From Fodinicola feengrottensis (GTDB lineage Bacteria; Actinomycetota; Actinomycetes; Mycobacteriales; HKI-0501), in assembly GCF_010993775.1 (NCBI RefSeq), contig NZ_WOTO01000035.1, forward strand, positions 1 through 64,000: DNA of 64,000 nucleotides, given 5' to 3'. The notes beneath the pieces were generated by a model. It was not told where the DNA came from and searched no databases. It worked only from the letters and a program-made list of their open reading frames with translations. A program made the translations under genes and the position numbers. Positions 1-64,000 of the stretch are shown here, one piece after another (within the stretch, counting starts at the first letter, position 1; the number at the start of each line of letters is the position of its first letter).

Positions 1-718
1 CGCATAGCGGTTGGCGTAGCCTTGCAGACAACGTTGACCATGCCGTTGCCCAGCCCGTCCAACCGGTAGCCGGCCTGGATCGCCCAGGGTCGAGGTCGGT
101 CAATCACGCATAACGCAGTCGATCGCATAGTTTGACCTGAGATCGCGTAGCGGGCTGCCGGTCAGCCGCGTGTGGTAGGCCAGTACGCGCTCGCGGCCGA
201 GGCACGACTGGGCGTACTCGCCGACCGGGTCGGGTGGCTGGTTCTCGTCCGCGCCCCCGGACGTCACAGGCTGCGGCGGATAGACGTTTCCGCTGGAGAA
301 CGCGGCAATCCGTGCGCCGGCGTAGCGTTGCGCGACCCGGCCGGGCAGATAGGTGTTGAGGCCCCAGGTCGTCGCGGCGTCGTCGGACGTACCGAACTTG
401 CGGCCCACCATGTAGAGGACGTTGGGAGCGTCGGGAAGCGCTGTCAACGCGGCCTCGTCGGTGAGGTCGGCGGCGACCGTACGTACGCCCGCGTTGTCCA
501 GCTCGGAGCGCGCGCTTTGGTCGCTGAACCGGGACACGGCATGGACGCGTCGGTCGCCGGGCAGTCGTTGGAAGGCCTCGGCCGCCCATCCGCGACAGGC
601 TGACTCCCATTTTGCCGGCGGCGCCGAGAACAACCAGGTCACCATCGGTCTTCGCGAGCTGGTCGACCAGCCGGTCGTCCGGTTCGTACACCCGCCGGGC
701 GATCTGCTCCAGCGACAT
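1..718 (-). pseudogene. NAD-dependent epimerase/dehydratase family, frameshifted and cut by the window edge
   Basis: Extended-SDR sugar epimerase/dehydratase family. The ATG at 718 follows an AGGGGG ribosome site. The product opens with about 25 residues and then a Rossmann loop, VVLGAAGKMG. The reading frame shifts near 575-590 and continues with AVSRFSDQS, ADLTDE, VLYMVGRKFG and SSGNVYP, the last being the family's Ser-containing active-site region. A second shift near 115, just after NYAID, leads to IQAGYRLDGLG running off the window edge. It diverges from the sugar-uptake operon that starts at 903, so it may act on the same carbohydrate; that is inference. Substrate unknown. Whether the shifts are real or sequence errors cannot be told. 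Confidence 0.75.
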
Positions 719-902
719 CTGCCACCCCCTTCGAGCAATAACGGTCACGCCGAAAATAGCCGATGGAACCGCCTGCGTCACTAGCAAGCGGAAGTGGCTC
801 GGATCCTGGCTGCCTATTGACCAAGAATTAGAGCCTGGATATGGTCATGCCCAATTCGGCTACGACCGTAATTGGCCCAAGGCGGGGCGAGGAGAGACTG
901 TC

Positions 903-2170
903 ATGCGTATGGACCGGATCCGCCGTGTTGCCGCGCTGGTCGCGGCAGGCGTGCTTGGCCTGGTGATGAGCGGCTGCGGTTCCAGCGGCGGCGTGCCGTC
1001 CGACCCGAACCAGGTGGCCGGCAAGGTGACGATGTGGATCTACCCGATCAGCGCCGACCTGGAGAAGACCTGGTGGCAGCCCAAGGTGGCTGAGTTTCGG
1101 AAGAAGTTCCCGCAGGTCTCCGTCGACGTGGTCGTGCAGCCGTGGGCCAACCGGGATGAGCAGCTGACCACCGCCATCGCCGGCAACAAAGGGCCGGACG
1201 TGGTCTATCTGATTCCGGACCAGCTTTCGCAGTACGCCGACACCGGCGCGCTCGCCGACGTGTCGGACGTGATCACGAAGGACCGCTCGGACTTCCGGGA
1301 CAACGCGCTGCAGGCCATGACGTACGACGGAAAGCTCTATGGCGTGCCGCTGCTGATGTCGGTCACCACGACGATGGTGAACAAGAACGTCATGCAGGCC
1401 GCGGGCGTCACGTCCATTCCGCAGACCTGGGACCAGTTTCTCGCCGATGCGGCGAAAATCAAGGCAAAGGGTTATTACGCGACTACATATGCGGGTGATC
1501 CGACGCAAACCCTGAACCAGACGTTCTATCCGCTGCTGTGGCAGGCCGGCGGCGATGTGCTGTCCGCCGACGGAAAGAAATGCACGATCAACTCGGCAGC
1601 CGGAGTCAGGGCGCTGCAGTTCGTGAAGAAGCTCGTCGACAGCGGCTACACGCCCAAGGACGCGCTGACCACCGCATTGCAGGCTGAAACCAGCCCGTTC
1701 GCGCAGGCCAAGGTGGGCATGACGATCTCGACGCCGTCCGCTGACCTGTCGACGTACAAACTGCCCAAGGCCAACTACCAGGTCGGTCCGCCACTGACGG
1801 ACGTGAAGTCGGTCGGCTACGGCACTGTCGGCGGCCTGTCCGTCCTGCAGTCGAGCCAAAAAACACCGCGGCCGCGAAGGCATGGGTCCAGTGGGTCACG
1901 TTGGCCAGCCAGATGGGGCCGTACGACAAGTCGCGGAACTTCTTCGCGCCGCGCAAGTCGGTTGGCTCGCTGTTTGCCAGCGACCCGCTGGTCGGTGGCG
2001 AGGAGAAATACCTCGACCTGATGCGACCCGGCGTGCTGAGCCCGCAGGGGCGTGCGTTGATGGACCTGATCAAACCGCATCTGCAGGCCGTGTTGCTCGG
2101 CAAGGCACAGCCGCAGCAGGCGTTGGACGCGGCCGCGTCCGAAGTGAACGCGCTGTTGGCACGCGGCTGA
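903..2170 (+). CDS. Extracellular sugar-binding lipoprotein of an ABC transporter (one homopolymer frameshift)
   Basis: Family 1 solute-binding protein that captures a carbohydrate outside the membrane and delivers it to the two permeases downstream. ATG at 903 follows GGAG. The signal peptide carries a lipobox ending GLVMSGCG, with the Cys as lipid anchor. MWIYPISADLEKTWW and GNKGPDVVYLIPDQLSQY are typical of the family. The frame breaks at an A6 run (1858-1863); the other frame continues with NTAAAKAWVQWV to the stop at 2170. Joined, it encodes about 422 residues, the normal size. First gene of an operon with 2175, 3107 and 3914. The sugar cannot be read from sequence. Confidence 0.9.
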
Positions 2171-2174
2171 GCGG

Positions 2175-3110
2175 ATGGCGACTGACCTGCTCACCAAGCG
2201 GACGACGCGCTCTTCTGTCAGCCGGAAGAGGGCGCCATCGCGCTGGCAGCGGATGCGCCGGGACGGCTCGGCGATCGCGCTGCTGTTCGTGTTGCCGTAC
2301 GTGCTGCTGTTCGTGATTTTCCGGCTCGGCCCGGCGCTCGCTGGAATGCTGTTGTCGCTGGTGCGATACCGGATCACCGGGACGATTCAGTGGCAGGGCG
2401 TGAACAATTTCCAGCGCCTGTTCACCGACTCGCTGTTCTGGAACGCGCTGCAGGTCACCTTGACCTACACGCTGATCGCCGTGCCGCTGACCGTCGTCGT
2501 GTCGCTCGCGATGGCCCAGCTGTGCGCGCGGTCGATCCGCGGCATCAAGGTCTACCGCGCGCTGTATTTCCTCCCGGTGATCACCAGCCTGATCACCAGT
2601 GGCGTGATCTGGCAGTGGATCTATTCCGGAAACGGGCCGCTGAACTGGCTTTTCAGCGCGATAGGTGTCGGACCGGTGTCGTGGCTCTCGTCGGGCGCGA
2701 TGGTCCTGCCTTCGCTGTCGCTGATGAGCGTCTGGACCCGGTTCGGCTATGACATGCTGATCCTGCTCGCCGGCCTGCTGGCGATTCCCAAGGAATACCA
2801 GGAAGCCGCGCTGGTCGACGGCGCGTCGGCGTGGGCACGGTTCTGGCATGTGACGCTGCCGCAGCTCAAGCCGGCGCTGTTTTTCGTGGTGGTCCTGGAG
2901 CTCATCCAGTCGTTCCAGGTTTTCGACGTCATCTATGTGATGACCGGCGGCGGACCGGTCCGCTCGAGCTACTCACTGGTGTTTTTCCTGTACGACCAAG
3001 GATTTCACTACTTCGACTTCGGGTACGCGAGCGCGGCGGGCGTCGTGCTCTTCGTCATCACCTTGCTGGTCTCGCTGTGGCAACGCCGACTGTTCCGGGA
3101 GGACTCGTGA
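2175..3110 (+). CDS. Carbohydrate ABC transporter permease, MalF/UgpA type
   Basis: Inner-membrane permease of a CUT1-type sugar importer, 311 residues and intact. A basic N-terminus leads into six predicted membrane segments, beginning at ALLFVLPYVLLFVIF. The cytoplasmic EAA loop that docks the ATPase is EYQEAALVDGASAWARFWHV (about residues 205-225), followed by TLPQLKP. It starts five bases after the binding-protein stop, and its TGA overlaps the GTG of the second permease, so the subunits are translationally coupled. No ATPase gene is in the operon; a shared MsmK-type ATPase encoded elsewhere is the usual arrangement (inference). Confidence 0.93.
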   Translation: MATDLLTKRTTRSSVSRKRAPSRWQRMRRDGSAIALLFVLPYVLLFVIFRLGPALAGMLLSLVRYRITGTIQWQGVNNFQRLFTDSLFWNALQVTLTYTLIAVPLTVVVSLAMAQLCARSIRGIKVYRALYFLPVITSLITSGVIWQWIYSGNGPLNWLFSAIGVGPVSWLSSGAMVLPSLSLMSVWTRFGYDMLILLAGLLAIPKEYQEAALVDGASAWARFWHVTLPQLKPALFFVVVLELIQSFQVFDVIYVMTGGGPVRSSYSLVFFLYDQGFHYFDFGYASAAGVVLFVITLLVSLWQRRLFREDS

Positions 3111-3913
3111 AGCGGCGGCGCATGCTGGCCCACCTGCCGCTCGCGCTCGTCGCGATCGCCACGGTTTTTCCGTTCTATGTCATGGTTGTTCTGTCGGTCC
3201 AGGAAGGCAAGCCACTCTCGTTGCCAGGATCGCTGCTGCCGATCCACGTCAATTTCCAGGCGTACGCGCAGGCGTTGGCCGGCAGCGACGTGGCGCGTTG
3301 GATCGGCAACACACTCGCGTACTCGCTGATCTCGGTCGTGCTGGTGCTGGTGTTCGCGTCAATCGCCGCCTATGCCTTCGCGAAGAAACGCTTCTTCGGC
3401 AGCAAAGCGATGTTCTGGACCTTCATCGCCATGTTGATGGTGCCTTATCACCTGACCCTGATCCCGCAGTTCCTGCTCATTTCGCGAATGGGTTTGTTGG
3501 ACACGTTGCCCGGTCTGATCGTGCCGACGCTGGCCAACGCGCAGGCGCTTTTTCTGATGCGCCAGTTCATTATCGGCATCCCGGACGAGCTGATCGAGGC
3601 GGCGAAGATCGACGGGGCGGGGGAGTTGCGGGTCTTCTTCCAGATCGTGTTGCCACAGTGCAAACCGATCCTCGCGACCCTCGGCGTCTTCGTGTTCCTG
3701 TGGCACTGGAACGACTTCCTGTGGCCGCTGGTCGCGACGCGGTCGCCGAACAACTACGTCCTCACCCTCGGACTTTACAGCCTACAGGCGAAAGACGTCT
3801 CACTCGCGGTCACGATGGCCGCCGCGGTCGTCACGTTCATCCCGATCCTGCTGGTCTATCTGCTGCTGCAGCGGTATTTCGTCCAGGGCGTGACCATGAG
3901 TGGGATGAAGTAG
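3107..3913 (+). CDS. Carbohydrate ABC transporter permease, MalG/UgpE type
   Basis: Second permease subunit of the sugar importer, 268 residues. The GTG at 3107 overlaps the stop of the first permease and is followed by KRRRMLAHLPLALVAI, a positively charged start and the first membrane helix. The EAA loop is ELIEAAKIDGAGELRVFFQI then VLPQCKP. Membrane spans recur through the protein, and the C-terminal QRYFVQGVTMSGMK is typical of MalG-type subunits (QGxxxGAxK). The stop is directly adjacent to the ATG of the oxidoreductase at 3914, so all four genes form one transcript. Confidence 0.93.
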   Translation: MKRRRMLAHLPLALVAIATVFPFYVMVVLSVQEGKPLSLPGSLLPIHVNFQAYAQALAGSDVARWIGNTLAYSLISVVLVLVFASIAAYAFAKKRFFGSKAMFWTFIAMLMVPYHLTLIPQFLLISRMGLLDTLPGLIVPTLANAQALFLMRQFIIGIPDELIEAAKIDGAGELRVFFQIVLPQCKPILATLGVFVFLWHWNDFLWPLVATRSPNNYVLTLGLYSLQAKDVSLAVTMAAAVVTFIPILLVYLLLQRYFVQGVTMSGMK

Positions 3914-4740
3914 ATGGACGGCCCGCGGATCGGCATCATCGGCACCGAAAGCTCACACGTCGACCACATGGTCCGCTATTTCAATGTCGAGCGGAACGCC
4001 GACGACGCTCGCGTCGTCGCCATCGCGCAGGCCAACCGTGACGTCGGCGTGGCGCGTGTCGTCGAGCGGGCGGAGGATCTGCTGGGGTTGGTCGACGCCG
4101 TGATCGTCGCGGACCGGGACGGGCGCCGGCATGCCGCCCAAGCCATTCCTTTCCTGCGCGCCGGCATCCCGACGTTCGTTGACAAACCGCTTGCCGCGAA
4201 CGTCGAAGACGCCGAGGCGATTATCCGTACGGCCGTTGACTCCGGCACGCCGTTGACGTCGTTTTCGGCACTGCGCTGGCATCCGGACTTCCTCGCTCTT
4301 CCAGCGGTTCGCCCGGTCTCAGTGGTCGCGACCGGTCCGGTAGACCCGGCCAGCCCGTACGCCGGCATCTTTTTCTATGGGATCCACCCGGTGGAGCTGG
4401 CGCTCGCCTTGGCGCCAGGCCCGATCCGGGACGTACGCGTACGACAAGTGCCCGGCGCGATCGTCGCCACCGCGACGGTCGGCGACACGGCGGTCGCCAC
4501 CACCTGGTGCGGTCGAACGAAAAACCCGTACCTTTTCATCTGATGGTGACAACGCAGGCCACGGTGTCGGCGGCCGAGCTGCGGCTCGGCGCGGATTATT
4601 TCCACCGCGGGCTGAGCGTTTTCGTCGAGATGGTGCGCACCGGACAGCCGCCAGTGCCTTACGAACTTCTGCTGCGGCCAGTGCAGTTCCTCGCCGCCGT
4701 CCATTCACTGCTCGACGGCAGCTCGTACGGGCAAGGCTAA
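3914..4740 (+). CDS. Gfo/Idh/MocA-family oxidoreductase (one frameshift)
   Basis: NAD(P)-dependent sugar or polyol dehydrogenase family, cytosolic, last gene of the sugar-uptake operon. The N-terminal Rossmann segment is RIGIIGTESSHVDH, followed by DAVIVADRDGRRH and the family signature GIPTFVDKPLAANVEDA, whose Lys is the conserved EKP-type residue. After VATTW (about 4500-4506) the frame shifts by one base and continues with HLMVTTQATVSAAELRLGADYF to the stop at 4740, giving about 275 residues. It probably oxidises or epimerises the imported sugar; the substrate is not readable. Confidence 0.85.
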
Positions 4741-4973
4741 CCATCCGCTACTCAACGTGCCAAGGAGCATGACGCTTCTCGGGCTGCACCCGTCGACGTC
4801 GCCGCCTCTTGCGGACTCGGCCGCCGCGACGATCAAACGGCTTTGGCTGGGATGAGACAAACAAAGCAACTCTGTATGGAGGCATATCACCGTTAGGCTC
4901 TCGTGAAAGAATGCCTCGTTCTGGATCGCAATATCGGCGCAAACCTCGGCAAACCTATTCCTCGGTGGTTTAA

Positions 4974-5596
4974 TCAGTCCAAGAGGCTGCGGACTGACCG
5001 CTCACCGCCCTGAACTGGCGTCGCTCCAGCCGCGGCAAGGACCGCGCTGACGAGCTGGCTGAGGAATGCGTTATTAATGGGCTGGTGGGAGATCAGCCGT
5101 CGGTAGAATAGGGGGCCAAGGAGTAGGCTCGCGATCAGATCGGGATCGGCGGCGGCGTCGAGTTCACCGCGCGCTATCGCGCGTTTCACGCTGCCGTGGA
5201 TAGGTCTCCGCCGCCGAACGGTGAAATCTGCGAGTAGTTTTGCCATTCCCGGTTCACGCTCAGAGGCGTCGACGACGCCGGTGATAAGCGAGGACATCAG
5301 CTCCGTCTTCAGGATCCGCGCAAGGTCATGGGCAAAATGTCGTAGGTCGTCGGCGACGCGGCCGGTATCGGGCGCTTCTGCGACTGGAAGGGCTTCATCG
5401 ACAACATCGATCAACAGATCCTGCTTGGTTGGCCAGTGGCGGTAAATTGTGGTCTTCGCGGAGCCAGATCGGGCGGCAACGGCCTCGATGCTTATCGCCT
5501 GAAGCTGCATTCTGCCAACAACTCAAGCGTCGCCTCAATAATGACCCGACGCGAACGTGCTATCCGAGGGTCCGTACGTGCTGATCGCGCTGGCAA
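4974..5596 (-). CDS. TetR-family regulator facing the hydrolase cluster (one frameshift near the N-terminus)
   Basis: Dimeric repressor with an N-terminal TetR helix-turn-helix. IEATLELLAEC is in one frame and continues, after a one-base shift near 5500, as QAISIEAVAARSGSAKTTIY and RHWPTKQDLL, the textbook TetR signature. The C-terminal ligand domain runs to the stop at 4974. No ATG or GTG lies upstream in frame; a TTG at 5596 with AAAGG about 13 bases before it is my best start. The gene is divergent from 5675, and a perfect 28-bp palindrome at 5616-5643 lies upstream of this start, between the two genes, so it very likely regulates itself and the hydrolase cluster. Inducer unknown. Confidence 0.8.
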
Positions 5597-5615
5597 GCGG
5601 GCACCGGCCTTTCAA

Positions 5616-5643
5616 GCTTGTGCTACGCTAGCGTAGCACAAGC
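5616..5643. promoter_or_regulatory. 28-bp perfect palindrome, probable TetR operator
   Basis: The half-site GCTTGTGCTACGCT at 5616-5629 is followed at once by its exact reverse complement at 5630-5643. It lies between the divergent TetR gene (start 5596) and the gene starting at 5675. This length, symmetry and position fit an autoregulatory TetR operator. Binding is inferred, not shown. Confidence 0.75.
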
Positions 5644-5674
5644 CGCTTGACCGGCTTTGACGGGAGGTGTCGAA

Positions 5675-5887
5675 GTGGAGGGCTTCGGCGCGACATCCGC
5701 AAAAACCGCCTGGGAGGAACACTTCCTCACAGCGGACTTCGTTGGAGATATTCCGCAGTACGTCACTCCCAAGGCATCGAGCTGGTTCGATGCCACCGCG
5801 GTCAATCAACGGGACCGCCGCAAGATCGCCCGGTCCAATGCCGATGGGCTTATCGGCAGTCACAGCGACAGGGCCATCTCCCCATGA
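5675..5887 (+). pseudogene. Internally deleted amidohydrolase-2-like remnant (about 70 aa)
   Basis: GTG at 5675 follows GGGAGG at 5661-5666. The short product begins with TAWEEHFLTADF, resembling the ALEEHF N-terminus of amidohydrolase-2 decarboxylases, and ends with NQRDRRKIARSNADGLIG, resembling that family's C-terminal helix. The roughly 200-residue TIM-barrel core between them is absent. I read it as both ends of one gene joined by an internal deletion. It sits first behind the palindromic operator, and its end overlaps the ATG at 5884. It could instead be a genuine small protein; no function is assigned. Confidence 0.5.
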
Positions 5888-7355
5888 GCTCGTTTCTGTT
5901 GCGGGGAGGTCGCGTCGTCGATCCCGCGTCAGGTCAGGATGGCGTCGCTGATCTGCTGGTCCACGACGGACGCGTCGCCGCGATCGGGATGGATGGATCT
6001 GTCCGCTCAGAATGCTGACACTGTGGTCGACGTTACCGGCCTGATCGTCGGGCCAGGTTTTATTGATCTACACAGTCATGTTCACAGCATCGCTGGCCAT
6101 CGCTTACAAGCGCTCGACGGCGTCACCATGGCACTGGATCTGGAGGCTGGTTTGCTGCCAGTCGACGTGGGCTATCGTCGCGCTGCTGAGCAGGGGCGGC
6201 CACTGCATTACGGGTTCTCCGCCAGTTGGGCGGCGGCTCGCGGTCAGGTGATGACCGGCGCCGATACGGACGCGAACATATTCCGGATTCTGACCATGCT
6301 TGGCGACCCACAATGGCAACGCCCGTCACGTCCACAGGAGCTGGAAGCAGTCCTGGCATTGCTGGCTAACGAATTGGCTGCGGGTGCTCTGGGTATCGGC
6401 GTACTGGTGGGGTACGCGCCCAGCAGTGACCCGGCGGAGTTTCTGGCAGTAGCGCAACTCGCCGCTGCCGCGGGCGTACCGACCTATACCCATGTGCGGG
6501 AATGGCAGAGGCCGACCCGAACACACCGATCGACGGGTCCGCGGAGATTGTGCGAGCCGCCGCGGAAACCGGTGCCCGCATGCATCACTGCCACGTCAAT
6601 TCCACATCGCGGCGACATATCGACCGGGTATTGACGACGTTGGCCGAGGCTCGCTCCGCCGGTTCCAAGGTCACCGTCGAGGCCTACCCTTACGGCGCCG
6701 GGAGCTCCGGGGTGGGTGCGTTCTTCCTTGCCCCAGAACGGTTGTCCGCCTGGGGCCTGCAACCGTCCGACATCGTGCTGCTGCCCTCAGGAGAACGTGT
6801 CGCCGACGTGAATCGTCTGCGTGAGATCAGGACCACCGAACCAGGCACTCTGTGCATCGTGGACTTCCTCGACGAGCAGGACGCCGCCGACGAGGCGCTG
6901 CTCTGGTCATCAATGATCTACCCGGATGCTATCGTGGCTAGCGACGCGACACCACTGCTGTGGCCAGGTGGCGCGACCGACAGTCGCTTGTGGCCGCTCC
7001 GGCCGGAGCGCATACACATCCCCGGACGGCCGGAACGTTTGCGAAGACGATCAGGCGAATGGTTCGCGAAACAGGTACCTGGACCTGGCCCGAGGTCTTC
7101 CGGCGCTGCTCGCTCCTGCCTGCTCGTCTGCTCGATTTTGTTGCGGCAGCACGGAACAAGGGACATCTAGGCGCTGACGCGGACATCGTTGTACTGGATC
7201 CCGATCGGATCTGTGACGCGGCAACATACCAAGACCCGACCCAGCCGTCAGTAGGCGTGCGTCACCTGTTCGTCGCAGGAACGCCCGTCGTATGCGACGG
7301 CACTATCGTGCCCGATGCCTTTCCGGGACGTCCGCTGCGCGCGTCACCTCGTTAG
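5884..7355 (+). pseudogene. N-acyl-D-amino-acid deacylase-like amidohydrolase, three frameshifts
   Basis: Metal-dependent amidohydrolase of the D-aminoacylase family, about 490 residues when joined. The start reads MSSFLLRGGRVVDPASGQDG, the usual beta-sandwich opening. After a shift near 5995 come GPGFIDLHSHVHS (the HxH metal ligands), LDLEAGL and AGALGIGVLVGYAPSSDP. A second shift near 6505 leads to ETGARMHHCHVNSTS and VTVEAYPYGAGSS; a third near 7010 leads to the C-terminal LGADADIVVLDPD and VVCDGTIVPDAFPGR. The serine hydrolase follows 37 bases later, so the two may be co-transcribed. Three breaks could be errors or real decay. Confidence 0.8.
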
Positions 7356-7392
7356 CGTCACGATTCTGCGGACTTTGAACCAATCAGGAGAA

Positions 7393-8846
7393 ATGATGAA
7401 GGGGATTGCCGAGGCGGTTACCGGCCTCGAGCGACAGCTACAGCAGGCGTCAGAGTTGGCCGGGGCCACTGGAATGCCTGGCGTCGGCGGCTACCTCGCG
7501 GGGGGATTTACCACGCCGGCCAACAGCGTGTGATCTGCGCTGGGTATGCAAATACCGCTGCCCGTATCGACATGACGCAGGACACGGGTTTCCCGCTGGG
7601 ATCGATTACGAAAGCAATGACCACTACTCTGGTCATGCGCTATGTCGAGCGGGGCGAGATTGACCTCGATGGTGCCGTCACTGCATATTTGCCCGACCTG
7701 ACCCTGCAAACACCTGGCCACGTCGATACCCTGCGCGTGCGTCATCTGCTGAATCACACCCACGGCATCGATGGCACTGGTCTGATGCCCTCAGCTGTAC
7801 GCGGGCGGGACGCCGTGAAATCGTACGTTGACGCCCTGGCTGGCTGCGGCACTCTCTTCCCGGTGGAACAATTCGTGTCCTATTCGAATCCGGGCTTCAG
7901 TATTGCTGGCCGGATCTTGGAAGTGGTGACCGGTATACCGTTCACCGAACTGCTCGAGCGCGAACTGTACGAACCGGTGGGCATGGCCGACTCGGCGACT
8001 TCGGCGGAGCAAGCGATCATGCGACGCACGGCAGTCGGTCACACCCTCGATCGCCGCACAGGCACAATCCGCCCAGTCGACCTGTTCGCATTGCCTCCGT
8101 CCGGGGCGGCTGCCGGCTCCACTGCTGTCGTCACCATCGCCGATCTGCTGGCATTCGCCCGAACTCACCTCGCCAACGGTCGGTCCCCTTCCGGCCGGCG
8201 CGTACTGTCGGCCGAATTTAGTGCATTGATGCGTACGGTCACCCACGACATGCAAACTCCCAACATCCCTCCGATCGGATATGGATGGTGGCTGCTGCAA
8301 TTTGGCTCCACCGTTGCCATGTGGCATATCGGTGGTACGCCGGGCTGTACCTCACACCTGATTGTGCTGCCTGATTATGACTTCGCATTTGCCGCCTTCG
8401 GCAGCGGCCCAGGTGCGCCTCTACGGCATGAGCGCCATACCCTGTGGCTACTGCGCGACTACCTCGGCCTCGAGGTGCCAGTCACGGTCACCTTCGACGC
8501 GGCGACGTCAGTTGACGACGCTGCGAAATTGGCGGGCTATGCAGGGACGTACCGAACTTTGCAATACCGCCACGACGTACGGACAGTCGAGGGTCACCTG
8601 GAACATTCCGTCACCTTTGAGCCCATGGACAGTGATCATGCGCGCCTGGGCGCGTACGCCGGTGGCCCGCAACCGACAAAGTTAGCCCCCGTTAGCAACG
8701 GGATCTTTGCCCCTGCCGATCGTCCTGCGGAGTCATTCACTGGGCCATTCGGCCGCATGAACCTGGTCTCATTCCACGGGACGACACCCGACGGCCATCC
8801 ATCTCATGTAGGTAGAGCGCTAGCGCTCGCCCGCCGAGATACATAG
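7393..8846 (+). CDS. Serine hydrolase, class-C beta-lactamase/D-aminopeptidase family (one homopolymer frameshift)
   Basis: Penicillin-recognising serine hydrolase fold, about 480 residues. AGGAG lies just before ATG 7393 (a second ATG follows at 7396). The early frame breaks at a G6 run (7500-7505) and continues at HAGQQRVICAGYAN. The catalytic set is complete: SxxK in GSITKAM, YxN in SYSNPGF, and the HxG that replaces KTG in WHIGGTPG. A C-terminal lipocalin-like region follows (LAGYAGTYRTLQY). No clear signal peptide is seen, so it is probably cytosolic. With the neighbouring D-aminoacylase it may process D-amino-acid or peptide substrates; that pairing is inference. Confidence 0.87.
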
Positions 8847-9154
8847 AGAAGCTGTACCTCAACCTTGTTGGCCGTCGGAGCGATTGACGTCGGGCCCTGA
8901 CTCGCGTCCGTCGCAGAAGCCGGCTACCGTGTAGCCGGTGTTCACATCGGCGGTGTTGGTTGGCGGCGCCACTCCGAAACCGAAATCGAAAGGCGAGACG
9001 CGATTCCTTGCTGCGGCAGCGGCGGAATCACCGATTTGGCTCTTTTATCTGTCGTAGGAACACGCGCGGCACATTGGCAGCTACCAATGGTCAGGAAAAA
9101 TCTAGGGAACGGTAGGGGAGTAATCGTCGGCGGGCAGCGGCCGAGGGAACGATC
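8847..9154. other. Gene-free stretch
   Basis: I see no supported gene, RNA or clear stem-loop here. It separates the hydrolase stop from the decayed mobile-element region at 9155-9528. Confidence 0.5.
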
Positions 9155-9364
9155 AGCAAGCGGTTCCCGTGTTCACTGTTGTTCGGTCGATGGGTGAGGC
9201 GCCCGGCTTTATCCCTGCGGCATCGTCGCGGCTACGCCGTAGTCCTTCACCGCGACCTCCCGGGCCAGACCTGTGGCACCCTCCCGAAAGTTCCCAACCG
9301 CCCACCATCAGACCGTTGGTACGCACCGCCACCCAGCCCACATCCGCCAGATTCGAGCTGGTCA
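9155..9364 (-). mobile_element. Decayed group II intron fragment (domain I-like part)
   Basis: Read on the minus strand from 9364, this stretch aligns by eye with 23508-23690 of the large intron further right. Shared blocks in order are CCAGCTC-AAT--GG-GGAT, GGGAACT, ACGGCGTAGCCG, GATGCCGCAGGG, AAAGCCGGG, ACCGAACA-CAGTGAAC and GGGAACCG. The order and spacing are kept, with scattered substitutions typical of an old copy. No reverse-transcriptase gene or domain V is attached, so it is a dead fragment. It directly abuts the IS5 relic. Confidence 0.72.
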
Positions 9365-9528
9365 ATCACGAAGCGCGTCGTGTATCCGTTGCCAGACACC
9401 GATTTTCGCCCAGCTGTGGAAGGGGCTGTACACGGTCATGGCAGGTGGGAAGTCGCTGGGCAGTTGACGCCAGGCGATCCCACCGCCGACAGGTAGAAGA
9501 TCGCGTCCAGGATCGCCCGCCGCAGATG
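9362..9528 (-). mobile_element. IS5-family transposase N-terminal relic
   Basis: Two minus-strand frames together spell the DUF4096 N-terminus of an IS5-type transposase: RRAILDAIFYL in one frame, then GIAWRQLPSDFPP and WAKIGVWQRIHDALRD in the other. The catalytic DDE part is missing. It lies inside the C-terminal half of a TetR gene and joins a group II intron relic at its other end. The apparent TetR reading frame simply runs on into this sequence. Confidence 0.75.
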
Positions 9529-9880
9529 CTTCTTCGCCCGCGGACTTGAAAGCCGAAGTGAAGCCGTGGTCGCGGGCTTGCAACTCACAGAGCTTCTCGA
9601 TGGTGCGGCAGAAGCCATGCCAGGGATCTGGGTCGGCGAGCCCTTCGTTCAAGACTGATCGCCATGCGAGCGTCTGTACGGTAAACACCTCGGTCAGCAG
9701 CGTTTCCTTGGTTGGGAAATGCCGATAAGCAGTCGCGGGTCCGACTTCGGCGCGCCGGGCAATCACCCGGATGGGCACGTCCAGCCCGTCGGTGACGAAC
9801 GCCGTGAGGGCCGCGTCCAGGATGCGATAGCGGGTGTGGCGGGCGTCCGAACGCGGGCGGCGAGGCAAACGATCGGTCAT
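9529..9880 (-). pseudogene. TetR-family regulator truncated by mobile-element relics
   Basis: ATG at 9880. The N-terminal DNA-binding domain is complete: RILDAALTAFVTDGLDVPIR, VIARRAEVGPATAYRHFPTK and ETLLTEVF. The ligand domain stops after HGFTSAFKSAGEEA, where IS5-type transposase sequence takes over; the open frame reaches 9362 but encodes foreign residues. Roughly the last 60-70 residues of a normal TetR are lost. The gene is divergent from the methyltransferase at 9954, which it may once have controlled. Confidence 0.78.
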
Positions 9881-9953
9881 TGCTCTCAGATTAGTCGGTG
9901 GACCGCGCTGTCCGGTTACGGTTTTACCAGCAGAGGAAAGGGGTACCCAGAAC

Positions 9954-10884
9954 GTGACTTTGACCAGGTACGACGGAGGCAGCTGGGACCCTGGGGGTTC
10001 CAGTGTCGGTGCGACCGCCACCATGGCCGCGATGACGAGGGCGATAGCGAGTCGCTCGGTTCGCCGGCTCATCAACGATCCGTTCGCCGAACGGCTGGTG
10101 CGGGCGGTCGGCATCGACCTGCTCACCCGGTTGGCGACCGGTGCACTACCTGCCGGTGACCTGGTCGACCCGGTGGCGATCGACGGAGCCACGGTGCGTA
10201 CCAAGTTCTACGACGAGTACTTCCTCGACGCCGTGAACGCGGGGATCACGCAGGTGGTCATCCTGGCCTCGGGGTTGGACTCGCGCGCGTACCGCCTGCC
10301 ATGGCCGGCCGGGACCGTGGTGTACGAGGTCGACCAGCCACCGGTCATCGAGTTCAAGACCCGCACCCTCGCGGCACTGGGCGCGCAGGCCATCGCCGAT
10401 CGGAGGGTGGCCGCCGCCGATCTGCGCGAGGATTGGCCAGCCGCACTGCGGGCCGCTGGGTTCGACCCGGCCATGCCGAGTGCGTGGAGCGCGGAAGGAA
10501 GGTCTGCTGGGCTACCTGCCGCCGAAGGCGCAGGACCGCCTGCTGGACACCATCACCGAACTCAGCGCGCCGGGCAGTCGGGTGGCCACCGAAAGTAGGG
10601 CCAACCCGCAGTCGGGTGATGAGGACAGGACAAGGGAGCACCTGGACCGCATTTCCGAGAAATGGCGTATGTACGGGTTCGACCCCGACATGGGGAGGCT
10701 GCGGTATTTCGGTGAGCGCAACGAAGCTGCTGCCTACCTGGCCAACCACGGTTGGATTCTCAACGCAGTCAGCACCCGAGACCTGCTGGCTGCCAACGAC
10801 CTCCCGTCCCTGGTGAACGACGACCTGCGGATGAGCGACCTGTGCTACGTCAGCGGCATCTTCAACAAACCCACGAAACAATGA
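9954..10884 (+). CDS. Class I SAM-dependent methyltransferase, TIGR00027 family (frameshift at a 4-bp repeat)
   Basis: Actinobacterial S-adenosylmethionine-dependent methyltransferase of the family common in mycobacteria, acting on an unknown small molecule. GTG at 9954 lies about a dozen bases behind [23 protein letters not shown] and [14 protein letters not shown] are the family N-terminus; [18 protein letters not shown] is the SAM-binding motif I and [10 protein letters not shown] the acidic motif II. The frame breaks at GGAAGGAAGG (10493-10502), where one AAGG copy appears extra, and continues with [17 protein letters not shown] to 10884, about 308 residues. Removing four bases would restore it. 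Confidence 0.85.
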
Positions 10885-11265
10885 CCATCGAACTGGTCTG
10901 CTTCAGCAAACATGAGGGTGCCCAAGCCCAGTTGGTTGCCCGGCGCGCGGCGATGGTGTCGGCTCTTCGGCATTGATTTACTTGCTGTCTCGTTGCTATA
11001 TCTGGCCAAAGACGACGACGACCGGGCGTGGTGTTGTGGCGTAGCCGCGAAGAAGCCGTGAATGCCGCACAAACAAGAATCGACACCGCACCCTCGAGTG
11101 CGCATCTCGGTTTCCTCGTATCGTCGAATCACGAGGGTGCGCCATGCCGAAAATTGTGACCACGTGGGCAGTCGGTTGCGCGGGCGATGAGCTATCATCC
11201 AGGTTTGCCTCGTCGCAATCTCGACCCTGCATTGCGACATAGATTTTTTTGAAAGGTTTCCCGAC
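10885..11265. other. Gene-free stretch
   Basis: About 380 bases between the methyltransferase and the DDN-type gene. I find no convincing coding frame or structured RNA. The end, close to 11266, presumably holds the promoter of that gene (AAAGG ribosome site upstream). Confidence 0.45.
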
Positions 11266-11688
11266 ATGGACATGAAGGCTTTCAATCGAGATCTTATCGC
11301 CGAATTTCGCGCCAACAAAGGCAAACTGGGTGGGCGGTTCGAGAACAGCACCCTCGTACTGCTCACCACGACCGGCGCGAAGTCCGGCCGGCCACACACA
11401 GTCCCGCTGGGCTGGGTGCCCGACGGCGACGACGACCGGATCGTCCTTTTCGCCTCCAATATCGGCGCAGCGAAGCATCCGGCCTGGTATGTCAACCTGG
11501 TCGCCTATCCCGAGGCGACCATCGAGCTGCGCGGCGAGAAGTTCACGGTGAATGCGACCACATTCGTCGGCGGCGCGGAATATGATCGCCTTTACGAACT
11601 GCTCACGTCACAGCTGGCGGGAACCGACACGCACCAAGGCAGAACCGAGCGCACCATCCCGATGGTGCTCGCCCAGCGCCTGCTCTGA
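11266..11688 (+). CDS. F420-dependent (DDN-type) nitroreductase/quinone reductase family protein
   Basis: Small split-beta-barrel protein of the deazaflavin-dependent nitroreductase family, 140 residues, intact. The family motif TTTGAKSGRPHTVPLGW is near residue 38, followed by VLFASNIGAAKHPAWYVNLV and EATIELRGEKF. Relatives bind coenzyme F420 and reduce quinones or other electrophiles; F420 use points to an actinobacterial host. ATG at 11266 is preceded by an AAAGG ribosome site. It stands alone; no partner is evident. Confidence 0.9.
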   Translation: MDMKAFNRDLIAEFRANKGKLGGRFENSTLVLLTTTGAKSGRPHTVPLGWVPDGDDDRIVLFASNIGAAKHPAWYVNLVAYPEATIELRGEKFTVNATTFVGGAEYDRLYELLTSQLAGTDTHQGRTERTIPMVLAQRLL

Positions 11689-11800
11689 CTGTATTCACGG
11701 GCCACAATCACAAAGTGCCTATGCAAATAGGGTCAACGTCTGCCTAGTGTAGGTAGATCTGTTGGTCTTTACACCTTTGCCTCGATTTCATAGACCTGTT

Positions 11801-12778
11801 TCATGAAATTGTCGGATCGGGATCGTGTCGAACGTACGCTGCACCGGTAAAAGCGTGCCGCGGGTAATCCAACAGCTCGCTCGCGCACTCGATCACGTTC
11901 TGCGGGATGTCGTAGTCGCCGGGTGCTACCGGGTCGGGTGCGGTCCAGTTCATCAGCAGTGTGAGGGCGGTGTCCGCCGGGCTGTCGGGTTCCGATGCGA
12001 AATAGGTGACCAGGGTTTGGTCCGGCTCGTTGGGCAGGTGAAGAGTTTCGTACGAGATTTTGATGCTGCCGACGACTGGATGGTCAAGCCGTTTGGTTCC
12101 ATGGGCTTTTTGGCGTACGTCATGGGTGTTCCACCAACGGCTGAAGTCCTTGCTCTTGAGGGTGAGCTCGCCGACCAACGCCGCGAGTTTCGGATCGTCG
12201 GGGTGGCGACCGGCTGCCATTCGCAGGATTCCGACAGTTTCGCGGGGGACGTTTTCCCAATCCGCCATGAGGCTGGCGTACCCATCGTCGAGCAGGACGA
12301 GGCGAGCCAGGTTGCGCTGGTCGGCTGGTCTGGCTCCGAAATCACCGAGCAGGGCCGCTGCACCACTGTTCCAGGCGAGTACGTCGGTGCAGCGGCCGAA
12401 AATCAGTGCTGGAGTCGTGACCGCGTCGAGCAACCGTCGCAAAGTTGGCCGGACCCGTTCGGGTTTTGCGGCACGCGGCTTTTTGACCGGCGTACGCTCG
12501 TAAAGGTCGCGAAGGTAACTCAGCCCAGTTTCCTCCAGCTGGAGCGCCCGGGAGACCGTGTTGAGCACACTGTCAGACGGCGTCCCGGCGCGGCCCTGCT
12601 CGAGCCGCGTGTAGTACTCGACGCTGATGCCGGCGAGCCTCGCCGTTTCGTCGCGTCGCAGCCCGGACACCCGCCGGGTGTTCGTGAGCGGGACGCCGAT
12701 CTCGTCGGGGCTGAGGCGATCGCGGCGGGACCGTAAAAACAGTCCGGCCTCGCGGTGGTTGTCGGCCTTAACGTTCAC
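11801..12778 (-). CDS. XRE-family transcriptional regulator with MmyB-like ligand domain
   Basis: 325-residue regulator, intact. The N-terminal helix-turn-helix (about residues 12-75) includes SGLRRDETARLAGISVEYYT and RLEQGRAGTPSDSVL. The rest is the MmyB-like ligand-binding domain, with TPALIFGRCTDVLAWNSGA, LMADWENVPRE and a DFSRWWNTHDV motif. Such regulators usually control an adjacent oxidoreductase or hydrolase gene. Here the neighbour is the divergent CMD/metallo-beta-lactamase fusion at 12897, about 120 bases away across a shared promoter region, its likely target. Confidence 0.93.
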   Translation of the reverse strand: MNVKADNHREAGLFLRSRRDRLSPDEIGVPLTNTRRVSGLRRDETARLAGISVEYYTRLEQGRAGTPSDSVLNTVSRALQLEETGLSYLRDLYERTPVKKPRAAKPERVRPTLRRLLDAVTTPALIFGRCTDVLAWNSGAAALLGDFGARPADQRNLARLVLLDDGYASLMADWENVPRETVGILRMAAGRHPDDPKLAALVGELTLKSKDFSRWWNTHDVRQKAHGTKRLDHPVVGSIKISYETLHLPNEPDQTLVTYFASEPDSPADTALTLLMNWTAPDPVAPGDYDIPQNVIECASELLDYPRHAFTGAAYVRHDPDPTIS

Positions 12779-12896
12779 CCCACCAGCCTAAACGCGTGGC
12801 AGGCGTCGCTGGGTGGCCCTGTTTGTACTAGTCAGGCGCGGACCAGCATGTTCTCGGCGCTGGTGGGGTAGCCGTGCCCGGTCGAAACTCGGCCGC

Positions 12897-14198
12897 ATGG
12901 ACAACAACAACCACGAGACCACCCGACCCACCAGCCAGCAGGACCGGCGCGCCGCGGGATTGGCAGTGCTGGAAAAACTGGACCAGAGCGGCGATCGTGC
13001 CGCGCTGCGTACGCTGCTGGCCGACATGGCCCCGGACTTCGCCGACCTCACCGTCGAGGTGGCGTACGGCGACTTCTGGGCGAGGCCCGGCCTTGACCTT
13101 GCGCAGCGAGAACTGGTCACGGTGGCCGCACTGTGTGCCATGGGGCGGGACCGGCAACTGGCCGGGCACATCAAGTCAGCGCTCGCCGCGGGCATTGACC
13201 GTACGCAGATCGTCGAAGTGCTCATGCAGATGGCGGTCTACGCGGGATGGCCCGCCGCGGTCAACGGTTTGCTTGCCGCGAAGGAGGTTTTTGCTGCCCA
13301 CCCCGGCCCGACAGCCGATGGTCACCACACCTTTCACGTAGGTACGACCAGAGTGACCGTCGTGTCCGACGGGCACGCGTATCTGCCGGCGGCGATGTTC
13401 GGAGGCGGAATTGGTGAGCAGCAGGTGGCCGAGCTCCTGCGAGGACGTGGCTTGCCGACTGATCGCGTACGAATTTCGCTGAATGGGTTGGTGCTCGAGC
13501 ACGACGATCGCCTGATCGTGGTCGACCCGGGATCGGGCCCACCCGAGAGCGCGTACGCGCACGGTCTCGCCCAACCCACACAGGGGCGGTTCCTGACCCA
13601 TTTCCTCGCCGCCGGCTTCGATCCGGCCGACGTGGACCTCGTGCTTGTCCAGCACGGACACCAGGACCACTGGGGTGGGCTGCTGACCGCGGACGGCAGC
13701 CTGGCGTTTCCCCATGCGCAGGTGGGAATCTCCGAGGCCGAGTACCTGCATTGGCGTGACGTCGGTGATTTCGGAAAAGCGCAGGTGCCCGATGACGTTG
13801 CCGAGGCGGCCCGCGCGGTCGGGCGCGAGCTGACCGCGGCCATCGCGGACCGGGTGAGCTGGCTCGTCGACGGGAAGGAAGTCGTACCTGGGCTGACGGC
13901 CGTCGCGGCACCGGGACACACCTGCGGGCACACCGCGCTGCGGCTCGACGACGGCGGCGAGACGCTGTTGATTGGCGGCGAGTTCGCGCATCACGAGGTC
14001 ATCCAGCTCGCCGAGCCCGATTCGTACGTTGTCGTCGACGCCGACAACCAGCAGTCCCGCCAATCCCGCCGGACGTTGCTGCACCAGGCCGCGACAAACG
14101 GATGGCTGGTCCATGCGTACCACTTCAGCTGGCCTGGGCTGGGAAAACTCGTCCCGCGAGGCGATGGCTGGCAGCTGCGGCCGGTGGCCTTCTCATGA
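12897..14198 (+). CDS. Carboxymuconolactone decarboxylase-like / metallo-beta-lactamase fusion protein
   Basis: Two-domain protein of about 433 residues, intact. Residues about 15-135 form an AhpD/CMD-like helical domain (FWARPGLDLAQRELVTVAAL, GHIKSALAAGIDRTQIVEVL, QMAVYAGWPAAVNGL); the redox CxxC of AhpD is absent. Residues about 145-430 form a metallo-beta-lactamase fold with VVDPGSG, the metal motif HGHQDHWGG, APGHTCGH and GGEFAHHEV. Stand-alone versions of both domains are common; this fusion is unusual and suggests channelling of a lactone-type or other small substrate (inference). It diverges from an MmyB-like regulator and overlaps the SDR remnant at 14195. Confidence 0.88.
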   Translation: MDNNNHETTRPTSQQDRRAAGLAVLEKLDQSGDRAALRTLLADMAPDFADLTVEVAYGDFWARPGLDLAQRELVTVAALCAMGRDRQLAGHIKSALAAGIDRTQIVEVLMQMAVYAGWPAAVNGLLAAKEVFAAHPGPTADGHHTFHVGTTRVTVVSDGHAYLPAAMFGGGIGEQQVAELLRGRGLPTDRVRISLNGLVLEHDDRLIVVDPGSGPPESAYAHGLAQPTQGRFLTHFLAAGFDPADVDLVLVQHGHQDHWGGLLTADGSLAFPHAQVGISEAEYLHWRDVGDFGKAQVPDDVAEAARAVGRELTAAIADRVSWLVDGKEVVPGLTAVAAPGHTCGHTALRLDDGGETLLIGGEFAHHEVIQLAEPDSYVVVDADNQQSRQSRRTLLHQAATNGWLVHAYHFSWPGLGKLVPRGDGWQLRPVAFS

Positions 14199-14474
14199 CC
14201 GCCAGTCCAGCCGCTTCGCCACGCCTGACCGACCAGGTGACTTTGCTGACCGGCGCCTCCGGCCGTTGGCTGCGGGGTGACCGCAAACGCCATCGCTCCC
14301 GCTTTGATCGACGGTACGGACATGACTGAAAACCTGCCTGATGGGGTGCCTCGCGTTCCGGTCGGCCGGTACGGCCGGGCCGCCGAAGTGGCCGATCTCG
14401 CGATGGCGGTCCTGTCCAACGGCTACCTCGCGGGGCAGGTCCTGCTCATGGACGGTGGCCTGCACCCGACCTGA
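14195..14474 (+). pseudogene. Short-chain dehydrogenase/reductase with the middle deleted
   Basis: ATG at 14195 overlaps the stop of the fusion gene. The product begins as a normal SDR, RLTDQVTLLTGASG, the TGxxxGxG cofactor loop, and then jumps to an SDR C-terminus in another frame: VTANAIAPALIDGTDMTENL, VPVGRYGRAAEVADLAMAVL and YLAGQVLLMDGGLHPT. The roughly 150 residues between, including the catalytic Ser-Tyr-Lys, are missing. It cannot be an active enzyme. The overlap indicates it was once co-expressed with the fusion protein. Confidence 0.85.
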
Positions 14475-14516
14475 TCCGATCGACACGGCAATGCCCGTAC
14501 GATTGCGCGGCGGGGT

Positions 14517-15689
14517 TCACCCACTGGCGGCCAGCACTGCCGCGAGGCCTTCTTGCAGGTCCTTGACGAAATACTCGGGAACCTCCAGCGACGGGAAGTG
14601 CCCGCCGGTGTCGGGCGACCTCCATCGGACGATCTGTCGGTACCGCTGCTGTGCCCAGGGGCGCGGACACTTCTCGATGTCGCGGGGATACACGGTGATT
14701 GCTGACGGGACGTCGACCCGAAGTTCGGGGTCGAGCGAGTCGTGGCTTTCGTAGTAAATGCGCGCTGCCGATGCGCCGGTGCGAGTCAGCCAGTACAGGG
14801 TGACGTCGTCAAGAACGCGGTCTCTGGAAACAGTCTCGAACGGGCTGTCTTCGGTGTCTGTCCATTCGGCGAACTTGTCAAGGATCCAGGCAAGAAGCCC
14901 GACTGGCGAGTCGACGAGCGAGTAGCCGATGGTCTGAGGTCGGGTCGCCTGCTGCTTCGCGTACGCCGCGTGATGGTGCCAGAAGTCGCGGGTTTCCTCG
15001 GTCCACTTGCGCTCGGCCGCCGTCAGCCCGTCCGTGGTCAACCCGGGTGGTGCCTGCGCGAGTGTTGTGTGGATGCCGAGAACGTGTGACGCAAACCTGC
15101 CGCCCAGGACCGTGGTGATCACTCCTCCCCAGTCGCCGCCGTGGGCCGCGAACCTGCGGTAGCCGAGCCTTTCCATCAGTTCCACCCAGGCGGCCGCGAT
15201 CTTTTCGGTTCCCCACCCGGTGGTGGCCGGCTTGTCGCTGAACCCAAAGCCGGGTAGCGACGGGACCACGACGTGGAACGCCGGTGCGTCCGCATCTTTC
15301 GGATCGGCCAGTTCGTCGACGACATCGACGAACTCGGCGATGCTGCCCGGCCAGCCGTGGGTCAAGATCACCGGAGTGGCATCCGCGCGCGCGGACCGGC
15401 GGTGCAGGAAGTGGATTCCCAGGTCATCAATGGTCGTACGGAACTGGCCGATCCGGTTGAGGCGAGCTTCGAAGGCCCGCCAGTCGTACCCGGTGCGCCA
15501 GTAGTTCACGACATCGACAAGGTCGGCGAGAGGAACGCCCTGTTCCCATCGTCGAGGGTCCGGCCCGGCGCGATGGACCGTCTCTGCTTCGGGCAGCCGC
15601 ACCGCGGCCAATCGGGCGCGCAGCTCGTCGAGGTCAGCGTCAGGTACGTGGGCTTCACACGCTTGGACGTCGCTGGTTGGGCGGGGCAT
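14517..15689 (-). CDS. Epoxide hydrolase (alpha/beta hydrolase with EHN domain)
   Basis: 390-residue epoxide hydrolase of the microsomal/EHN type, intact. The N-terminal EHN segment includes LRARLAAVRLPEAETV and NYWRTGYDWRAFEARLNRIG. The oxyanion motif is THGWPGS, the nucleophile elbow AAHGGDWGG with Asp, and a C-terminal HFPSLEVPEYFV supplies the catalytic His. It hydrates epoxides to diols in the cytosol; natural substrate unknown. It diverges from the CGNR regulator at 15793, across about 100 bases containing near-repeats of GGTTCTAACACG/CGGTT-type sequence. Confidence 0.94.
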   Translation of the reverse strand: MPRPTSDVQACEAHVPDADLDELRARLAAVRLPEAETVHRAGPDPRRWEQGVPLADLVDVVNYWRTGYDWRAFEARLNRIGQFRTTIDDLGIHFLHRRSARADATPVILTHGWPGSIAEFVDVVDELADPKDADAPAFHVVVPSLPGFGFSDKPATTGWGTEKIAAAWVELMERLGYRRFAAHGGDWGGVITTVLGGRFASHVLGIHTTLAQAPPGLTTDGLTAAERKWTEETRDFWHHHAAYAKQQATRPQTIGYSLVDSPVGLLAWILDKFAEWTDTEDSPFETVSRDRVLDDVTLYWLTRTGASAARIYYESHDSLDPELRVDVPSAITVYPRDIEKCPRPWAQQRYRQIVRWRSPDTGGHFPSLEVPEYFVKDLQEGLAAVLAASG

Positions 15690-15792
15690 GAGACCTCCAG
15701 GCCATCGCGGAGCCGGTTACGGCCTATCGTGAACCGGCTAAGACGGTTCTAACACGTCTTCACGGCAGCGCGCAACCAGCTAAGGTGGTTCC

Positions 15793-16362
15793 ATGCGTGC
15801 TCGGTTCCCTGACTTCCGCCTCGGTAACGTGCTGGCGACCAGCTTCACGGGGACTCTTTCGGAGCGTCACGGCAACGCGGTGGAGCGCATTCCCACGCCG
15901 CACCGGCTCGTCGACTGGCTGGCAGTGAACGGCCTTGCCGTGGACTCCAGCACTACCGCCCAGCTCGCCCTCGCTCGGGAACTGAGGGAGTCAATTCACG
16001 CCGCCGCGGCGACAGCGGCCGCGATCCAAGACCCGCTTCCGGCGACAGCTGTCCAAGTCATCAATGACCGCAGCTCTCAGGGGCGGGCCGCGGCTGTCCT
16101 GACGTCCGATGGAGAGCGCCGATGGCTGCTCAGTTCGGCCTCCTGCGTAGAAGATGCCCTGAGCGTGATCGCCGCCGACGCGATCAGCATCCTCGCAGGC
16201 GAACGAGACGGAAAATTGGCCTTGTGTGCATCACCAACCTGCCAGGCCGCTTTCTTTGACACCAGCCAAAGTCGCACTCGCAAATGGTGTGACATGAACA
16301 CGTGCGGGAATCGTCAGAAGAAGGCGCGATTCCATGCCAACCAGTCCACATCAGCAAAGTAA
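15793..16362 (+). CDS. CGNR zinc-finger regulator with ABATE domain
   Basis: 189-residue putative regulator, intact. The N-terminal ABATE-like region includes LATSFTGTLSERHGNAVERI. The C-terminal zinc finger (about residues 145-182) is CASPTCQAAFFDTSQSRTRK followed by WCDMNTCGNRQKKARF, matching the CGNR signature with four Cys ligands. These proteins are stress-linked DNA-binding regulators in actinobacteria. It is divergent from the epoxide hydrolase and probably controls it (inference from arrangement). Confidence 0.92.
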   Translation: MRARFPDFRLGNVLATSFTGTLSERHGNAVERIPTPHRLVDWLAVNGLAVDSSTTAQLALARELRESIHAAAATAAAIQDPLPATAVQVINDRSSQGRAAAVLTSDGERRWLLSSASCVEDALSVIAADAISILAGERDGKLALCASPTCQAAFFDTSQSRTRKWCDMNTCGNRQKKARFHANQSTSAK

Positions 16363-16367
16363 TCGAT

Positions 16368-16647
16368 CAACTGGCCGCCATGTTCCGGTTGATTGGTCGT
16401 CTCGCCCGCAAGTGGTCGTGCTCCAGCACGCGGTGTTCGTCCTGCCAGCGGGTGGCGAGGCCGTACGCGCCATTCACGTCCGGGTCCTCCAACAGCCAGC
16501 GCGCCCCCGTTGTCGACCGACCGGCCACGGACCGTACGCGTACCGACTTCCGGGTCGAAACCCAACACGTTTCCGGTCGCTTTTTCGCCCCCGAACAGGT
16601 CCTGACCGAAGCAGAACAGCCGAATCGACGACGTACTGCTTGCGCAC
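16368..16647 (-). pseudogene. Unrecognised protein, frameshifted (about 92 aa when joined)
   Basis: Coding-like sequence in successive minus-strand frames: QYVVDS, then FGQDLFGGEKATGNVLGFDP and VRGRSVDNGGA, then RWLLEDPDVNGAYGLATRWQ and DEHRVLEHDHLRARRPINRN before a stop. The composition is that of a real protein and each shift is about one base. I do not recognise the family. It is convergent with the CGNR gene, whose stop is only a few bases away. The GTG start at 16647 is a guess. Confidence 0.4.
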
Positions 16648-16750
16648 GCGGCCATCCGTCAAGTCACCGCCGTCTCGCCGGCACCGAGCGAGAGCGCTGT
16701 CTACCACTGACCGGTTTTCCAAATCTCTCCGGCGATAGCGCACAGCTAGC

Positions 16751-17083
16751 CTGGAATAACCAGAGCGTCGTACGGAACCAGACTCGGCAGGTCGCGCGAG
16801 GGTTAGAAGCGCTCACCGAAGCTGTCACAGTGATACTAAAACGACTCCCAACTGCAGAGCTTGATCCTCAAGAGCAGCAGGAGCCGAAGAGGCGGCCCGC
16901 GATGTCCTAGCCGAGGTCACCAAGCCAGGGCCGGATCGCAGCCGAATTAGGCGTGCGCTCGCTGCACTCAAAGGCTCTCGCGCGCCGGTCGCCACCGGCA
17001 TAGTCGCCGGGACCAGCGAAGGCGCACAAGAGTTCGTTAAGAACGCGATCAAGGCACTCGGTATCCCGTTCGGCCTTGGCTAG
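16751..17083 (+). pseudogene. C-terminal part of a conserved hypothetical protein, frameshifted
   Basis: NQTRQVARGLEALTEAV and ILKRLPTAELDPQEQQ are in one frame. After a shift near 16875 the reading continues with EEAARDVLAEVTKPGPDRSR, LAALKGSRAPVATG and FVKNAIKALGIPFGLG, ending at the stop at 17083. This looks like the C-terminus of the actinobacterial proteins with a helical region and a small glycine-rich tail, but I cannot name a family. No start or N-terminus is found upstream. Confidence 0.45.
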
Positions 17084-17214
17084 GACCCCACCGATTCCTC
17101 GGCGCGGAATTCTTTCCATGTGTCGAAACCTGCCTGCATACGGGCCGACAATCGCTTCCAGAACTCGATGCTGGCCGAGCCCCATCGCTTGCGTTTAGGC
17201 CTATGCGTTGCCGC

Positions 17215-17510
17215 CTACCTACTGATGAGGTGCAGCCGCCGGCTGGACATCCAGCGATTGGGTAAACCCATGCGCGGCTGACGAGGTACTGGTGCGTTGA
17301 GCAACAGGCCGATGAACGTGGCGCTGAGCGAGTGACGACGCCCTGCGACGAGGAACCCAGTGGCGAGGCCGGTCGTGAAGGACGCGCCACCGGGTTCCAG
17401 AGTGCGTACGGTCGTACCGAGAACCGCCACGCCAAGGACCGCGCCGATTTGCCGCATGTGTGCTGCTGATGCCGGACGCGAGGCCGCCTTCACGCGGGTC
17501 GACCGCGGAT
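17215..17510 (-). pseudogene. C-terminal remnant of a DHA2-type MFS transporter
   Basis: RQIGAVLGVAVLGTTVRTLE and ASFTTGLATGFLVAG followed by ATFIGLLLNAPVP match the last two or three membrane helices of 14-TM drug:H+ antiporters, including the diagnostic RQIGAVLGVAVLG. The preceding 400 or so residues are absent, and the last residues (PRMGLPNRWMSS) look unrelated. A dead fragment. Confidence 0.65.
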
Positions 17511-17551
17511 CAGTTGTTCATGTATTTGTTGTCTTGACGCAAAGAGGGAAG

Positions 17552-17932
17552 TTACCTGATTCGGCCACGGATGCGTTCGATACACGCCTGGCTGTCCGCC
17601 GCGTTGACCATTCCCCGTGCGGCCCGGCGCCGCAGTTGCAAGATAACCATGTCCCCTAGGGGAGCGTCAGGCCATTTTCGCCATCGCTTCGTGAACCACA
17701 TTGACTTCTTGAGATAAAGCCTGACCTCAGCTCGCTCGGCGGCATCCAGGTCGACCATGCGTCCGGTCGCGGACGCCATGACCTGACGCTGCCGGTGCCG
17801 GTCTGCGCGGTTCGGTGTCCGTTTGTTCTGTCGAATGTGTTTACGCGAACTCTTGTCGTTTTCGCCGTAGTCGTTGCGCCTATCCTTCGCATAGCTGAGC
17901 GCCTTCTTTTCCTGCGGACTCCCGTGCGCCAC
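17552..17932 (-). CDS. Conserved actinobacterial hypothetical protein, 126 aa
   Basis: Intact, very basic protein beginning MAHGSPQEKKALSYAKDRRN and followed by YGENDKSSRKHIRQNKRTPN. The middle, AERAEVRLYLKKSMWFTKRW, is well ordered and the end is helical. I recall this N-terminal pattern from uncharacterised actinobacterial proteins but know of no function. The charge suggests nucleic-acid or ribosome association, which is only inference. It stands alone on the minus strand between remnants. Confidence 0.7.
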   Translation of the reverse strand: MAHGSPQEKKALSYAKDRRNDYGENDKSSRKHIRQNKRTPNRADRHRQRQVMASATGRMVDLDAAERAEVRLYLKKSMWFTKRWRKWPDAPLGDMVILQLRRRAARGMVNAADSQACIERIRGRIR

Positions 17933-18082
17933 CGTCTCTACCTCCTTCCGCTACGTGACTCGATCATGGTAGGCACTGAGGCCATCGCGGTCCACGGTTT
18001 ACTTCCAATTCGCCTTCGGTGAACGACACCAAACCCGCCGGCTACACTTGATCGCCAACGGTTCTACTCCTTCGACGTGTCC

Positions 18083-18451
18083 TCAGACCGCTCGAATCAC
18101 GGCGAGCCGCTCGACTGCGTATTCATTGTCCCAGTAGACCGCGGCTCCCCACGCGGCCGATGCTTGCACAGCCATGTCGTACGCGCCGTCGTCGAGGCCC
18201 GCGGCGTTATGGGGCAGTACGAGATCGAGGTCTGGGATGTCGACCTGTGACTCGTCCCGGTCGATCAGTACGACCTGATTCGCGGTCACCCAGAGCACGT
18301 GGTTCGGGTCGAGCGGCGCGAAGAAGACCGGGGTAACCCACGGAACCCCGTTCTCGTCCGCGGTGCCGAGCACGAGGTACCGGTTCGCGGCGAGAACACG
18401 GTCGATCGCGGAAGGGTCGATTTTTCCGGCTGCCGCCTCGACTCGCTTCAC
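18083..18451 (-). pseudogene. Pyridoxamine 5'-phosphate oxidase-like protein, middle missing
   Basis: The N-terminus is a split-barrel flavin-binding protein: DRVLAANRYLVLGTADENG, VPWVTPVFFAPLDPNHVLWV. The expected FMN-contacting strands that follow are missing; after VTA the sequence goes to QVVLIDRDESQVDIPDLDLV and ends YWDNEYAVERLAVIRAV. Family members are 140-200 residues and this is 122. I read it as an internal deletion or fusion. Its ATG overlaps the stop of the DHFR-like gene (ATGA), so the two are coupled. Confidence 0.6.
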
Positions 18452-19062
18452 CGCCGTACCTTGAATCGCAGGTGAAGCACACGCTCGCCCTGGATGACAC
18501 GGGATCCTCGAGTAGGTGTTGCCGGTCGATGCTGCGAAAAAAAAAAGCGCCTGCCCGACCCGAACACCACCGGCACCACGTCCATGGCCACTTCGTCGAC
18601 AAGGCCGGCCGCGAGGATCTGGGCGCCCACGTCACCGGCATTCACGGCGATGGTTCGCTCCCCGGCCAGTTCCTGGGCTTTGGCGATCGCCGCCGCCACA
18701 TCGTCGACGAAGTGGTAGGACGCCTCGGGGTGCCAACCCTGCGGTTTGGGGCGATGGGACACGACGACCACGTGGTCGCCAGCGGGTGGGTCGCCTTCCC
18801 AACCGTTGACCAGGTCGAAAAGTCTGCGGCCCATGACGATCGTACCGAGTGAGTCCCACACCGACCTGACGTACGGCGCCGATGCTTTGGACACCCTGAA
18901 ACCGCTTCCCGCCCCGGAATGATCGAAACCCTCACCGTCGGCCGCGGTGACAGGGGTGTCGCCGCTGAAATACCACTCGTGGAGGGGACCGACATCGTCC
19001 TCCTTCTCATCAGCGATGAAGCCGTCCACCGACACCACGTTGTGCATGACTACAGTGCCCAT
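18448..19062 (-). CDS. Dihydrofolate reductase-like (RibD C-terminal domain) protein
   Basis: 204-residue NADPH-dependent reductase-fold protein. MGTVVMHNVVSVDGFIADEK is the usual start and TIVMGRRLFDLVNGWEG the cofactor loop; VNAGDVGAQILAAGLVDEVA and DVVPVVFGSGRRFF are the conserved core. Near the end, an A10 run on the plus strand (18537-18546) puts a short stretch out of register (the alternative frame reads SIDRQHLLEDP), after which VIQGERVLHLRFKVRR is back in frame, so two compensating shifts are likely. GAGGAG precedes ATG 19062. Operon with DoxX upstream and the PNPOx-like gene downstream. Confidence 0.88.
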   Translation of the reverse strand: MGTVVMHNVVSVDGFIADEKEDDVGPLHEWYFSGDTPVTAADGEGFDHSGAGSGFRVSKASAPYVRSVWDSLGTIVMGRRLFDLVNGWEGDPPAGDHVVVVSHRPKPQGWHPEASYHFVDDVAAAIAKAQELAGERTIAVNAGDVGAQILAAGLVDEVAMDVVPVVFGSGRRFFFSQHRPATPTRGSRVIQGERVLHLRFKVRR

Positions 19063-19130
19063 CGGATTCTCCTCAGACTGTCGCGCTCATGACTACAGTG
19101 CCCATCGGATTCTCCTCAGACTGTCGCGCT
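19045..19130. repeat. 43-bp perfect tandem duplication at a gene junction
   Basis: The units 19045-19087 and 19088-19130 are identical. On the minus strand each contains the end of the DoxX frame (SATV and stop), the GAGGAG ribosome site, and the first six codons of the DHFR-like gene (MGTVVM). The duplication therefore inserts a 10-codon mini-frame, MGTVVMSATV, with its own ribosome site between the two genes. Confidence 0.9.
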
Positions 19131-19511
19131 ACGGATGGCGCCGCGGGGTTCGACGGCGTACGGCCCGAAACGGGCGAAGGCCACCAGGGCCGCGAAGATA
19201 CCGAGAACGACCGGAAGAACGGCGCTCGCGGGCTGGCCGATGGCGATGTCGGTGATCGTTGCACCGACCATGGTCAGCACCAGTCCGGCGGCGGCGATGG
19301 GGGTCAAAACCGGCATGATCCGCGTTGCTGCCGGCAGGATCAGGCCGATCGCGTCCGGTACCTCAGCAGCGCCGGCGAGTTTCATCAAAACGACGGGTAC
19401 GCCCGGAGCCATCAGCTGGAAGTCGCTTGCTGGTGTCAACAACTTGCCTCCGCCTGCGAAGAGAAATGCGATCGCCAAGAGAGCCGAGGCGATCCATACC
19501 GCGATTTTCAT
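19116..19511 (-). CDS. DoxX-family membrane protein
   Basis: 131-residue integral membrane protein with four predicted helices: AVWIASALLAIAFLFAGGGK, MKLAGAAEVPDAIGLILPAA, LTPIAAAGLVLTMVGATITD and AVLPVVLGIFAALVAFARFG. ATG 19511 is chosen because GGAGAA sits eight bases upstream; an ATG at 19523 is also in frame. DoxX proteins are linked to redox or thiosulfate metabolism and often neighbour reductases, as here. The stop overlaps the ribosome site of the DHFR-like gene. Confidence 0.88.
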   Translation of the reverse strand: MKIAVWIASALLAIAFLFAGGGKLLTPASDFQLMAPGVPVVLMKLAGAAEVPDAIGLILPAATRIMPVLTPIAAAGLVLTMVGATITDIAIGQPASAVLPVVLGIFAALVAFARFGPYAVEPRGAIRSATV

Positions 19512-19731
19512 AGTGTTCTCCATCCGCTTCGATCTGACCTGGCACGGGCGGGGTTCGCCCGTGCGCCGCCACTGTCGCTCGACCGACGTGGCCATCGGCA
19601 GTGCTCCTCGGCATCGACCATCTGGACAAACTGCATGAGGGTGACGTGCAGATTGCACAAGTCGCCCGATGTTGGTGCGAGTGCGCCGCTTTGTCCCCTG
19701 GGAGACGGTCGCGCCGTGTCATCCTGGGCCA

Positions 19732-21702
19732 ATGGACGGTCCCGTGCGAAGCGGCGAGCACAACCCGGGATCAGACGTACGTCCGACCGGCCTGCGAGCC
19801 CGTTCGATCGTCATGGTGGTGCTTGGCTGCGGTGCTGTCGCTCAGGTCGCCGACGCCAACCCGCACCCGTCCTACGCGTACGTGCCGTTTGTGCTCGTGC
19901 TCTACCTGTTGCCGTTCTGGTACGCCAGTGGCCGGCGCCGGGAGGTCTGGACCAGGTACGCGTGGGGCCTGCTGCTGCTCCAGGCGGTAGTGACCTGCCT
20001 GCCGTTCGCGATTTTCGGTCACAACTGGGTCGGTGGTGCGTCGGCCCTACTCGGCGGCCTGGTGCTCCTGGTTGTCCCGGGAGGGCGCGGATGGCTGTTC
20101 TTCGCGGGTCTGGCCGCGCTCGACATCTCCTGCTGGCTGTTGGTCGGACTGCCGTACGAGCCGGCTGTCAACGCGGTCGGGGTGGTTGTTGATCAGCTTC
20201 ACCTTCCACGGCCTGACCCTGTACAGCCTGACCCGGTTGGCCGATCTCGTCGATCGCCTCGACGCGACCCGGACCGCCTTGGCCGAAGCTACCGTGACGC
20301 GGTTGCGGCTGGCGGCGACGGAGCGCGTCAGTACGGTGATCGTGCAACGGCTGAACGAACTCACCGTGCTGGCTGAGAAGGCAGTGCGGGCTGGTTCAGC
20401 CGACGACGCGCGGCATCATCTCGCGGCTGCCGGCCACGTCGCTCGGCAGGCAAGCGCGGACGCCAGACGCCTCGTCGTGGCGTTGCCCGAGACGCAGGCA
20501 GCATCCCCGAACGGTCCACAGTGTCGGCCGGTGTCTCACCGGCCCTCACCCGCGCCGTGAACACGGCCGTCACGGTCTGCTTCGCCGGCACCTTCCTGCT
20601 CAACGTCGTGTTTCCCGGTGAGGTGCCGCACCACAGCTGGGGTGTCGTGGCCATGGCGGTCGTGGTCGCGGCGGCCGTGATCGCGCTCCAGTGGAGACAC
20701 GTCTGGTTCAGCGTCGTCGCGGCCCAACCGCTGCCTCGACCGCTGGGCTGGCCGTGGACGCTCGCAGCCCAGGCGGCTCTGTGCCTGGTGCTGTATGTAT
20801 CCGGCCGCGGGTGCCGGCAGCATCGGCCTGCTCGCCTTCCCCTGCGCCAGTGGTCTTCTCTTGATCAGGCACTGGACCCGGTGGCTGGGCTTCGCCGCCA
20901 TCGTCGTCGGCGTACCCATCCTGACCCTGCTCAACCCCGCCGATCTGCTGTCGTGGGGACACATCGTGAGCTGGTCGATTTATGCCGCCGCCACCGAGGC
21001 CAGCGCCTGCCTCCTCATTTACGGACTCGCGCAGTTCACTCGCGCCTCGGCACTCCTTGAGGACGTACGACGCGAGCTCGCCGACGGTGCGGCTGCCGGC
21101 GAGCACCTGCGGCTCGCCCGCGACACCCACGACACTCTCGGGCTCGGGCTGTCCACCGTTGCGTTGAAGACCGATCTCGCGGCGGCTCTGCTGGATCGCG
21201 ACCCCGCTCGGGCACGCCACGAGATAGCGCAGCTGATGTACGTCGCAGGCGGTGTCAGACGGGACGCGCTCGCCGTCACGACCGGACAGATCCACCTCAA
21301 CCTTGAACGCGAACTCGACGGCGCCGTGCACACACACTGCGCGCGGCAGGCATCACCACCACTATCGACCGGCAGAACTGCACACTGGCTCCGCCGGCTT
21401 GCGCTGCCTTCGCCGCGGTGACACGCGAAGCGGTCACCAACGTGCTGCGGCACAGCCAGGCCACGACGTGCACGATCACGCTGACCGCCGGCAACGGCGG
21501 CCGTACCCTCGCCATCACCAATGACGGGAGCGGCGATCTCCGAGCGTCAGGACAGGGATTGACCAACATGACGCAGCGAATCGAGGCGCTCGGCGGCGCA
21601 GTCCGTACGTACGCGAAAGACGGTGAATTCACGGTGACAGCCGTTGTTCCCCAACTCGCGACGAGTTACTCCCCGTCGGCACCGGCAGCGGTCGGCGCAT
21701 GA
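19732..21702 (+). CDS. Sensor histidine kinase (HisKA_3/DesK type), several frameshifts, apparently two sensor modules
   Basis: Membrane kinase reading across four or more frame breaks. First module 19732-20520: helices PSYAYVPFVLVLYLLPFWYA, LLLLQAVVTCLPFAIF and LLGGLVLLVVPGG, then after a shift near 20185 a helical segment LRLAATERVSTVIVQRLNEL. Second module from about 20521: TVCFAGTFLLNVVFP and AVVVAAAVIALQW, then after a shift near 20805 GLLAFPCASGLLLIRHW. The phospho-acceptor His is in LARDTHDTLGLGLSTVALK; after a shift near 21335, EAVTNVLRHSQATTC is the N-box of the ATPase domain. It overlaps the response regulator. Two adjacent genes (start GTG 20521) instead of one is possible. Confidence 0.72.
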
Positions 21703-22307
21703 TCCGCATCCTGCTCGCCGAGGACACCGCGATACTGCGCGACACCCTCGCAGCGGTCCTCAACCTCCAAGACGACATGGAGGTCACGGCCGAGGTCGCC
21801 ACCGGCGATCGCATTGTCACAGCCGCCCGCCAGTACAAACCCGATGTGGCGCTCCTGGACATCGACCTGCCCGGAGTCGACGGCCTGACTGCCGCGGCGG
21901 TCCTGCACGACCAGCTGCCCGAATGCCGCGTACTGATCCTGACCGCGCTTGCCGTGCCCGCCAACCTGCGTATCGCCCTGGAGGCTCACGTCGCCGCCTT
22001 CTTCCTCGCCAAAGACACCCCCGCCGCCGAACTGATCCACGCGATCCGCATCGTCGCCGCCGACGGCCGCGTCATCGATCCGGCCCTCGCGCTGGCCACC
22101 CTCCAAGCTCGGCCCAGTCCCCTGACCGACCGCGAAACGGACGTGTTGCGGCTGCACTCCGAGGGGCTCGATCCACGTGAAATCGCCTCTCAGCTCTACC
22201 TGTCGTACGGAACAGTCAGGAACTACCTGGCCTCCGCGTCCGACAAACTCGGCGCCCGCAACCGCATCCACGCCATCAAGATCGCCACCGAGAACCAGTG
22301 GCTATAG
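21699..22307 (+). CDS. Response regulator, NarL/LuxR type
   Basis: 202-residue DNA-binding response regulator, intact. Receiver: MIRILLAEDTAILRDTLAAV, phospho-acceptor Asp in VALLDIDLPGVDG, conserved Thr in ILTALA and Lys in LAKD. LuxR-type output domain: PLTDRETDVLRLHSEGLDPR and EIASQLYLSYGTVRNYLASA. Its ATG overlaps the stop of the upstream sensor kinase, so they form a two-component pair. Target genes are unknown. Confidence 0.94.
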   Translation: MIRILLAEDTAILRDTLAAVLNLQDDMEVTAEVATGDRIVTAARQYKPDVALLDIDLPGVDGLTAAAVLHDQLPECRVLILTALAVPANLRIALEAHVAAFFLAKDTPAAELIHAIRIVAADGRVIDPALALATLQARPSPLTDRETDVLRLHSEGLDPREIASQLYLSYGTVRNYLASASDKLGARNRIHAIKIATENQWL

Positions 22308-22399
22308 GAGAGCCTTGGAGTCCCTAGCCGCTGCGTAGTTGGGCAGTTCGATGCCGTTGATCGCGCGTTCGACCAGCGCGGTGGGTGCTTCCATATTGG

Positions 22400-22554
22400 G
22401 CTCCGGACTCGGCTCGGCATCCGCCGGCGAACTGTTCCTGGAGTCGCCAGCTGAGATCGATCGCCTCAACGCTGTATACGACCATCTTCGTACACTGTCG
22501 ATGTCACCGGCAGAGTCGGTGAAGTTGATAAAGGAGCACGCAAGTGGAACCTAA
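22400..22554 (+). pseudogene. C-terminal remnant of a helix-turn-helix/DUF5753 regulator
   Basis: LFLESPAEIDRLNAVYDHLR and SMSPAESVKLIKEH match the last 40 residues of Scr1-type XRE regulators, which in actinobacteria precede a DUF397 gene, as here: the stop overlaps the DUF397 start at 22544. The helix-turn-helix and most of the DUF5753 domain are missing; the sequence left of about 22400 is unrelated. Confidence 0.65.
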
Positions 22555-22737
22555 CGTCTGGATTACATCCAGCCGGTCGGGCAACAACGGGCAGTGTGTC
22601 GAGGTACGCAATGCCAGCACTCACGTCGATGTCCGTGACAGCAAAATCGAGCGGGTGGCATGCTCACCGTCTCGGCCGACACCTGGAAGACCTTCACCCG
22701 TGGCCTCTGTGACGGCACTCTGTCGACCGACGACTAG
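22544..22737 (+). CDS. DUF397 domain protein (one frameshift)
   Basis: Small actinobacterial protein usually paired with an XRE/DUF5753 regulator. WITSSRSGNNGQCVEV and HVDVRDSK are the signature. After a one-base shift near 22653 the second half reads GGMLTVSADTWKTFTRGL and ends with stop 22737, about 64 residues in all. DUF397 proteins work with their partner regulator in developmental or toxin-antitoxin-like control; with the partner truncated this one is probably an orphan. Confidence 0.82.
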
Positions 22738-22757
22738 CCAACCTCACGACGCAACGA

Positions 22758-22787
22758 AGCGCCCTGGTCGAACCTGACCAGGGCGCT
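22758..22787 (+). terminator. Strong stem-loop after the DUF397 gene
   Basis: AGCGCCCTGGTC and its exact complement GACCAGGGCGCT form a 12-bp stem with a 6-base loop. There is no long U-tract (GTTACATATT follows). It isolates the next gene from the DUF397 transcript. Confidence 0.75.
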
Positions 22788-22810
22788 GTTACATATTGTG
22801 ACGATCTGCT

Positions 22811-22842
22811 GACAGTTGGCATACTTACTGGCAGACTGCCAG
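22811..22842 (+). promoter_or_regulatory. Promoter region with CTGGCA-GAC-TGCCAG palindrome
   Basis: A TTGGCA box (22816-22821) and the 6-bp-arm palindrome CTGGCA/TGCCAG at 22828-22842 lie just before the split gene, between the terminator and its start. The palindrome overlaps where a -10 region would be, suggesting an operator. Inferred only. Confidence 0.4.
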
Positions 22843-22868
22843 CTATGCCGGAGTCATGGGAAGAGTCC

Positions 22869-25800
22869 ATGGCCAAACTTCAGCGTATCCAGAACCGCTA
22901 TAAGGGCATGGTCCTTGGCCAGGAACGCAACGACTGGACGAACCGCACTGCGAGTGACCTGCAACGTGGCGTTCGGTCGGTGTGGTCACCTCGACAACAG
23001 CAATGGATACAGCCGTTCTGCATGAGCGCTCTCATCTGTACCGACCAGGCTGGCGACAACGAACAGCGCCTGATCACGGCCTCTGGTGACTACGGCCGTA
23101 TCCCTGACGAGCTGGTGGACATCGTCGAGGCTTACGGCTTCCAGACTGTGCCGCTTGACAACGAGCGACTACATGCCGAAGCCCGCGGTGTCCGGTGGGT
23201 GGATCTCAACGGCCTGAAGCTCCAGTCGATTAGCGCCGGTTTTGATGTCTGCTACGACTGTGAGTGCGCGCCACGAGGCGCTGCTGTATCGGATGGGGGT
23301 GAGAGACCATCCATCTCTTCGTCATCGTAGTGGCGGAGTGAAGCTGGAGGCAGCCTGAGCCGAGGGTCGTCGGTGAGGGTGGGAGCAGCCTCGACAAAGT
23401 CGCGTCGGCTCGGTACTGCCGGATGGGCCGGGCGTGGTGAGCAAGACGGGAAGGTATACGCGAGGAACCGGTGTTGTTACGCCTCTTAACATGGCGCCAG
23501 CTCAAATCCGGTGGATACGGGCTGGAACGCGGCGCGCACCCACCTTTTGCGGGTGGGGAACTCCTTGTCTGGGTCTTCGCAGTCTGGGCGGGAGGCCATG
23601 GTGAATTGTCTACGGCGTAGCCGTGGCGATGCCGCAGGGGCAAAGCCGGGTGCCTAACCCGTCAACCGAACAGCAGTGAACGTGGGAACCGTCCGTGACC
23701 GCTCCGCGCCAAGCCTTCGACCAGAGGGTCGGGGTGCGGATAGGTCCGATGCCGACCGAAGGCGCGGATGGGGCGGAGCCGCCGTAGTACTCCGAGCCGG
23801 GGAAAGCCTGGCGCATGGGGAAGGGCGGCAGCGTGTCAGTTAGGGAGGGAATGCAATGTCCGAAGACGTGTCGGTGAATACCGGCGCTGTGTTGTGGCCG
23901 GATCCCGATTCGGCTCGCGGCACGGTACGGAGGATGCAGACCAAACTGCACCATTGGGCGGGAGAACGTTTCCTCTCGCCGGTTTGGTGACCTGTCAACC
24001 TCAACCTCGTCTACGCTCCAGCGTTTCTTATGTACGCGTGGGAACGCGTGTCCAACAACGCTGGGGCGAGGACTCCGGGTGTCGACAAGGCCACCGTGGC
24101 CTGGATCGAGACTCGGGTCGGGGTCGGGGAGTTCTTGGGCTATATCCGTGACTCGCTGAAATCCGGTGAGTTCCGGCCGATCGAAGTACGACAGGTCATG
24201 ATCCCCAAGGGGACGACCGGGAAAGTCCGGAAACTCGGGATTCCCACTGTCGCCGATCGCGTAGTCCAGGCAAGCCTCAAAGCGGTGCTGGAGCCCATCT
24301 TCGAGGCGGATTTCCAACCGTGCTCGTATGGCTTTCGCCCGAACCGGCGCGCACACGACGCTGTTGCCGAGATTCATCTTTTCGCCACCAACCCCAGGAA
24401 TTACCACTGGATATTGGAGGCGGACATCAAAGCCTGTTTCGATGAAATATCGCATACGGCTTTGATGTGTCGCCTACGGGCGAGAATCAAGGACAAGAGA
24501 GTCTGCGCGCTGGTGAAGGCCTTCCTGAAGTCCGGGGTCATGACGACGTCCGGCGATCGGGAAGAAACAGTGACCGGGACCCCGCAGGGCGGAATCCTCT
24601 CTCCGCTGCTGGCGAACATCGCCTTGTCCGCGCTGGACGAGCACTTTGCCCAGCAATGGCACCGGGAGATGGGAACCGCATACCAGCGGAGCAAACGCAG
24701 ACGTAATGGCCTCGGCGTGTGGAGACTCATTCGCTATGCGGACGATTTTGTCCTCATGGTGGACGGGCAGCGCCACCACGCCGAGACACTGCGGGAGGAG
24801 GTGGCAGCTGTACTCGACCTTCTGGGGTTACAGCTGGCACCGGAGAAAACCCGTGTTGTCCATATCGATGAGGGCTTCGACTTCCTCGGCTTCCACATCC
24901 GTCGGGCGTGTCATGCCAAGTGTGTAAGCCGGAGGTGTACCAAGATCGACTGGCCTGTTGGTTGGTCGGAAGGGACACCGTATGACTCGGAACATTTCGT
25001 CTCGTCGTGTGATGATGAGACGGCGGCTGCGCGGCTGACGGGGGCGCTCTCGACCGCGACGATCGATGCTCTACTAGCGGACGCGAAGGCCACTGGGACG
25101 CCGGTAGACGGGGCGAACGGTCTGCTGAACCAGATGACCAAGGCGGTGCTGGATCGGACGTTGCAGGTCGAGATGAGCGACCACCTGGGCTATGAGCACG
25201 GCGCGCCGGAGGGACGCGGGTCCGGCAACTCCCGGAACGGGCTAACCCGCAAGACCGTGTCCACGCTCAGCGGCCCGGTCCAGATCGAGGTGCCGCGGGA
25301 CCGGAACGGGACGTTCGAGCCCACGATCGTACCCAAACGTGCCCGTCGTTTGGGGAATATCGATGACATGATCCTGTCTTTGTACTCGCGAGGAATGACA
25401 ACTCGTGACATCGAGGCGCATTTACTTGAAATATATGGAGTAAACGCGTCCCGGGAGTTGATCTCGAACATCACCGACGTGGTCGTCGACGAGATCAAGC
25501 TGTGGCAGTCACGGCCGCTGGACGAGGTCTACCCGATCCTCTACATCGACGGGATCCGGGTCCGAATCAAGGACAACGGCGTGGTCACCACCAAGGTCGC
25601 GTACCTGGCCATCGGAGTGGACGTGGACGGCCGCAAACACTCCCTCGGATGCTGGATCCAGGACACCGAGGGAGCCAAGTTCTGGGCCAAGGTCCTGACG
25701 GACTTGCGCAACCGCGGCGTGCGGGACATCCTCATCGCGTGCTGCGACGGGCTGACCGGGCTCCCGGACGCGATCCGCTCAATCTTCCCTGACACCGTAG

Positions 25801-27065
25801 TGCAAACCTGCGTCGTGCACGTCATCCGCAACGCCATGCGGTTCGTGTCCTACAAGGACCGCAAACCACTGGCCGCGTCGATGCGCGAGATCTATACCGC
25901 GCCCACCCTGGAGGCCGCCGAGCTCGCCCGCGACGCGTTCGCCAAGACCCACGGCAAACAATACCCCGGAGCCGTCGACGTGTGGAACAACGCCTGGAAC
26001 GACTTCACCCCCTTCCTGGACTACCCCGCAGAACTCCGGAAAATTGTCTACACCACCAACCAAATCGAATCCATCAACTTCCAACTCCGCAAAATCACCA
26101 AAAACCGCGGACACTTCCCCGACAAAGACGCAGCCATGAAACTCATCTACCTCGGACTACGCAACATCTCCACCCAACGCGGCGGAGCCTCAGGAACAGG
26201 CACCTGGGGCTGGAAAATAGCACTCAACACCCTCACCCAACTATTCCCCGGCCGCCTAACATTCTGATATAATAAGACAAGTAAGCCAATCACCTCCGGC
26301 TTACACAGAAATCGTGACAGGCTCCATCCGTCGGATGCGCAAACCAGGAACGCAGAAGCAGTACGTCTACACCATCCCGTCCAAGAAGGCCATCGCGTCG
26401 ATCAAGGGCAAGGTAAAGGCCAAGACGTACAGGTCAACCCGGCACATGGACCTGGATGAACTGCTCGTCAGTCTCAACCGGACATTGAAGGGATGGGCGA
26501 ACTATTTCCGACACGGCGTGTCTGCGGCTGTATTCAACGCGATCGACAGCTTCACATGGAAGCGGATCATGCGCTGGATACGTGCCAAGTACGCAGGCAA
26601 ACACCAGCTCGGAATGACCGAACTCCGCCGCCGGTTCTGCGACAGAGGATGGCGATTCGCCCACAACGGGACCATCTTCAGCGGCGCATCCAGCGTCGCC
26701 ATCACACGTTACCGCTACCGCGGCAACACCATCGCAACCCCATGGTCCCCCAAACCAGCAGCCACCAACGGCTAACCAGTGGCCAAGACACGCGGAGAGC
26801 CCGATGCCGGGAGACCGGCACGTCGGGTTCGGAGGGCGGCGCAGGGAAACGGACCGGTGGCCACATCGGCACCGCGCCCTGTGCCGACCCTACCGACCTC
26901 TGTTCGGCGCACGGTGTCAGACCAAGCACCATGACCAAACGGCAACGTGAAGCCAACAAGCGTCAGGGACCACCGCCGCCAGGGTTGAACCCCTGGAGCC
27001 CACTGATCCACCGAAACCACCGAAAGGCCCGAGCATATGACTGCCAGCCGCCTGCGCACTCTTGA
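22869..27065 (+). CDS. Unknown protein, gene split by a group II intron (parts 22869-23263 and 26894-27065)
   Basis: Part 1 begins MAKLQRIQNRYKGMVLGQER (an in-frame ATG at 22845 is also possible) and includes RLITASGDYGRIPDELVDIV, then GLKLQSISAGFDVCYDC. The intron begins at GTGCG (23264), two bases into a codon. Joining 23263 to 26894 keeps the frame and gives DLCSAHGVRPSTMTKRQREA. The junction forms a Cys/His cluster, CYDC then DDLCSAH, that could bind zinc. About 188 residues. The printed end is at 27065; a one-base shift near 26990 would instead end it at 27040, PPKPPKGPSI, in an ATGA overlap with 27037. I do not recognise the family. Confidence 0.65.
24904..26324 (+). mobile_element. IS256-family insertion sequence, 1,421 bp
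   Basis: The left end starts GGGCGTGTCA and contains TGTGTAAGCCGGAGGTG; the right end has the complement CACCTCCGGCTTACACA and finishes TGACAGGCTC, so the terminal repeats are imperfect over about 35 bp. The 8-bp direct repeat CATCCGTC flanks it at 24896-24903 and 26325-26332. Excision with one repeat copy restores the intron reverse-transcriptase frame (GFHIRR|MRKPGTQ). It carries one transposase gene. Confidence 0.92.
24982..26267 (+). CDS. IS256-family transposase
   Basis: Mutator-type DDE transposase, about 425 residues. The open frame has no canonical start of its own; ATG 24982 (MTRNISSR) is one base out of register, with the shift near 25003. Core features: HLGYEHGAPEGRGSGNSRNG, LYSRGMTTRDIEAHLLEIYG, first Asp in PILYIDGIRVRIKD, second Asp in ILIACCDGLTGLPDAI, the CxxH motif TCVVHVIRNAMRF, and the catalytic Glu in TTNQIESINFQLRK. 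The C-terminus WGWKIALNTLTQLFPGRLTF is intact. It appears recent and potentially active. Confidence 0.9.
26797..26830 (+). ncRNA. Group II intron domain V
   Basis: A 34-nt hairpin beginning GAGCCCGATG and ending CGTCGGGTTC, with a GCCGG-GAGA-CCGGC tip. It matches the catalytic domain V fold: AGC/GTT triad base, two-nucleotide bulge and tetraloop. It lies 21 bases after the reverse-transcriptase stop, as expected, and is followed by a domain VI-like hairpin. Confidence 0.88.
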
Positions 27066-27468
27066 TGTTGACCTCTGGCAGCGGTTGCATGCCAGTAGCG
27101 AAACCATCCAACGGCATGTGGTCGCAACCTTGATCCACATGGTGATGGACGAAGCCCCCGTCACCTCTGGCCGCGAGCAAGTTGAAACTGCCTTGGCCGC
27201 CGGCGCCTTCGGTGATAGCGAGTTGCGTACTTGGCTCCAACAGACTGCCGATGCTGTGGCCGCCGCTAGTTATGAAGCTGACGAACTTGACCACGACCAG
27301 GTGGAAGCCAGACGACTGACACGACAGATGACCGGGTACAAGGCTGCCTACCTTGCCCTTGATGTCGATCCGGCCAAAGCTGCTGGTGAAGTGGCGTATG
27401 AGGCGATGGTGTTACTGGGGCAATCTCCGACAGGTCATACTATCCAGCAGCTTCTCAACGTGAATTAG
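27037..27468 (+). CDS. Unknown protein, 143 aa, partner of the intron-split gene
   Basis: Intact, helical and acidic. It opens MTASRLRTLDVDLWQRLHAS and contains VVATLIHMVMDEAPVTSGRE, LRTWLQQTADAVAAASYEAD and VAYEAMVLLGQSPTGHTIQQ. No catalytic motif or membrane segment is visible. Its start overlaps the end of the second exon (ATGA if the shift near 26990 is real), so its expression depends on the same transcript and probably on translation through the spliced exon junction. I do not recognise the family. Confidence 0.65.
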   Translation: MTASRLRTLDVDLWQRLHASSETIQRHVVATLIHMVMDEAPVTSGREQVETALAAGAFGDSELRTWLQQTADAVAAASYEADELDHDQVEARRLTRQMTGYKAAYLALDVDPAKAAGEVAYEAMVLLGQSPTGHTIQQLLNVN

Positions 27469-27626
27469 CATCGATGATAACGTGCACTATAAACGTTTGT
27501 TGACAAATGAGAGAATTGATGTGACTATGTAGTAGGCAATAATAACTATATATACACATCGTAACTGGTCAGGCGATTTCCTGCGTGTCTCCGGGGTTTC
27601 GTGTTTTATGGTTGGATAATTGGTTT
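27469..27626. other. AT-rich spacer
   Basis: Markedly AT-rich for this genome (ACTATATATACACATCG and AGTAGGCAATAATAACTA), with no gene. It joins the end of the 143-aa gene to the IS66 fragment, and probably marks an insertion boundary or foreign DNA. Confidence 0.5.
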
Positions 27627-27990
27627 GTGGCGAGGTCGACGTATGACCAGCTTGTGGAGTTGGTTGCTGAGCAGGCTGAGCAGATCGCGTTGTTGAAGGC
27701 TGAGAATGTGGCGCTTCGTGAGCGTGTCGCGGAGTTGGAGCGGCGGTTGGATCAGAATTCTCGTAATTCGTCTCGTCCGCCGTCATCGGATGGATTGGGC
27801 AAGCCGGCGCCGAGGTCGTTGCGGGGCAAGTCTGGTCGCAAACCGGATGGGCAGCGCGGGCATCATGGTCAGACATTGGAGCAGGTGGGCGATCCAGACG
27901 AGGTGATTCGCCATGAACTCGCGGCGTGTGGTGGTTGCGGTGGGGATCTGGTTGATGCTGTGCAGGCTGGTGTAGAACGTCGTGTGGTGT
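27627..27990 (+). mobile_element. IS66-family transposase N-terminal fragment
   Basis: A leucine-zipper-like helix (LVELVAEQAEQIALLKAENV, ALRERVAELERRLDQ) leads to NSRNSSRPPSSDGLGKP, SGRKPDGQRGHHGQTLEQVG and the IS66 zinc-finger HELAACGGCGGDL. This is the first 120-130 residues of an IS66 TnpC transposase (usually about 500). It breaks off after VERRVV where recombinase-like sequence begins. No catalytic domain remains. Start GTG 27627 is probable. Confidence 0.8.
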
Positions 27991-28175
27991 GCTCTGTGTC
28001 GCGCCTTGAACGATCAAGGTAAACGTTTGCTCAACCAAGGTCTGTTCGAGCGGCTGTTGCTGTCCGTGGACGGTGATCATCGTGCCGTCGTGAGTGATTA
28101 CAAGCTCACACCGCCGGCCAGAGAGCTTGCTTCCTTGGTGCCCAAGTCAAACGGTTCCACCACTGGTGGAACCGT
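27991..28175 (+). pseudogene. C-terminal remnant of a serine recombinase
   Basis: LNDQGKRLLNQGLFERLLLS followed by VDGDHRAVVSDYKLTPPARE resembles the end of large serine recombinases, where RRLLNQALFxR and a short beta segment precede a low-complexity tail. Only about 60 residues survive, directly fused to the IS66 fragment. It ends about 60 bases from the 3' end of tRNA-Arg, so it may be the leftover integrase of an element once inserted at that tRNA. Moderately certain. Confidence 0.5.
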
Positions 28176-28237
28176 GACCGTACCGATGTTGCTTGGATGT
28201 GCGCACGATGACGAAGTTTCTAATACCGACTCTATGG

Positions 28238-28310
28238 TGCCCCCGGCAGGAATCGAACCTGCGACCAAGTGCTTAGAAGGCACCTGCTCTATCCGCTGAG
28301 CTACGGGGGC
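28238..28310 (-). tRNA. tRNA-Arg (anticodon UCU)
   Basis: Minus strand: acceptor GCCCCCG pairs with CGGGGGC and discriminator A; D arm GCTC...GAGC; anticodon stem GGTGC/GCACT around loop CTTCTAA, giving anticodon TCT; T arm GCAGG-TTCGATT-CCTGC. 73 nt without CCA. Complete and well paired. Confidence 0.97.
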
Positions 28311-28388
28311 GGGACCGGCAGCACAGGGGAGCGTGAGCCCGGTCCCCGTACGCCGCGCGACAACAGGGTAGCGGCTCACAGCTTGGGT

Positions 28389-28994
28389 TCACAGCCAGCC
28401 GTTCTGCTGAGCCACCCTCGCCGCTTCGGTACGGTTGCGAGTTCCGGTTTTCCCGATGGCGGCGGACAAGTAATTGCGCACGGTGCTCTCGGACAGTCGC
28501 AGCGCGACAGCGATGTCGGTGATAGTGGAGCCGTCCACGCCGGCGCGGAGTACGTCCTGCTCACGGCCGGAGAGCGGGTTGGCGCCGGCGGACAGCGCGC
28601 TGGCGGCGAGGTCGGCGTCGACGACGCGCTCGCCGGCGACGACACGGCGGATGGCGGTGGCGAGGTTTTCCACCGGGGCGTCCTTGACCAGGAAGCCGCT
28701 GGCACCAGCCTCCATCGCCCGCCGCAGGTAGCCAGGGCGGCCGAAGGTGGTCAGGATCAATACGCGGCATTCGGGCAGCTCAGCGAGCAGATCGGCGGTC
28801 GCGTCGATGCCCGTACGGCCGGGCATCTCGATGTCCAGCAGGGCCACGTCGGGGCGGGACGTACGAGCCGCTGCCAGCACTTCGTCGCCGGAGGAGACCT
28901 GCGCGACGACTTCCAGGTCGGGCTCCAGGTTCAGCAGCAGCGCGAGAGCGCCTCGCATCATTTGCTGGTCCTCGGCCAGCAGCAGCCGGATCAC
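28389..28994 (-). CDS. Response regulator, NarL/LuxR type, in frame with the upstream kinase
   Basis: 201-residue regulator counted from GTG 28994. Receiver: VIRLLLAEDQQMMRGALALL, phospho-acceptor in VALLDIEMPGRTG, then ILTTFGRPGYLRRA and FLVKDAP. LuxR domain: PLSGREQDVLRAGVDGSTIT and DIAVALRLSESTVRNYLSAA. No stop separates it from the histidine kinase before it, so the printed sequence reads as one kinase-regulator protein. Normally the pair would overlap with GTGA; a lost base is as likely as a true fusion. It resembles the pair at 21699. Confidence 0.9.
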   Translation of the reverse strand: MIRLLLAEDQQMMRGALALLLNLEPDLEVVAQVSSGDEVLAAARTSRPDVALLDIEMPGRTGIDATADLLAELPECRVLILTTFGRPGYLRRAMEAGASGFLVKDAPVENLATAIRRVVAGERVVDADLAASALSAGANPLSGREQDVLRAGVDGSTITDIAVALRLSESTVRNYLSAAIGKTGTRNRTEAARVAQQNGWL

Positions 28995-30110
28995 GGTCGC
29001 ACCGGTGTGTGTGGCGGTCAGGGTGAAGCCATCTGGTACGGGGCCGGCGTCCACCCGGCCACCCGCGGCCGACAGTCGTTCGGCGAGACCGCGAAGGCCC
29101 GTACCAGCGCTCCCGACTGCCCCACCAGCGCCGTCGTCTCGCACCTGGAGCTCGGCGATTCCGTCTCGTACGCGCAGGCTGATCGTGCACTTCCGGGCGT
29201 GACTGTGCCGGATCACGTTGGTGACCGCCTCTCGTACGCACCAGCCGAGCAGGCTTCGGGCCGCCTCAGGCAGCTCTTCGGCCGACTCACTTATGGACAT
29301 CTCGATGCCGGCATCAGCCAGCGCGGACCGGGCGTGGGTGAGCTCGGCGTCCAGGTCTCGTGGGCGGTAACCGGTCACCGCCTCGCGGATCTCGGTGAGT
29401 GCCTGCCGGCCGACCGTCTCGATGTCGGCGGCCTGGAGCGCCGCCTGGTCCGGATCGGTGTGGACCAGCCGGCGGACGACCTCCGCCTTGATCACGACCA
29501 ACGACATCGTGTGGCCGAGCAGGTCATGCAGGTCGCGGGCGAAAACGCGCGCGCTCCTGGTCGACCGCGAGCCGGGCCAACTCCTCGCGGGCCGCCCGCA
29601 ACTCCATGATCGCGGTGCCCATGCCACGGAAGGCGAGGACCACCAGTCCGGCCAGCGCCACCGTCACCACCGAGCTGACGACCGCACCGGGGTGCCCGCT
29701 CAGCCAGGTGGCTGACGCCGCCAGTACGACGGTGCCCCCGCGACGGCGGCCGCGGCCTGCCGCGGCGAGGTGAAGGCCAGCGCGCAGCCGGCCGCGAGAA
29801 ACAGGAACGTCAACCCCCAGCTGTCCCCGTACGCCCAGGTCAGGACCAGTGCGAGGACAGTCGACGGCGCCAGCATGGCGGCCCGCCAGCGGCCCAGCCA
29901 CTGCCAGCGGCCCAGCACGGAGTAGGCCACCGCCGCCAGCAGCGCCACGAAAAAAACCAGCAGACCGGCGCCGGCCAGCAGTGGGTACGCGATCCGGCCG
30001 GTCAGTACGTCCGCGGCCGGGCCGACCAGTGCCAGCAGCCAGGCGAGTGGCACGAACGTACGGAAGCCGTACCTACGTCGGCCGGCGGTTTCCGGCCAGA
30101 AGAAGGTCAC
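28995..30110 (-). CDS. Sensor histidine kinase, DesK/HisKA_3 type (two frameshifts)
   Basis: Membrane kinase starting at GTG 30110 (VTFFWPETAGRRRYGFRTFV). Helices: VPLAWLLALVGPAADVL, LLAGAGLLVFFVALLAAVAY, TFLFLAAGCALAF; after a shift near 29740, VVTVALAGLVVLAFRGM and the signalling helix IMELRAAREELARLAVDQER; after a shift near 29545, the H-box RDLHDLLGHTMSLVVIKAEV. The ATPase domain has REAVTNVIRHSHARKC (N-box) and DDGAGG. It runs without a stop into the response regulator. The signal sensed is unknown. Confidence 0.82.
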
Positions 30111-30222
30111 GTGCTGTCCACCGAAGCTGTCGCCATCAGCGCGTACGTTACCCAAGAACGCACTCGGCGATAGGAGCGAAGGGCCGCTGATCCTGCGCTC
30201 GCCGTGACAAATGTCCCGGTTT

Positions 30223-30691
30223 TCAGCCCAGATGCAGGAAATCCCAGCCGAGCGAAGGCAGCGACACGGCCGCGAGCAGCAGGCCGGCGACGATGGCGGC
30301 GGCCCCGCAGATCAAATAGGTCCACGGCTGCGTACGGGTGTCGAAGCCGTCGACCAGAACATTCCCCGGATCGTCCGGCAGATACCGCACGGTCAGTTGC
30401 CGGCCGGGCCGGATTGTCTTGGAGGAAGCCAATCGGCGGGTCGAGCGGGACGCGGTGGAGGAGGTGGTGACGATCCGGTCGGCGGCCGCCCGGAACCGGA
30501 CCACCGCCCGCGAGCCCCAGCCGCCGGAGCGCCGCAGGCTCACCAGGGTGCCCCCGCGCGGCCCTGCCCTGCCGCCGCAGCATCGCGTGCCGGCGCAGCT
30601 CGGCCAGCCCACCGCCCACGTAGACGAGCCCGACCAGGACCAGCAGCGCGCCCACCGCGACCAGCACGATCAGTCCGAAATGGCTGTCCAC
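30223..30691 (-). CDS. DUF3592 membrane protein (one frameshift)
   Basis: ATG 30691; first helix HFGLIVLVAVGALLVLVGLV, then ELRRHAMLRRQGRAARG. After a shift near 30553 the extracytoplasmic region reads VVRFRAAADRIVTT and RPGRQLTVRYLPDDPGNVLV, the DUF3592 core, and a second helix ends it (YLICGAAAIVAGLLLAAVSL). About 155 residues. Function unknown. It is divergent from the SSB gene at 30847. Confidence 0.78.
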
Positions 30692-30846
30692 GTACGAAGC
30701 CTAGTGGTGTGGCCTAGCACGTCGGCGCCGCTGTTCGAGGTTTTCCCCAGCCCCGGTCGTTGTCCACAGATTCGCGCTGGCCAGGCTGGCGGCCGGTTTC
30801 GGCGCGGCATCGTGGTGCGGGTAGGCCACCGCTGAGAGGAGCTGAC

Positions 30847-31284
30847 ATGACAAGCGAGCCACTGGTGACGATGACCGGATGGTTGGCCACCGTGCCCGTG
30901 ATCAAGGAAGTCCGTAACGGGCAGGTGGTGTGCAATTTCACCCTTGCCTCCACCCCGCGGCGGTATGACCGGGAGATCCAGGCCTGGCGGGACGAGGAGA
31001 CCCTGTTCCTGCGGATCACCTGCTGGCAGCAGATGGCCAAGAATGTCGCGGCCAGCATCACCAAGGGGGATCCGATCGTGGTGCACGGCAAGTTTTCCAT
31101 CCGGCGGTATGAAAAAGATGGCCAACAACGGGTGTCCAACGAGATCTCCGCGTTCAGCGTCGGACCGAACCTGGAGTTCGGCCAGGCCGTGTTCACCAGG
31201 ATCTCGACGGCCCCGGCGCCGGCCCAGCCGCTGCGCGAGGCGGAGGTCATGGCCGAAATGCAGGAGACGCCATTGGCCGCATAA
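30847..31284 (+). CDS. ssb: Single-stranded DNA-binding protein
   Basis: 145-residue SSB-type OB-fold protein, intact. TMTGWLATVPVIKEVRNGQV, VCNFTLASTPRRYDRE, FLRITCWQQMAKNVAASITK and GDPIVVHGKFSIRRYEKDGQ are the conserved strands and tetramer-forming region. The tail is short and does not end in the acidic DDDIPF motif of the essential SSB, so this looks like an accessory copy. GAGGAG lies before ATG 30847. Monocistronic. Confidence 0.9.
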   Translation: MTSEPLVTMTGWLATVPVIKEVRNGQVVCNFTLASTPRRYDREIQAWRDEETLFLRITCWQQMAKNVAASITKGDPIVVHGKFSIRRYEKDGQQRVSNEISAFSVGPNLEFGQAVFTRISTAPAPAQPLREAEVMAEMQETPLAA

Positions 31285-31339
31285 CGAGTTCGCGACAGGC
31301 GAGGTGGCCGCCGGCGGAAGACCACTAGGATTTGGGTTC

Positions 31340-32696
31340 GTGACTGACAACGATTCCCAGGTGTCCGAGCTGCGTGCCGCTGTCGAGCGGGTGCTTCCGT
31401 CCGTACGAGCCGACCTGGAGCGGCTGGTCCGCATCCCCAGTGTCAGCGTCGCCGACTTCGACCAGGCGTTTGTGCGCCAGTCGGCCGAGGCGGTCGCAGA
31501 GCTGTTCCGTGAGGGTCGGGGCCGCCGACGTGCAGATCCTGTCGGTGCCCGACGGTGCTCCGGCCGTGGTGGCGAAGTTCCCGGCGCCCGAAGGCGCGCC
31601 GACAGCGCTGCTCTACGCACACCATGACGTGCAGCCGCCGGGGGCGGAAGAGCTGTGGGAGACCTCGCCGTTCGAGCCGACCGAACGCGATGGCCGGCTG
31701 TACGCGCGTGGTGCCGCCGACGACAAGGCCGGGATCGCCGCGCACCTCGCGGCGCTGCGGGCGTACGACGGCAAGCCGCCGGTCGGCGTGACCATCTTCG
31801 TCGAGGGTGAGGAGGAGATCGGTTCGCCGACGCTTGGCAAGTTCCTCGCCGCGTACAAGGAGCAGCTGTCCAGTGACCTGATGGTGCTTGCCGACTCCAG
31901 CAACTGGGCCATCGGCCAGCCGGCGCTGACGGTCAGCCTGCGTGGGTTGGTCGACTGCTACGTGAACGTGAGGACGCTGGAGAAGGGCGTGCACAGCGGC
32001 ATGTTCGGCGGCGCCGTGCCGGACGCGCTGACCGCGATGTGCCGGCTGATGGCGACCCTGCACGACGACGAGGGCAACGTCGCGATCCCGGGGTTCGCGG
32101 CGGCACCGGACAGTGACCTGGACATCCCCGAGGACCGGATGCGCGAGGAGGCAGGCATGCTCGACGGTGTCGACCTGATCGGCAGCGGTTCGCTGACCAG
32201 CCGGGTCTGGACCCAGCCGTCGGTCACCGTGCTAGCCATCGACTCGCCGGCCACCGCCAAGGCGTCGAACACGCTGCAGCCTTCCGCGCGTGCCAAGGTC
32301 AGCCTGCGGGTGCCGCCTGGCACCGACGCGAAGGACGCCTTCGCGGCGCTGGAGAAGCACCTTCTCGACAACGCGCCGTGGAATGTGCAGGTCACCGTCG
32401 ACCCGGGTGAGATCGGCCAGCCTTACGCGATCGATGCCACCGGCCCACGCTACGACGCGGCTCGGGAGGCCTTCGCCGAGGTGTGGGGCGTGGAACCCGT
32501 CAACATGGGCATCGGTGGGTCGGTGCCTTTCCTCGCCGAATTCGCCGACGCCTTCCCCGGCGCGGCCCTGTTGGTCACCGGCGTGGAAGACCCCGCCTCC
32601 GGTGCCCACGGCCCCAACGAAAGCCTGCATCTCGGCGAATTCGAGAAGGTCTGCCTCGCCGAGACCCTTCTCCTGCACAAACTCTCCCAGCTCTGA
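31340..32696 (+). CDS. M20-family dipeptidase (one frameshift)
   Basis: Zinc peptidase of the M20 family, about 452 residues. GTG 31340 starts DNDSQVSELRAAVERVLPSV; IPSVSVADFDQAF follows. A shift near 31515 leads to ADVQILSVPDGAPAVVAKF. Metal and catalytic residues are all present: YAHHDVQPPG, RGAADDKAG, EGEEEIGSP, LADSSNW and GAHGPNESLHLGEFEK. The dimerisation lid lies between residues about 190 and 310. Cytosolic hydrolysis of dipeptides or similar amides. Confidence 0.9.
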
Positions 32697-32700
32697 CTTT

Positions 32701-33101
32701 CTATAGCAGGACTGGGCGAAGTTTGAGGTCGGCGATGGGCTCGAAGTCCCGGTCCGCGGTGATGAGAACGCGGCCGGTGTGGACGGCGGCCGCGGCGATC
32801 ATCAGGTCAGGGCGACTGCGCGTCAGCCCACGAGCAGCGGTCGCGGCGGCGAGGCGAGCGTGCACCAGGGCCACCGGGATGGTGTAGTCGACGACCTCGA
32901 ACGTCTCGATTGCGCGCATGAGGAACCGACGACGCTGCTCCCGATGGGCGTCGTCGGCGCGCTCGACCCCGTATCCCAGCTCACCGAGCGTCTGACGGAC
33001 ACGGCCACGTCGATGTCCTGCGGCTGAGTCGCGGCTTCGAGGGTTAGCTTTCCGCGCTCCAGGGCGATCAGGATGTTGGTGTCCAACAGCACCTTGGTCA
33101 C
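32701..33101 (-). CDS. vapC: VapC-type PIN-domain toxin ribonuclease (one frameshift)
   Basis: PIN-domain RNase of a type II toxin-antitoxin pair. VLLDTNILIALERGKL contains the first catalytic Asp; after a shift near 33005 the other frame gives GELGYGVERADDAHREQRRR, YTIPVALVHARLAAA, and the metal-binding set SRPDLMIAAAAVHTG and LITADRDFEPI. About 132 residues. GTG 33101 overlaps the antitoxin stop by GTGA. If the shift is real, the toxin would be dead. Confidence 0.85.
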
Positions 33102-33328
33102 CGCGGCGGCTCTCCCCACATGGCCGCGTGCGCCTCTTCGATGGCGGTCGCGAAGGCCGGGTCGGGCTGGCGGTCGGCGTAGAGGGCGATGAGCGCCTCG
33201 CGGTTGGACCGTTCGTACGGGCGGAGCATGGCGACCGGGAGACCGTCGCGAGTCACCGTGATCATCTCGCCTTCCTCGGCCCGCCGGACGGCTTGGGCGA
33301 CGTTACGTGACAGCTCGGAGATGGCCAT
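33098..33328 (-). CDS. vapB: VapB/Phd-type antitoxin
   Basis: 76-residue antitoxin starting MAISELSRNVAQAVRRAEEG, with EMITVTRDGLPVAMLRPYE as the Phd/YefM DNA-binding fold and a flexible C-terminal helix AIEEAHAAMWGEPPR that would wrap the toxin. Two further Met codons upstream (33364, 33358) are in frame but overlap the operator palindrome, so ATG 33328 is preferred. Overlaps vapC. Confidence 0.87.
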   Translation of the reverse strand: MAISELSRNVAQAVRRAEEGEMITVTRDGLPVAMLRPYERSNREALIALYADRQPDPAFATAIEEAHAAMWGEPPR

Positions 33329-33356
33329 GGTCGTCTCTTTCGGTGCGCCCGCGATC

Positions 33357-33385
33357 ATGTACATACACTATCAGTATATGTACAT
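33357..33385. promoter_or_regulatory. Palindromic operator of the VapBC pair
   Basis: ATGTACATA at 33357-33365 and its exact complement TATGTACAT at 33377-33385, separated by 11 bases, directly upstream of the antitoxin start. This is the usual site for autorepression by a VapB-VapC complex. Confidence 0.7.
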
Positions 33386-33521
33386 AACCCTGAGCTGGTT
33401 TTCTTCCTTGACCTCCGCAACGCTAGTCGAACGGGCCTGCTGACCGCTGTCGTCGTCCACAGCGGGCATCGGATGCCGCCAGCGTTATCCACAAGGACGC
33501 CTACTGGCCGGCGGCGTCCCG

Positions 33522-34494
33522 TCAGGGGACGGCGATGACCTTGCCGGTGGCCTGGTTGGCCTCCATGTAGCGGTGTGCTTCGACGATGTCGTCGAGACGG
33601 AAGACGCGGTCGATGTTCGGCTGGTACGTCCCCGCGGCGACCTCGTCGAGGATTCGCTGGAGTGCCGACGCGCCGGCGGCGCCCTTGAAATCGTCGCTGT
33701 GATAGGCGGTCAGCTTGGTGCCGGACGGGATCATCGCCACTGGTTCGAAGCTCGGGATCGCCCAGCTGCCGCTGAGCATCCCGCTCACGCAGACGGTGCC
33801 ACCCGCACGTACGAGATGGAGCGAGTCGACGGTGGTCGGGGCACCGACCAGGTCCAGGATGTAGTCCGGTCCGTCCGGCCAGATTCCCCTGACCTGCTCG
33901 GCAAGATCGTCGCCGTGGTCGAGGACGACGTGGTCGGCGCCGCCGGCCCGCAGCGCCTTCGACTTGTCCTCACGGCGGGTGGTGGCGGCCGGGTCTCGAC
34001 CCCGTGGCCCTTAGCCATCGACAGCGCGGCCATCCCCCGACGGACGAGGTGCCGCCGCGTACGAGCAAGCGTCCCCCGGCGGCGATGCCGAGCACGTCAA
34101 GGGACCCCTGCGTGGTCAGGTACGTCTCCGGCAGCGCGGCGAAAGTCTCCCAGTCCAGGTCGGTGCGGACCGGCATCAACAGCGAGTCGGGCAGCAGCGC
34201 GTACTCGGCGTACCCGCCGTCGAACTCGCGACCCATCTCGCCCATGATCGCGGCGACCTTGGCGCCTACCGGCAAAGTCGCGGACTCGGCGATGACGCCG
34301 ACACACTCGATCCCCAGTACGCGTGGGAAAACCACGTTGGGGGAGTGGCCCTGGCGGGTCATCAGCTCGGACCTGTTCAGTCCGAAGCCTTTCACCTCGA
34401 TCACACTCCAGCCGTCCTTGATGGCCGGGCGGGGGATATGGCGCACTTCGATGACCTCCGGGTCACCGGCTCGCAGGCAGACGGCGGCACGCAT
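33522..34494 (-). CDS. Zinc-free quinone oxidoreductase/alcohol dehydrogenase family (frameshifts in the middle)
   Basis: Medium-chain reductase of the NADPH:quinone oxidoreductase type, about 322 residues. ATG 34494 starts MRAAVCLRAGDPEVIEV; GFGLNRSELMTRQGHSP and FPRVLGIECVGVIAESA are the GroES-like domain with no zinc ligands. The nucleotide-binding loop LLVRGGTSSVG is followed by shifts between about 34050 and 33980; DHVVLDHGDDL then DYILDLVGAPTTVDSLHLV resume the fold, and NIDRVFRLDDIVEAHRYMEA closes it. It diverges from the ligase gene. Confidence 0.85.
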
Positions 34495-34617
34495 GGCAAC
34501 TCCTTCTCGCGACTGGCGACGACTGTCGGACCTGCGCGCTACCGTACCGACCATGACCTGGCATTACCTTCTGGCGTACGGGCCCGCGCCGGCTCGTTCG
34601 ACGGTCGGAGTCGTTGG

Positions 34618-36154
34618 ATGCTGCTGATCAGGCTGGTGGAGACCTCAGCCGCGGTGGGCGCCACCCGCAGCCGGTTGGCGAAGGCGGAGCTGCTGGCTGC
34701 GGTGTTGCGCGAGCTGGCACCGCACGAGCGGCTGCCCGCGGTCGCCTATCTGTCCGGTGAGCTGCGGCAACGCCAGATTGGCGTGGGGTGGCGAAGCATT
34801 CAGGACGTGCCCTCGCCGGCCGCTGAGCCCAGCTTGACGGTCGCTGAGCTCGATGCCGCGTGTGCCGACATCGGCGAGACTTCCGGTGCTGGTTCGCAGG
34901 CTCGTCGGCGGGAGTTGCTCGGCGCTCTTTTCGGCAGGGCGACCGAGGTCGAGCAGGAGTATTTGCGGCGGTTGCTGACCGGGGAGCTGCGGCAGGGCGC
35001 GCGTTGGCTGGGCTGATGGTGGACGCGATAGCCAAGGCGGCCGGGTTGGACATCGGGCTCGTACGACGGGCGGCCCTGCTGTCCGGGGACCTGCGGGCTG
35101 TCGCGGCGGCCGGGCCGGGCTGGGCGGTGGCGCATCGGCTCTGGAGGCGTTCGCGCTCCAGGTCGGGCGGGCGCTGGAGCCGATGCTCGCGGGGACGGCA
35201 CCGGACATCGACGCCGCGATCGAGAAGGTCTGCCCGGCGGCGGTGGAACACAAGCTGGACGGCATCCGCATCCAGGCGCACCGCGACGGTGAGCGGGTGT
35301 GGCTTTTCACCCGCAGCCTCGATGACGTGACGGCTCGGCTGCCGGAGGTCGTCGATTGCGTACGAGCGATGCCGGTCCAGACTGTTGTGTTGGACGGCGA
35401 GGTCATCGCACTCGACGAAGCCGGCCGACCGCGCAAGTTCCAGGTGACCGCCAGCCGGACCGGCCAGCGCGGTGACCCGGAGCGCCTGCGTAAGGAAATG
35501 CCACTGACCGCCGCTTTTTTCGACATCCTGCACCTGGACGGCGTCGACTTGTTGGACGAGCCGGGTTCGCGGCGCTGGGAGGCGCTGGTTTCGGTCGTCC
35601 CGCCGCCGGCTCGGATCAGTCGTCAGGTCGTGGACAACGCGGAGGCCGCCGGTGAGGTTTACGCCCAGGCGCTGGATGCTGGCCATGAAGGCGTGGTGGT
35701 CAAGGCCCTCGATGTGCCGTACCAAAACGGCCGCCGCGGCCGCGGCTGGCTGAAGGTCAAGCCGCGGCACACCCTCGACCTGGTGGTGCTCGCGGTGGAG
35801 TGGGGTCATGGCCGGCGCCGTGGCTGGTTGTCCAACCTGCACCTTGGCGCCCGCGACGAGGAGACCGGCGAGCTGGTCATGCTTGGCAAGACCTTCAAAG
35901 GCATGACCGACGAAATGCTGGCCTGGCAGACCGAAAGACTCCGCGAGCTGGCGGTCGACGAGAACGACTGGGTGGTGCACGTACGCCCCGAGCTGGTCGT
36001 AGAAATCGCCTTCGACGGCGTGCAGGGCAGCACCCGCTATCCGGGCGGGATGGCCCTTCGATTCGCTCGCGTGCTGCGTTATCGCGAAGACAAGAAAGCC
36101 TCCGAAGCCGACACCCTGCAACTTGTAAGAGAAATTTACGAGGGTCGCTCGTAA
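34618..36154 (+). CDS. lig: ATP-dependent DNA ligase (two frameshifts)
   Basis: About 510 residues. ATG 34618 behind GGAG. N-terminal DNA-binding domain: TSAAVGATRSRLAKAELLAA, then after a shift near 35010 VDAIAKAAGLDIGLVRRAAL, and after a shift near 35140 GRALEPMLAGTAPDIDAAI. The adenylated Lys is in EHKLDGIRIQAHRDG (KxDG); other nucleotidyltransferase motifs are LFTRSLDDVT, VVLDGEVIA, HEGVVVKALD and RGWLKVKP. The OB domain ends LQLVREIYEGRS. A non-essential ligase of the mycobacterial LigB kind, for DNA repair. Confidence 0.9.
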
Positions 36155-36291
36155 ATGAGGTCTGTCTCAACTCCACTGGCTATCGAGTATGAAGTGAAGG
36201 GTTCTTGAGATCGATCTGGCGGCGACAACCGACCAGCCCCAGAAACCTCACGAGTCGCAAAATTTTCGTCTACGCGCGTCCTCAAACCCAC

Positions 36292-36314
36292 CCCCCACCC
36301 GATCTGGGTGGGGG
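36292..36314. terminator. Stem-loop after the ligase gene
   Basis: CCCCCACCC (36292-36300) and GGGTGGGGG (36306-36314) form a 9-bp GC stem with loop GATCT, followed by CCAATTTATA. It could terminate from either side and separates chromosomal genes from the prophage end. Confidence 0.65.
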
Positions 36315-36347
36315 CCAATTTATACAAGGGGGTACGACAGTTCTGCG

Positions 36348-36453
36348 CCGTTGAGTGACCAACCCGCTAGCTTCCACCCTCACCTCAGGCTTGCTGACCT
36401 GCGCAAACACAACCCTCGTCGTAGGCCATCGCGCGGCCCGTTGAGTGACCAAC
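36348..36453. repeat. Two direct copies of CCGTTGAGTGACCAAC, 90 bp apart, upstream of the integrase
   Basis: Exact 16-bp copies at 36348-36363 and 36438-36453. Each has GTTG...CAAC ends. They lie between the ligase and the integrase, where an attachment site with integrase arm sites or an operator is expected. The prophage boundary itself is not resolved. Confidence 0.6.
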
Positions 36454-36680
36454 GGGGTCCGAAGAGCTGTGAAGTTATCAATTTGCGTGCCGACAAGGCG
36501 GCAGGCAGTCGGAAGCATGAGCCGATAGCGATACTCACTAGTAGTAGCCGTACGGACGATGACCGTTAGGACAGCCAACAACCACCAAAAGACTCAATCG
36601 AAAAAGCTGTGATGAGGATCATCATCTACTCAGACGCTGCTTGTGCGTCTGAGCCGGTCAAGGCACAGGAGGTAAGCGCG

Positions 36681-37651
36681 ATGGAGCGCGAAAACACAGA
36701 GGCCGCTACGTGGCAGCGTCGGAAAAACGATCTAGCGGGCTCGGCGGCGAATGATTATTTCCGCGCCTTGCGGATGCAGCGTCTGTCTACCAACACGATT
36801 TATGGCTACCGTCAGGGTTTGCGGAAATTGAGCAAATTCGCTGAATCGGTAGGCACGACGCTAGACGCCCTGACGACCGAGCAAATCGAATGCTATCAGG
36901 AAACCCGCGGAGAACTCGGCCTAGCTGACTGCGAGCCTAGTTCGGCGTTCTGGCATCTGGGTATCGGCGTTCGCTACTACCGATGGCTGCAGCGCCGGCA
37001 TCTCCGGGACGACAACCCCTTTGACGACATCGTCATGCCCAAGGTTCCGAAGGCCGTCCCGCACCCGATGCCCGAGCCGTCCATCATGCGCGCGCTGGAA
37101 GCAGCCCCGCCACGGATCCGGATCTGCATCGCCATGGCTCGCGGATGCGGGGCGCGAGCGGACGACATCGCTCGATGCCGCATAGAAGACCTAGAACGGG
37201 AAGCCGAGAACCCGACTGCGATACTCCGCGGGAAGTCCAAGACCCGGCACGTGCCGCTGACGCCGTGGCTGCTGGACGAGATAGAACGGTACCTGAACAC
37301 GCTACCTATCGAGCATCGTACGCGCGGACCGCTGATCCGTAGCCGCGTTTCGCCGTACGGCTCGATCGGGCGGAACTACATCAGCAAACAATGTGGTGCC
37401 TTCTTCCGGGATCAGGGTGTCAGCCAGCGGCTGCACGGATTGCGTCATTCGTTCTGTACCACGCTTCGCCAGGGTGGCGCGGACGCCTTCACGATCAGCG
37501 AAGCCGCGCCGGCCACGAAAGCGTGCGCACCTCCCAGATATACACGCAGATAGCTCAGACCGAAGTACGTGCAGCCATGCTGCTCGCACAGCCGCAACCA
37601 CTCGGCATGACGCGTCCACGAGATTTCGAGTTACGAGAGGATACCGCGTGA
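36681..37651 (+). CDS. int: Tyrosine-recombinase integrase (one frameshift near the end)
   Basis: Prophage integrase, about 323 residues. ATG 36681 is chosen for AGGAGGT nine bases upstream. N-terminal SAM-like core-binding domain: YFRALRMQRLSTNTIYGYRQ. Catalytic domain: Arg in ARGCGARADDIARCRIEDLE, Lys in LRGKSKTRHVPLT, LHGLRHSFCTT (HxxR). A shift near 37505 leads to GHESVRTSQIYTQIAQTEV, with the His and the nucleophilic Tyr. The TGA overlaps the ATG of the next gene (TGATG), the first link in a chain of four coupled genes. Confidence 0.9.
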
Positions 37652-37860
37652 TGTTTGTTCCTAGGCAACGAATCGACGACGCCTACCGCATTGCGCATCA
37701 GCGGCATGTAGTGCTGGTTGCGCTGAAAAAGGCTGGTTGCGAAACGATCGACGAAGCCATTCAGCTCATCAGCGCTCCGTGCCCTGCTGACGCCGCCGAA
37801 GCTGAGCGTCGATTTGCCCTTATCCGAATGTTGTCCGACCAGAAAGGCGCACGCCTGTGA
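37651..37860 (+). CDS. Small unknown protein, 69 aa, coupled to the integrase
   Basis: MFVPRQRIDDAYRIAHQRHV, LKKAGCETIDEAIQLI and ERRFALIRMLSDQKGARL: a helical, mixed-charge protein without membrane segments. The ATG shares bases with the integrase stop and its own stop overlaps the next GTG (GTGA). A directionality or DNA-binding accessory role would fit the position, but no fold is recognised. Confidence 0.75.
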   Translation: MFVPRQRIDDAYRIAHQRHVVLVALKKAGCETIDEAIQLISAPCPADAAEAERRFALIRMLSDQKGARL

Positions 37861-37955
37861 GTACCCGCCTAGTCTACCGCGGAAAGCACCGCGCAATCGG
37901 ACGCTTGAACGCGTTCCTGCTCACATTCAATGCGCTTCTCGTCGGTGCTCGATGA
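37857..37955 (+). CDS. Micro-protein, 32 aa, in the integrase operon
   Basis: GTG 37857 overlaps the preceding stop (GTGA) and the frame ends at 37955, overlapping the ATG of the lipoprotein gene (ATGA). The product is VSTRLVYRGKHRAIG then RLNAFLLTFNALLVGAR: basic first half, hydrophobic second half, so possibly membrane-associated. Coupling on both sides is the main evidence that it is real. Confidence 0.55.
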   Translation: MSTRLVYRGKHRAIGRLNAFLLTFNALLVGAR

Positions 37956-38364
37956 CTCGCCGCGGCAAAATACTAGCCGGCCTAGGCGTGTCTCTTGGCG
38001 CCTGGTCGTCGTAGTGGCGTGTGGCGCCGGCTCCCCGAGCGCGAGTCCTGCGCCCACAGCGGCGTCCACGAAGGCCACGGACAGCCGCACAGACAAAGGC
38101 TGGACGATCCTGTCTCTGAGCCTCAAGGACGACGGTACCGGCGATTTCGGGGGCACCGCGAGGGTGCGTAACGACAACGGCGGAACGATGTCCGCCACCT
38201 TCACGCTCACGGTTCTGAAAGCCGGCAACCCAGTCGCCTCTATGCAGGGAGCATCGGAGAGCGTCGCGGCCGGCCAGACGGTCACCGTGGACTGGGTCAG
38301 CCAGGACAAGTACGTTGGCGGTGCTGGATTCACCACCGCATTTCAGTGTGACAGCACGTTCTAG
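37952..38364 (+). CDS. Prophage lipoprotein, probable lysogenic-conversion gene (one frameshift in the signal peptide)
   Basis: ATG 37952; MTRRGKILAGLGVSLGA is a signal peptide start. A one-base shift near 38005 joins VVVVACGAGSPSASPAP, a lipobox with Cys and the Ser/Pro-rich linker. The mature domain GDFGGTARVRNDNGGTMSAT, FTLTVLKAGNPVASMQG, ESVAAGQTVTVDWVSQD resembles small FxLYD-like beta-sandwich lipoproteins. About 136 residues. Expressed with the integrase in the lysogen and outside the lytic operon, it may change the host surface or exclude other phages (inference). Confidence 0.8.
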
Positions 38365-38375
38365 CGGTTAGCGCG

Positions 38376-38406
38376 AAGCCCCGGCCGCTTGATTGGGTCG
38401 GGGCTT
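38376..38406. terminator. Terminator between convergent prophage operons
   Basis: AAGCCCCG (38376-38383) and CGGGGCTT (38399-38406), 8-bp stem, followed by TGTG on the plus strand and flanked by GCTTCGCGC on the minus. It lies between the lipoprotein gene (plus) and the gene ending at 38415 (minus), so it may serve both. Confidence 0.75.
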
Positions 38407-38414
38407 TGTGCTGT

Positions 38415-39611
38415 CTAGTCTGTGAAACTTCCTACAGACGGGGAATCCTCTTGCTGTTGGACGTTCGCGTTGAACCATGCTGCAGCCTCGTCGGACCAAT
38501 AACCGACCGATGTCAAGAACCCAGGTGCGTCGGCAGCGGCCTTCTTCTTGGACAGCCCGCGATTAATGACCCGCCGCGCATCTTTCAGCGCGGTTTCGGC
38601 GACTGCGTGTTTCGCCTCCAGCGCGCGAATCTGGTCCTGCTGAGCAGCGCGCACGCGCTCGTGCTCGGTGATCTGAGCCTGCAGCGCGTCATGATCTTCG
38701 CGTACATGGGTCAGATCGGCGAAATTCACTTTGCGCCGTGCCTCCGAGACGGCGATACGGCTCCGAAAAACGTGCGCCTCATTGCGGAACTCGTCCAGAT
38801 TGACGAGCGCCTGGCGGACGGACTCCACCGGATTGCCGACACAAGCAGCTGCGTACTGCTGGCACAAGTCTTGTATTTCGTCCAGCTTGCGTCCGAGTTC
38901 GTCACGTTCGTCACGTGCGGCGAACTTCTCGTCAGCGACCGTTATAACCAGATCGAACAATCGCGTGCATTCCGCACGGGCTTCGTCGGCTTCGGCTTCG
39001 GCCAGCGCGCGTCCTTTTTCGGCGTCCCGTGCCTCATCCCGATACGCATCCCACATGACCTGAGCCGCCGTCTTGTCAGCCCTTAGACGTTCGACATCGA
39101 CCATGGCGGCCACCAGCTCACGTCGCCGAAGGCGCAACTCTTCAAGGACTTTGCCGCCATCGTCGCGGTCGGCGGTGTAGGCGGCCCAGCTGGCCGGGCC
39201 TTTGACAACGGCCCACTCCGGGCGGGCTTCGGTTTCGGGCCGTGCGCTTCGGGGCTCCCGGATTTCGCGATATACGCACGTCTCAACAACGTAGGTGCGG
39301 TCTTCATCGTTAGTGGTTCGCCAGACAATGAAGTCCACGTCTTGGCCCTGCCAGGCGCCGTCAACGAAACTCACGATCTGCACCCAGGTAGACTCCGGCC
39401 ATGAGTCACGTCGGACGTACCGCTTACTCGGGTCCAGCACCGTGCCGGCCGGCAACGGCGGACCCGGCGGGGTGATGTCTGTGTAGCCCCAACCGACAGA
39501 AGCGTCTGCTCCCATCCAGCTGCCCTCGCGGTCGTACCACCGTCCGTCGGTCTGACGTTCGCGGTACTTGCCCCGATACAGCGCCGTGGTCCCGACCTCG
39601 TAGCTCGTCAT
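38415..39611 (-). CDS. Unknown early protein with long coiled coil, 398 aa
   Basis: The N-terminal 150 residues are Trp/Tyr-rich (MTSYEVGTTALYRGKYRERQ, DGRWYDREGSWMGADASVGW, DFIVWRTTNDEDRTYVVETC). Residues about 165-370 form a nearly continuous coiled coil, for example LEELRLRRRELVAAMVDVER and HDALQAQITEHERVRAAQQD. The end is GYWSDEAAAWFNANVQQQED. ATG 39611 is favoured by GGAG eight bases upstream; an ATG at 39629 overlaps the previous stop. Last gene of the minus-strand early operon. Not recognised. Confidence 0.75.
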   Translation of the reverse strand: MTSYEVGTTALYRGKYRERQTDGRWYDREGSWMGADASVGWGYTDITPPGPPLPAGTVLDPSKRYVRRDSWPESTWVQIVSFVDGAWQGQDVDFIVWRTTNDEDRTYVVETCVYREIREPRSARPETEARPEWAVVKGPASWAAYTADRDDGGKVLEELRLRRRELVAAMVDVERLRADKTAAQVMWDAYRDEARDAEKGRALAEAEADEARAECTRLFDLVITVADEKFAARDERDELGRKLDEIQDLCQQYAAACVGNPVESVRQALVNLDEFRNEAHVFRSRIAVSEARRKVNFADLTHVREDHDALQAQITEHERVRAAQQDQIRALEAKHAVAETALKDARRVINRGLSKKKAAADAPGFLTSVGYWSDEAAAWFNANVQQQEDSPSVGSFTD

Positions 39612-39628
39612 ACTGCCGTCTCCAGTCA

Positions 39629-39874
39629 TCAAAAACTGCCTTCGGCCACGGCGAATACCGTCAGCCCTCGTGCCGCCGCTTCCTCTTGTCTCACACGGAA
39701 TTTCAGGGCGCTGACCAAGTCCGCTGCGTGGCGGTATGCCTCGACTTTGCCGAAGAGACGCGAACCATCGTTGCCGGCTCCCGCTTCGCGAGACAGGATC
39801 AGACTCGCGTCGGCCTTGTCCCTTAGCGTCGCGTCCAGCTCGCACAGCTCGTCAATCAAATCGGTGATGGTCAT
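39629..39874 (-). CDS. Small unknown early protein, 81 aa
   Basis: MTITDLIDELCELDATLRDK, ADASLILSREAGAGNDGSRL and VEAYRHAADLVSALKFRVRQ: helical, acidic N-terminal half. Its ATG overlaps the previous stop (ATGA) and its stop overlaps an ATG of the coiled-coil gene, so it is in the coupled minus-strand operon. No known fold. Confidence 0.75.
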   Translation of the reverse strand: MTITDLIDELCELDATLRDKADASLILSREAGAGNDGSRLFGKVEAYRHAADLVSALKFRVRQEEAAARGLTVFAVAEGSF

Positions 39875-40148
39875 GCCGCTCTCCGCGTATCGTGAGTGTG
39901 ATCCGCCGCCCGGCTATCTCGGATGTGTCCCAGGGTGGCGAGTCGGTCAGCGAGTGGCGCCAGGGTGTCGCGGGCTTCGTCTTCGCGTAGCATGCGGCGG
40001 AATCGGATAGCTCGCGCTGAGTCGCCACCTGAACCAGGACGTACATCAAGATGCACGCGAACAGAACGAAAACCGTGCGGCTTGATTGGAATATCTCGAA
40101 CGTCCATGCCGGTGTATGGTCCCAGAACCACACGTAGATTTCGGTCAC
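39871..40148 (-). CDS. Small membrane protein, about 91 aa (one frameshift)
   Basis: GTG 40148 overlaps the stop of the gene before it. VTEIYVWFWDHTPAWTFEIF leads into one membrane helix, TVFVLFACILMYVLVQVATQ. A shift near 40012 joins RFRRMLREDEARDTLAPLAD and a basic tail HTHDTRRAA. One-span membrane protein with a cytosolic helical tail. Function unknown. Confidence 0.65.
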
Positions 40149-40312
40149 GGCACTAACTCCCGCTCCCACGCCTGGAAGTGCTCCGCCACGTCAGCCGGAA
40201 CCTGGTACGTGACGACCAGAGGGCGCCGTGCCTGAATCGCAGCCCATAGGCGGAGAATCAGCGATAGCGTCATGAGGCCGGCAAATACCACGAGGATTGC
40301 GGAAAAGATCAT
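40145..40312 (-). CDS. Micro membrane protein, 55 aa
   Basis: ATG 40312 has GGGAAGG upstream. MIFSAILVVFAGLMTLSLIL is a membrane helix, followed by RLWAAIQARRPLVVTYQVPA and ending WERELVP. Its stop overlaps the GTG of the next gene. Small one-span protein of the early operon; function unknown. Confidence 0.65.
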   Translation of the reverse strand: MIFSAILVVFAGLMTLSLILRLWAAIQARRPLVVTYQVPADVAEHFQAWERELVP

Positions 40313-40324
40313 GGCGCACCTTCC

Positions 40325-40471
40325 CTACGTGTGATGGGTGCGGACGCGACCGTCCGGACATTTGAAATCGGGAGTGCAGATCGACGAACCGGGCGGTAGT
40401 GCGTAGCCAGTTTTGATGGGTGGCTTTCCCTTTGCGGCGTGCTTGCAAAGCACGGGAACCAGCGCGGTCAC
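40325..40471 (-). CDS. Micro-protein with three Cys, 48 aa
   Basis: GTG 40471 overlaps the previous stop (GTGA). Product: VTALVPVLCKHAAKGKPPIK, TGYALPPGSSICTPDFKCPD and RVRTHHT. Cys residues and a His-rich tail suggest a zinc knuckle. The end is 13 bases before the next ATG. Found only by reading overlaps; modest certainty. Confidence 0.55.
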   Translation of the reverse strand: MTALVPVLCKHAAKGKPPIKTGYALPPGSSICTPDFKCPDGRVRTHHT

Positions 40472-40758
40472 TCCGCAGCCGCTGCGCGCATCGCGGTCAC
40501 GACTTCGACGTGCGTGTGGGCGTCGTTCCAGTCAGCTATAGCAAGACTGCCGTCGTTGAGCGGAATTCCGGCAAAATCCGCCAGGCGTGCGAAGGCGGCC
40601 CGCTGGATTGGCCAGCTGTCGCTGTTTGGAGCGATCCACCGGATAGCCAGCGCGGCACAGAGGCTTCCGCCGGGCGACGGCAAGTCACCCTGCCCGTCCC
40701 ACCATCCGTGCTTGTCGATCAGGTCGGCGGCTTTTACAAGTACCTCGCTGGGGGTCAT
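40468..40758 (-). CDS. DUF6197-like early protein, 96 aa
   Basis: VLVKAADLIDKHGWWDGQGD, LCAALAIRWIAP, AAFARLADFAGIPLNDGSLA and IADWNDAHTHVEVVTAMRAA match the DUF6197 pattern I know from actinophages and actinobacteria (helical N-terminus with GW, then NDxxxxxxEV). Function unknown. First gene of the minus-strand early operon, behind the GGATCA operator region. Confidence 0.72.
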   Translation of the reverse strand: MTPSEVLVKAADLIDKHGWWDGQGDLPSPGGSLCAALAIRWIAPNSDSWPIQRAAFARLADFAGIPLNDGSLAIADWNDAHTHVEVVTAMRAAAAE

Positions 40759-40841
40759 GTCGGGTCCTGTCTCTCAAGTGGATACCAGCCAGCTGCGGGA
40801 AGCTGTCACCGCAGCTGGCCGGCCATGAGAAGGACTCTACC

Positions 40842-40893
40842 GGATCATTTTTGATCCGTCAAGGGTTGACAATGATCCGAGAACGGGTATTCT
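40842..40893 (+). promoter_or_regulatory. Sigma-70-type promoter with repeated TGATCC operator half-sites
   Basis: TTGACA at 40866-40871 and TATTCT at 40888-40893, 16 bases apart, point to the gene at 40933. GGATCA-TTTT-TGATCC is a palindrome at 40842-40857; another TGATCC at 40873-40878 follows 21 bp, two helical turns, downstream and lies against the -35 box. The site is between divergent early genes, so a repressor could shut both directions. Confidence 0.7.
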
Positions 40894-40932
40894 GATCTCA
40901 GGACGCAGCGCAGGACGACACAGGGAGTAAAA

Positions 40933-41070
40933 ATGACCGCCACACAGCACACCGCGACCGACGAAGAGGTCCGCTGCGAGGTCACCAGCCGGACCGAGAT
41001 CCGCGACCTGCCGGTGCTGGAAGATGGCAAGACCTACTGCGTGTCTTGCGGGCAGGACATCGAATGTTGA
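40933..41070 (+). CDS. Small zinc-ribbon protein, 45 aa
   Basis: ATG 40933 behind CAGGGAG and the promoter at 40866. MTATQHTATDEEVRCEVTSR, TEIRDLPVLEDGKTYCVSCG, QDIEC. CVSC plus two more Cys residues could bind zinc. First gene of the rightward early transcript. Function unknown. Confidence 0.7.
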   Translation: MTATQHTATDEEVRCEVTSRTEIRDLPVLEDGKTYCVSCGQDIEC

Positions 41071-41125
41071 TCCGGCCAATCAGGCGCTCCCGTAATATGG
41101 CGGGGCGCCAGCGATAGGGTGAACT

Positions 41126-41767
41126 ATGCTGAACGATGCGGCTATCTGCGAGCTGTGCTTGCAGGCCGAGGGTGAACGATGTGCCGACCCGCTAGCGACC
41201 AGCGGGCCGGACACCGTGTACCGTAAGCTTTGCGATCAGTGCTACAACGCCTTAGAAGCCCCCTCTAGAGCGCGCTCTATCGACGCTCTACCGTGGCACA
41301 GCCACAAACATCTGCCGGGATTGGCTCGACCCCGAGGCGACGTGTCCGGGCGCGTCTACGACGGTTCGGGTAACGCGTATCGAATCGCCTTCGACGGCGA
41401 GGCCGTGACTGTCACATGTGCTACGGGTACGTGGACCCGCTTGTCCCTGCAACCCAACGCAACGCAGACAGCGCGCGAGATTGTACGCGACATTCAGGCA
41501 TGCATGCGTTGTCGAGCTTCGGGAGGTGTAACTCGGCGCGTGCACGTGCTAACCTGCCGTGCATATGCACGTGCATCGGCACGTGCACGAGCCTGTAAGG
41601 GAGTCACGATGACCCTGCCGCTGCCCGCTCAAGTAGCGCTATGCGTTGACTGCTTCAAGCGTCCCGGAAGCTCCACGACCGGCCTCTGTCGCCTGTGCGC
41701 GTTGCGGGAGTCGAATCGGGACGTGGCTTCCGAGCTCGACAAGATGCGCGGCGACTCGCGTGGGTGA
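41126..41767 (+). CDS. Zinc-ribbon early protein (possibly two genes, second start 41609)
   Basis: One open frame of 213 residues. The N-terminal part has CELC, CDQCYNALEAPSRARSIDAL and a beta region GNAYRIAFDGEAVTVTC, ending near CMRCRASGG. Residues about 137-160 are encoded by a run of GTGCA palindromes and look non-coding. After them, ATG 41609 with AAGGGAG upstream starts MTLPLPAQVALCVDCFKRPG, SSTTGLCRLCALRESNRD, a second CxxC/CxxC ribbon. I think two genes separated by a control region are as likely as one. Confidence 0.6.
   Translation: MLNDAAICELCLQAEGERCADPLATSGPDTVYRKLCDQCYNALEAPSRARSIDALPWHSHKHLPGLARPRGDVSGRVYDGSGNAYRIAFDGEAVTVTCATGTWTRLSLQPNATQTAREIVRDIQACMRCRASGGVTRRVHVLTCRAYARASARARACKGVTMTLPLPAQVALCVDCFKRPGSSTTGLCRLCALRESNRDVASELDKMRGDSRG
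41541..41588. promoter_or_regulatory. Cluster of GTGCA palindromes
   Basis: TGCACGTGC (41541-41549), the perfect 12-bp palindrome GTGCATATGCAC (41559-41570) and GCACGTGCAC (41579-41588) lie within 48 bases, just before ATG 41609. Probable operator or promoter of a downstream small gene. Confidence 0.5.
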
Positions 41768-41852
41768 CTGGATCGATCTAATTTACGTGGCTATGACGCT
41801 TGTGTTTCTGGCGTTCTGCGTGTGGCTGGCCTACGGTCATCCCGGTCTCTGA
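41760..41852 (+). CDS. Micro membrane protein, 30 aa
   Basis: GTG 41760 overlaps the end of the preceding zinc-ribbon gene. Product: VGDWIDLIYVAMTLVFLAFC then VWLAYGHPGL, a single membrane helix. Its stop lies inside the terminator stem at 41841. Small membrane peptide of unknown role. Confidence 0.5.
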   Translation: MGDWIDLIYVAMTLVFLAFCVWLAYGHPGL

Positions 41853-41877
41853 GTCGGAGGGGTGCTCAGAGGCCGGG
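41841..41877. terminator. Bidirectional terminator between early operons
   Basis: CCCGGTCTCTGAG (41841-41853) pairs with CTCAGAGGCCGGG (41865-41877), 13 bp with one G-T, loop 11. It includes the stops of both convergent genes (41852 plus, 41866 minus). Confidence 0.72.
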
Positions 41878-42247
41878 GTCATAACCGGGCCAACGTCGGT
41901 CAGACATCGGCAGGCCGTGGTTGCCGTCGTTGTATTTTTCTTTCAGATAGCGCGTGTACTCGGCTACGCGACCCATGTCCGGCTGTAGCGGCGTGGCGGC
42001 AATGATCTCTATCCAGTTGTTTCTGTACGTTCGGCCACGTCATCCCGCGCGGCACGTCGTAGACCTTGCTGGCTGCCACCTCCCAATGCAGGCCGCGGGC
42101 CTCAGCGGTTTTCTGCAGCTGCCCCTGATACCAGCGTCCCCACCCGTCCGGGTCGTTCAGGTCTTTATTGGCGTCGTATCCGCGCCTCGCCATCCGAACG
42201 CCCCAGTACTCTCTCGCAACCTCCATTGTGCCGCCCGTGTCAGACAT
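41866..42247 (-). CDS. Unknown early protein, about 126 aa (one frameshift)
   Basis: ATG 42247. VAREYWGVRMARRGYDANKD, LNDPDGWGRWYQGQLQKTAE and VPRGMTWPNVQK. A shift near 42015 joins IEIIAATPLQPDMGRVAEYT, RYLKEKYNDGNHGLPMS and a Trp/Pro-rich end. It is just downstream of the helix-turn-helix gene and probably co-transcribed. Not recognised. Confidence 0.65.
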
Positions 42248-42249
42248 CG

Positions 42250-42435
42250 TTATCGCTCCCTCAGCTCGTCGACAACCGCGCGGCGGATCACCCAGCCAGC
42301 GCTACCCACCTGGCGGGCCGGTAAAAGCCCGTTGTTGATCATCCAGCGGACCGTACGATCGGGCTTGCCGAGCAGGGCCGCGGCCTCGGTGACCGTGACC
42401 ATGTCCGGCAGCTCAGAATCGTCGGTTGCGGGCAT
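42250..42435 (-). CDS. Helix-turn-helix protein, excisionase/MerR-like (HTH_17), 61 aa
   Basis: ATG 42435. MVTVTEAAALLGKPDRTVRW, MINNGLLPARQVGSAGWVIR, RAVVDELRER: a winged helix of the excisionase type. It may be the recombination directionality factor or a small regulator of the adjacent divergent promoters; the operator at 42466-42497 is 30 bases upstream. It is the only clear DNA-binding regulator in the prophage part seen. Confidence 0.82.
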   Translation of the reverse strand: MPATDDSELPDMVTVTEAAALLGKPDRTVRWMINNGLLPARQVGSAGWVIRRAVVDELRER

Positions 42436-42465
42436 GGGGTAAGCGTACGACGTGCTGCCAGATGC

Positions 42466-42497
42466 GGCAAGATTAGGTCTTGCCAGGTCCGGCAAGA
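42466..42497. promoter_or_regulatory. Three GGCAAGA half-sites between divergent early genes
   Basis: GGCAAGA at 42466-42472, its complement TCTTGCC at 42478-42484 and GGCAAGA at 42491-42497. The last two form a palindrome with a 6-base spacer; the two direct copies are 25 bp apart. Located between the helix-turn-helix gene (minus) and 42555 (plus). Confidence 0.65.
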
Positions 42498-42554
42498 CGA
42501 GGTAATGTCGGACAGCAGCAAGCACGCAGGTTGACCGTCTAAGGAGTGGTTCAA

Positions 42555-42737
42555 ATGCGAGACATCGAATCGGTCGAACAGCCGTCAGTCGATCACCACA
42601 TCAACGCGGCCGGCGAAATCTTCTGTGGCGCCGTGTCGTACGATTTCAACCTCCCGTGGTGTGACGTGACCGCCACAACGTGCGTCGACTGCGGTGCCGA
42701 TGTCCTCCCGCTGGTTAACTTTCTCGCGGCCTTCTGA
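42555..42737 (+). CDS. Small zinc-ribbon protein, 60 aa
   Basis: AAGGAG before ATG 42555. MRDIESVEQPSVDHHINAAG, EIFCGAVSYDFNLPWCDVTA, TTCVDCGADVLPLVNFLAAF. The Cys spacing (C, C, CVDC) suggests a zinc ribbon. Early gene, rightward. Function unknown. Confidence 0.72.
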   Translation: MRDIESVEQPSVDHHINAAGEIFCGAVSYDFNLPWCDVTATTCVDCGADVLPLVNFLAAF

Positions 42738-42763
42738 TACCCGATCCGACACAGGGAGCCGAG

Positions 42764-42970
42764 ATGCCGGACACCGCGTACGATCCAGCGCACGCCGCGC
42801 TGCATGAGGCGGCGGAGTTGGAGCGACGACGCGACGAGGTCTACGCGTGCTGCGACGTTCTACGCGCCGCCGGACACGCGGAAGCCGCCAGCCTGCTGAC
42901 GGATCGGGCCGCTCGACACACGGACGAGATCTGCCGGCTCACTGACGAGTACCTCCGCGGCTCGCGTTAA
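42764..42970 (+). CDS. Small helical protein, 68 aa
   Basis: CAGGGAG before ATG 42764. MPDTAYDPAHAALHEAAELE, RRRDEVYACCDVLRAAGHAE, AASLLTDRAARHTDEICRLT: all helical and charged, probably a helical hairpin. Second gene of a short rightward operon that ends at the terminator at 42977. Confidence 0.7.
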   Translation: MPDTAYDPAHAALHEAAELERRRDEVYACCDVLRAAGHAEAASLLTDRAARHTDEICRLTDEYLRGSR

Positions 42971-42976
42971 ACGACA

Positions 42977-43012
42977 AAAGCCCCGCAACCCAATCAAGGG
43001 AAGCGGGGCTTT
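42977..43012. terminator. Terminator between early and late regions
   Basis: AAAGCCCCGC (42977-42986) and GCGGGGCTTT (43003-43012), a 10-bp stem with T-tract on the plus strand and A-tract on the minus, so it can serve both the gene ending at 42970 and the late operon ending at 43020. Nearly the same stem occurs at 38376. Confidence 0.85.
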
Positions 43013-43019
43013 CGTGTGT

Positions 43020-43520
43020 TCATTTGTAGAGCGGCAGCGAGGCGAAATCGCCTGGTGTCACGTCTTGCGGGAGTCGGCCATCCTTGAAGATGATCACGCC
43101 GGCGCGGCGGTATGCCTCCGCAGCTAACTGCGAACAGATCATATGGCCCGCCGAGGCGATGTACGCGTCCAGTCGTTTACTTCGGACACCGAGCCGCCGG
43201 GCTGCCAACGCGAGGTACTCCAGGTAGCTGTACGGCGTGCCTGCAAGGCCTGGCAGCTCTGCCAGCACCGCGGCACGTTCGTTGTCCGTCACCGGAATGT
43301 CGACGTACGCGATCGGACCACGCATCGCGATCTCTGATGCGAGCGACTGGTACGACGCGCCACCGGGATAGGCGGCAAACACCTGATCGTCTTCCGCCAG
43401 AATCCAGGTATGCGTATATGTCCAGCCGTTTCCATTCAGGAACTCACCGATGCGGATCAAAAGGCCGACACGGCCTCGTATGATCGATAGCCCGATGGTG
43501 CCGGGCTTTGGAGTGGTCAC
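43020..43520 (-). CDS. Permuted papain-like (YiiX/NlpC-P60 clan) hydrolase
   Basis: 166 residues. GTIGLSIIRGRVGLLIRIGE opens it. THTWILAEDDQVFAAYPGG carries the His, and GHMICSQLAAEAYRRAGV the catalytic Cys, in the permuted order (His before Cys) of the YiiX clan. Between them is TPYSYLEYLALAARRLG. It overlaps the holin gene, so it is part of the lysis cassette or cleaves an envelope lipid or peptide bond; the substrate is unknown. Confidence 0.8.
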   Translation of the reverse strand: MTTPKPGTIGLSIIRGRVGLLIRIGEFLNGNGWTYTHTWILAEDDQVFAAYPGGASYQSLASEIAMRGPIAYVDIPVTDNERAAVLAELPGLAGTPYSYLEYLALAARRLGVRSKRLDAYIASAGHMICSQLAAEAYRRAGVIIFKDGRLPQDVTPGDFASLPLYK

Positions 43521-43792
43521 GCGACCGGCGGAACGGCCACCGGCTCAGCCAGCTTCTCCACGGCATCTACCACCGGCACGGGAGCGTGCTTAGTGAACCA
43601 GCCTGCAGCGAACACTGCGGCATAGGTGACGCCCGCCAGTACAACGGCGGACAGGTCGCCCTGGATGGTCGCGGGCCACGCGGCAACGAGCGGAATGGAG
43701 TCGAGCGCGTACACAAGCACGGCAGCGACAGGCGCAACGATTCCGCCGGTAGCGGCGGCTACGAGAACCTTCGGGTCGGTCGGGTTGGACAT
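43517..43792 (-). CDS. Probable holin, 91 aa
   Basis: VLVAAATGGIVAPVAAVLVY and LSAVVLAGVTYAAVFAAGWF form two membrane segments; the tail KHAPVPVVDAVEKLAEPVAV is hydrophilic. Size, topology and position between dNMP kinase and the papain-like gene fit an actinophage holin. Overlaps both neighbours by one to four bases. Confidence 0.75.
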   Translation of the reverse strand: MSNPTDPKVLVAAATGGIVAPVAAVLVYALDSIPLVAAWPATIQGDLSAVVLAGVTYAAVFAAGWFTKHAPVPVVDAVEKLAEPVAVPPVA

Positions 43793-44361
43793 CAGAGCGC
43801 CTCCACGGGCAGGGCAACTAGCCGGGAACGGATCCCGGTGATCAGGTCTATCGGAGTGCCGTTGTTGTACGTCGGGACGGCGCTGAACCGCTCCGTTAAT
43901 GCGTCGGCCTCGCAGTCAGCAGGGTTGTCCTTGCGCTCCGCATCGCGGTACATGCGCCAGAACGCGAACCCGCGGGCGTCCAGCGTCGACGCTTCGGGCA
44001 GGAAACGGCAATCCGTCACGATAACCGGGCCGCCGGACATCGCGTCGAGACGAGCGGCCGCATGTTGTGCCCACACGTCGGCTCCAAACACGCCGCGAAG
44101 CGAGTCGCCGACTGCGTTTAAGAAATGCCGGACTTCCGGAACTTCGTCCTTGGCGCTCTCATAACCGAATGCGTCCAGCGCATCGCAGTAACGCGCTTCC
44201 AGCCCGTCTATCACGCCTACCATCGGGTTGAGTAATTTAGCTAACTCGCGCACCGGCTCATTCAGCTGGAATCGTTGGTAGCCGAATTCTTGGACCAGGA
44301 AATCAGCGACCGTATCCTTACCGCTTCTGCTGCGGCCGAGCAAGGCAATGTTGGGCAACAT
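43792..44361 (-). CDS. Phage deoxynucleoside monophosphate kinase
   Basis: 189 residues. The P-loop ALLGRSRSGKDTVADFLVQE is at the N-terminus; RFQLNEPVRELAKLLNPMVG is the lid/nucleotide region; GPVIVTDCRFLPEASTL includes the base-recognition Asp-Arg pair. Phosphorylates dNMPs for phage DNA synthesis. An early-type function placed downstream of the lysin; the gene-free array at 44496-44778 may give it its own promoter. Confidence 0.85.
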   Translation of the reverse strand: MLPNIALLGRSRSGKDTVADFLVQEFGYQRFQLNEPVRELAKLLNPMVGVIDGLEARYCDALDAFGYESAKDEVPEVRHFLNAVGDSLRGVFGADVWAQHAAARLDAMSGGPVIVTDCRFLPEASTLDARGFAFWRMYRDAERKDNPADCEADALTERFSAVPTYNNGTPIDLITGIRSRLVALPVEAL

Positions 44362-44399
44362 GCGAGACTCTCCAAAGGCAGGAAGCAGGAGGCAAGGAA

Positions 44400-44433
44400 A
44401 AGGCTCCCCGGCAATATGCAGCAGGGAGCCCTT
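44400..44433 (-). terminator. Weak stem-loop upstream of the dNMP kinase
   Basis: GGCTCC (44402-44407) and GGAGCC (44425-44430) with AA/TT flanks. Could end the tail/lysin transcript before the array and kinase. Confidence 0.4.
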
Positions 44434-44495
44434 CTGTGCACCAGTCTACTCGTCGCGGCAGCTGCCGGCTACCTAAAGTGGCGGGCGGCACATCG

Positions 44496-44778
44496 CTGTC
44501 AATATGTCGAAACAAAAACGCGTTTCTCTATAGACTGTTGGGGATTTTTTCCTCTAGGAACAACCTAGAAAGTAGTAGTAGATCGACATTCCGACAGGGT
44601 TGTGCGGTTGAAATATGTCGGCCGTCACCGACTCGCGTATTGACTTTGGATATTTGTGGCGACGGCCACCGCGCACCCTGTCAACCTGTCGAAAATCGAC
44701 ATGATCCCAGGTTGGTTTAGAAAAAACGTAGGGTATCGAATCGAGTCAGTAGCTTCATGCAACTCGACAGTTCGACAG
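44496..44778. repeat. Array of four 15-bp CTGTC-N4-TGTCGA sites in alternating orientation
   Basis: CTGTCAATATGTCGA 44496-44510 (+); CTGTCGGAATGTCGA 44583-44597 (-); CTGTCAACCTGTCGA 44678-44692 (+); CTGTCGAACTGTCGA 44764-44778 (-). Starts are 87, 95 and 86 bp apart. Each site is two TGTC half-sites in direct repeat 9 bp apart. Extra half-sites (ATCGACAT at 44696, ATGTCGG at 44615) lie nearby. No gene is in the interval 44434-44804. Confidence 0.8.
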
Positions 44779-44804
44779 CCGCGTAATCAGGCCAACACAA
44801 ACAG

Positions 44805-45020
44805 CTACCGCAGTAAACCAATCAGGCCACCTACGGTACCCGCGAGAAGCCCGAGACAGCCACCGACAACAGCTAACCAGATCTGCCACCGGCGACCGGC
44901 TGTGGCTTCCAAATGCTTAAGGCGCGCTTCGTGATCGGTTTGCGTGCTAACGAGAGTGTCTAGTTTCTGGTCGAGTAAAACCAGCATCTCGTACAGTTCT
45001 TTGAAACCGGACGTAGCCAT
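44805..45020 (-). CDS. Small coiled-coil membrane protein, 71 aa (holin/spanin-like)
   Basis: N-terminal helix FKELYEMLVLLDQKLDTLVS, TDHEARLKHLEATAGRRW, then a C-terminal membrane helix LAVVGGCLGLLAGTVGGLIG ending LLR. The tail-anchored layout next to the endolysin suggests a second lysis membrane protein. It lies 10 bases after the endolysin stop. Confidence 0.7.
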   Translation of the reverse strand: MATSGFKELYEMLVLLDQKLDTLVSTQTDHEARLKHLEATAGRRWQIWLAVVGGCLGLLAGTVGGLIGLLR

Positions 45021-45029
45021 TAGGAAGAC

Positions 45030-45974
45030 TCACGACACGTGTACCTGCCCCTGCAGTGTCGCCCACAGATTCGCCCAGTCCCCTGAGTCGCCGCCAGGCC
45101 GCACGCCGCCGTGACGAGCTCCCCAAGCGGACAGCGCGTTGAAATGCGCACGGCCGTATGTGTCGCCCGCGACGATCCCAAACTCGTTAGCCCACGTACC
45201 GGTTGAGTCCCACGGAATCGCGTTGAAGAGATCGTAAATGTAGTTCGCCCAGTCGCGGGTGATTCCGGTCTTGTCGTTTGCGCAGTGGTCTGCGGGTACC
45301 CGGCGCATGTCTGCGGTGGTTGGCTGAGTTGAGCTCGGGTACGGACGCTTCTCCAGAGCCAGTACGGGGGCACGACCCTGGACCCAGACCGTATTGTCGA
45401 CGTTGTCCACCGCGCGCCAAGGCGAGCTCGGCAGCGGCCCGGATCCACCGATGGTCATCTCTGACAGCGGCGTGTAGGCAATATCAAGGTCGGGGTCACC
45501 TTGGTGCTGCCAGATGTCACAACTTACGCCGGGACCGCTAGCGCTGTACCTGGCGATCCACAGCCGTTGTCCGGCTTGGCGCCAGCCGCGGCCAGATTGC
45601 AGCTCGCCCTGATAGCGGGACAGGTCGACATACACGCCCGGCCAGTAGCCGGTGCGCGCGTGGTAGCGCTGACAGAACGCATTCAGGAAGCCGATGCCGA
45701 GTCCGTCAACCTCGTAATCCAGGAAGCCGGGCAGGTCGCCCTTGAGCGGAGCGCCGACTGACAGGAAGTTGTCGGCCTGCTGTGCGCCGTCGCCAGGCTG
45801 GGCGAAGTGATACGCGCCGAACACCTTACCCGCAGCGCGTGTCGCGTTGGCGCGAGCGGTAGCGCCAGGCGAGACATAGCTAGCGCCTTCGGTGTACTTA
45901 CCGATCAGAAAATCGTAGGCGCCGTAGTTGACTCCGCTATCGTACGAAGAGATATCGCGGCCTTGAGCGGTCAC
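45030..45974 (-). CDS. Endolysin, glycoside hydrolase family 25 lysozyme
   Basis: 314 residues. GGAGG precedes GTG 45974. GRDISSYDSGVNYGAYDFLI is the GH25 start; GFLDYEVDGLGIGFLNAF carries the DxE catalytic pair; GYWPGVYVDLSRYQ and LWIARYSASGPGVSCDIWQH are the barrel's later strands. The last 110 residues (from WRAVDNVDNTVWVQG) are a separate domain that probably binds the cell wall. Cleaves peptidoglycan glycan strands at lysis. Confidence 0.88.
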   Translation of the reverse strand: MTAQGRDISSYDSGVNYGAYDFLIGKYTEGASYVSPGATARANATRAAGKVFGAYHFAQPGDGAQQADNFLSVGAPLKGDLPGFLDYEVDGLGIGFLNAFCQRYHARTGYWPGVYVDLSRYQGELQSGRGWRQAGQRLWIARYSASGPGVSCDIWQHQGDPDLDIAYTPLSEMTIGGSGPLPSSPWRAVDNVDNTVWVQGRAPVLALEKRPYPSSTQPTTADMRRVPADHCANDKTGITRDWANYIYDLFNAIPWDSTGTWANEFGIVAGDTYGRAHFNALSAWGARHGGVRPGGDSGDWANLWATLQGQVHVS

Positions 45975-46083
45975 GCGGACACCTCCGTACGTTTGTGAGC
46001 GGCTTCACGGTGTCTTCCGGCGGTGGAGTCAGCGGCTGCAGCTGGCTGGCGTCCGGAAGTACGGGGAGATCGGGCTGAGTCAC
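45937..46083 (-). CDS. Possible short protein overlapping the endolysin start, 48 aa
   Basis: GTG 46083 with GAGAGG upstream gives VTQPDLPVLPDASQLQPLTP, PPEDTVKPLTNV and a basic end. Pro-rich, no fold. It fills the gap between the last tail gene and the endolysin but overlaps the latter. Uncertain. Confidence 0.3.
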   Translation of the reverse strand: MTQPDLPVLPDASQLQPLTPPPEDTVKPLTNVRRCPRDRSRPRYLFVR

Positions 46084-46102
46084 GGGCGCCTCTCGTGGCG
46101 AG

Positions 46103-46672
46103 TTAGTTGCCTATACGAACAATCTCAATGAACGCGTTGTGGGGCATGTCTATTGTCGAACCCGATGATTGTGTCGGGAAGAGTTGTACGTAGTCGTTCG
46201 CGGCCATCTTGATATCCGTGGAACATCGTTCCGAACACGCTATAGCAAACTGCATGTTGGTTGTGGTAGCGGACTGTTCCATGTCGTAATCCACCAGCGT
46301 CGTGCCGTTTTGGCGAACCAGAATGCACCTGTAACCGGCCACACTCACCGAGCCGTCCCAGTCGCCGCCTGCACATACCTCGTAGGTTCCCGCAACAGGC
46401 GCGATAAGCCGATCGTACGGAGCGGAACCAGTCGTCATTGACCCTGTGTAGGTTGACGCGTAGGTCAGCGTGTCGAACGTTTGAACAGTTGAGACAGTTG
46501 TGTGCAGCGTTCCAACAGCTTGCGATGTACTCGGAGCGCCGATAATAGCGTTGTCTAGCCGAGCCGCCGGAATTCCGTACAGGGCCAAATATTGGTCACG
46601 CAGCTCCGCGTTTAACACTGCGGCAGTCAGCGCCTGTGCTGATGTCCACGTGACAGGCGTTCCTACCGTCAT
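46103..46672 (-). CDS. Tail-appendage protein (C1q/TNF-like head), copy 3
   Basis: 189 residues. MTVGTPVTWTSAQALTAAVL, NAELRDQYLALYGIPAARLD is the N-terminal attachment motif seen in many actinophage tail proteins. The C-terminal half is a beta-sandwich: PVAGTYEVCAGGDWDGSVSV, AGYRCILVRQNGTTLVDYDM, NDYVQLFPTQSSGSTIDMPH. Relatives form trimeric tips for host contact. TAATG overlap with the previous gene. Confidence 0.7.
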   Translation of the reverse strand: MTVGTPVTWTSAQALTAAVLNAELRDQYLALYGIPAARLDNAIIGAPSTSQAVGTLHTTVSTVQTFDTLTYASTYTGSMTTGSAPYDRLIAPVAGTYEVCAGGDWDGSVSVAGYRCILVRQNGTTLVDYDMEQSATTTNMQFAIACSERCSTDIKMAANDYVQLFPTQSSGSTIDMPHNAFIEIVRIGN

Positions 46673-47271
46673 TAGGACACCTTCTTGATAGCGAACCAAA
46701 TGTAGGGAGTTCCGAATAAATAAGTCAGCGTGTTTGATGAGTTCTGCGCTATGCCGGTCTGCAGCGTAGTTCCTGCAATCAGCGGCGTCGTGAAATCCAC
46801 GTATGCGGTGCACGGTGCGCCATTGTTCCAGCGGCAGAAATCCCAAACCATAGCCTGCGGGTCGCCGTAGATTCCAGTGATGGCTGACCCTATCGAGCTG
46901 CCGCCTGTAATGAACGTACCGAATGCTTGGTATATGCCGAGATACCGAAACCCCGATGAAGCGGCCGCCAGGTACGCCCATGACATGCGGGCCCGGATCC
47001 GGTATGTGCCCGATATTTGGATTGTGAATCCGGACCCGGACGGGTCGGCCATCGTCGATCCGTCGTACGCATCGTCGTAGACCGCTGGCGTGTTCCACGC
47101 CAGCACCTGCGGCTGTGTCGACGACGCGATAGTGTTGGTCGTGGTGCGGGTAAATTTAGCGCGCGGTGGCTGGAATCCGGCCCGTAGCGCGGTCCGGACG
47201 TCGGTGTTGTTTTTGACTGCCGTCAGCTGATCGTTCGGTAGGTACGTCCCGGGAGTTATAGGGCTTGTCAT
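46672..47271 (-). CDS. Tail-appendage protein (C1q/TNF-like head), copy 2
   Basis: 199 residues from ATG 47271. PGTYLPNDQLTAVKNNTDVR, TALRAGFQPPRAKFTR opens it; VYDDAYDGSTMADPSGSGFT, IQISGTYRIRARMSWAYLAA, TFITGGSSIGSAITGIYGDP and TPLIAGTTLQTGIAQNSSNT are the jelly-roll strands. It shares YDGSxM/SGxYRxRA with the neighbouring copy 1. Probable receptor-contact protein. Confidence 0.7.
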   Translation of the reverse strand: MTSPITPGTYLPNDQLTAVKNNTDVRTALRAGFQPPRAKFTRTTTNTIASSTQPQVLAWNTPAVYDDAYDGSTMADPSGSGFTIQISGTYRIRARMSWAYLAAASSGFRYLGIYQAFGTFITGGSSIGSAITGIYGDPQAMVWDFCRWNNGAPCTAYVDFTTPLIAGTTLQTGIAQNSSNTLTYLFGTPYIWFAIKKVS

Positions 47272-47941
47272 GACCGCACCCACTCTGCCGCTAAGAACGT
47301 CGTGAACCCTGATGCCAACGTAGCCGCGGCTGAGCTGTTCTGGTTGACGACGTAATCCAACAGCCGATTACCGCTATCCTGTCCGGCGAACAGCTCTATT
47401 TGATCGCCCTGGATGAGGCGCACAAACACGGCACGGGCCCGCACCGGCTGGACTATAGCGGTACCGGAGGTAGTCAAGGGCGCATCCTGGTCCCACCCTG
47501 GGAACTGAACATCGGTAGGCGGACCACTCTGTCGGTCAGACAAAAACTGCCCTGAATGGTTGATGCCATAAGCGACGTTTCTTGTCCCCACGAACGGCGT
47601 TGCGTTGCCTGGGAAAATATTAGTGACATCCCAGAAATGGGCGGCCCGCAGCCGATACACCCCTGGAATGTTGCACATCAGGCTAGATCCGTACGCCATC
47701 TGCGAACCGTCGAACGCATAATCGTATGCGACGGCATCGAAAATGACGTTGCATAGCGTGACGGGCGAGGGGCGGATGTTGGAGAAATTAGCGTCGTTCC
47801 ACATGGTGACCTTAGTTTTTTCACCAACATAGCCCTAGGACGCCCGAGAAGCCCGTTGCTTTGGTCTCTGGTCTCGGCGTTCCATTTGGTCGCCGTGATT
47901 TTGTCGTTTGTTGCCCACGTGACAGGAGAACCTACCGTCAT
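47268..47941 (-). CDS. Tail-appendage protein (C1q/TNF-like head), copy 1 (homopolymer frameshift)
   Basis: MTVGSPVTWATNDKITATKW, NAETRDQSNGLLGRPRAMLV is nearly the attachment segment of copy 3. The frame breaks at a T6 run on the plus strand (47816-47821) and continues NIRPSPVTLCNVIFDAVAYD, YAFDGSQMAYGSSLMCNIPG, VYRLRAAHFWDV and RLIQGDQIELFAGQDSGNRL. About 224 residues. ATGA overlap with copy 2. Confidence 0.72.
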
Positions 47942-49959
47942 CAGAATCCCAATCTAGCCGACGAGGTATCTAGTTCGTCCGATCCCGCAACGCCGACTGT
48001 GTACACCGTTGTCTGCGGGACATTAGGCACCACGGTGAACAGAACGACTTGTTTATCTATGGACCACGTTTCGGAAATACCTTCGACAGCCATGATCCCG
48101 AAAACATAGCCTGTCGTAAGATTCGTGAACTGCGTTTGGTCCAGCAGTTTTGCCGCAAGTACCGCGGCCCGAATTGACGGCTGGGTTAACAGATCCACAG
48201 TGATCTGTGGAATGCGAATCAGCGGGTTGGACTGCCCATTGATGATCCACCGAGAGGTTTCATCGCCGTTGGTCGGGGAGGCACTTACGGTAGTTACCGA
48301 GGCCTGATAGGTCCCATTAGCCGCTACCGAAGCGTTGTTAACTGCTCGCGAAGACGAGCCCGTACCGGTGGTGGTCGTGACGTCATTAATCAAACGCGAG
48401 TCGTCGAGAATAGGTACCACGTCACCGACACCTACGTTGCCGGACCCTGGCGAGGCGTCCAGCGTCAAGACGGGTGACGTGTAGCGATGTCCGCGGGAGT
48501 AGAACGTGGGCAGTCCTGAGGGGTCGATAAAGAATAGACCCTGTTCTGTCGTTTCCAACGCGTGAATCAGGTTTAGCGCCGTATCCGCTGATTGGTTAAC
48601 CACCGGCGTGCCGCTGGCTTCCATTGCCGAGCTTGCGGACTGGTCCCCAAATCCCGCGTACTTAATGATTCGAACAGCTCGGTTGCGCAGGGACTCGCCG
48701 TAAAAGCCATTGCGGCCGGCTAAATGATGTTGCATCAAACGCGTCTGGCTCAGATTGGTCTGATAAAGCGCGACGTGGGCAACCGATCCGTCCAATAGAG
48801 CGCCACCAAACGCCGGCAGCCCCGCTATCTGCAGCTGAGATAGTGTCTTTACGGTGGCGGGGGGCTGAGAGAGGGGGACGAAGCTGCCGACGCATCCCAT
48901 CATGTGCCCGTTTTGATAGAAGGCTGCCGACGCGGCCGTCGTACCTCCGTCGCTGACTACCGCGAAGTGATACCAAATGCCGGGTGTCAGATGGCCACCT
49001 AGGCCGCGGGCCTGTGTGGTGGACGTTCTGTCGCCGCATGCCAGATATGTCTGAGCGGTTCCGTAGTTGGTGTATGGGCCGCCTGACACGAATGGCGAAG
49101 GACCGTTGGGTCCCTGGTAGAATCCTCCGATTAGGTTCTGGCCGTCCACCATCATCGCGCCGGTATAGAACAGGCTCGCCCCGTCGTAGTTTGGATACGT
49201 CTCGCCGTAGTTTCCGTCTACGTTGATCTTCATCCACCATTCGAGGGTGTATGAGTGACCGTTGCCGATAGTCAACGGCGAGGTTAGGTTAGTCTGAAGA
49301 TACTTCCCGAACGGGTTTGCGTATCCTTGCGAGTAGTCAGGGGTAAAGTTCGGAGCACTCTCGCCTGCGGCGGGCGGCCCTGTCGTTCCGCCTGGGTCTA
49401 ATCCACCGCTCGGCCCGATCGAATACACTTGCAGGGGAGGCTGCAGGTTTCCGGATTGGTCCGCGAACCCCGTTGCGTCTTTGCCGTCGTCCATCGGGTA
49501 GTACGCTAGCGGACCATCCTGCAAAATCTCCTCGTGCAGAAACGATCTAATCTGCCGGAATCGCTGCATTCGATGCAGCACATCTGTCGCGGTTGCCGCT
49601 ACCGTCTTGTACGAATTGGGACCTGAAACGTCAACCGTCCACGAATCTACCAGTCCGGTGAACCGCGGCGAGCTGATGCCTGCCCCAGCGTCTACTATCG
49701 TGAACCTGATCCACAGCGGAATCTTGATGTTCGGGTAATACGGTGATCCACTGTTCCCCGGCGTGAACCGACCATCGACGTTATCCAGAACACACGCAAA
49801 CGTAGACGGCGTTACCGCGCTCTGTTCGTCAGCACGGCCGCGGGTGACCGTGCACTGCTGGTCCCACGCCACATAAGCAGAGATGTCTATCCAGCCGCTG
49901 GTCGGGGCGGCTGAATAGGTGGTTGAGGCGTTGATCTCAAGCTTAGGACCCAGGCTCAC
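47941..49959 (-). CDS. Minor tail protein with LamG-like domain, 672 aa
   Basis: Intact. Residues 1-130 are a distal-tail-like domain (GWIDISAYVAWDQQCTVTRG, FACVLDNVDGRFTPGNSGSP). Residues about 140-400 form a concanavalin/LamG fold: GPLAYYPMDDGKDATGFADQ, YTLEWWMKINVDGNYGE, GIWYHFAVVSDGGTTAASAA. A baseplate-hub-like C-terminus follows (GLFFIDPSGLPTFYSRGHRY). Likely the tail-tip hub that binds host glycans. ATGA overlap with the tape measure gene. Confidence 0.85.
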   Translation of the reverse strand: MSLGPKLEINASTTYSAAPTSGWIDISAYVAWDQQCTVTRGRADEQSAVTPSTFACVLDNVDGRFTPGNSGSPYYPNIKIPLWIRFTIVDAGAGISSPRFTGLVDSWTVDVSGPNSYKTVAATATDVLHRMQRFRQIRSFLHEEILQDGPLAYYPMDDGKDATGFADQSGNLQPPLQVYSIGPSGGLDPGGTTGPPAAGESAPNFTPDYSQGYANPFGKYLQTNLTSPLTIGNGHSYTLEWWMKINVDGNYGETYPNYDGASLFYTGAMMVDGQNLIGGFYQGPNGPSPFVSGGPYTNYGTAQTYLACGDRTSTTQARGLGGHLTPGIWYHFAVVSDGGTTAASAAFYQNGHMMGCVGSFVPLSQPPATVKTLSQLQIAGLPAFGGALLDGSVAHVALYQTNLSQTRLMQHHLAGRNGFYGESLRNRAVRIIKYAGFGDQSASSAMEASGTPVVNQSADTALNLIHALETTEQGLFFIDPSGLPTFYSRGHRYTSPVLTLDASPGSGNVGVGDVVPILDDSRLINDVTTTTGTGSSSRAVNNASVAANGTYQASVTTVSASPTNGDETSRWIINGQSNPLIRIPQITVDLLTQPSIRAAVLAAKLLDQTQFTNLTTGYVFGIMAVEGISETWSIDKQVVLFTVVPNVPQTTVYTVGVAGSDELDTSSARLGF

Positions 49960-52220
49960 GCTAGACCTCCAGTGGCCTGCCCTGTGCGACGGTTGTACTT
50001 AACCAACGCGCGCACCAATACTTGGCTATCGAGATTGAAGTTAACCGGGATAGTCACGACCTCGCCGTTAGAGGAAGCGCCCGCCACGCCGAACCCGCCA
50101 GCCAGACCGCCAGCGCCAGAGGCACTTGCCGGCAGCGCGGCATCGGCCATCCGAGAGGCTGCGCCCACGATGAGGTGCATGTTGTCGTCGACGCCCTTGG
50201 CGATTCCAGCCGGCAGCCATTTACCGACTTTGTCCGCGGCTTCGGTAGACGGAGAATGGATACCTAGAGCGCTGGTCATGCTGTTAATGATGTTGCTGGC
50301 GAAGCTGCTTACTTGGTTCCACAGCCAACCGCCCATGCCGGCGATGCCGTTCCACAGTCCGATGACTATGTTGCGGCCGATATTCCCTACGCCGGACACT
50401 ATTCGGTTGAATATGGCTAGGATGTTGTTCGGCAGGTTTACGATAGCGCTGACAACAAAGCTGACAGCCTGCCGGATACCGGTCGGCAAAGTCACCGTAA
50501 AGAACCGGATCACATCCAGGATGATGGACGCGACGCCCCTACTGAATCCTTGGAACAAATTCCATGCTAACTGAATTGGCGCCCAGAAAAACGCCATGCC
50601 GATCTTGATCCAACCAGGCAAAGTCACGGTGAAGAACGAACCGATGGCGGCACCAATAACCTGGATGTCTTTCCAGAACGCTTGGAAAGTGCCCGAGATT
50701 ACCGGCCAAACAGCCGCCCACACGTCTTGGAACCAGTGGGTTTTGGTGGCTATAAGCACGATGATCGCTACCAGGGCGGCGATAGCAATAATGACGAGGC
50801 CGATGGGGTTAGCGTCCATGGCCGCGTCAAGCACCCATTGGATAGCCGCCCACGTGGCGGTGGCGGCCTTCACGACGCCCTGCCACACCACCTGAGCCGC
50901 TATCGCGACTTTCGAGGCCACCATCATCGCGGTGTTCTTCACCCACGCCAGCGAGTTCTCAGCGACCGTTACGGTCAACGATGCAACGGCGCTGGCCGCA
51001 GAGGCAATGTTGGAGCCCATCGTTACGAATCCAGAACCCATATTGGCAGGCAGCCGCGCGGCGAATCGGCCGATTGTTCCGCCGAGCTTGCCAATCTTGG
51101 TTGCGGCCTTATCTACGCCAGAGCCAATCTTTCCCACGATTCCGGACGAGATAATCTGCCCCGCAATCAGGACCGGCGGACCTGCGGCCGTTAACGCGGG
51201 GCCCCACCTGGCACCAACCTGGTTGAAGGTGTTTTCCACCTGGGTCCTGAACACTTTGAACTGTCCAGCGAGACCGACAACCGACGCTGAGGCCTGTCCT
51301 TGTGCAGCGTTGCCCAGCTTATTAAGGGCATCGGTACCCTTGCTGGCTGCCGCAGTGACTCCCGCTTGAGCGATGGATACGGCCTTGGCGGTTGTAGCCA
51401 CCTTCGTCTGAGCCGCCGAAACCGCTTCGTGAGCGTTGCGCAGCGCGATTTGGTTTGCTATTGAGATTTTCTTTTTGCCGGCATCTACCGCTTCCAGGTC
51501 GGAAGTTTTTTGCTGTGCGGTACTGACCGACGTAATCGCCGCGGCATGTGCCTTGGTCGCGGACGCCAGCAGCTTGCCTGCGTTAGCGGTGGAAGCCACC
51601 TGGATACCGAACTCTTTGAGGATCTTGGTATTGCCGTTGTACGCCTTACCCACAAGATCCGCGGCAGCCACTAGGCTGATGTGCTTTTTGGCCGCTATAT
51701 CAGACGCAATAGAGAGCGCATTCAAAGCCTTTTCAGGATTGTGCATGGCGAGTGTCAAGCTGCTCAAGGCGCCTTGAGTTTGGGCAGCGTCGTTGCCGAA
51801 TTTGGCTTGAGTCGTGATTGCACTTTCGATCTTGGGTTCTAGTTCTTCCCAAGAACCGCCCATGTTTTCTATGGAGGTTTTGAGCTGCGCCTGAGCCTGG
51901 ACGTCGGCGGCACTTGATGTCACCATCAACGCCCCAGCCGCAGTGACGGCACCGCCTACTGCCGTTATTACTGTGCCCGCCGAGCGGCCATGTTCCGCGA
52001 GGTGATCAAAGCCCTCGCCTAGAATATTAAGGCTCTCAGCTATGGGACCTAGGGCTCCGCCGAACGACGAGCCTAGCGTTTTGCTTAAGCCGCTAAACGC
52101 CTTGCCGATTTTGCCGGCGGTGTTGGAGGATGATGTACCTAGCCCCTCCACGGCCTTGGTGCCGTTGGACATGTCGCCAACGACTTTAACCTGCACAGTT
52201 CGCGACAGAACAGAAGGCAT
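49956..52220 (-). CDS. Tape measure protein, 754 aa
   Basis: Sets tail length and is ejected at infection. Coiled-coil/helical N-terminus (AISIASDI-type helices, VSTAQQKTSDLEAVDAGKKK), membrane-like segments in the middle (PIGLVIIAIAALVAIIVLIA), and the diagnostic C-terminus MTSALGIHSPSTEAADKVGK, WLPAGIAKGVDDNM. By the usual rule of about 0.15 nm per residue the tail would be near 110 nm. No lytic-transglycosylase motif seen. Intact. Confidence 0.93.
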   Translation of the reverse strand: MPSVLSRTVQVKVVGDMSNGTKAVEGLGTSSSNTAGKIGKAFSGLSKTLGSSFGGALGPIAESLNILGEGFDHLAEHGRSAGTVITAVGGAVTAAGALMVTSSAADVQAQAQLKTSIENMGGSWEELEPKIESAITTQAKFGNDAAQTQGALSSLTLAMHNPEKALNALSIASDIAAKKHISLVAAADLVGKAYNGNTKILKEFGIQVASTANAGKLLASATKAHAAAITSVSTAQQKTSDLEAVDAGKKKISIANQIALRNAHEAVSAAQTKVATTAKAVSIAQAGVTAAASKGTDALNKLGNAAQGQASASVVGLAGQFKVFRTQVENTFNQVGARWGPALTAAGPPVLIAGQIISSGIVGKIGSGVDKAATKIGKLGGTIGRFAARLPANMGSGFVTMGSNIASAASAVASLTVTVAENSLAWVKNTAMMVASKVAIAAQVVWQGVVKAATATWAAIQWVLDAAMDANPIGLVIIAIAALVAIIVLIATKTHWFQDVWAAVWPVISGTFQAFWKDIQVIGAAIGSFFTVTLPGWIKIGMAFFWAPIQLAWNLFQGFSRGVASIILDVIRFFTVTLPTGIRQAVSFVVSAIVNLPNNILAIFNRIVSGVGNIGRNIVIGLWNGIAGMGGWLWNQVSSFASNIINSMTSALGIHSPSTEAADKVGKWLPAGIAKGVDDNMHLIVGAASRMADAALPASASGAGGLAGGFGVAGASSNGEVVTIPVNFNLDSQVLVRALVKYNRRTGQATGGLA

Positions 52221-52232
52221 AACGCAAGCTCC

Positions 52233-52780
52233 CTAGCTTATGGGCTTATTCGCTTCGACGTATGCGTCTATGCCGTCTAGAAGGTGAAAGAAATCGATAA
52301 TCCGCAACTTGTCGACCGCATCAGGCTGTACGTGACAGACGTGCGTTAGTCCGAAGAAGTACTCGGCTCGGAGGTCTCGGAGGCTTTTGTCCGCGCGCTT
52401 GTGGACGATGAAGCGTTCAGGTCGGGTTGGCCTTTTGGGTCATGGGAACACGCCGCATCGCCAATCAGGCCGTCGTCGTCGCACAGTCGGCAGCGTTCGA
52501 TAAGCTCCGCCGTATATTGACGTTCCGCGGCGTTGATAGCGTTACTGAACGCGTTTACTTTGAAGTTGAGGTCTTGAATGTTGCATTGCTCGCCGTTCTG
52601 ATTCTTCATCAGCCACATGAGTGCTTGCCACGCGTGCACGTCGACCTCTTGAATACCGTCGTTGAACGCCTTCAAGGTCATCCCCGTGCCGTACTGAATC
52701 GCGATGCCCTGCTTGACGTCAATATCTTCCGGGTCGAAGTCGTACGTTTTGCCTTCCCAGTCAACCTTGTATTGCGGCAA
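52233..52780 (-). CDS. Tail assembly chaperones G and GT with programmed -1 frameshift
   Basis: G: TTG 52780 behind GGGAG reads LPQYKVDWEGKTYDFDPEDI, DVHAWQALMWLMKNQN and ends at 52346. At C-CCA-AAA (minus strand; 52433-52439) a -1 slip enters a frame open just upstream that continues ERFIVHKRADKSLRDLRAEY, FFGLTHVCHVQPDAVDKLRI, IDFFHLLDGIDAYVEANKPI to the stop at 52233. Heptamer and phase are canonical. The longer GT product recruits the tape measure protein to the tail tube. Immediately precedes the tape measure gene, as in lambda. Confidence 0.88.
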
Positions 52781-52796
52781 AGCGCTCTCCCTTGAT

Positions 52797-53240
52797 CTAC
52801 TTGAATCCTGCGTTGCGCATGACTGCGTCGATGACTTTGGCGACTTCTTCAGCAACCGCATCCGCATTGTCGTTAGCGGCTTTGGCCAGATATGGTTTCG
52901 CCGCTTGGTCAACCCAGACCTCAGATTGTCCGTACACCGGGTGCCTGAACACGGCGCCTTTGGTGCCCTCGAAGGCGGCCGCGTGTGGGGCAGCGTCGCC
53001 CCCGGCCCGGACGGTGACGGACTGCGCACCTCCGCTGACCTTTATCGACTGGGGAATTCGAGTCGACCAAGACGCGTTAGATGCCGCGGCGGCGGCCACG
53101 ATCTGACCGGCGCTGCGAAGACCTTTAGCTAGTTCCTTTGGAGACGAGCCGACAGCCGTTTTAAGGTCCCTGGCTAAGTTGCGCAGATCCACGACCTGAG
53201 CGGACAGCGAGCCGTGGATGACAGTTCGCGGAGCCGCCAT
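52797..53240 (-). CDS. HK97 gp10-like structural protein, 147 aa
   Basis: LSAQVVDLRNLARDLKTAVG, SSPKELAKGLRSAGQIVAAA, then the beta region SIKVSGGAQSVTVRAGGDAA, PHAAAFEGTKGAVFRHPVYG and a C-terminal helix. The F-x-HPVYG motif is typical of gp10/minor tail-completion proteins. Unusually it lies after the tail tube gene rather than before it. Intact. Confidence 0.78.
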   Translation of the reverse strand: MAAPRTVIHGSLSAQVVDLRNLARDLKTAVGSSPKELAKGLRSAGQIVAAAAASNASWSTRIPQSIKVSGGAQSVTVRAGGDAAPHAAAFEGTKGAVFRHPVYGQSEVWVDQAAKPYLAKAANDNADAVAEEVAKVIDAVMRNAGFK

Positions 53241-53241
53241 A

Positions 53242-54289
53242 TTAGACCGCGGTGTCGGTGGAGATATACGTGATCTGGATCGGGTTGTTGACCTGGTCGT
53301 CCAGACCCGTGAACGGCATCGTCATGCTGCTGAGAACGTCCGGACCACCGATCTTCGGGGTTTCGCCATCGAAGTGGATGTTCGGGATGATGATGTCCAA
53401 CGTGTAGTTGCTGGCGCCGATCGACGGACCGACGAATGACACTTCGAGGGCCACGGCAGCGTCGGACGTGAACAGGTCGTATACCGCAGCCTGCGTAACA
53501 AACTCGACATCCAGCTGGCCAGTCAGCGCGTGAGTGGCGTTTTCGATCTGCTCGGCCTTGCGCCCGTTCGAGCCGTAGAAATAGCGGTCTGCCTTGAACG
53601 GGTTACTCTGCTTGATGCTGCAGTTGGTGACACTGGCGATGTTCACGCCGCTGGCGACGGACGTGACTCCCGACGTGGTGGTGGCGGTGCCGCCGAGCAG
53701 TAGGTTTGCTTGCGCAAAATGGAACTCGCTAGCCACCGGGTACGACGCGGTTGCCAGCGCCGGACCAGCCGGCGACGTGTTGGGATTGAGCTCGTCCCAC
53801 GCGTCCACGGTCAGCTTGAGGGTGGCGATCTCCCCTTCTTTACACGAAATCTCCCAGTCGGAGAACTTGACTCCCGTGTATGTGATGGGGATGACGGTTC
53901 CGTTGGTCTGGGGGACACCCTTTTGGACCGTCATCGTTTTGCCCTGTAGCGAGCCCGGGGCGTGCACTTGCTTGTACGCGCCGGTTACGCCGATCTGGAC
54001 GGCCGTAGCCGAGAAGGACCCCAGCATGTTTTGCAGGAGCAGCCCGAACCCCTTGTTAGCCACGTTAAGGTCGAAGCCGCCATTCACGTCGCGCTTAACG
54101 TATGCGCGTCGTGCCGCCCGATCATACTGGCCACCCGCGTGAAGGCCTTTGCCCTCGACCACGGTCTTTTTCAGCTCGTGCGTCTCTGAGTTGAACTCGA
54201 AAAAAACGCATACCTGAGGTGGTTGGCGTGCCGGGGGTGACTTCTTGTGCGACGCCAATTTGAGCGCTTAGCCCAGAACCGATCGGCAT
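53242..54289 (-). CDS. Major tail tube protein (homopolymer frameshift near the start)
   Basis: The N-terminus starts at ATG 54289, MPIGSGLSAQIGVAQEVTPG, the usual tail tube opening; an A7 run (54200-54206) shifts the frame just before EFNSETHELKKTVVEGKGLH. The rest is intact: RDVNGGFDLNVANKGFGLLL, VKFSDWEISCKEGEIATLKL, DADRYFYGS-type strands and FDGETPKIGGPDVLSSMTMP. About 349 residues. Forms the non-contractile tail tube. Confidence 0.87.
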
Positions 54290-54291
54290 AG

Positions 54292-54459
54292 TTACTCGCT
54301 TTCCGAGCTAGTGGACTGCTCGCCGGCAACCGGAAAGCCCTGGTCTGCGAGAGACGCCGCGGCGTTCTCGTCGGTCACTTCGAATTCGGCTCCGGGATCG
54401 ACTCGTAGACGCAGAGACGGAAAGACGAGCTCGTTACCGGTATGGTTGATGAATCGCAT
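54292..54459 (-). CDS. Small acidic structural-region protein, 55 aa
   Basis: MRFINHTGNELVFPSLRLRV, DPGAEFEVTDENAAASLADQ, GFPVAGEQSTSSESE. ATG 54459 lies behind GGGAAC, between the tail terminator and the tail tube gene. A common small protein of actinophage head-tail regions; role unknown. Confidence 0.7.
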   Translation of the reverse strand: MRFINHTGNELVFPSLRLRVDPGAEFEVTDENAAASLADQGFPVAGEQSTSSESE

Positions 54460-54467
54460 TTGTTCCC

Positions 54468-54952
54468 TTACGCGCGAGCCCGGACTTTGATAGTGAAGTG
54501 ATGGAAAAGTGTGACGTGCCCTGGTTGCTTTGCTGCTGCCAGACAACTACGTCGCTGATTGCGAGCCATAAGACGGCGGACCCCGGCGGGCCTTGCCAAG
54601 AATTCGCGTCACGCAGAGACTGGACAATCAAGCCCGTCAACATCTTCGCTTCCGCCCGACGAGTCCGCAGGCTATGATCGCCGCGGCGAACCTGAAGTAC
54701 GCACGGAATTTCGATCGTTTCATCGCGATTGTTTGAGGTGGGGTTGCCTAAGAACGCCCAGTCTTCCGGGGCTTTGGCCGAGTCTGCTTCCGCAGGCAGG
54801 TTCCCGTCCCACCCGACGTACAAAAGCATCGGCTGGGATACGTCGGTCAGCGGTGGTCCGTCGACAATGTAGACCGGAAGATCGGCCGGCCATTCGATTG
54901 CCGAGAACGTATCGACAAGCCAATCAAGTACGTCGAATATCTGCGTGCTCAT
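54468..54952 (-). CDS. Tail terminator/completion protein (one frameshift near the end)
   Basis: MSTQIFDVLDWLVDTFSAIE, DLPVYIVDGPPLTDVSQPML, LYVGWDGNLP, ETIEIPCVLQVRRGDHSLRT, RRAEAKMLTGLIVQSLRD. A shift near 54525 gives the expected end VTLFHHFTIKVRARA and stop 54468; the uncorrected frame would run over the next gene. About 160 residues. Caps the tail tube. Confidence 0.8.
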
Positions 54953-55794
54953 GCGATGCCCGGCACATTCATGCCGTCCAAAATGAGCAGTTCTTTGGCC
55001 CGATTAGGGATGCTGTACGGACTGCCTTGGATGACTAGCTGACTGGTGTCGCCAGGAAAAGGAAGGCCGCCACCACCGTTTTGGGTCTGCCACAAATGCT
55101 GACCGATGATCATCCCGGCTAGTTTCGCGTTATCCGGAATTGCGGAGCGGCCAGCCGTGTAGGTGATGACGCCCGACTGAACCCAATTCAGATTGACAGA
55201 CACCGACCCGGTCAAGGTATCTACGGTTACCTGAGTCGGGTCGGATACATTGACCACTGAGCCGTTGTCCGGCACGATTGAGACGACAGACACGAGTGGC
55301 GACTTACGCGGAACGATTACTCCGCCAAAACCTACGCCTTGGTAGCTCGTGAAGCGCTCGGAGAAGGTTTTGACGCTGATCGGTCCGATAAAGAACTCGA
55401 CGATGCGGGTAGCGGCTCCGAGATATGTGCGCAGCTCGCCATCGTCCAAGTAGTCAGAGTTAATGGCCGGGTTTCTGTTCAGCTGTTCTTTGAACTCTTC
55501 CAGCGACGCGACTTGGACAGCGAATGGCGCAACCGAAAATTGACCCGGCTCCGCTGCGACAACCGTCCCGGTACTGACCCACGAATATGTGTATGTGCCG
55601 GCGAGCGTTGCCACTGTCGTAGCTTGATATTGTCCAGATCCCGTTACGCCAACGTGCGCAACCGCCGGGGTGTCGGTGGTTGAATCAGGACGAGTGACTG
55701 TCAGCGTCGGCGTTGGCGTTGCGTCGACCGGTGTCCCTGTGTTGTCGCGAACCGTGGTCGCTAGACTTACGGCGTCGCCGATGTCGTATGGCAT
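54949..55794 (-). CDS. Head-tail connector/adaptor with N-terminal Ig-like domain, 281 aa
   Basis: Residues 1-95 form an Ig-like domain (TPTLTVTRPDSTTDTPAVAH, GTYTYSWVSTGTVVAAEPGQ). Residues 100-281 are a gp6-like connector: SLEEFKEQLNRNPAINSDYL, DDGELRTYLGAATRIVEFFI, GPISVKTFSERFTSYQGVGF. The added Ig-like domain would be displayed at the neck. Its start overlaps the repeat-protein stop (TGAATG). Intact. Confidence 0.8.
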   Translation of the reverse strand: MPYDIGDAVSLATTVRDNTGTPVDATPTPTLTVTRPDSTTDTPAVAHVGVTGSGQYQATTVATLAGTYTYSWVSTGTVVAAEPGQFSVAPFAVQVASLEEFKEQLNRNPAINSDYLDDGELRTYLGAATRIVEFFIGPISVKTFSERFTSYQGVGFGGVIVPRKSPLVSVVSIVPDNGSVVNVSDPTQVTVDTLTGSVSVNLNWVQSGVITYTAGRSAIPDNAKLAGMIIGQHLWQTQNGGGGLPFPGDTSQLVIQGSPYSIPNRAKELLILDGMNVPGIA

Positions 55795-57076
55795 TCAAGC
55801 AACCCCGATGCGGTTGTGTTGGCTAGGCCAGAACGTTCGGCTCGGCCAGAAAAAGTAGGTGAGCTTGATCGAGGCTGTAAGGAGCCTCCGAAAGGTCCGG
55901 CAGCCACAACCCCGTTGGGGGCGGACAGTTGAATCTCAGCGGGTTGTCCGAGTACGACTGCGATCGCCGAAACAGATCCGGCAGGTGCCGCAACGAAATC
56001 CGCTGCGGGAACTCCTGAAATTCGAACGGCGCTGATAATTACGCCAGGCAGGGCTATTGACCCGATACCGGCAACCGGCCCACTGACCGATCCGCCAGCC
56101 GCGACCGTTCCGACAGGCGCTGCCGCAGAGACATTCGCAGTCGCGCCTGAGATCGTGGCCGCCGCGGTTGCCGAACCCGCAAGGGCGGATACCACGATGC
56201 CCGAGACCGGACCGAGTATCGAGACGCTCGCGTTGATTAGGCCGGACGGCGCGTGCAATGCGGAATCAGCTGGGGCTGCTGTCAAAGCCGCGCTGCCGGA
56301 CGCTGCCCCAGCGGGTGCCGAAAGCTGTATCGCGGCTAGTGTGCCTGGTACCGCAGATGCTGCATTTGCGACGCCCGCTATTGCGGAGACCGCAATGCTG
56401 GCAACTGCACCGGTCAGCGCGGAACCGGCGCTTACTGAGCCAGTTGGCGCGGCCACGGCAGAGTCGGCGTCGCTGCCCGTTACCGAGGCAGGAGCCGCTC
56501 CGGAAGCACTTCCAGATGGGGCAGCCAAGCTGATGGCCGAGACAGTGCCGACAAGCGCTGTAGAGGCTTTCGGAGTTCCTGCGGGGGAGCGGCGAGCGAG
56601 GCTGCAGCAACTACGCCGGTGACCGCTACGGCGGCTGAAACAGCGCCTACGGGCGCTGAATAGGTACCCGCGGCCGTCACGCCAGCCGCTGCGCCGGAAC
56701 CCGTTGCGGTGCCTGCGGGGGGGGCGGCTGATGTGGTGTTAGCGCTTACCCCGGCGATAACTGCCGCAGCGGTAGGCGCTCCCACAGGGGCGGTCAGCGC
56801 GATGTTCTTGACGAGTCCAGCAACTGTCGCCGCGGCGGAGACGGCAGGAGTCGGCGAGGCCGTTGAAATAGCGGCTACAATTCCGCTTACCGTCCCGGCT
56901 CCGGATACCGTTCCAGCGGGAGCAGCTACGGCAATGTTCGCGCGCACGCCGACAACCGATGCGGCGGCAGTAATCGTGCCTGCCGGAGCGGCGGTCGCGG
57001 TGTTAGCCACGACGCCGGCGACTATTCCCGGATTAGTGATGATCAGGGACGGGATTAGATTAGGTAGCGTAGGCAT
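55795..57076 (-). CDS. Ala/Val/Gly-rich 23-residue repeat protein (two frameshifts)
   Basis: About 427 residues. After MPTLPNLIPSLIITNPG come about 17 repeats of roughly 23 residues with consensus APxGTVSAAATVSGVVANIxVA, for example ATAAPAGTITAAASVVGVRA and SAAAPVGTVAAGGSVSGPVA. Shifts: a G5 run at 56583-56587 (plus strand) and near 55885. The end is unrelated: LTASIKLTYFFWPSRTFWPS, QHNRIGVA, with aromatic residues. It sits between capsid-region proteins and the connector, so a head or neck fibre is likely. Repeat periodicity suggests a beta-solenoid or fibre. No known name. Confidence 0.7.
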
Positions 57077-57090
57077 CTACAGCGGCCGCC

Positions 57091-57870
57091 CTACGTGTAG
57101 TACTTTAGGACACCCGAAATGGAGGCCGTAGCCGTCACGGCGGCAGTGCTTGTCACGCTCTTGATCAGCAAGGTTTGCGCGCCGGTCGACGGCGACGCCA
57201 GAAAGCAAACTTTGGTGGTGCCGTATGTGCTTCCGTCTGGCAGACTCACCCAGCGCAGGCCGTCGCCCGACATTACCGTCCCGCCAAGCGAGATATTGAA
57301 TGCGGTTCGCTGGTTTGTCCCTGTGTACGTCAGCTCAAACACGGCCTCGGCGAGTTGACATGCCGCAGGTACCGTCGCTGAAAACGACACTACCGTGGTC
57401 GCCGTGGCGCCCGTGACTACCGAAGCAGATCCGGAGAACGCCTGAAACGTGACCAGGTTGGACAACGTGTTGTTGTTACCGTTTACAGTCTTGTTAGTCA
57501 AGGTCTGGCTATCAGACGTGCCGACAATCGACCCCGACAATCCGTGGACAACCCCGGTCGCATTTACATGCGTGTTGGCTTCGGTATAGTCACGAGCAGT
57601 GACCTCGTGCAGCACCTGCACGCCGTTGCTATGAGCGACGCCTGTTGAGCCGTCTGCCCCGCGGGTCACGTTGAAGTTGTTACCTGAAACCAGCGAAGTT
57701 ACGTCCACTACTTCCTGGTTGGTCAAGCTACCCGGCTCGATCACAGCCACAAACGGGAATGACGTAGGCCAGCCGGTTTTAGAAGTCAAGTTCATCGTAG
57801 CCACGACGTTCGTCATAGACGACGCGAGTGTTGTGGCGGCCGCCGCGTTTACGTAATTCCGCGTCGTCAT
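57091..57870 (-). CDS. Virion fibre-like protein, 259 aa
   Basis: YVNAAAATTLASSMTNVVAT and PTSFPFVAVIEPGSLTNQEV, VDVTSLVSGNNFNVTRGADG open it, then the motif TSDSQTLTNKTVNGNNNTLS, common in phage fibre proteins that trimerise. The C-terminal half is a jelly-roll-like beta domain ending ASISGVLKYYT. Placed among capsid-region genes. Intact. Confidence 0.72.
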   Translation of the reverse strand: MTTRNYVNAAAATTLASSMTNVVATMNLTSKTGWPTSFPFVAVIEPGSLTNQEVVDVTSLVSGNNFNVTRGADGSTGVAHSNGVQVLHEVTARDYTEANTHVNATGVVHGLSGSIVGTSDSQTLTNKTVNGNNNTLSNLVTFQAFSGSASVVTGATATTVVSFSATVPAACQLAEAVFELTYTGTNQRTAFNISLGGTVMSGDGLRWVSLPDGSTYGTTKVCFLASPSTGAQTLLIKSVTSTAAVTATASISGVLKYYT

Positions 57871-58319
57871 TAGCTACCCGTCAGCGTCAGCAATCCGCTG
57901 CCGGAAATCGTCAGAGTAAATGAGGCACCCGTGCTGGAAACCGTGCCGCCGAAGTCCCAATAGCAGATCACCGGGTTAGTGCCCGCGCTACCTGGGGTGC
58001 TGTCGTAGAACAGCGCATACGCTGCGGCAATAGTGCTCGTGGTCCACACCGGGTTTGCGCAGGTCAACGTATATACGTGTCCGGAGACCGAACCCGAAAT
58101 ACTGGTCAGGGCTAATCCGCCAGCCGTGTAGCCTGTACCCGACGTTTCCACGCCGACGCCAGCGGTTACTACGTCCGAATAGAACTGAGCCGTGTCCTGG
58201 CTCGTGGTGACAGTGTATGAGGACAGCAACGCGACTTTCAGTGCGTCGGTCTCCAGGTTGACGAGCTTTTTCGACATCGACGTGCCGAGTTTGGTGTAGG
58301 TATGTGCAACAACTGACAT
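57870..58319 (-). CDS. Structural protein, 149 aa (head-decoration-like)
   Basis: MSVVAHTYTKLGTSMSKKLV, NLETDALKVALLSSYTVTTS, QFYSDVVTAGVGVETSGTGY, TVSSTGASFTLTISGSGLLT: beta-rich, Ser/Thr/Gly-rich, typical of virion surface proteins. TAATG-type overlap with 57091-57870. The exact role is unknown. Confidence 0.68.
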   Translation of the reverse strand: MSVVAHTYTKLGTSMSKKLVNLETDALKVALLSSYTVTTSQDTAQFYSDVVTAGVGVETSGTGYTAGGLALTSISGSVSGHVYTLTCANPVWTTSTIAAAYALFYDSTPGSAGTNPVICYWDFGGTVSSTGASFTLTISGSGLLTLTGS

Positions 58320-58322
58320 GAG

Positions 58323-58577
58323 TTACTTTCTCGCCGCACGGCGGGGCTGGGGGCCGGAAACGGCCGCAGTTTCTGGAAGCGGCGCAGCAACAGCCGCCTC
58401 GACAGAGACCGGCGTTTCGCCGCCATGCACGTCGTGGCCGTAATAGTCGCGCAACACCGCGGCTACAGCTTCGGCGCCTTCTCGTCGACCAGCCGCAGCA
58501 AGCGCCTTGAACTCGGCCAAATATGCAGCGATAAAGTCCGCCCGTACATCACGTAGCATCGGTAAACGTTTCCTCAC
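58323..58577 (-). CDS. Small basic protein, 84 aa
   Basis: MRKRLPMLRDVRADFIAAYL, AEFKALAAAGRREGAEAVAA, VLRDYYGHDVHGGE, then a low-complexity tail ending RRAARK. It overlaps the glycosyltransferase stop (ATGA). Helical first half. Unknown. Confidence 0.65.
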   Translation of the reverse strand: MRKRLPMLRDVRADFIAAYLAEFKALAAAGRREGAEAVAAVLRDYYGHDVHGGETPVSVEAAVAAPLPETAAVSGPQPRRAARK

Positions 58578-59296
58578 GTAAGGGCTTCGACATGTTCGAG
58601 ATCGGGCAGCAACGAGTAATAGTCGCGCTTTAGTCGTTTCCGACTTTGTGTGCGTTGGTGGGTGCGATGCTCCATACGCAAATCCGTGAAGTCGGCCGCT
58701 GGTTCGAGATGCTGCAGGGACTGATTACCCCGCATCACAGCCTTGTGGCCATTCAACGTCGCGGTGTACACGTAATGCGCTTGCTCTACGCCTAGGTCAG
58801 GCAGAGCTCGGAACAGACGTCGATCGGCGTTTAGATAGTCGCCGCGGGTGTCCACCAACTCAGCAACGGCTGCTTGGGATTCTCGCTCCCACAGCATCAA
58901 CTCAGCGACATTGTCGCTGGTTTCCGCGAGCCGGCGTCGCGTATCGCTGGGGATCGAGGTAAGAACCTCGTCTGCATCAATTACGAGATACCAGTCGTCT
59001 GGATCGGCGAAGGTTGCGGCGAGACGGAACATAAAGTCTCGCTTACCTACTTCACCGGACCACCACGGAAGGCGCGGGGCATGGATAGTGCATCCAATAC
59101 CCGCGCCCGCCGCGGTGCGATTGATGATCTCGGCTTGCTCTGTGCCACTCGCCGGCTTAGCCAGCGCTCCCGGAAATTCAGCGTACGCGCCGTCCACCGC
59201 GACCAAATGATCACAGAGTCGGGCGGCGCTGGCTACGCATTCTGCGAGCCACGCTGGATCTTCTTCGTACCAACAAAGTAAGCCGATGATCTTCAT
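58574..59296 (-). CDS. Glycosyltransferase family 2-like protein within the capsid gene cluster
   Basis: 240 residues, intact. MKIIGLLCWYEEDPAWLAEC, VASAARLCDHLVAVDGAYAE form the nucleotide-sugar fold; DDWYLVIDADEVLTSIPSDT has the DxD metal motif. VMRGNQSLQHLEPAADFTDL and EHRTHQRTQSRKRLKRDYYS follow. It starts 19 bases after the capsid gene, a position where glycosyltransferases that decorate the capsid have been reported in actinophages. Substrate unknown. Confidence 0.82.
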   Translation of the reverse strand: MKIIGLLCWYEEDPAWLAECVASAARLCDHLVAVDGAYAEFPGALAKPASGTEQAEIINRTAAGAGIGCTIHAPRLPWWSGEVGKRDFMFRLAATFADPDDWYLVIDADEVLTSIPSDTRRRLAETSDNVAELMLWERESQAAVAELVDTRGDYLNADRRLFRALPDLGVEQAHYVYTATLNGHKAVMRGNQSLQHLEPAADFTDLRMEHRTHQRTQSRKRLKRDYYSLLPDLEHVEALT

Positions 59297-59314
59297 CGAG
59301 GCCTTTCGGCTAGA

Positions 59315-60719
59315 TTAGGCGCCTGAACCGTCGAACACCGGAGCCGCCAGAGCGGAGCCGCCGATTTCAACGACCGACTGCGGGTACCGCGCGGCCGAGA
59401 ACGCCATGTAGCCGTAGATCTGCAGCCGAACCGACAGGTTGGTTGACGCCGCGTCCAGCAGAACGCGGGTGCGGATCGGCGACTCCCACAGCAGAAGGTC
59501 GGTAGAGCGCAGAACGTGAATAACGTCCTCGTTGGTACCGGCGCCCAGCGTGGTCGGCAGGCTTGGGTCAGTCACGACCGGCAGGCCCTGCAGCGAACCG
59601 ACAATTTCCTGAGAGGTAACGCTGCCAAACTCGGCGAGCGAGTTCTGCGGGTTGCCCGAGTTCGGCACAACCAGCGGGCGGCCGCTCGTGTCGAACGCGG
59701 CCAGGAACCAAGCCCAACGCCGCGGGTGCATCACGATGACCTGCGGAGGCAGGAACCGGGAAGTCTGCACGCGCTGGATGCCGTCAGCCACCTTCGCGTA
59801 CACGAGCTTGACGTTCGAGGCGCCTGAGGTTGCGACGATCGTAGTGATTCCGGAAGTCGCGCGAACGCCAGTGACCTGACCAGACGAGCCCGAGCCGGAA
59901 ATGACCTGCAGATCCAGCTTGGTGGCGTAATCCGCAGTCATGTCGCGGAAAATGACCTGGTCGAAGTTGATCGGGCTCTGGTCTAGCAGCTGAATGGCGA
60001 CATCCTGTTGGCCGGCGATAGTGCGAACCGGAGCCGAAACAGACGTGTCGGTGAGATCCACGGAACTAACAGCCGCGTTGTCTGCGGTCTGAGCCGCAAC
60101 GGCGGTGCCGGTGTTGACCTTCGGGATGTTGATCGAGTCAGTACCCGGCGGCAGCGCCTGCGACGTGACAACGTTCGCGTACGCCCGGCCCGCACGAGCC
60201 AGCTCGATGAACTGGCTCATCAGCCAGACCGGAGGGACGAAGTATCCGCCGGTACCGTCAGTACGGTTCAGCGCGCGGTACTCAGGGCTGGTGGCAACGT
60301 CAACGGCGTGGCGCTGGAGGCGCTGCATCGACCGGCCGTCGTCCATGTTGGCCTGCACCCGCACGAGGTCCTGTAGGTAGCTGTTGCCGTTGTTCTTCTC
60401 GTAGACGCGAGCCTCGTTGGTGACAGATGCGCTAGCCTTGGCCTGACGCACCTTGATGGCGCCTTCAGTGAGCTGCTTGTCTCGCTCCAGCTCGTCGGCC
60501 ATTTTCGGTGATTCGCTCATCATACGAACGAATCTCGGCGTCTTTCAGCTTAATGCTGGCCGCCAGAGCGCGGAATTCCGCCTCTTCCTCGGCAGACAGA
60601 TCCTCGCGGGCCTCTTCGCCGGCAACGTCCACGATCGCCTTGCGCTGCGCAAGCAGCGTTTCGCGCTCGGTGTGGGCGGTTTCGCGGCGAGCAATGAGCC
60701 GCTTGAGTCGCTCGTCCAT
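59315..60719 (-). CDS. HK97-fold major capsid protein with N-terminal delta domain (one frameshift)
   Basis: ATG 60719 starts the scaffolding delta domain: DERLKRLIARRETAHTERET, EARED, LSAEEEAEFRALAASIKLKD. A shift near 60518 joins ESPKMADELERDKQLTEGAI. The mature shell begins near NRTDGTGGYFVPPVWLMSQF; TIAGQQDVAIQLLDQSPINF, VIVMHPRRWAWFLAAFDTSG, RPLVVPNSGN are typical of the HK97 P-domain. About 467 residues. If the shift were real, a separate scaffold and capsid would be made. Confidence 0.88.
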
Positions 60720-60858
60720 TGACGAGCCTCCAATACATCGGGTGGGTTTATGGGTTGCGGCTAGTGCCAAGCCGGCTTGTAAAGCTCGCCCACCCAGTGC
60801 CAGGGTTCGACGTTTTTGTTTTCTTGTCGACGATCAGTGCCAGATCGTTTAGCGGGAT

Positions 60859-61586
60859 CTAGTCGGCGATCTCTTCGAGTAACGCCCTAGCTTCAGCGAG
60901 CGACATCGATTTACGTTGCGCTGCTGGCGGTGGCGTGAGAGATACAGAAAGACCCGCAAGTTTTTCGCGTACAGCCACCAAAAGGGCAGGATTCGACGAG
61001 CGGAGCTCGGCTAGTGCCTCATCTGGTTCGACGTCTGCGAGGAAGGCGAGCGCCTGGTCCAGGCTACGAACTTGCGCGGAAGTCGCAGGGTTGGCGCCGA
61101 AGTTAACCACCGACACATCGCCTTTGTGAAGGGATACCTCGGTAAGTTTGCGCTCGGTCTCGTCGTCGTTCCACTCGTCACGTTTGACTCGAAACCCGAA
61201 ACTCATCTCGTCCATGTCCCCGCGCTGCATTTTGGTCTGCAGGCGCTGAACGTCAGGATCGTTGCGGTCTAGATTCGCTTCCACGTGAAGCCCATGAGCG
61301 TCGGTAGACAACTGCAGAGTGCCTGATTTGGTCCGGGCGAGTGGCATACCCTCGTGGTTAATGAGAAGATGAAGGTCCGGCTTTTGAGCCAGCGTTGTCT
61401 TGAACGCGTCCGGATCAACCGACTCAGTCCAACCGAAAGGTGGACCGCCATAAACGTCGTATCCGTTACCGAACACCGACGCGTAGCCGGTCAGCGTCAG
61501 ATTCCAGAGTCAGTGCTGCGAAATTCCAGAGCCGCGGCGACGCTTCGACGTTCGGGAGAATCGATCAGAGTGCGACGATCAACCAT
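60859..61586 (-). CDS. HK97-type prohead protease (one frameshift)
   Basis: ATG 61586 after GGAG; MVDRRTLIDSPERRSVAAAL. A shift near 61497 joins LTLTGYASVFGNGYDVYGGP. The catalytic His is in LHLLINHEGMPLARTKSGTL, and the Ser in MDEMSFGFRVKRDEW; VSLHKGDVSVVNFGANPATS closes the fold. About 242 residues. Cleaves the capsid delta domain during maturation. Confidence 0.87.
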
Positions 61587-61610
61587 TGATTTACTCCGTT
61601 CACAAGCCGC

Positions 61611-62862
61611 CTACGTTCCGGGCTCGTCTGTGTCCGGCTCGTTTGCGTTCGGGTCCGGAGTCTGTGATGCAGGGGTGACGGCCGCCTCAGCCAAGGGCAG
61701 CGGAGTGTAATCTTGACCGCCACCGCCCGGGATCGGTGCCCAGTCTTCTAGAGCACGCTGTTCGTCCAGGTTCTGCAGTCCGATATTGCGGGCGATCTGG
61801 TAATTAGCAAATCGGGTTGCCGAGTCCGGCCGGCTCAGTGCGTCAACGTTGAATTTCACGTATTGACCGCGGGGCAACAGCTTGGATAAGGCTTCTTCGA
61901 GCGGAGCCAGCCACGGCATGATAGTGAATCGAAGAAATTTCAGGTCGTGCTGTTCTTCGTTGGCGTATTTGATCGTGCCGGCGCTGCCAGTATCTCCACC
62001 CACGTCTTTCGGATCGACGCCGTATACGCTAGCGATTTGCGTAGCCGTCAGCTGCATCGTTTGAATGAACTGAGCTTCTTGAGGTTTGACGGATACGGGG
62101 TTATACGTCCAGTCTTTGCCGTACACGATCGGCTCGTGGCTTCGGATTGCTTGAACCAAGCGGCCCTTGATTACGTTGGCGTCCGTCTGGCTGACTTCCA
62201 TCTCCGAGTTAGTGAAAGTGCCAGTAGGCACGCCACCAGACTTGAACCAGTCATACGAGTACTGTTGCGCGGCCAAGCCTGTAGCTACCGACGTGGCGAA
62301 CGCGGCCATCGGCGACATCCCCCACACGCGATACGGCATCGGGAACCACGGAATGTGGACTATGTCCGCCGTCGGGATCTCAACTCCGCGCCAATACCAA
62401 ATTGGGTCGCTAAACGAGCCACGGCCGATTAACTGACTAAGCACGTCTTCGACGAACACATCGTCAGGGTTTAGCCACTCGATGTGTGTCGGATACTCGA
62501 GATTGTCTCGCTCGATGATTATGCCCACGGCGTTGCCGCGGTAGATCATCGACGTGATCATTCGGAAAAGCCAGTCCCGAAGACCGCCGGTAGTGGACGG
62601 GCTAGTCAGCAGGCTGCCGTTAGTTTAGCGGAACGCGGGAGCCGTCAGCGGTTTTCCGATAAGTCTGCAGCGGCAACATACAGATGGTGGACGCGATGAT
62701 ACGTCCGGCCGCGAACACCGGAGCTAGGCGCATCGCTGTTTCAGGCTGCATTGCCAGCTCGCCACCGACGGCGGACGTGCCAGGCGGCGGAACAGAGCTG
62801 GATTCAAACATCCGCTTTTCGGAGACATCCGCAGATGCCTGACGGCGGAAGGGATTACGCAT
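61611..62862 (-). CDS. HK97-family portal protein (one frameshift)
   Basis: ATG 62862 (GAGG upstream). MRNPFRRQASADVSEKRMFE, AMRLAPVFAAGRIIASTICM, LPLQTYRKTADGSRVPL; a shift near 62620 joins GSLLTSPSTTGGLRDWLFRM. Then ITSMIYRGNAVGIIIERDNL, PYRVWGMSPMAAFATSVATG, VDPKDVGGDTGSAGTIKYAN. Forms the 12-mer DNA gate of the head. About 417 residues. The acidic tail PDPNANEPDTDEPGT is typical. Confidence 0.9.
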
Positions 62863-62898
62863 GTATGTGCGCCTCACTTAGCATTCGAGATCCTTCCG

Positions 62899-64000
62899 TT
62901 ACCAGATCGATCCCAGAACGTCATACGACGGCGAGGACGCCAAACCAAAAGCTGCGAGAGTGACTGCTACGAGCGGACTGATATCGGTGTTGCCTTTACG
63001 CTGCCATGCCCAGGCGTCTTGCAGAGGCCGTTTAGACGCGGCGGCTACAGCGTCGTTTAGTTCCGGTTGCCCGATGTGCCACAGCTCGCCGTTTCGGATA
63101 GCGTCGTATAGCGAACCGCATGCCTGGGCCATTTCGCGAGCCGACGTAGTCACCACCGGAATGCCTGCCGCGGTCAGCTCTACAATCAGCGAGGCAGCGG
63201 GGCCGGCGGAGTCGATAACGACAGCCTTAGGTCGACACGCTGTGACCAGTTGTTTGATGCTTTCCACGACCCACCCCGGTTCCCGGCCGGCGGTCTACAA
63301 GCTCGACGTGCACGCCACCGGCAGTGCGCCGTCCGGCTGACCCGATCGATGCGCATTGACGATCTGGGGGCACGTCAAGAGCCAGTACCACGGGATTTTC
63401 GGCCTCAGAGGTCGGATCTAATTGGTCGCGCCACAGCTTGGCATCGATCACCGAGCCGGTAGAGTTTCGCGGCCAGACAGAAAGGCGTTCGCGGGCGAAA
63501 TCCGCGCGTCGCTCAACGCTTCGCGTTCTTTTTCGATGAACTCGACGGAGATCCTGTATCCCAAGGCGGGGTTAGCCACCGCCCAGGCTTCGCGATCATC
63601 CAAGTCGGACCACTCTTCACCCGGCGACCATTCCAGCCAGGCGAGAGATTTACTCAGGCCGGCTCGACCGCGGTCCCGCACTGACGTGAAGTGCTCTGCG
63701 TCGTTTTCCGGTGCGGGTACTGTTCCGGTGTAGATGATCTGTGGGTTAGGTCGAGCAGACAGTGTAGGGAGCAGCGCGGCCATTGCGGCCAACGGCAGCT
63801 CTTGCGCCTCGTCCAAAATCATGGTGTCGCCAGAGAAGCCGCGCGCCCGACGAACGGGATCGCGCCATGAATCGGAGACGTGTGCCGTCGCGAAGCTCGA
63901 TGCCTTCTTCGCCGTGTGCGGTTCTGATCATGTGCACGCGCCGGCGTAACGCGTCGGTGTTGTCGATCAGCGCCTTGATTCTAAGAAACGCTTCCTGAGC
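62899..64000 (-). CDS. terL: Terminase large subunit, C-terminal part (three frameshifts, cut by window edge)
   Basis: DNA-packaging ATPase/nuclease; the N-terminal Walker A lies beyond 64000. Visible: RRRVHMIRTAHGEEGIELRD, then after a shift near 63830 the Walker B SGDTMILDEAQELPLAAM and TLSARPNPQIIYTGTVPAPE. After a shift near 63455, VVLALDVPPDR starts the nuclease with its first Asp; after one near 63265, CRPKAVVIDSAGPAASLIVE, ELNDAVAAASKRPLQDAWAW and KGNTDISPLVAVTLAAFGLA carry the remaining acidic residues. Confidence 0.9.

Follow-up and report, generated by a model that had tools for sequence, protein, structure and literature searches.

A group II intron that carries a nested IS256-family element interrupts a coding gene of Fodinicola feengrottensis, in a 64,000-nt stretch of DNA that was analysed as a whole and that we refer to as the window. 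We consider it very likely that the intron homed into this host gene, that its RT/maturase (IEP) was broken by the insertion element, and that the ribozyme is spliced with a maturase acting in trans, which would restore the host gene. The coordinates of all features are listed in Table 1. The intron measures 3630 nt with the IS256 element, and approximately 2.2 kb without it. Its terminal sequences, GTGCG and CCCTAC, agree with the GUGYG and AY consensus of the 5' and 3' ends, respectively, and the region comprising domains V and VI matched the Rfam model RF00029 with 54.5 bits (E-value 6e-8; the gathering score of this model is 40). Domain V is a 34-nt hairpin with an AGC triad and a GAGA loop, as expected for the catalytic hairpin, and the minimum free energy structure calculated with RNAfold predicts a bulged adenine (A26887) in domain VI, 7 nt from the 3' splice site. 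A first-pass annotation had already proposed a group II intron based on the GTGCG end and the 34-nt domain V, and the Rfam match bears this out. The possibility of a twintron was rejected, since the inner element is an IS256 transposon and not an intron. An antisense match to Ms_AS-8 at 23321-23399 was weak and fell under its gathering score. Elsewhere in the window, on the reverse strand at 9161-9361, approximately 200 nt are 74% identical to intron positions of about 234 to 428; no IEP match was found near this stretch, which, judged by this similarity, is a piece of a group II intron related to this one.

Table 1. Features of the interrupted host gene, the intron, and the nested IS256 element (positions are those of the window).
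Feature	Position	Strand	Basis or remark
Host exon 1	22845..23263	+	ORF; ends ...GFDVCYDC + GA; start from paralogue alignment
IBS2 (TGCTACG)	23250..23256	+	6/7 pairs with EBS2
IBS1 (ACTGTGA)	23257..23263	+	7/7 pairs with EBS1, one G-U
Intron	23264..26893	+	Boundaries; empty-site homologues; two other copies, virtually identical and sharing both ends
EBS2 candidate (CATGGCG)	23490..23496	+	Intron position 227
EBS1 candidate (TCGCAGT)	23577..23583	+	Intron position 314
IEP (RT/maturase) ORF, 5' part	23856..24903	+	tblastn of the intact C79 IEP; RVT_1
8-bp target duplication CATCCGTC, left copy	24896..24903	+	
IS256-family element, 1421 bp	24904..26324	+	Transposase oriented as the RT; Transposase_mut
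8-bp target duplication CATCCGTC, right copy	26325..26332	+	
IEP ORF, 3' part, maturase domain X	26333..26775	+	GIIM (PF08388), E-value 6e-19
Domains V and VI	26795..26893	+	RF00029; RNAfold
Host exon 2	26894..27040	+	Frame as read runs to 27065
Partner gene, 143 aa	27037..27468	+	Directly downstream of the host gene

The 5' 592 nt of the intron are present three times in the genome, in the window and in sister copies on contigs C1 and C79. The IEP of the window copy is split by the IS256 element into a 5' part that is 97% identical to residues 1-348 of the intact IEP of the C79 copy (tblastn), and a 3' part that is 100% identical to residues 346-494 of the same protein. The RT with its YADD motif was recognized by RVT_1 (E-value 3e-38), and this 5' part is fused in frame to the IS256/Mutator transposase (Transposase_mut, PF00872, E-value 2e-115). 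The nearest PDB sequence to the IEP is the maturase of 6me0, and a domain search found no match to an endonuclease domain in the protein. The inserted element combines the features of the IS256 family, i.e. a DDE Mutator-type transposase, terminal inverted repeats, which are imperfect here and contain TGTGTAAGCCGGAGGTG, and an 8-bp target duplication as had been described before, with copies at 24896 and 26325. Ten other copies or part-copies of this element, 98-100% identical, are present in the genome, and the C1 and C79 introns are free of it. Because of the 8-bp duplication and the IS-free sister copies, the insertion is no sequencing artefact. The region encoding the N-terminus of the transposase contains an extra TG (25010-25011) that is absent from six other copies; without these two nucleotides, the transposase frame starts at ATG 24982 (MTRNISSRRDDETAAARLTG).

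When position 23263 is joined to 26894, the frame that starts at 22845 stays open for 196 codons and runs through CYDC^DDLCSAH, so that upon removal of the intron ...GFDVCYDC meets DDLCSAHGVRPSTMTKRQREAN in a single frame, as had been proposed. The restored frame is not a matter of chance, since in G001, a second genome of this genus, three intron-less homologues align with the spliced protein without a break at the junction (CDDLIRAEGIKPATITKRQ, CDDAIRAEGIVPSTLTKRQRETN, and CDDRVRSKGIRPSTLTQRDRAAN); exon 1 shares 60% identity with an intron-less homologue in this genome. The first-pass annotation had named homologues that stop at 23263/26894 as counter-evidence, and those in G001 do continue across. 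It had also suggested a host protein of 188 amino acids starting at ATG 22869. The frame from this ATG does comprise 188 codons after splicing, and both ends of the protein require revision. ATG 22845 is the more likely start, since the paralogues open with MPDESLE[QE]S and the window gene with MPESWEES. At the other end, one frame over, the host ends with ...PTDPPKPPKGPSI and a TGA at 27038-27040 that overlaps the ATG of the partner gene at 27037, and the C1 paralogue ends with the same ATGA overlap onto its own partner, which makes a 1-nt indel near the host C-terminus likely. The TGA at 27038-27040 is probably the true stop, and the reading to 27065 would be the result of such an indel. The restored frame supports the claim that the full host protein would need splicing, and for the partner gene we infer the same dependence.

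The following history would account for this arrangement. A mobile actinobacterial intron lacking an endonuclease would have retrohomed into the sense strand of the host gene, just after the codon for the second Cys of the CxxC motif and two bases into the next codon, the target being set by pairing of EBS1 and EBS2 with the stretch of 14 nt in exon 1 that codes for this motif. Later, the IS256 element would have landed in the RT ORF within domain IV, which is dispensable for catalysis, leaving the window copy without its own maturase and with an essentially unaltered ribozyme. Splicing would restore the host protein and also its connection to the partner gene that it overlaps, and the maturase would be provided in trans by the other, virtually identical copies of the intron in this genome. 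That a maturase is needed in trans had been pointed out before, and a plausible source is now at hand: the C79 intron carries an intact IEP of 495 aa (TIGR04416, 377 bits versus a cutoff of 300), so the same genome encodes a maturase that could act in trans on the IS-broken window intron. The IEP of the C1 copy is frameshifted in the assembly. The C79 copy is inserted in antisense orientation within an ORF that resembles an FAD monooxygenase, and therefore its IEP needs its own promoter. Bacterial introns without an ORF are nearly always found in genomes that also encode a related IEP, which may serve them in trans (PMC4424553). From its anatomy and copies, we infer that the window intron is probably spliced. 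The IS adds 1.4 kb, which may hinder transcription, and the host genes may be dispensable, as several paralogues exist, which speaks against taking selection for splicing for granted.

A reading that we find rather unlikely, and still the strongest of the alternatives, is that the copy no longer splices efficiently since the IS entered it, and that the host gene has become a null allele for which the paralogues cover. We have the same doubts about its expected product, a truncated protein of 161 aa encoded by exon 1 and 67 nt of the intron, up to a stop at 23330. The loss of the IEP in cis and the multiple host-family genes in the genome fit with this reading, as does the report that truncation or inactivation has affected most intron copies in bacteria (PMC4424553). 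However, the ribozyme of the window copy has essentially no substitutions compared to the sister copies, both exons are open, and a related intact maturase is encoded in the genome, which speaks against this reading.

The small lesions in this region have to be weighed against the quality of the assembly. The essential rpoB gene is spread over at least three separate frames (C75:117325-120523), compared to one frame of 1156 aa in G001. Comparison of the other IS copies with that in the window gives 66 indel bases and 13 substitutions, the differences between the three intron copies are indels when ambiguously aligned bases next to them are set aside, and at full genome size the genome is 74.6% complete. 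Indel errors are widespread in this assembly, and for that reason frameshift-based claims anywhere in the window need care. Removal of the IS had been said to restore the RT frame. The split caused by the IS stands, and a second lesion was overlooked: upstream of the IS the frame is also lost near 23969-24007, with a stop at 23987, and both the C1 and C79 copies read through the matching region. In addition, the window intron starts with GTGCGCGCCACG and related introns with GTGCGCCACGAGGC, leaving 2 extra nt in the window. Since the assembly is rich in indel errors, the RT frameshift and stop near 23987, the 2 extra 5' nt, and the shift at the host C-terminus are probably all sequencing errors, and the stop in the N-terminal part of the RT was rejected as proof of decay. 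There is a small chance that they are true mutations of a decaying element; the lesions do stand in the assembled sequence, but indel errors are found throughout the assembly. A DUF397 gene at 22544-22740 appears frameshifted after VDVRDSK, with the other frame going on as GGMLTVSADTWKTFTRGLCDGTLSTDD, and this is probably another sequencing indel.

The host protein has no family match in Pfam, NCBIfam, or PADLOC, PDB profile searches returned nothing of value, and neither the genome_contigs scan nor PLSDB contained relatives of it. A single-sequence AlphaFold2 model of the exon-1 ORF had a pLDDT of 36 and was unusable. In eight divergent family members, AE (usually HAE, in some DAE), an R, and both Cys residues of CxxC are invariant, and a distant relative, L040, matches XOO_2897-deam with an E-value of 4e-4, which is under the curated cutoff. 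Based on these motifs and this one sub-threshold match of a distant relative, the host product is probably a member of the zinc-dependent deaminase superfamily. L040 and L041 are 467-aa proteins from another genus with a C-terminal domain related to the host family, and their sub-threshold XOO_2897-like match suggests a connection of this family to bacterial polymorphic toxins. The genus contains multiple copies of the host family, which turned up in 4 of the 399 genomes sampled from the order, in two of them weakly. The partner gene, which has no Pfam or NCBIfam match, also directly follows six other host-gene loci (tblastn), and this recurrence is compatible with the two forming a functional pair. 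It is quite improbable that the intron serves as a regulatory switch, selecting between truncated and full-length forms of a deaminase-like protein and governing the coupling to the partner. The unspliced frame does stop approximately 22 codons past the junction, with HAE and CxxC retained and the C-terminal part lost, and the intron occupies the same codon in two paralogues, but there is no evidence of conservation outside this genome, and both copies are explained by recent insertion.

The C1 intron sits at the same codon of a host paralogue, and its removal restores one frame through CYDC^DDRIQAKGI. In their 5' part, the window and C1 introns are identical at 590 of 591 positions (99.8%), whereas the two exons are 58% and 48% identical, and therefore these are recent independent insertions rather than the outcome of gene duplication. 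Duplication of a single intron-containing gene, which the shared codon in homologous genes might suggest, can practically be dismissed, since no conserved flank was found beyond the IBS region and the idea could be saved only by strong gene conversion limited to the intron. Pairing with the 14 nt that encode the CxxC motif would explain why a diverged paralogue carries the same intron at the same codon. Since EBS2 was selected by visual inspection with the sites already known, the following exact pairing is to be taken as a proposal: 13 of the 14 positions pair in the window, 14 at the C1 site, and 12 at the C79 site, with 7/7 pairs for EBS1 in the window and C1 and 6/7 in C79, and 7/7 pairs for EBS2 in C1 and 6/7 in the window and C79. 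An alternative EBS2 near 23326 (CGTAG) was rejected, as it lies too near to the 5' end and fits less well at the ectopic C79 site. The equivalent sites of intron-less paralogues mostly pair less well with EBS1 and EBS2. One empty paralogue site, on contig C50 (61366-61733, L016; TGCTACGACTGCGC), shows 12/14 pairs; this intron-less paralogue is spread over several frames.

A scan of genome contigs returned 446 related IEP loci, of which 80 were kept (L053-L132), nearly all of them actinobacterial, and the best IEP match among the kept loci was 79%, in Streptomyces sp. WZ.A104. The actinobacterial relatives share with the window intron the 5' end, the size of approximately 2.2 kb, and a related IEP, and they are often inserted sense and in frame as well, in their case within transposase genes. 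Of ten spliced host frames put to Pfam, a biased sample chosen largely for junction peptides resembling known genes, nine were transposases, and in most the domain spans the junction. The transposases belong to Tn3, IS3, IS30, IS110, ISL3, ISAzo13, IS256, and another DDE type, whereas the window host is a deaminase-like gene. Several junctions are at or near what we take to be catalytic residues: W..DI^T in IS3, GHWEGDL^ in IS30, LDAT^Y in IS256, and NKIE^HR in ISAzo13. In a more distant subclade (L085-L132), TGG is present at positions -15 to -13 of the 5' exon at 28 of the 35 non-redundant sites, across different transposase families, compared to 1 of 20 sites among the closer relatives of the window intron, which suggests that TGG is a fixed recognition element in this subclade.

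Every part of the composite has a precedent, and it is largely a familiar kind of mobile element. Among published bacterial group II introns within genes are Ll.LtrB in the relaxase gene of Lactococcus (PMC6003770) and, cited in PMC4424553, an intron in recA of Geobacillus kaustophilus; in both, the full product of the interrupted gene needs splicing, as would be the case here. In contrast to both, the window host is genus-restricted, multicopy, and deaminase-like, two paralogues are occupied at the same codon, and the window intron has lost its maturase in cis. The closest parallel for this loss is TeI4g::ISEL2f of Thermosynechococcus elongatus, of which the IEP ORF is also broken by an insertion element, in a genome that also contains related introns and IEPs able to act in trans (PMC2882425), and the maturation of introns in trans by a related IEP has been described more generally (PMC4424553, PMC2882425). 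However, the T. elongatus introns are thermophilic cyanobacterial ones with few located within genes, while the window intron lies in a coding gene that is in frame after splicing. The first-pass annotation was thus right about the location in a coding gene, but presenting it as exceptional was too strong, considering the relatives in transposase genes and the published cases (PMC4424553, PMC2882425). The window offers a clear natural example of a bacterial gene with an apparent need for splicing whose intron has lost the maturase in cis, with an intact, near-identical maturase elsewhere in the genome, and the passage from an autonomous retroelement to a splicing-only intron served in trans becomes directly testable.

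A tentative proposal, which we hold to be somewhat short of an even chance, is that an endonuclease-less actinobacterial lineage has specialized in sense, in-frame insertion beside catalytic or metal-binding codons of multicopy genes, namely those for catalytic acidic residues in several transposase families and for the CxxC of the deaminase-like family in the window. If true, pairing of the EBS with slowly evolving motif codons would let one intron colonize many paralogues. The E.c.I4-type introns also home into multicopy genes at specific positions, namely IS3-like transposase genes; both the intron and the host genes are different, and the likeness concerns the homing pattern only (PMC3522654). 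The repeated use of catalytic-motif codons is the less familiar part, and it stands in contrast to a report that conserved sites are not favoured by group II introns (PMC2814812). This view of indifference to site conservation would have to be revised if insertion at catalytic codons is upheld in an unbiased survey. Finally, Nocardiopsis metallicus contains ten copies of one related intron on a single chromosome (L069-L076, L081, and L084; 64% IEP identity). They mostly follow a near-identical ...TGAGAAAACCTCA and, judged by these sites, represent a separate, proliferating homing-site strategy.
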